Source: an uncultured Desulfovibrio sp. (GTDB lineage Bacteria > Desulfobacterota > Desulfovibrionia > Desulfovibrionales > Desulfovibrionaceae). From it: a stretch of 11,848 bases of DNA. Where the stretch lies: assembly GCA_947177645.1 (NCBI GenBank), contig CAMWVJ010000008.1, forward strand, positions 1 through 11,848. The letters run 5' to 3'. The position numbers and the translations under genes are program-made. Shown one piece after another: positions 1 to 11,848 of this stretch. The notes below the pieces were generated by a model. That model was not told the origin of the DNA. It searched no databases and worked only from the letters and a program-made list of their open reading frames with translations. Every line of letters starts with the position of its first letter. Within the stretch, counting starts at the first letter, position 1.

Positions 1-604
1 CGGCGTACACGGCGCCGGAATTGCCACCAGACAGCCCACTAAAGGGAATGTTGTACAAGCCGCCGGAGCCGCCGTCGATACACAAGACCGAATACCAGCT
101 ATCCACCGGCGCCTCGAAGGTGCCGCTCGCCGTTATCCACTCCTCGCTATTGAGGAGCAGGTTGCCACCCAGCGCCGAGAGCAGGCCGACCTCGTCCACC
201 GTGGTGGTCTTGCCGTCGGGCTGCATGAGGCCCGCCCGGAGGAGCGTGGCGAGGTGTGAGGGCGATTTAATAACCGCGTCCAGGGCCCCCACCAGCGCGG
301 CCTCCACCTTGTCCAGGTCGCCGTCGTCCACCACGCCGGGAGCGTACCGGCGCGCCAAAAATTGCGCGAGGCCCGCGACCACGTGCGAGGCCTGCCGGGC
401 CTGCTTGTTGGCGAGCTTGGCGCGGGCGATGCCGGGCTGGTGGCCAACATTGCGCTGCATGTCCACGGCGTACTCGGCCTGGGAGAGCAGGTCGCGGCCC
501 TCCTGGCCCTGCGCGCAGAAGGGCAAAATCTCGTTTATGGTGTCCTCGGGCGCAACGGTGACGCCCGTGTCCTTGAGGTCGATTATGCTTTGCGCCTGTG
601 CCAT
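1..604 (-). CDS. Phage tail fibre / receptor-binding protein, N-terminal part (3' end off the left edge)
   Basis: The frame is open from an ATG at 604 to the window edge, giving 201 codons with no stop. The start has a good ribosome site, GAGGAG, seven bases upstream. The N-terminus (MAQAQSIIDLKDTG) is followed by a predicted mainly helical region with a basic, Ala-rich stretch (IARAKLANKQARQ). The last visible part, from about residue 130 on, turns Gly/Ser-rich and beta-like (TFEAPVDSWYSVLCIDGGSGG), as in fibre shafts and heads. It is the last visible gene of the operon, directly after the wedge genes, which is where contractile phages usually encode the fibre. Role inferred from position and composition: attaches to the baseplate and recognises the host surface. 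The receptor-binding tip lies outside the window. It could instead be a non-fibre structural protein that adapts fibres to the baseplate. Confidence 0.65.
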   Translation of the reverse strand, partial: MAQAQSIIDLKDTGVTVAPEDTINEILPFCAQGQEGRDLLSQAEYAVDMQRNVGHQPGIARAKLANKQARQASHVVAGLAQFLARRYAPGVVDDGDLDKVEAALVGALDAVIKSPSHLATLLRAGLMQPDGKTTTVDEVGLLSALGGNLLLNSEEWITASGTFEAPVDSWYSVLCIDGGSGGLYNIPFSGLSGGNSGAVYA

Positions 605-676
605 GTCTGGTCTCCTCGGGGGGCACTGTACGGCGCCCTGGCTTGCTGTGGCCCCCCGATATTGTTCGGGGGCTGG
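605..676. promoter_or_regulatory. Intergenic leader of the fibre gene, with hairpin
   Basis: This 72-base gap is unusual in an operon whose genes otherwise mostly touch. It holds repeat copy A (621-672). Within that copy, CCCCCGA (653-659) can pair with TCGGGGG (666-672) around a six-base loop. The fibre ribosome site GAGGAG lies near the left end. The hairpin has no T-run on either side, so it is not a standard intrinsic terminator. It could tune fibre expression or mark a module boundary; both are guesses. Confidence 0.45.
621..672. repeat. Direct repeat copy A (second copy at 4947-4999)
   Basis: It shares with copy B four exact blocks in the same order and orientation: GGGCACTGTAC (621-631), GCTGTGG (645-651), CCCCCCGA (652-659) and GTTCGGGGG (664-672). 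Block spacing differs by only 2-3 bases, and the four bases between the last two blocks differ (TATT here, AAAA in B). Both copies lie just upstream of a minus-strand gene start, the fibre gene here. The blocks were matched by eye. Function unknown. Confidence 0.65.
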
Positions 677-1360
677 CTATGCCGGAAGCATGTACTCGGG
701 CCAGCGGCCGCCATCGCCAGCCTCATCCGGCCAGCCGGCAAGGCCGTCCGACTCGCAATCCCAGGCGAACAGCTTGCCGCCGTCCGGCGTCACTGCGTAC
801 CAGTTGATGCGCACACCCTCGGGCTTCAGCGGGATATAGTTGCCCGTGAGCAGCGCGCGAAAGACGGCATCGAGCCTGATGCCCGCTATGCCCACGCTCA
901 TGCTCATGTCCTGGTTGTCCTGGATGACCAGGATGCTCCCTGTGTCCGCAAAGACCATGCGCCAGACGGCGTAGGCCTGGGGCACGCTGCCGTCCCAGTG
1001 GTTCGCGGCGATACGCGCCTTGACCAGGCGCCGGAAGTTGTCGTCGTCCAGCACAGAAAGGCCCGAGGCCGGGTCGTAGCGGCCTTTCCACACGCCCTCT
1101 TCCCAGCCCACGCCCTCCACGTCCCAGCTAAAATACACGCCCGTGAGCGGCGTTTGCAGGTAACGGGTGACGCCTACCCACAGCCCCACGGCATCAAGCT
1201 GCACGCCCACGGCCGTGTCCACGTCAAAGGCCGGGGGCAGCTCCGCAAGTGCCGCCTGGGCATCCGCAAAGGGCTTGACGCTCGCGCTCACCAGCGCCAG
1301 AAAGCGCGGGCTGCGGTGCTCGCTCGTGACCAGGGCAACGTAGTCCGCCACGCCCGGCAT
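677..1360 (-). CDS. DUF2612 baseplate-associated protein
   Basis: A 227-residue protein that looks like the DUF2612 family found in contractile-phage tail operons between the J-like wedge protein and the fibre. Recognisable stretches are FDVDTAVGVQLDAVGLWVGV (about residues 45-64), YFSWDVEGVGWEEGVWKGRY, the LDDDNFRRLVKARIAANHWDGS block and the Asp-Asn-rich IVIQDNQD-type segment (sequence ILVIQDNQDMSM). Its position matches that of P2 gpI or Mu gp48, which link the baseplate to the fibres, so a fibre-attachment role at the wedge tip is likely but inferred. ATG at 1360 was chosen because it overlaps the stop of the J-like gene (TAATG) and has a G-rich stretch six bases upstream. A longer frame to 1444 would run far into the J-like gene. 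Confidence 0.82.
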   Translation of the reverse strand: MPGVADYVALVTSEHRSPRFLALVSASVKPFADAQAALAELPPAFDVDTAVGVQLDAVGLWVGVTRYLQTPLTGVYFSWDVEGVGWEEGVWKGRYDPASGLSVLDDDNFRRLVKARIAANHWDGSVPQAYAVWRMVFADTGSILVIQDNQDMSMSVGIAGIRLDAVFRALLTGNYIPLKPEGVRINWYAVTPDGGKLFAWDCESDGLAGWPDEAGDGGRWPEYMLPA

Positions 1361-2547
1361 TAGTCGCCCCCCGGCAGCAGCACGTCCTCTACGGCGCACT
1401 TGGCAGCGGCGTTGAACGCAATGGGCAGGTTGGCCTGCTGCCACGCGGCCTCGCCGTCCGGGGCGTCGCCCGTGCAGATCTCCACGGCCAGAACGTCAAA
1501 AGACCTGCGCCCGGGCACGTCCGCCTCATTTATGGGGCACAAGAGGCGGCTGACCAGCACGTCCTCGCCAATGGGCAGCGCGTTGACGTAGGCCGCAAGA
1601 TTTTCGCGGATGGCCTGCGCGGTGCTGGACAAAAAGCCCGCCAAGGGCTTGATGGCCACGCGCAGGCGCACGCGCACGGGCGCGGCGTAGAAAAAGCGGA
1701 TATGGTTCGGCACGCCCATCTCGTCCCGCGTCAAGACCTCCACGTTGCCGTAGGTGTAGCAGCCGGGCGTCTTTTTGACGGCAATGGCGTCCGCTATGGC
1801 CTGGGCGTCCCCGCCCTCCACCACAAGGCAGATACTATGCGGCGGCAGGCCGTTGTCGTCCGCCACGTTGGTGTCGTTTTCGTAGCCCCGCCAGCGCGTC
1901 ACGCCGGCCACGGCCGCCACGGCGCCCAGGGTGCCCTCAAATACCGTGAGGCTCGGCAATGCCGTGGAGACCGCCTGACGCTCGCGCAAGGCCGCGTCCG
2001 TTTCCACAGCGCGGCCGGGCGTGGCGGCCATAGTGTTGACGGCGCTTTGCCAGCCCCGGCAGGGCGTGGCGATGATCTTGATCTCGCCGGCGCCGGCGTG
2101 GATGTCCCCCGGCTCCTGCGCCGTGGCCGTGACGGTAATTTCGCCCGCGGCGGGGATGACAACCTGGGCGGGCAGATCCCACTTGCGTCCGGCGTCGTCC
2201 TCCAGTTGGCCGCCCCGAATGATGGTTCCGGCCGCGCCAATGAGGCGCACGGGCGCTGTGCTCACGCCCGCGGCGTGGCGCCTTATGCCGTTGATGATGA
2301 CCATCCGCGAAAGGCCGGCCCCCTGGGCCGTCTGTGGCGAAAAGGCGTTGTAAACAGCCGCGGCGAGGGCGTAAGTATCCTGTTGCGCCAGGGCTATGAT
2401 GGCGGCAAGCTGGCCCTCCTGGCTGTCCGGCTCAAGATAGAGATCCGCCCCGAATATGTCCCGCAGGCTCTGCTGCATGGCCTCAAGCGTGGCAGGGTAC
2501 TCCGGCAGGCGGAAGCCGTCCCGGTCGATAAAGGCGCTGTCCGCCAT
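1360..2547 (-). CDS. Baseplate J-like wedge protein (Mu gp47-like)
   Basis: A 395-residue protein of the baseplate J family (Mu gp47, P2 gpJ, distantly T4 gp6). J proteins form dimeric wedge arms that link the central hub to the fibres and change shape when the sheath contracts. Family signs are the N-terminal FIDRDGFRLPEYPATLEAMQ, the GADLYLEPDSQEGQL segment, the helical AIIALAQQDTYALAAAVYNAFSP stretch, and the central beta-rich domain (GTIIRGGQLEDDAG through TVTATAQEPGDIHAGAGEI). These are followed by the typical ALRERQAVS and the C-terminal VRVRLRVAIKPL region. GAGGAG lies five bases upstream of the ATG. The stop overlaps the DUF2612 start, so the two are probably translationally coupled. 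Length is normal and no defect is visible. Confidence 0.92.
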   Translation of the reverse strand: MADSAFIDRDGFRLPEYPATLEAMQQSLRDIFGADLYLEPDSQEGQLAAIIALAQQDTYALAAAVYNAFSPQTAQGAGLSRMVIINGIRRHAAGVSTAPVRLIGAAGTIIRGGQLEDDAGRKWDLPAQVVIPAAGEITVTATAQEPGDIHAGAGEIKIIATPCRGWQSAVNTMAATPGRAVETDAALRERQAVSTALPSLTVFEGTLGAVAAVAGVTRWRGYENDTNVADDNGLPPHSICLVVEGGDAQAIADAIAVKKTPGCYTYGNVEVLTRDEMGVPNHIRFFYAAPVRVRLRVAIKPLAGFLSSTAQAIRENLAAYVNALPIGEDVLVSRLLCPINEADVPGRRSFDVLAVEICTGDAPDGEAAWQQANLPIAFNAAAKCAVEDVLLPGGD

Positions 2548-2556
2548 GGTGCCTCC

Positions 2557-2910
2557 TCACAACGTCGCGGCCACGGTAGCCGGCCCGTAAACAGTGTCGA
2601 TCTCTGCGCTCACGGTGAGCTTGCGCGTCTCGGCGTCCCAGGAACTTTCATAGCTCACCAGCGCCCGCACGCCCTGCGTCTGCAAAATGCGGCGCCGCAA
2701 TATGGGGTCATAGGTCTCCCGCGTGTGCTTGCCCCAGACGTGCGTGGCGTAGGGCGTGCCCTCGGTGAGATCCAGGAACCACTCGCCGGCGAGCAGCGCA
2801 AGGCGCGTCTTGACCGCCTGCGCCACGCCCAGGGCGTCGTCCACAAAATAATCGGCCTCGCCGTGGCCAAGGCGAAAGTCCCCGGCATTGTCCAGCTTGC
2901 GGTAGCGCAT
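2557..2910 (-). CDS. gp25-like baseplate wedge protein (GpW/gp25 family)
   Basis: A 117-residue protein resembling the T4 gp25 / P2 gpW / Mu gp46 group. These proteins sit next to the sheath as the core of each wedge and start sheath assembly. Visible features are the N-terminal RLGHGEADYFVDDALGVAQAVKTRL, then the conserved GEWFLDLTEGTPY, the HVWGKHTRETYDPILRRRI segment, an ILQTQGV turn and a C-terminal beta-strand with TVYGPA. It follows the spike gene with a TGATG overlap and lies nine bases before the J-like gene, the usual gp25-then-J order. Ribosome site GGGAG is about ten bases upstream, so coupling to the spike gene may matter. Confidence 0.85.
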   Translation of the reverse strand: MRYRKLDNAGDFRLGHGEADYFVDDALGVAQAVKTRLALLAGEWFLDLTEGTPYATHVWGKHTRETYDPILRRRILQTQGVRALVSYESSWDAETRKLTVSAEIDTVYGPATVAATL

Positions 2911-3686
2911 CAGGCCGGCTCTCCCGTTGTGCCGCCGGAGTCGCCCGGGTGTGTGTGGTGCGCCACGCTCTTGCCCTCGGCGGTCATGTCGCCCGTGGCG
3001 TCCAGCGTGCCCTCCAGAGTCACGGCCCCGCGCATGCTCACAACGCCCGCGCCCCCGCCTGTGCCCGTGGCGGTCAGGTTGCCCTCAATGGTCACTTGCG
3101 GCGCCTTGATAGTGAGGCTGGCGCTCGCCTCAAGCGTTATTTCCCCGCCCGGGGAAATGACCAGGCTGCCCTGCTCATTGCGCATGTCCACGGTCTTGTC
3201 CGGCTTGATGGTCAGGCTTGCCTTGCCGTCGTCCGTGCGCAGTTGCACGTTTTCCGCGTCCACGGGCGGGTTCAGGCGCCCCGCCTGGGAGCGCGGGCCC
3301 ACTATGGCCAGCCCGTCCGAAAGGTCGTGCATGCGGCTGTCCGGCGGGGGCACGGCCTTGCCGCCCTGCCACCAGCCGTCTATGCAGCGGCTGGAAAAGA
3401 CCACCAGGGCCTCGTCGCCCGGCTTGATGGGGTAGGTCAAAGAAAAACCGCCCCCGCAGGGGAAGACCACGGGCACATCCACCAAAAGCGGCATGGCCTG
3501 GTTTTTGGCCTGCCCCCGCTCGTCGGTCACGCTGCCCATGACCGCGGGCTGCACGCTCACGGTCATGGCCACGGGGTCAAAAGCCTGGACAATGCCGGGC
3601 AGCGCCGTCCAGAGCTGCGCCTGCTGGCCCTCATGCGCGCGGCGGATGGCCTCCACGTCGTCGCTTGTGCGCTCAATGCGATCCAT
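2910..3686 (-). CDS. Central baseplate spike (Gp138-like membrane-piercing protein)
   Basis: A 258-residue trimeric spike protein of the phi92 Gp138 / P2 gpV type, which pierces the outer membrane on contraction. Residues about 27-110 match the Gp138 N-terminal OB-fold: PGIVQAFDPVAMTVSVQP, VPVVFPCGGGFSLTYPIKPG, then DEALVVF and IDGWWQGG. Residues about 140-235 are strand-rich with alternating hydrophobic, Thr and Gly residues (SLTIKAPQVTIEGNLTATG), as expected for an intertwined beta-helix. The C-terminus carries His243, His244, Thr245 and His246, then Pro-Gly. HTH (244-246) fits the HxH motif that binds one iron ion at the tip of P2 gpV and phi92 Gp138. It starts two bases after the hub stop and has only a weak ribosome site (CAGG, ten bases upstream), so translation is probably coupled. 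Confidence 0.9.
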   Translation of the reverse strand: MDRIERTSDDVEAIRRAHEGQQAQLWTALPGIVQAFDPVAMTVSVQPAVMGSVTDERGQAKNQAMPLLVDVPVVFPCGGGFSLTYPIKPGDEALVVFSSRCIDGWWQGGKAVPPPDSRMHDLSDGLAIVGPRSQAGRLNPPVDAENVQLRTDDGKASLTIKPDKTVDMRNEQGSLVISPGGEITLEASASLTIKAPQVTIEGNLTATGTGGGAGVVSMRGAVTLEGTLDATGDMTAEGKSVAHHTHPGDSGGTTGEPA

Positions 3687-3688
3687 TG

Positions 3689-4618
3689 CTACCGCACCTG
3701 ATCCAGAGGCAGTCTGGCGGTGTCGTCAATGCCAATGCACACCAGGTCGGCGTACCAGTCATTGCCGCGCGTATCGCCCCTAAACTCCACCTTGAGGATG
3801 CGATAAAAGCCGTCCGCGTCCATGCGCGGGGCCTGCTGCCCGGCCGCCTGCTTGAGCGGCGTCTGCATGGCCTTGACCTGCGCGTTATCGAGCTTGATGC
3901 GGCCGCCCACGGCAAGGCGCGGGTTGAGCAGGCAGCGCACGGTGATGCCGTCCTGCGTCTGCTCCGGGCTGCCCACAAGCCCGGTCTCATGCGTCAGCAC
4001 AACGGCCTCGCCGGGCAAATAGCCTTTGCGCGGCACCATCTGCACCTTGCCGTCCTGGATGCTCCAGTCGGTATCCGTGTCGCGCGCCTCGTCGCGCATG
4101 TACTCCCGCGCCATGCCATACATGACCTTGCCGCGCGGAAGGCCCTGCCCGCCAAGATCAGGCGTATAGCCGGGCTTTGCGCCCTTGGCCTCCATGCTTC
4201 CCTGGCACACGCGCACGCGGTCAGCCGGGCGCGAGCCCGCGGCCAATGTGGTGTTGACCGTGGCAAAATTGTAGGCGCGGTCGCCGTCCGCGGCCAGGAT
4301 GGCCAGCACCGTGTCCACGCCGTTCTCGCGCCACAGGCGCACCTGCCGGATATTGCCGCGGAAAATGGTGCCCAGGTTGCCCTCATAGCCGGCGGCGAGG
4401 TTGACCTGGGTAAACTCGCGGCGGATCTTGGCGGCCGTGTCGTCCGAGAGATTATAGACGTTGATCTCGGCACTGTTGGGCGTCTCTGTGTCGCCCTTCT
4501 TGGTGGCAAAGGTGATGCGCAGGGCCGAGAGCTCCAGCCCCTCGCCGCTGTCCGGGCCCACAATGAGCGAGCAGGCCCTAAGCCATTGCCGCCCCTCCTC
4601 GTGCTCATTCTGGCTCAT
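3689..4618 (-). CDS. Baseplate hub protein (T4 gp27 / late-control-D-like)
   Basis: A 309-residue protein placed between plug and spike, where contractile phages encode the hub ring that carries the spike. Supporting segments are the N-terminal ACSLIVGPDSGEGLELSALRITFATKKGD, then SAEINVYNLSDDTAAKI and the VNLAAGYEGNLGTIFRGNI strand. These are typical of the first tube-like hub domain. The middle holds DTDWSIQDGKVQMVPRKGY and the GEAVVLTHETGLVGSPEQTQDGITVRCLLNPRL block common to phage hub proteins. The C-terminal part has DGFYRILKVEFRGDTRGNDWYADLVC. ATG at 4618 overlaps the plug stop (ATGA), with GGAGG seven bases upstream. The assignment rests on remembered family patterns and synteny. Confidence 0.85.
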   Translation of the reverse strand: MSQNEHEEGRQWLRACSLIVGPDSGEGLELSALRITFATKKGDTETPNSAEINVYNLSDDTAAKIRREFTQVNLAAGYEGNLGTIFRGNIRQVRLWRENGVDTVLAILAADGDRAYNFATVNTTLAAGSRPADRVRVCQGSMEAKGAKPGYTPDLGGQGLPRGKVMYGMAREYMRDEARDTDTDWSIQDGKVQMVPRKGYLPGEAVVLTHETGLVGSPEQTQDGITVRCLLNPRLAVGGRIKLDNAQVKAMQTPLKQAAGQQAPRMDADGFYRILKVEFRGDTRGNDWYADLVCIGIDDTARLPLDQVR

Positions 4619-4944
4619 TGCACGGCCTCCACAGTCTCGAACAGCAGCAGCACGTCCTCGCCCAAGTTGTCCAGCGTGGGCGGCATGTCGCCCGAAAGAT
4701 AGAGCCCCCCGCCAATGCCCAGGTAGGCATAAGGCCGCAGGAGGTCACAACCAGCCACCAGCGGGATGCCCAGGACAAGCGGGGCGAGGTCGTCCGGCGC
4801 GTCGTAGATGTCCAATAGCCAGCCCCCGGGGGCGTCAGGGCAGGTACTCTCCGCCCAGCGCACGGCCAGGCGCAATTCGCGGCCGGCCAGGCTTATGCCG
4901 AAACTTTGCGGCTCGGGTGTCAGGGGTATCTCGTACAGTGCCAT
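4615..4944 (-). CDS. Baseplate plug protein (Pam3 gp18-like, DUF6983)
   Basis: A 109-residue beta-rich protein matching the small plug family named after cyanophage Pam3 gp18. It begins with the typical MALYEIPLTPEPQSFGISLAGRELRLAVRW-type pattern (conserved residues: Tyr4, Pro7, Phe15, Leu19, Trp30). It continues with GGWLLDIYD and LGIPLVAGCDLL, then YLGIGGGLYL and DNLGEDVLLLFE. Plug proteins sit inside the hub/tube lumen in the resting baseplate. Unlike its neighbours, the gene has no clear ribosome site. Its start codon lies in a 25-bp inverted repeat (4933-4957). It is also cut off from the upstream Dit-like gene by the inverted gene at 5049-5672, so its transcription must read through that region or start within it. 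Confidence 0.8.
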   Translation of the reverse strand: MALYEIPLTPEPQSFGISLAGRELRLAVRWAESTCPDAPGGWLLDIYDAPDDLAPLVLGIPLVAGCDLLRPYAYLGIGGGLYLSGDMPPTLDNLGEDVLLLFETVEAVQ

Positions 4945-4957
4945 GCGGGCACTGTAC
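4933..4957. promoter_or_regulatory. 25-bp inverted repeat over the plug start codon
   Basis: Arms GTACAGTGCC (4933-4942) and GGCACTGTAC (4948-4957) are perfect reverse complements, ten bases each, around a five-base spacer. The ATG of the plug gene (4944-4942) is partly in the arm and partly in the spacer. In the mRNA it would form a stable hairpin that hides the start; in DNA it could be an operator. No repressor is visible in the window. The right arm also belongs to repeat copy B. Confidence 0.6.
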
Positions 4958-4999
4958 CAGCGCGCCCCGCTGTGGTATCCCCCCGAAAAAGTTCGGGGG
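4947..4999. repeat. Direct repeat copy B (first copy at 621-672)
   Basis: It contains GGGCACTGTAC (4947-4957), GCTGTGG (4969-4975), CCCCCCGA (4979-4986) and GTTCGGGGG (4991-4999), in the same order as copy A. A three-base TAT insert in copy B lengthens the hairpin stem. Located directly upstream of the plug gene on the minus strand. Confidence 0.65.
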
Positions 5000-5005
5000 G
5001 ATACC
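4974..5005. repeat. Perfect 14-bp stem-loop
   Basis: GGTATCCCCCCGAA (4974-4987) and TTCGGGGGGATACC (4992-5005) are exact reverse complements around the loop AAAG. There is no T-run after the stem in either direction, so it is not a canonical rho-independent terminator. It could stall transcription, protect an RNA end or act as a protein-binding dyad. It lies in the 5' leader of either the plug gene or the cargo gene, depending on where transcripts start. Confidence 0.6.
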
Positions 5006-5048
5006 TCCGACAGCCGCTCATAACCTTTGCACTCAAGAGGGCACGCGC

Positions 5049-5672
5049 ATGTCCTTAGTGGGTAACTATGACCTTCCCCCTGACGTAATCCACAACATTA
5101 CCCAGCGCGGCGTCTTCATCGCCATCGTCTTCGTGCGGCCGCGCTCGCCTCACTGGGAAAAGGTCAACTATCTGATGCAATGCGCTGACGAATACTTTTC
5201 CGACGGGGAAACCACGTTTGGCTTTTTCAAAAAAACGGCCCGCTCGGTGCAGGTCGCCTATGAGGTGCTTTCCTTGAGCAGGGGCTGGAAATCCTGTTAT
5301 GTTTTTATGCAGGGTGTCCCCGTTTTTTCGCTAAAAGATATAAAATGGCTGGAATGTTATATGCGCTCTCTGCGCGCGGATGATTTGCGGGCCTATTGCA
5401 CTATAGTTGACCGCCCGCGCTCTCCCTTTACGCCCGGCCTGGAAGTGGAAAAATATATTTCCCCTTGCCGGTTCATCACCTACGGCTGGTGGTTCAACCC
5501 GGATCACCCCTCGGATTATGTTGCCCAGTTTCAGGCCCAAGCCGTGCGCATGGGCGTGAATCAATGCCCGAATTGCCGGGCCTTCACCATCGAGGAGCTC
5601 AAGAAGTTTGCGGCCATCTATGGCTTCAGCTACCCCCGGAACTCATTTGACCAGCAGCCCGATGGGAAATGA
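5049..5672 (+). CDS. Protein of unknown function, inverted cargo (moron) gene
   Basis: I do not recognise this 207-residue protein. ATG at 5049 is preferred over upstream in-frame starts because GAGGG lies seven bases before it, composition changes there, and any longer form would run antisense through the plug gene. It has no signal peptide or convincing membrane segment; IVFV-type residues near 22-29 look like a beta strand. Seven cysteines (45, 83, 103, 117, 140, 173, 176) include a CPNC pair (173-176) that could bind metal with other residues. It is rich in Trp, Tyr and Phe. Strand, position and lower G+C (119 of 240 bases over 5221-5460) mark it as a late addition to the tail operon. Such genes often alter the lysogen, for example by superinfection exclusion or anti-defence, but nothing here proves a function. 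Confidence 0.8.
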   Translation: MSLVGNYDLPPDVIHNITQRGVFIAIVFVRPRSPHWEKVNYLMQCADEYFSDGETTFGFFKKTARSVQVAYEVLSLSRGWKSCYVFMQGVPVFSLKDIKWLECYMRSLRADDLRAYCTIVDRPRSPFTPGLEVEKYISPCRFITYGWWFNPDHPSDYVAQFQAQAVRMGVNQCPNCRAFTIEELKKFAAIYGFSYPRNSFDQQPDGK

Positions 5673-5697
5673 GGGAGGCAACACCCCCAGCTCATTT
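5667..5697. terminator. Possible stem-loop between convergent genes
   Basis: AAATGAG (5667-5673) and CTCATTT (5691-5697) are exact inverted repeats. Read on the minus strand, the inner GGGGG and CCTCC can also pair (one G-U) around the loop TGTTG, with a two-base bulge. It spans the stops of the cargo gene (5672) and the Dit-like gene (5692). A bidirectional terminator would make sense here, but only three T residues follow, so termination is doubtful. Confidence 0.35.
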
Positions 5698-6237
5698 ACT
5701 CATGTCGCGCCGATAGCCTTTTCCGTGCAAGCCGGCCTGCATGGCGCTTTGCTGGGGCGCGGCCTTGGCCTGCTTTTGCCCCTTGTCCGCGCTGCCCCCG
5801 GTGCGCCCGGCATTTTTGTGCCGCTTTCGCGGCGGCACGCTGGCCGTCTGTGTCTGGACGATGATCACCTCGCGGCACTGCGCGGTCACAAAAAGGGCGT
5901 GCTCGCTGGTGCTGTCCGTAGTGGTGTTTACGGCCTCCACCAGCATGTTGGTGTAGAGGCGCTTGCCGGTGACAATCTCCACGGGCTCGCGCTTGCGCAT
6001 GAGCTCAAGCAGCTTTTCGTAAAGCTCCCGGCTGGCCCCGGGGCCGGCCGTGTCCGAATGGCCCGCGCGCAGGGTCAGGCTGGCGGGCTCGACGTAGGCG
6101 TGGTCATTGATTTTCGCGCCCTGCTCCACGGGGTGCTCGGTAATGGTCACCTTGTCCTCGTGGGCCTCCTCCACCACGACGGCAAATTGCAGGCCGCCCA
6201 GGTTGCGCCCCGTTATCACTGTCCCGCTCTCGCTCAC
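5692..6237 (-). CDS. Dit-like baseplate hub adaptor protein
   Basis: A 181-residue protein that looks like the Dit-like N-terminal domain family, the ring joining the end of the tail tube to the baseplate hub. Residues about 8-130 form the domain: VITGRNLGGLQFAVVVEEAH, then VTITEHPVEQGAKINDHAYV, the helix ASRELYEKLLELM, REPVEIVTGKRLYTNMLV and ALFVTAQCREVIIVQT. Residues 132-181 are a separate low-complexity tail rich in Lys, Arg, Gln, Ala and Gly, probably disordered. The start is GTG at 6237, overlapping the tape-measure stop as GTGA, with AGGGGGC about eight bases upstream. It normally sits between tape measure and plug/hub genes. Here the cargo gene separates it from the plug gene. Confidence 0.82.
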   Translation of the reverse strand: MSESGTVITGRNLGGLQFAVVVEEAHEDKVTITEHPVEQGAKINDHAYVEPASLTLRAGHSDTAGPGASRELYEKLLELMRKREPVEIVTGKRLYTNMLVEAVNTTTDSTSEHALFVTAQCREVIIVQTQTASVPPRKRHKNAGRTGGSADKGQKQAKAAPQQSAMQAGLHGKGYRRDMSK

Positions 6238-7910
6238 CGCACCGCCCCCTGTGTGTTGCGCGCAATGTCCGCGGCCACGTTGCCCTGCACGGCAGCCACC
6301 TTGCCCGCCACCTGCTCGGGGTTTTGCGCGCCGTTGACCGTAATTTCGGCCTTGCTGTCCACCTTGACGCTCGTGTTTTTGCTGACCGCGCCGTGGGCTT
6401 GGAGGGGCGAGGGCTTGAGGGCTGCCCCTGGCGGGATAACAGGCGGCGCGGCGGGAGCGGGCGCACCCTGCTTTTCCGGCGCGGCAGTGTCCCCGGAAAG
6501 GCCCAGCTTTTTTTGCAGGAACTCGGGCAGGATGGAGGCCATGCTCCTGATTTTGCCCTTGATCCAGTCAATGGCCGGCGCGAAAAAGTCCATTATGGCC
6601 TTGGCCGCGCCCTCGGCCCAGGCCGCGAAGTCCGGGAAGCTCTCGGTTATTCCGGCCCACAGCGTGGAGAAAAAGTTGCTTATGGCCGCGCAGAAGTTTT
6701 CCAGAATGGCGCGTCCGCTTTTCGCCCAGTCTGCCAGCATGGCCTTCGCGCTTTCCAGCGCGCCGCCGATGTCCCCCGTAAACAGTTGCCAGAAAATCTT
6801 GCCCAGGCTGACAAGGGTGTTGAATATCCACCGGCACTGCTCATTGATGACGCCCAGGGCGGGCACAAGCGCGGAAAGGATAGCCGAGCCCACGGCGCAG
6901 ATGACATCCCAAAATTTTTTCAGCACCTCAAGGACGGCCTGTATGCTCTCCTCATACGGCCCCCAATTGAAATAACTGGTGCCCCCCTCCATGTAGGTGC
7001 AATAGTCGTCAATGAGCGCCACAATGGCCGCCAGCCCGGCAATGATTGCGCCAAGGGGCGTTGCCAGGAAGCCCGCGTTGAGCAGCTTCCAGGCCGCCAG
7101 AAAGAGCGCAAGGCCTTGGACAATGCGCTTTTGGCCGTCGGTGAGCTTGTCATACCAGGAGACCAGCGCGGCCGCCCAGGTGACGACACGGCGCACAAAG
7201 GCGCCCACAACCCCGGCCACGCGCAAGACCAGGCTTATGATGGTCTCAAACAGGCGCTTGATCTTGCCGAAATTTTCCATGACGACGCGGCGCAGGCTCT
7301 CCACGTCGCCGCGGATCTTGCCCAAAAAGGCCCCGCCCACGGCCTTGGCCAAAAGATCGCACATGGAGCGCAGCTTACCCAGCTCGGCCATGAAGGCCTT
7401 GCTGTCTTCCGCGGCCTTTTGCGCGTCGCGCCCGGCCACGGCGTACATGGCCGCGAACTCGCCCTTGAGCGCCGAAACATCGCGCGTGAGCATGGGCACC
7501 AGCGCCGGGTCAATGCCCATGCGCCTGGCGTAGAGCCGCGCGGCCTGGTCGCTCATGCCGCGCATGGCCCGGCCCGCGCGCTCCAACAGTACGCTCGCGT
7601 CCTTGATGTGCGGGTACTTGCTCTTGAGGCTGCCCAGGGACGTAGCCACCGCGTCGGCGCTGGCGCCTGTCTGCTCGGCCACGTAGCCAAGCTCCTCCAG
7701 CTTTTGAATGGGCACGCCCAGGCCCTCGGCCTTTTTGACCAGTTCCACCTCGCTTTGCGCCACGCGCATGATGCCGGCAATGGCCGCGCCCGCGGCCACA
7801 GAGCAGGCGGCGCCAAAGCCGGCCACCTTGGCCAGCGCCGCCTTCATGCCCTTTTCGTCGACTTTAAAGCCGATGCTGGCCAAAAATTCGGCAATGGTCG
7901 CCGCCATCAT
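6234..7910 (-). CDS. Tail tape measure protein
   Basis: A 558-residue protein that sets tail length and is ejected with the DNA. It is the longest gene of the window, lies directly after the chaperone pair and is strongly helical with hydrophobic stretches at about residues 28-48, 221-250, 265-300 and 335-355. Residues 1-100 (EFLASIGFKVDEKGMKAAL, then VELVKKAEGLGVPIQKLEEL) match the usual phage tape-measure start. A Pro/Ala-rich linker spans about 475-500, followed by a short C-terminal domain with VKVDSKAEITVNGA. At roughly 0.15 nm per residue the length predicts a tail near 84 nm. Two adjacent ATGs (7910 and 7907) are possible starts: the first overlaps the upstream stop, the second has better spacing (six bases) from AAGGA. 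Confidence 0.92.
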   Translation of the reverse strand: MMAATIAEFLASIGFKVDEKGMKAALAKVAGFGAACSVAAGAAIAGIMRVAQSEVELVKKAEGLGVPIQKLEELGYVAEQTGASADAVATSLGSLKSKYPHIKDASVLLERAGRAMRGMSDQAARLYARRMGIDPALVPMLTRDVSALKGEFAAMYAVAGRDAQKAAEDSKAFMAELGKLRSMCDLLAKAVGGAFLGKIRGDVESLRRVVMENFGKIKRLFETIISLVLRVAGVVGAFVRRVVTWAAALVSWYDKLTDGQKRIVQGLALFLAAWKLLNAGFLATPLGAIIAGLAAIVALIDDYCTYMEGGTSYFNWGPYEESIQAVLEVLKKFWDVICAVGSAILSALVPALGVINEQCRWIFNTLVSLGKIFWQLFTGDIGGALESAKAMLADWAKSGRAILENFCAAISNFFSTLWAGITESFPDFAAWAEGAAKAIMDFFAPAIDWIKGKIRSMASILPEFLQKKLGLSGDTAAPEKQGAPAPAAPPVIPPGAALKPSPLQAHGAVSKNTSVKVDSKAEITVNGAQNPEQVAGKVAAVQGNVAADIARNTQGAVR

Positions 7911-8119
7911 GCGTCCTTGTGTTTCAGCGCCTCAAGGTAGCGGCGCTCATTTTCGGCCGCCACGTCCAGGGCGTCGTTCATGAGCGCCACGTCCGCCAGA
8001 TCCACGTCGCCGTTTTTCAGGCTCTCATAGCGGCACATGCCGCGCACGGCGGGCCGCAAGAGCCAGTCTTCGCCGCCGGGCATGGCCACCCACTCAACGC
8101 TTACGCCGTCGTCGTCTCC
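7907..8119 (-). CDS. C-terminal extension of the tail-assembly chaperone made by -1 frameshift (GT/E'-like)
   Basis: The frame after the G7 run at 8124-8118 encodes 70 residues. When joined to the first 131 residues of the upstream chaperone by a -1 slip it gives a protein of 201 residues. It includes MPGGEDWLLRPAVRGMCRYE and LADVALMNDALDVAAENERRYLEAL, a small helical domain that I associate with short proteins encoded between chaperone and tape measure (possibly DUF6889). In lambda (G/GT) and P2 (E/E') the extended form binds the tape measure. Its stop overlaps the tape-measure ATG. An internal ATG at 8083 could give a free 58-residue product; GAGTGG upstream is a weak ribosome site. The longer open frame up to 8284 is only antisense to nothing useful and overlaps the chaperone. 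Confidence 0.75.
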   Translation of the reverse strand, partial: GDDDGVSVEWVAMPGGEDWLLRPAVRGMCRYESLKNGDVDLADVALMNDALDVAAENERRYLEALKHKDA

Positions 8120-8511
8120 CCCCCAGCCGGCGCGAGCGAGGGGAGCGCGAGAAAAAACCCCGCAAGATTGTCCTGGAGGGTGTGGGCGGTGAGCGAAAGC
8201 AGGGTCAAGAGGTCGAGCTCGTACATGGTCGCCCCGTTCTGGCGCACGCGGGCCCAGCCGCCCCCCGCAATGCGGCACTCGCACACGTCCAGGCAGGCGT
8301 TGCAGATGTATTCCAGGCTCTCGTCCGGGAGGGCGCCGATAGCCTCGCCCAGTGGCTCCACAAGGGTCTCGGGGCGCTCCACGTCCGCCTGCTGCAAGAG
8401 GCCCTGGAGCTTGCCCAGCACGGGCGCGGCGCGCTTGACGATGTACATCTGCGCAAAGGCGTTGAGCTTGCCCGTGCGGTAGGTTGTGCCCTGGATGGTC
8501 ACTTCGTTCAT
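8101..8511 (-). CDS. Tail assembly chaperone (G/E-like)
   Basis: A 136-residue mainly helical protein between tube and tape-measure genes, the fixed place of the tail-assembly chaperone in long-tailed phages. It starts with a short beta region (MNEVTIQGTTYRTGKLNAF) followed by QMYIVKRAAPVLGKL and several helices, including SLEYICNACLDVCECRI with four close cysteines. The ribosome site AGGAG is seven bases upstream and overlaps the stop of the tube gene. Close to the C-terminus a run of seven G residues permits a -1 shift into the next frame. The chaperone coats the tape measure before tube polymerisation and is not in the finished virion. No Pfam family could be named with confidence. Confidence 0.85.
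   Translation of the reverse strand: MNEVTIQGTTYRTGKLNAFAQMYIVKRAAPVLGKLQGLLQQADVERPETLVEPLGEAIGALPDESLEYICNACLDVCECRIAGGGWARVRQNGATMYELDLLTLLSLTAHTLQDNLAGFFLALPSLAPAGGETTTA
8118..8124 (-). promoter_or_regulatory. Slippery G7 run for programmed -1 frameshift
   Basis: On the minus strand the chaperone frame reads GCT GGG GGG GAG. A -1 slip on the two GGG codons continues as GGA GAC GAC GAC and enters the frame ending at 7907. The shift lies five codons before the chaperone stop, as in other G/GT pairs. No convincing downstream pseudoknot was found by eye. Confidence 0.7.
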
Positions 8512-8520
8512 GGCTTGCTC

Positions 8521-8982
8521 CTAGAGGATTTCCGGGGTGCCGCTGCCGATCTGGCTCTCAATTTTACCGGCGTGGAATGTCCACTGATAGGTGCCCCCCT
8601 CCTGGGCAAAGACCTTGTCCGGCGCCTTGGAAAAGGCCACCTCCTGACACGTCACGGTGTCGCCGCGGGCAATGTCCCGGATGGTTATGGTGTTGCGGCC
8701 CCAGGAAGAACTCGACTTGCTCTGCGTGTTGTAGAGGTTTTGCAAGAGCCGGTTGACCGGGCTGGTGCGCAACAGGGTCACGGTGATAGAGCCCGAACAG
8801 TCCGCGATCAGGGAGTGCATGGCCGCGCCGTCCGCGCCGATGGTCATGACGTTTTTGTCGCCCGTGGGCGTTATGGTGATGCCCTCCTGGGCAATGCCCA
8901 CACGATCGCCGGAAAGCGGGAAATTGCCCCCGGGCCCGGAAATGGCGGCTTGAACGTCCAGGAAAGAATATGCAAAGCCCAT
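8521..8982 (-). CDS. Tail tube protein (DUF3277 family)
   Basis: A 153-residue protein matching the DUF3277 tube family, first noted as a KPP10 structural protein. It forms the rigid inner tube of the contractile tail. Typical parts are the N-terminal MGFAYSFLDVQAAISGPGG, then GDRVGIAQEGITITPTGDKN and MTIGADGAAMHSLIADCSG, followed by SITVTLLRTSPVN and the C-terminal FSKAPDKVFAQEGGTYQWTF with an ISG-free IESQIGSGTPEIL end. The start at 8982 follows AAAAGGGGG by about five bases. It lies eleven bases after the sheath stop, in the usual sheath-then-tube order. The frame extends 25 codons upstream to 9057, but that part only overlaps the sheath gene and does not resemble the family. Confidence 0.9.
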   Translation of the reverse strand: MGFAYSFLDVQAAISGPGGNFPLSGDRVGIAQEGITITPTGDKNVMTIGADGAAMHSLIADCSGSITVTLLRTSPVNRLLQNLYNTQSKSSSSWGRNTITIRDIARGDTVTCQEVAFSKAPDKVFAQEGGTYQWTFHAGKIESQIGSGTPEIL

Positions 8983-8993
8983 GATGCCCCCTT

Positions 8994-10472
8994 TTAGCGG
9001 TTGACGTTGATGGCCACGTCCACGGAATGGATGGCCCCGGCCAGCTTGATGGCGCACTGGATGGGCGGGGCCTTGCGCTGCTCGCGCTCGCTCTGCGCCT
9101 GCAATTCGATGGGCTCGGAATAGACGTAATAGCCCTTGGGCAGGTAATCGCCGCGCTCAATTTGCCCGAAGCCGTCGCCGTTCCAGGTGCCCGGCGCCAC
9201 CAGGGCGTTGTTGACGGCCTGCTCCATGACGTTCTCAATGCAGGCAATGAGCTGATTAACGCCGGAATTGGTTTGCGGGATCTTGGTCTTGCTCTGGTAG
9301 AGCAGGTTCCACAACTCCGTCTGCACGGCGTTTTGCAGCCAGTCGGTGCCGTGGATCTCGTCGAACCAGGCGTCGCCGCTCATGACGCCTTCCTGCAAAA
9401 TGGCCGTGTCGTTATTGTAGGCCGCAAAGACGTTGCAGCGCTTGGCCGCCAGGGTATTGGCCTGGCTTTCGGTCAGGCCTTCGGCCGTAACGCTCGGGAG
9501 CTGCTTGAACTTGAGCGTAATGGTGGAGCGGTTGGCCGAAAAATTGACCGTAAAGGCCCGGCCGATGGCGCTTATGGCCGCGTAGGGGTTGGCGCTGTAG
9601 CAGACAAAGCAACGCGAGAGTTTGAGCGCCTTGGCGCGGCTCGCCAGGTCGTCCGCGTAAACACTGTCCAGGACGCGCGTATCGGTAACTGTGGCCGCAT
9701 AAATGCGGCTCTTGGGCGCCGCCTGGAGGTACTGCGCCACGGCCAGGTGGTCATCCACGGACACGTCCGCGTCCGCCACGGCAAAGCCGTACCAGTCGCC
9801 GCGATCCGCCAGCTCCACCGCGCACTCTTTCAGGCTTTCGGCGTCATGGCCGTCCTGGGGCGCAAGGCCCGTGGCCCGCGTCATCTTGAGCATGGCGGCG
9901 AGCGGCGTACCGTTTTCGGCGTCGCCGCACCAGTTGAGCGTGGCGGTAGCGCCCGTGGCCTTGCTGGTCAGGGTGAAGCGCTCGCCGTCAAAGGTGCAGT
10001 TGGCCCCGGCGCCAGCGGCCTTGGCGTCAATGACGGCGGCCACGGCGTTGAGGTTCGTGGCCGCGGAAAAGTCCAGGTCTTCCAGGGCCGTCTCCACGCC
10101 GCCCACGCTGATCACAAGGGAGCCGTCGGTAATGACGTTCCAGCGGCCCATGGCCATCTCTTCGGCCGTGAGGATGCAGCCCGCAAGCTGCGCCGGGCTG
10201 GCCGTCTTTACCCAGCGGCCGATTTGCAGGATAGCCGGGCGCGGGGACTGACTGAAAAAGAGCTCCGCGGCCAGATATTCCGGGGCCGTGACGCCGAAGT
10301 CCGCGGCCACGCCGTCAATGCCCGTGTAGGTGCGGATGCGCTCCGCGGGGCTGATCACAGAGGACGGCCCGGCAATGAGCAAGACGCCGAAATTGCGGCG
10401 GCTGGCGGCCAGCGGTTGCAGGTTGACGGTGACGTTGACCACGCGGTCAACAGAAAGGGCTTTCGTGGCCAT
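8994..10472 (-). CDS. Tail sheath protein (DUF3383 family)
   Basis: A 492-residue sheath subunit of the DUF3383 group (KPP10-like myoviruses). It polymerises around the tube and contracts to drive it through the cell envelope. Family features are the N-terminal VVNVTVNLQPLAASRRNFGV, then LLIAGPSSVISPAERIRTYT and AELFFSQSPRPAILQIGRW. The middle holds GDWYGFAVADADVSVDDH and SRCFVCYSANPYAAISAIG. The conserved C-terminal core includes KFKQLPSVTAEGLTESQA, then NVFAAYNNDTAILQEGVMSG and DWLQNAVQTELWNLLYQSKT, ending in VDVAINVNR. It has a strong AGGAGG ribosome site six bases upstream, one of the best in the window, as suits one of the most abundant virion proteins. Length is normal. Confidence 0.95.
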   Translation of the reverse strand: MATKALSVDRVVNVTVNLQPLAASRRNFGVLLIAGPSSVISPAERIRTYTGIDGVAADFGVTAPEYLAAELFFSQSPRPAILQIGRWVKTASPAQLAGCILTAEEMAMGRWNVITDGSLVISVGGVETALEDLDFSAATNLNAVAAVIDAKAAGAGANCTFDGERFTLTSKATGATATLNWCGDAENGTPLAAMLKMTRATGLAPQDGHDAESLKECAVELADRGDWYGFAVADADVSVDDHLAVAQYLQAAPKSRIYAATVTDTRVLDSVYADDLASRAKALKLSRCFVCYSANPYAAISAIGRAFTVNFSANRSTITLKFKQLPSVTAEGLTESQANTLAAKRCNVFAAYNNDTAILQEGVMSGDAWFDEIHGTDWLQNAVQTELWNLLYQSKTKIPQTNSGVNQLIACIENVMEQAVNNALVAPGTWNGDGFGQIERGDYLPKGYYVYSEPIELQAQSEREQRKAPPIQCAIKLAGAIHSVDVAINVNR

Positions 10473-10482
10473 AGCATGCCTC

Positions 10483-11055
10483 CTATCGGCTTCTGCCGCA
10501 CAGGCCGCAGGCCTGGGCGGTCTTGAGATCCTTGATGTCCGTAGTCCCTTCGCGGGGCGGTGTCTTGCCCAGCCACGGCCCGCGCGTAAACGTGATGCTC
10601 ATGTCCTGGCGGCGCTGCCAGCGGCCGTCCACAAGCTCCGGCGCGGGCGTTATGGCGCCCACGCGCACCAGGGCGAGGTTGGCCGGCTCGCGCAGCATGG
10701 CCCGGTTTTGCTCAACCCACAGGCCGTCGCGCAGTGCCCTTGCCAGCGCCCGGGCGTGGGGCCCGTAAAAACTGCACAGCACGGTGAGGCTCTCATGGAC
10801 AGCAAGCCGGGTTGCGCCGCCCTCATGCCAGGCCGCGCCGCCCGGCGCGTCCTCGCCCACAATGCCAAGGGCACACCAGTCCACGTCGGGGCCCGGGGCC
10901 GCTGGTGGCTTGGGCTGCCAGCGCGGGCGCACCATGGGGCCGGGCAGGCCCGTAAGGCCGCAGACCATGCCGTGCAGCACGTCCTCCAGGGCCGGCTCGT
11001 CAGGCCCGGGCGCGGGCCTGAGCCACCCGGCAGCAAGGCTGCTCGCGTTACTCAC
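10483..11055 (-). CDS. Tail terminator / neck protein (LIC_12616-like)
   Basis: A 190-residue protein directly upstream of the sheath gene, where the tail terminator is expected. It resembles the LIC_12616 phage neck terminator group. Recognisable stretches are ALEDVLHGMVCGLTGLPGPM, a WCALGIVGEDAPGG strand, ESLTVLCSFYGPHARALARA, LRDGLWVEQNRAMLREPANL and the late VDGRWQRRQDMSITFTRGP. Such proteins cap the tube and sheath at the head end. I chose GTG at 11055 because it overlaps the upstream stop region and has GAGG six bases before it, and because the next part (SNASSLAAGWL) reads well. The longer frame to 11094 overlaps the neighbour deeply. The end, ACGLCGRSR, carries a CGLC pair of unknown meaning. 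Confidence 0.7.
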   Translation of the reverse strand: MSNASSLAAGWLRPAPGPDEPALEDVLHGMVCGLTGLPGPMVRPRWQPKPPAAPGPDVDWCALGIVGEDAPGGAAWHEGGATRLAVHESLTVLCSFYGPHARALARALRDGLWVEQNRAMLREPANLALVRVGAITPAPELVDGRWQRRQDMSITFTRGPWLGKTPPREGTTDIKDLKTAQACGLCGRSR

Positions 11056-11413
11056 TTGCGGCCTCGGGCAACAGCGTGGCCAGGGCGCGCACATAGCCGG
11101 GCCACGGCTCCACGCTGGCCACCTCGTAGCGCTGCCCCTGCCACAGGATCACGTCCGCCGCCGTGCCTTCCGGGCGCTGGCCCACGCGCAGGGGCTCGCG
11201 GCTGTAAACGGTGATGGTCTCACGGTCGCGGTCGCCTTCGGGCAGGCGCTCCAGCTCGCGCGGCGTGGCGGGCTGGACGACGCCCCGCCAGGGCAGCACT
11301 TCGCAGGCCAGTTGCGCCCGGCCCATGTCGTCAACGGTCTCCTCGCACCGCTCGACGCCAAAGGCCGCGCAAAAATCCGGGTCAGAGAGCAGGTAGGAGA
11401 CATCAAGCGCCAT
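11048..11413 (-). CDS. Putative head-tail connector (neck) protein
   Basis: A 121-residue protein between a tail-completion gene and the tail terminator, which suggests a neck or head-closure role. It starts with DVSYLLSDPDFCAAFGVER and then becomes beta-rich: VLPWRGVVQPATPRELERL, RETITVYSREPLRVG and ADVILWQGQRYEVASVEPWP. This small barrel-like pattern recalls head-tail stopper/connector proteins, but I cannot assign a family. ATG at 11413 is preferred over the ATG at 11467 because the longer form would overlap the upstream gene by 65 bases. The chosen start overlaps it by 11. It overlaps the GTG start of the terminator gene by eight bases, so the genes are probably coupled. Confidence 0.65.
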   Translation of the reverse strand: MALDVSYLLSDPDFCAAFGVERCEETVDDMGRAQLACEVLPWRGVVQPATPRELERLPEGDRDRETITVYSREPLRVGQRPEGTAADVILWQGQRYEVASVEPWPGYVRALATLLPEAASE

Positions 11414-11791
11414 TGCCGCCCCCCGGCGTAATAAGGCCACTTCCCCCGCCGCGCTTGCGGATGACATAGGTGTGGCTCTTCATGAGTTGGCCCGTAACCA
11501 GCAGGGGGTTGATTTTGCCCTGCTCCAGGCGGGACTTCCCCTTCTTGGGATTGCCTTTCTTGTCCTTGATGACCTTGCCCAGGTCGTCTTTCAGCAACGG
11601 CTGGCGGGTCAGCGTGTTATGCGCGAGCGGTGGCCAGTCATTGTCCTGGAACTTGGCGCGCACGGCGTTTTGCGCCAGCATGCCCACCTTGTTCAAGGCC
11701 GCGTCCACGGCCTGCTCCCGGCCCTCAAAGGCCGCGCTGGCCGCTGCCTTGAGCTCTTCCGCGGCCTCGGGGATGATCTCCTCGATGCCCG
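11403..11791 (-). CDS. Tail completion / virion morphogenesis protein (gpS or gp10-like), 5' end missing
   Basis: The frame is open from the stop at 11403 up to 11791, where genomic sequence ends. At least 129 residues are visible and the true start is lost. The visible N-terminal part is helical and acidic/Ala-rich (IPEAAEELKAAASAAFEGRE). It is followed by VGMLAQNAVRAKFQDNDWPP and LAHNTLTRQP, a Lys-rich loop (KVIKDKKGNPKKGKSR), then NPLLVTGQLMKSHTYVIRKR. The WPPLAxxTLxR and LLxTGxLxxSxTY pattern is typical of P2 gpS / HK97 gp10-type proteins that finish tails or join them to heads. A GTG at 11708 looks like a start only because adapter sequence places a stop just upstream (11795-11793). The real gene reads through it. 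Confidence 0.75.
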
Positions 11792-11848
11792 CTTATACAC
11801 ATATACGCGCCCACGAGACAACTCAGGATATCATATGCCGTCTTCTGG
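11792..11848 (+). other. Illumina Nextera i7 adapter left at the contig end (not genomic)
   Basis: CTTATACACAT (11792-11802) is the 3' part of the Tn5 mosaic end, followed by a seven-error-or-fewer copy of the Nextera read-through adapter. GCCCACGAGAC (11809-11819) is exact. Then come an eight-base index slot, AACTCAGG (11820-11827), and a P7-like tail with TATGCCGTCTTCTG (11834-11847) exact. Mismatches are scattered single substitutions, mostly to A, as in low-quality read ends. These bases should be trimmed. Confidence 0.95.

Follow-up and report, generated by a model that had tools for sequence, protein, structure and literature searches.

It is established that new defence systems can be found at the cargo sites of temperate phages. 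In phage P22, sieA sits beside mnt, arc, and ant, and its product SieA is a membrane protein. Moron elements, in the available text of PMC4378225, lie between genes that are adjacent in relatives, deviate from them in base composition, stand on the opposite strand, and have by definition a promoter and a terminator of their own. The same text describes the plasticity regions of Pseudomonas aeruginosa Mu-like phages, where low-G+C accessory genes occupy fixed places and the cargo of known function is anti-CRISPR. In the antiviral hotspots of P2 and P4, as presented in the accessible part of PMC9122126, different genes, some of them nuclease-like, occupy one fixed locus beside cos, and the cargo has demonstrated anti-phage activity.

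Here, we compare with these systems a gene from an uncultured Desulfovibrio sp., encoded in a stretch of 11,848 nucleotides (hereafter the window), where it is inserted in inverse orientation between the genes for a Dit-like tail protein and the baseplate plug. The gene shares the position, composition, and strand of the morons, but no promoter or terminator of its own was detected and its site is inside a baseplate operon. The Dit/plug junction resembles the P2/P4 hotspots in gathering different genes, some nuclease-like, at one fixed locus, which is here between Dit and plug instead of beside cos and whose cargo is characterised by family matches only. The likeness to the Mu-like plasticity regions is one of position and composition. 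SNIPE was set aside as an analogue because the available text of PMC13190303 makes it a GIY-YIG enzyme, and we claim no link to it. Text searches of the literature, within the portions of articles that they reached, returned no description of a cargo site at Dit/plug.

Results

The gene and its surroundings

The window carries a contractile-tail operon on the minus strand, with genes for the sheath (DUF3383), tube (KPP10_Orf10), tape measure, Dit-like protein, plug, hub, spike, wedge, and baseplate J. Every neighbouring gene that matches a family lies on this strand and the cargo gene is the only plus-strand gene detected in the window, just as the initial annotation had it. The ribosome site then proposed for the gene is also present (Table 1), and the ATG that follows is backed by a 55% identical homologue (P0002) whose start is in register; the reading frame stays open in the 5' direction to 4461, with no support for coding in that extension. 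The gene had further been described as poorer in G+C, which holds (53.7% against 61-68.5% across 12 neighbouring genes), although the figure of about 50% was slightly low. Third codon positions follow the same trend (67% against 80-89% in the 12 neighbours), and G+C is below that of the surrounding locus both here and in 12/12 other cargo or family genes that were measured. A chance ORF is ruled out by homologues and conserved residues, since the protein matches the family phrog_16260, profile searches retrieve relatives, and two homologues from other genomes (G057 and G068) have a low dN relative to dS.

Between 4600 and 6100 of the window, there are 0 sigma-70-like promoters and four terminator-like sites, against 1.7 in shuffles, none of them at the end of the cargo gene. 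In three related phages (G066, G074, and L054), hairpins rich in G+C and close to runs rich in T mark the end of the cargo, as judged by eye and, for G066, also by palindrome analysis. The assembly of the host has a completeness of 64% and belongs to the same genus as that of G066.

Table 1. Features of the window around the cargo gene
Feature	Position	Strand	Basis or remark
Cargo gene (very probably a moron), phrog_16260 family, 207 aa	5049..5672	+	ORF calls (207 codons, ATG start), family match, alignment
Shine-Dalgarno-like AGAGG, 8 nt 5' of the cargo-gene ATG	5036..5040	+	Read from sequence
Baseplate plug (Pam3_gp18 family, E 9e-20), left border of cargo site	4615..4944	-	Family match
Dit-like tail protein (Dit_like, E 8e-34), right border of cargo site	5692..6237	-	Family match
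Segment replaced in closest sister G066	5002..5671		Homology over 4626-5001, then again from 5672, the last base of the gene
Palindrome of CCCCGAA-nnnn-TTCGGGG type, 14-bp arms, 4-bp loop, between plug and cargo	4974..5005		
Second window copy of the 18-bp palindrome type, upstream of fibre-like frame 2-604 (-)	654..671		
Palindrome covering the start codon of plug, 10-bp arms	4933..4957		Same type in five other sisters

The content of the Dit/plug junction varies between sister phages

We collected junctions by 1) searching 149 related genomes with Dit (6 matched, that of the window included) and with plug (7 matched, likewise); 2) searching 288 genomes of the host family with plug (10 matched); and 3) searching IMG/VR with aligned Dit sequences, which gave 4 loci. 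One genome (G069) was left out because its plug match covers only 39 residues. We called close sisters the phages whose Dit proteins are approximately 72% identical or more, and after merging identical phages there were six, the window included (L051 and G037 do not differ over 13,998 bases and L054 includes all of L053, so each pair was counted once).

These six close sisters have five different junction contents and one empty site. The phrog_16260 gene of the window is replaced in four of the five others by 1) a gene for an HSDR_N/HSDR_N_2 protein of 353 aa, together with genes for a ParD-like ribbon-helix-helix protein, a Rha protein, and a 71-aa protein without match (G066); 2) a gene for an HSDR_N protein alone, 79% identical to the former (G074); 3) a gene for a 166-aa SNase with, by eye, a start like that of a signal peptide (G037); or 4) genes for a 168-aa SNase, with a signal-like start and 37% identity to the previous one, and for a zinc-ribbon TM2 protein (L054). 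In the fifth (L052), it is absent and 70 bp separate the bordering genes. Every junction cargo gene stands opposite to the tail genes in all close sisters with cargo. The site is also empty in 6/6 more distant phages (G136, G082, G208, G183, G305, and G307), where no more than 10 bp separate Dit from plug. Hence the earlier view that the gene interrupts two usually neighbouring genes is borne out by L052 and by the distant phages. Between the window and its closest sister G066, which blastn aligns in five pieces at 91-95% identity, the breakpoints at 5001 and 5672 are what a cassette exchange would leave. The initial annotation had read the gene as a moron and had opposed to this reading a conserved structural gene always found in the same place. 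The exchange or loss of the cargo among sisters and the G066 breakpoints support the former, and the gene is very probably a moron; a conserved structural gene is unlikely, since the junction is variable or empty among the sisters.

Among the PADLOC models, C3a212 'SNc+LTD' matches both junction SNases (E 1.2e-10 and 1.8e-8). One of the HSDR_N proteins has a weak match to a methyltransferase model (E 0.005), the other has none, and no model matches the zinc-ribbon TM2 protein. From these family assignments, the SNases, the zinc-ribbon TM2 protein, and the HSDR_N-type proteins are candidate phage-exclusion genes too. These cargo genes lie at 8599-9420 in L054, 5482-5982 in L043, 5532-7800 in L042, and 9447-10526 in L044.

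A rare protein family with four invariant cysteines

The window protein has a single significant family match, phrog_16260 of PHROGs v4 (E 2.1e-15, 57.7 bits, in two stretches), a family that, like the protein itself, has no described function, and whose model also matches genes of Bordetella and Klebsiella phages. A profile of six sequences retrieved 17 proteins at E<=1e-3, the window protein included, among 5.8 billion, and a further search added one more (P0021). Within the class, the family is present in 3/348 genomes, counting that of the window. P0002 is the one near relative of the window protein; with it set apart, identity to the window protein is 17-29%, and the members in the window, G057, and G068 are distant from the rest. 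We aligned 26 sequences, comprising the proteins from the profile search and those from phage and IMG/VR loci, some of which are near-duplicates of one another. Loci that repeat others were dropped or merged (the L028 protein is the same as that of G057, and L026 and L027 are the contigs of L019 and L020). G079 was left out, because its match (E 3e-4) has a stop inside and unrelated longer frames alongside. In all 26 sequences, the residues C103, C117, P139-C140, A163, and C173-P174 are invariant. The homologues of G057 and G068, from genomes of the same genus, differ by a dN of 0.13 and a dS of 1.72, the latter near saturation, which points to purifying selection on the gene in these genomes.

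AlphaFold models have a mean pLDDT of 68 for the window protein and of 85 for the homologue P0012. Their N-terminal parts share a beta-alpha-beta-beta-alpha-beta order. This part of the window protein may be ferredoxin-like, and the conserved residues suggest that its C-terminal half is held by a metal site, probably for zinc, made of the four invariant cysteines. Structure searches gave no informative match, and no PADLOC model matched family members below E 0.035. The window protein has no signal-like start by eye and is hydrophilic on average (GRAVY -0.27), unlike the membrane protein SieA of P22. Our best guess is a soluble, probably zinc-binding protein.

The family gene in other phages

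In Bordetella phage IFTN1 and six IMG/VR contigs (7/7 tested), the family gene lies directly behind an S24-type repressor gene and on the same strand; Peptidase_S24 is above the cut-off in 7/7 of these repressors and a helix-turn-helix is recognised in 5/7. At five loci (window, G057, G068, L009, and L014), the gene is inverted within tail regions. It adjoins genes for Rha and a sheath-like protein in G057 and for tube- and tape-measure-like proteins in G068, the sheath-, tube-, and tape-measure-like genes being recognised by eye. In Klebsiella phage ST899-OXA48phi17.1 and in L014, it comes after an Arc-type gene, with Arc and Ant read divergently from it, a place comparable to that of sieA in P22. 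The inverted reading is not universal, because in L022-L024 the gene is placed between hub and spike on the strand of the baseplate genes. Positions next to repressors and inverted within tail regions are typical of genes expressed in lysogens. In tail regions, the family gene has neighbours that encode small proteins whose starts look signal-like by eye (L013 10038-10679, L022 7587-7964, and L024 7656-8000), the last without a Pfam match.

The Bordetella loci examined were IFTN1, 2, and 3, of five with the full gene, and IFTN4, of three with a remnant. In IFTN4, no more than the C-terminal end of the family gene is left, and a different gene precedes it (L025 4001-4261).

Palindromes at the junction and elsewhere

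A CCCCGAA-type site is found at the Dit/plug junction in 6/6 close sisters, including the one where it is empty. A looser version of the pattern has two matches in the window against 0.07 expected, and G066, G037, and G074 have four palindromes each in the 55, 34, and 58 kb examined, one of the G037 copies with a mismatch. The palindromes are of either a CCCC or a CCCT type, and the type is uniform within each of these three phages. Palindromes of this type in G066 and G037 are upstream of units read in the sense of the tail genes, i.e., those of the fibre, the plug, a head-type gene, and a lysis-type gene (head and lysis types as judged by eye). None were found in the stretches examined of the six distant phages and of the G057 and G068 loci. 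When up to two mismatches are allowed, L044 has three matches, identical to one another, against 0.8 expected, a number reached in 10/200 shuffles, which makes the case less convincing. Besides the window, the 18-bp palindromes were located in L042, L055, L043, L059, L057, and L044.

From their placement, these palindromes are candidate sites at which a phage regulator would bind where late units begin; this would account for the tolerance of cargo at the junction. Some copies also resemble terminator hairpins. The distinct palindrome at the start of plug may act as an RNA hairpin in the control of translation or as a protein site.

Discussion

The gene is very probably a moron, a cassette at the Dit/plug cargo site of temperate contractile-tailed phages infecting Desulfovibrio-type hosts. 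Because it is read opposite to the late genes, it could be expressed from a resident prophage, and from this strand and from the relatives next to repressors, we infer that it would be expressed in lysogens. Its product would act inside the lysogen on other, unrelated phages, by heterotypic exclusion or defence, and would give little protection against its own phage. As possible functions, the initial annotation had named superinfection exclusion, anti-defence, and host modulation; the company that the gene keeps at the junction, i.e., nuclease-like cargo in sister phages, favours an anti-phage activity. We regard the chances as evenly balanced that the gene is a moron at a cargo site that protects the lysogen against unrelated phages. 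A broader statement, that phrog_16260 is an undescribed, lysogen-expressed anti-phage family with a four-cysteine metal site and that the junction is an undescribed defence hotspot of the baseplate operon, where secreted SNases and HSDR_N-type proteins are swapped in, is conceivable from the sequence comparisons, yet we lean slightly towards doubting it as a whole.

Exclusion of the same phage by the family gene is made doubtful by Bordetella avium, whose lysogens, according to the available text of PMC10269795, the original phage can still lyse, albeit at lower efficiency. The section on spotting in that text leaves the lysogens unnamed, IFTN3 belongs to the pair of phages that were passaged, and the authors leave lysogens that were not passaged to future tests. 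IFTN3 carries a family homologue beside its repressor, and by analogy simple self-exclusion by the gene is unlikely.

The frequent place directly 3' of a repressor gene would also be explained if the product aided the establishment or the maintenance of the prophage, e.g., by working with the repressor or by damping induction. This is how the gene is placed in all seven of the non-tail loci tested, and the lysogenization published for B. avium phages in the available part of PMC10269795 is 6.8, 7.1, 57.0, 69.2, and 84.3% for five that carry the full gene, but 2.3 and 3.2% for two with the C-terminal remnant only, a status that we assigned by sequence. However, this contrast cannot carry a conclusion, being drawn from just seven phages with other differences, among them an IFTN4 repressor region that differs otherwise and an IFTN3 value measured in another host isolate. 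Moreover, in the window the gene has no repressor near it, and at the Dit/plug junction it is exchanged for nuclease-like genes and not for regulators alone, so that we find such a role in lysogeny unlikely. Much the same can be said, with a trifle less credit, of a protein that counters CRISPR, restriction, or similar systems, either during infection or for the resident prophage. The accessory sites of P. aeruginosa Mu-like phages do hold low-G+C anti-CRISPR genes (PMC4378225, available text), but the nuclease-like cargo of the sisters fits defence rather than counter-defence, no regulator of the kind associated with anti-CRISPR was seen, and no anti-defence family was matched, in searches that included no library of such families. 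The same source, in its available part, has morons serving their hosts in further ways, and the gene could thus benefit the lysogen in metabolism, stress, or surface properties without being directed at phages; this we rate as rather improbable, given that nuclease-like genes occupy the same junction and that no metabolic or surface domain scored above a cut-off.

A minor virion protein, or one for baseplate assembly, would suit the relative encoded on the strand of the baseplate genes between hub and spike in L022-L024, but the gene is absent or replaced in 5/5 other close sisters and in 6/6 distant phages, it is inverted in the window, and its relatives stand next to repressors in other phages, which leaves this role very improbable. 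That the gene is a passenger without function might be thought from its presence in so few genomes of the class and from the B. avium phage that keeps only a C-terminal remnant. The ratio of dN to dS between G057 and G068, the open frame, and the residues invariant across 26 sequences argue against it, and we consider it the most improbable of all.

Morons at cargo sites of phages are a known kind of element; here the protein family is unexplained, and the literature searches above returned no description of the site. This site lies inside a baseplate operon and is bounded almost to the base by a sister phage. The pairing of an unexplained family with recognisable nuclease-like cargo gives a short list of testable candidates. 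Since the family also follows repressor genes elsewhere, a single function would account for genes from several groups of phages. That sister phages carry other genes at this place, mainly for DNA-cutting enzymes, suggests that the gene is of benefit to the infected cell and not a part of virion construction; it may act by keeping competing phages out.
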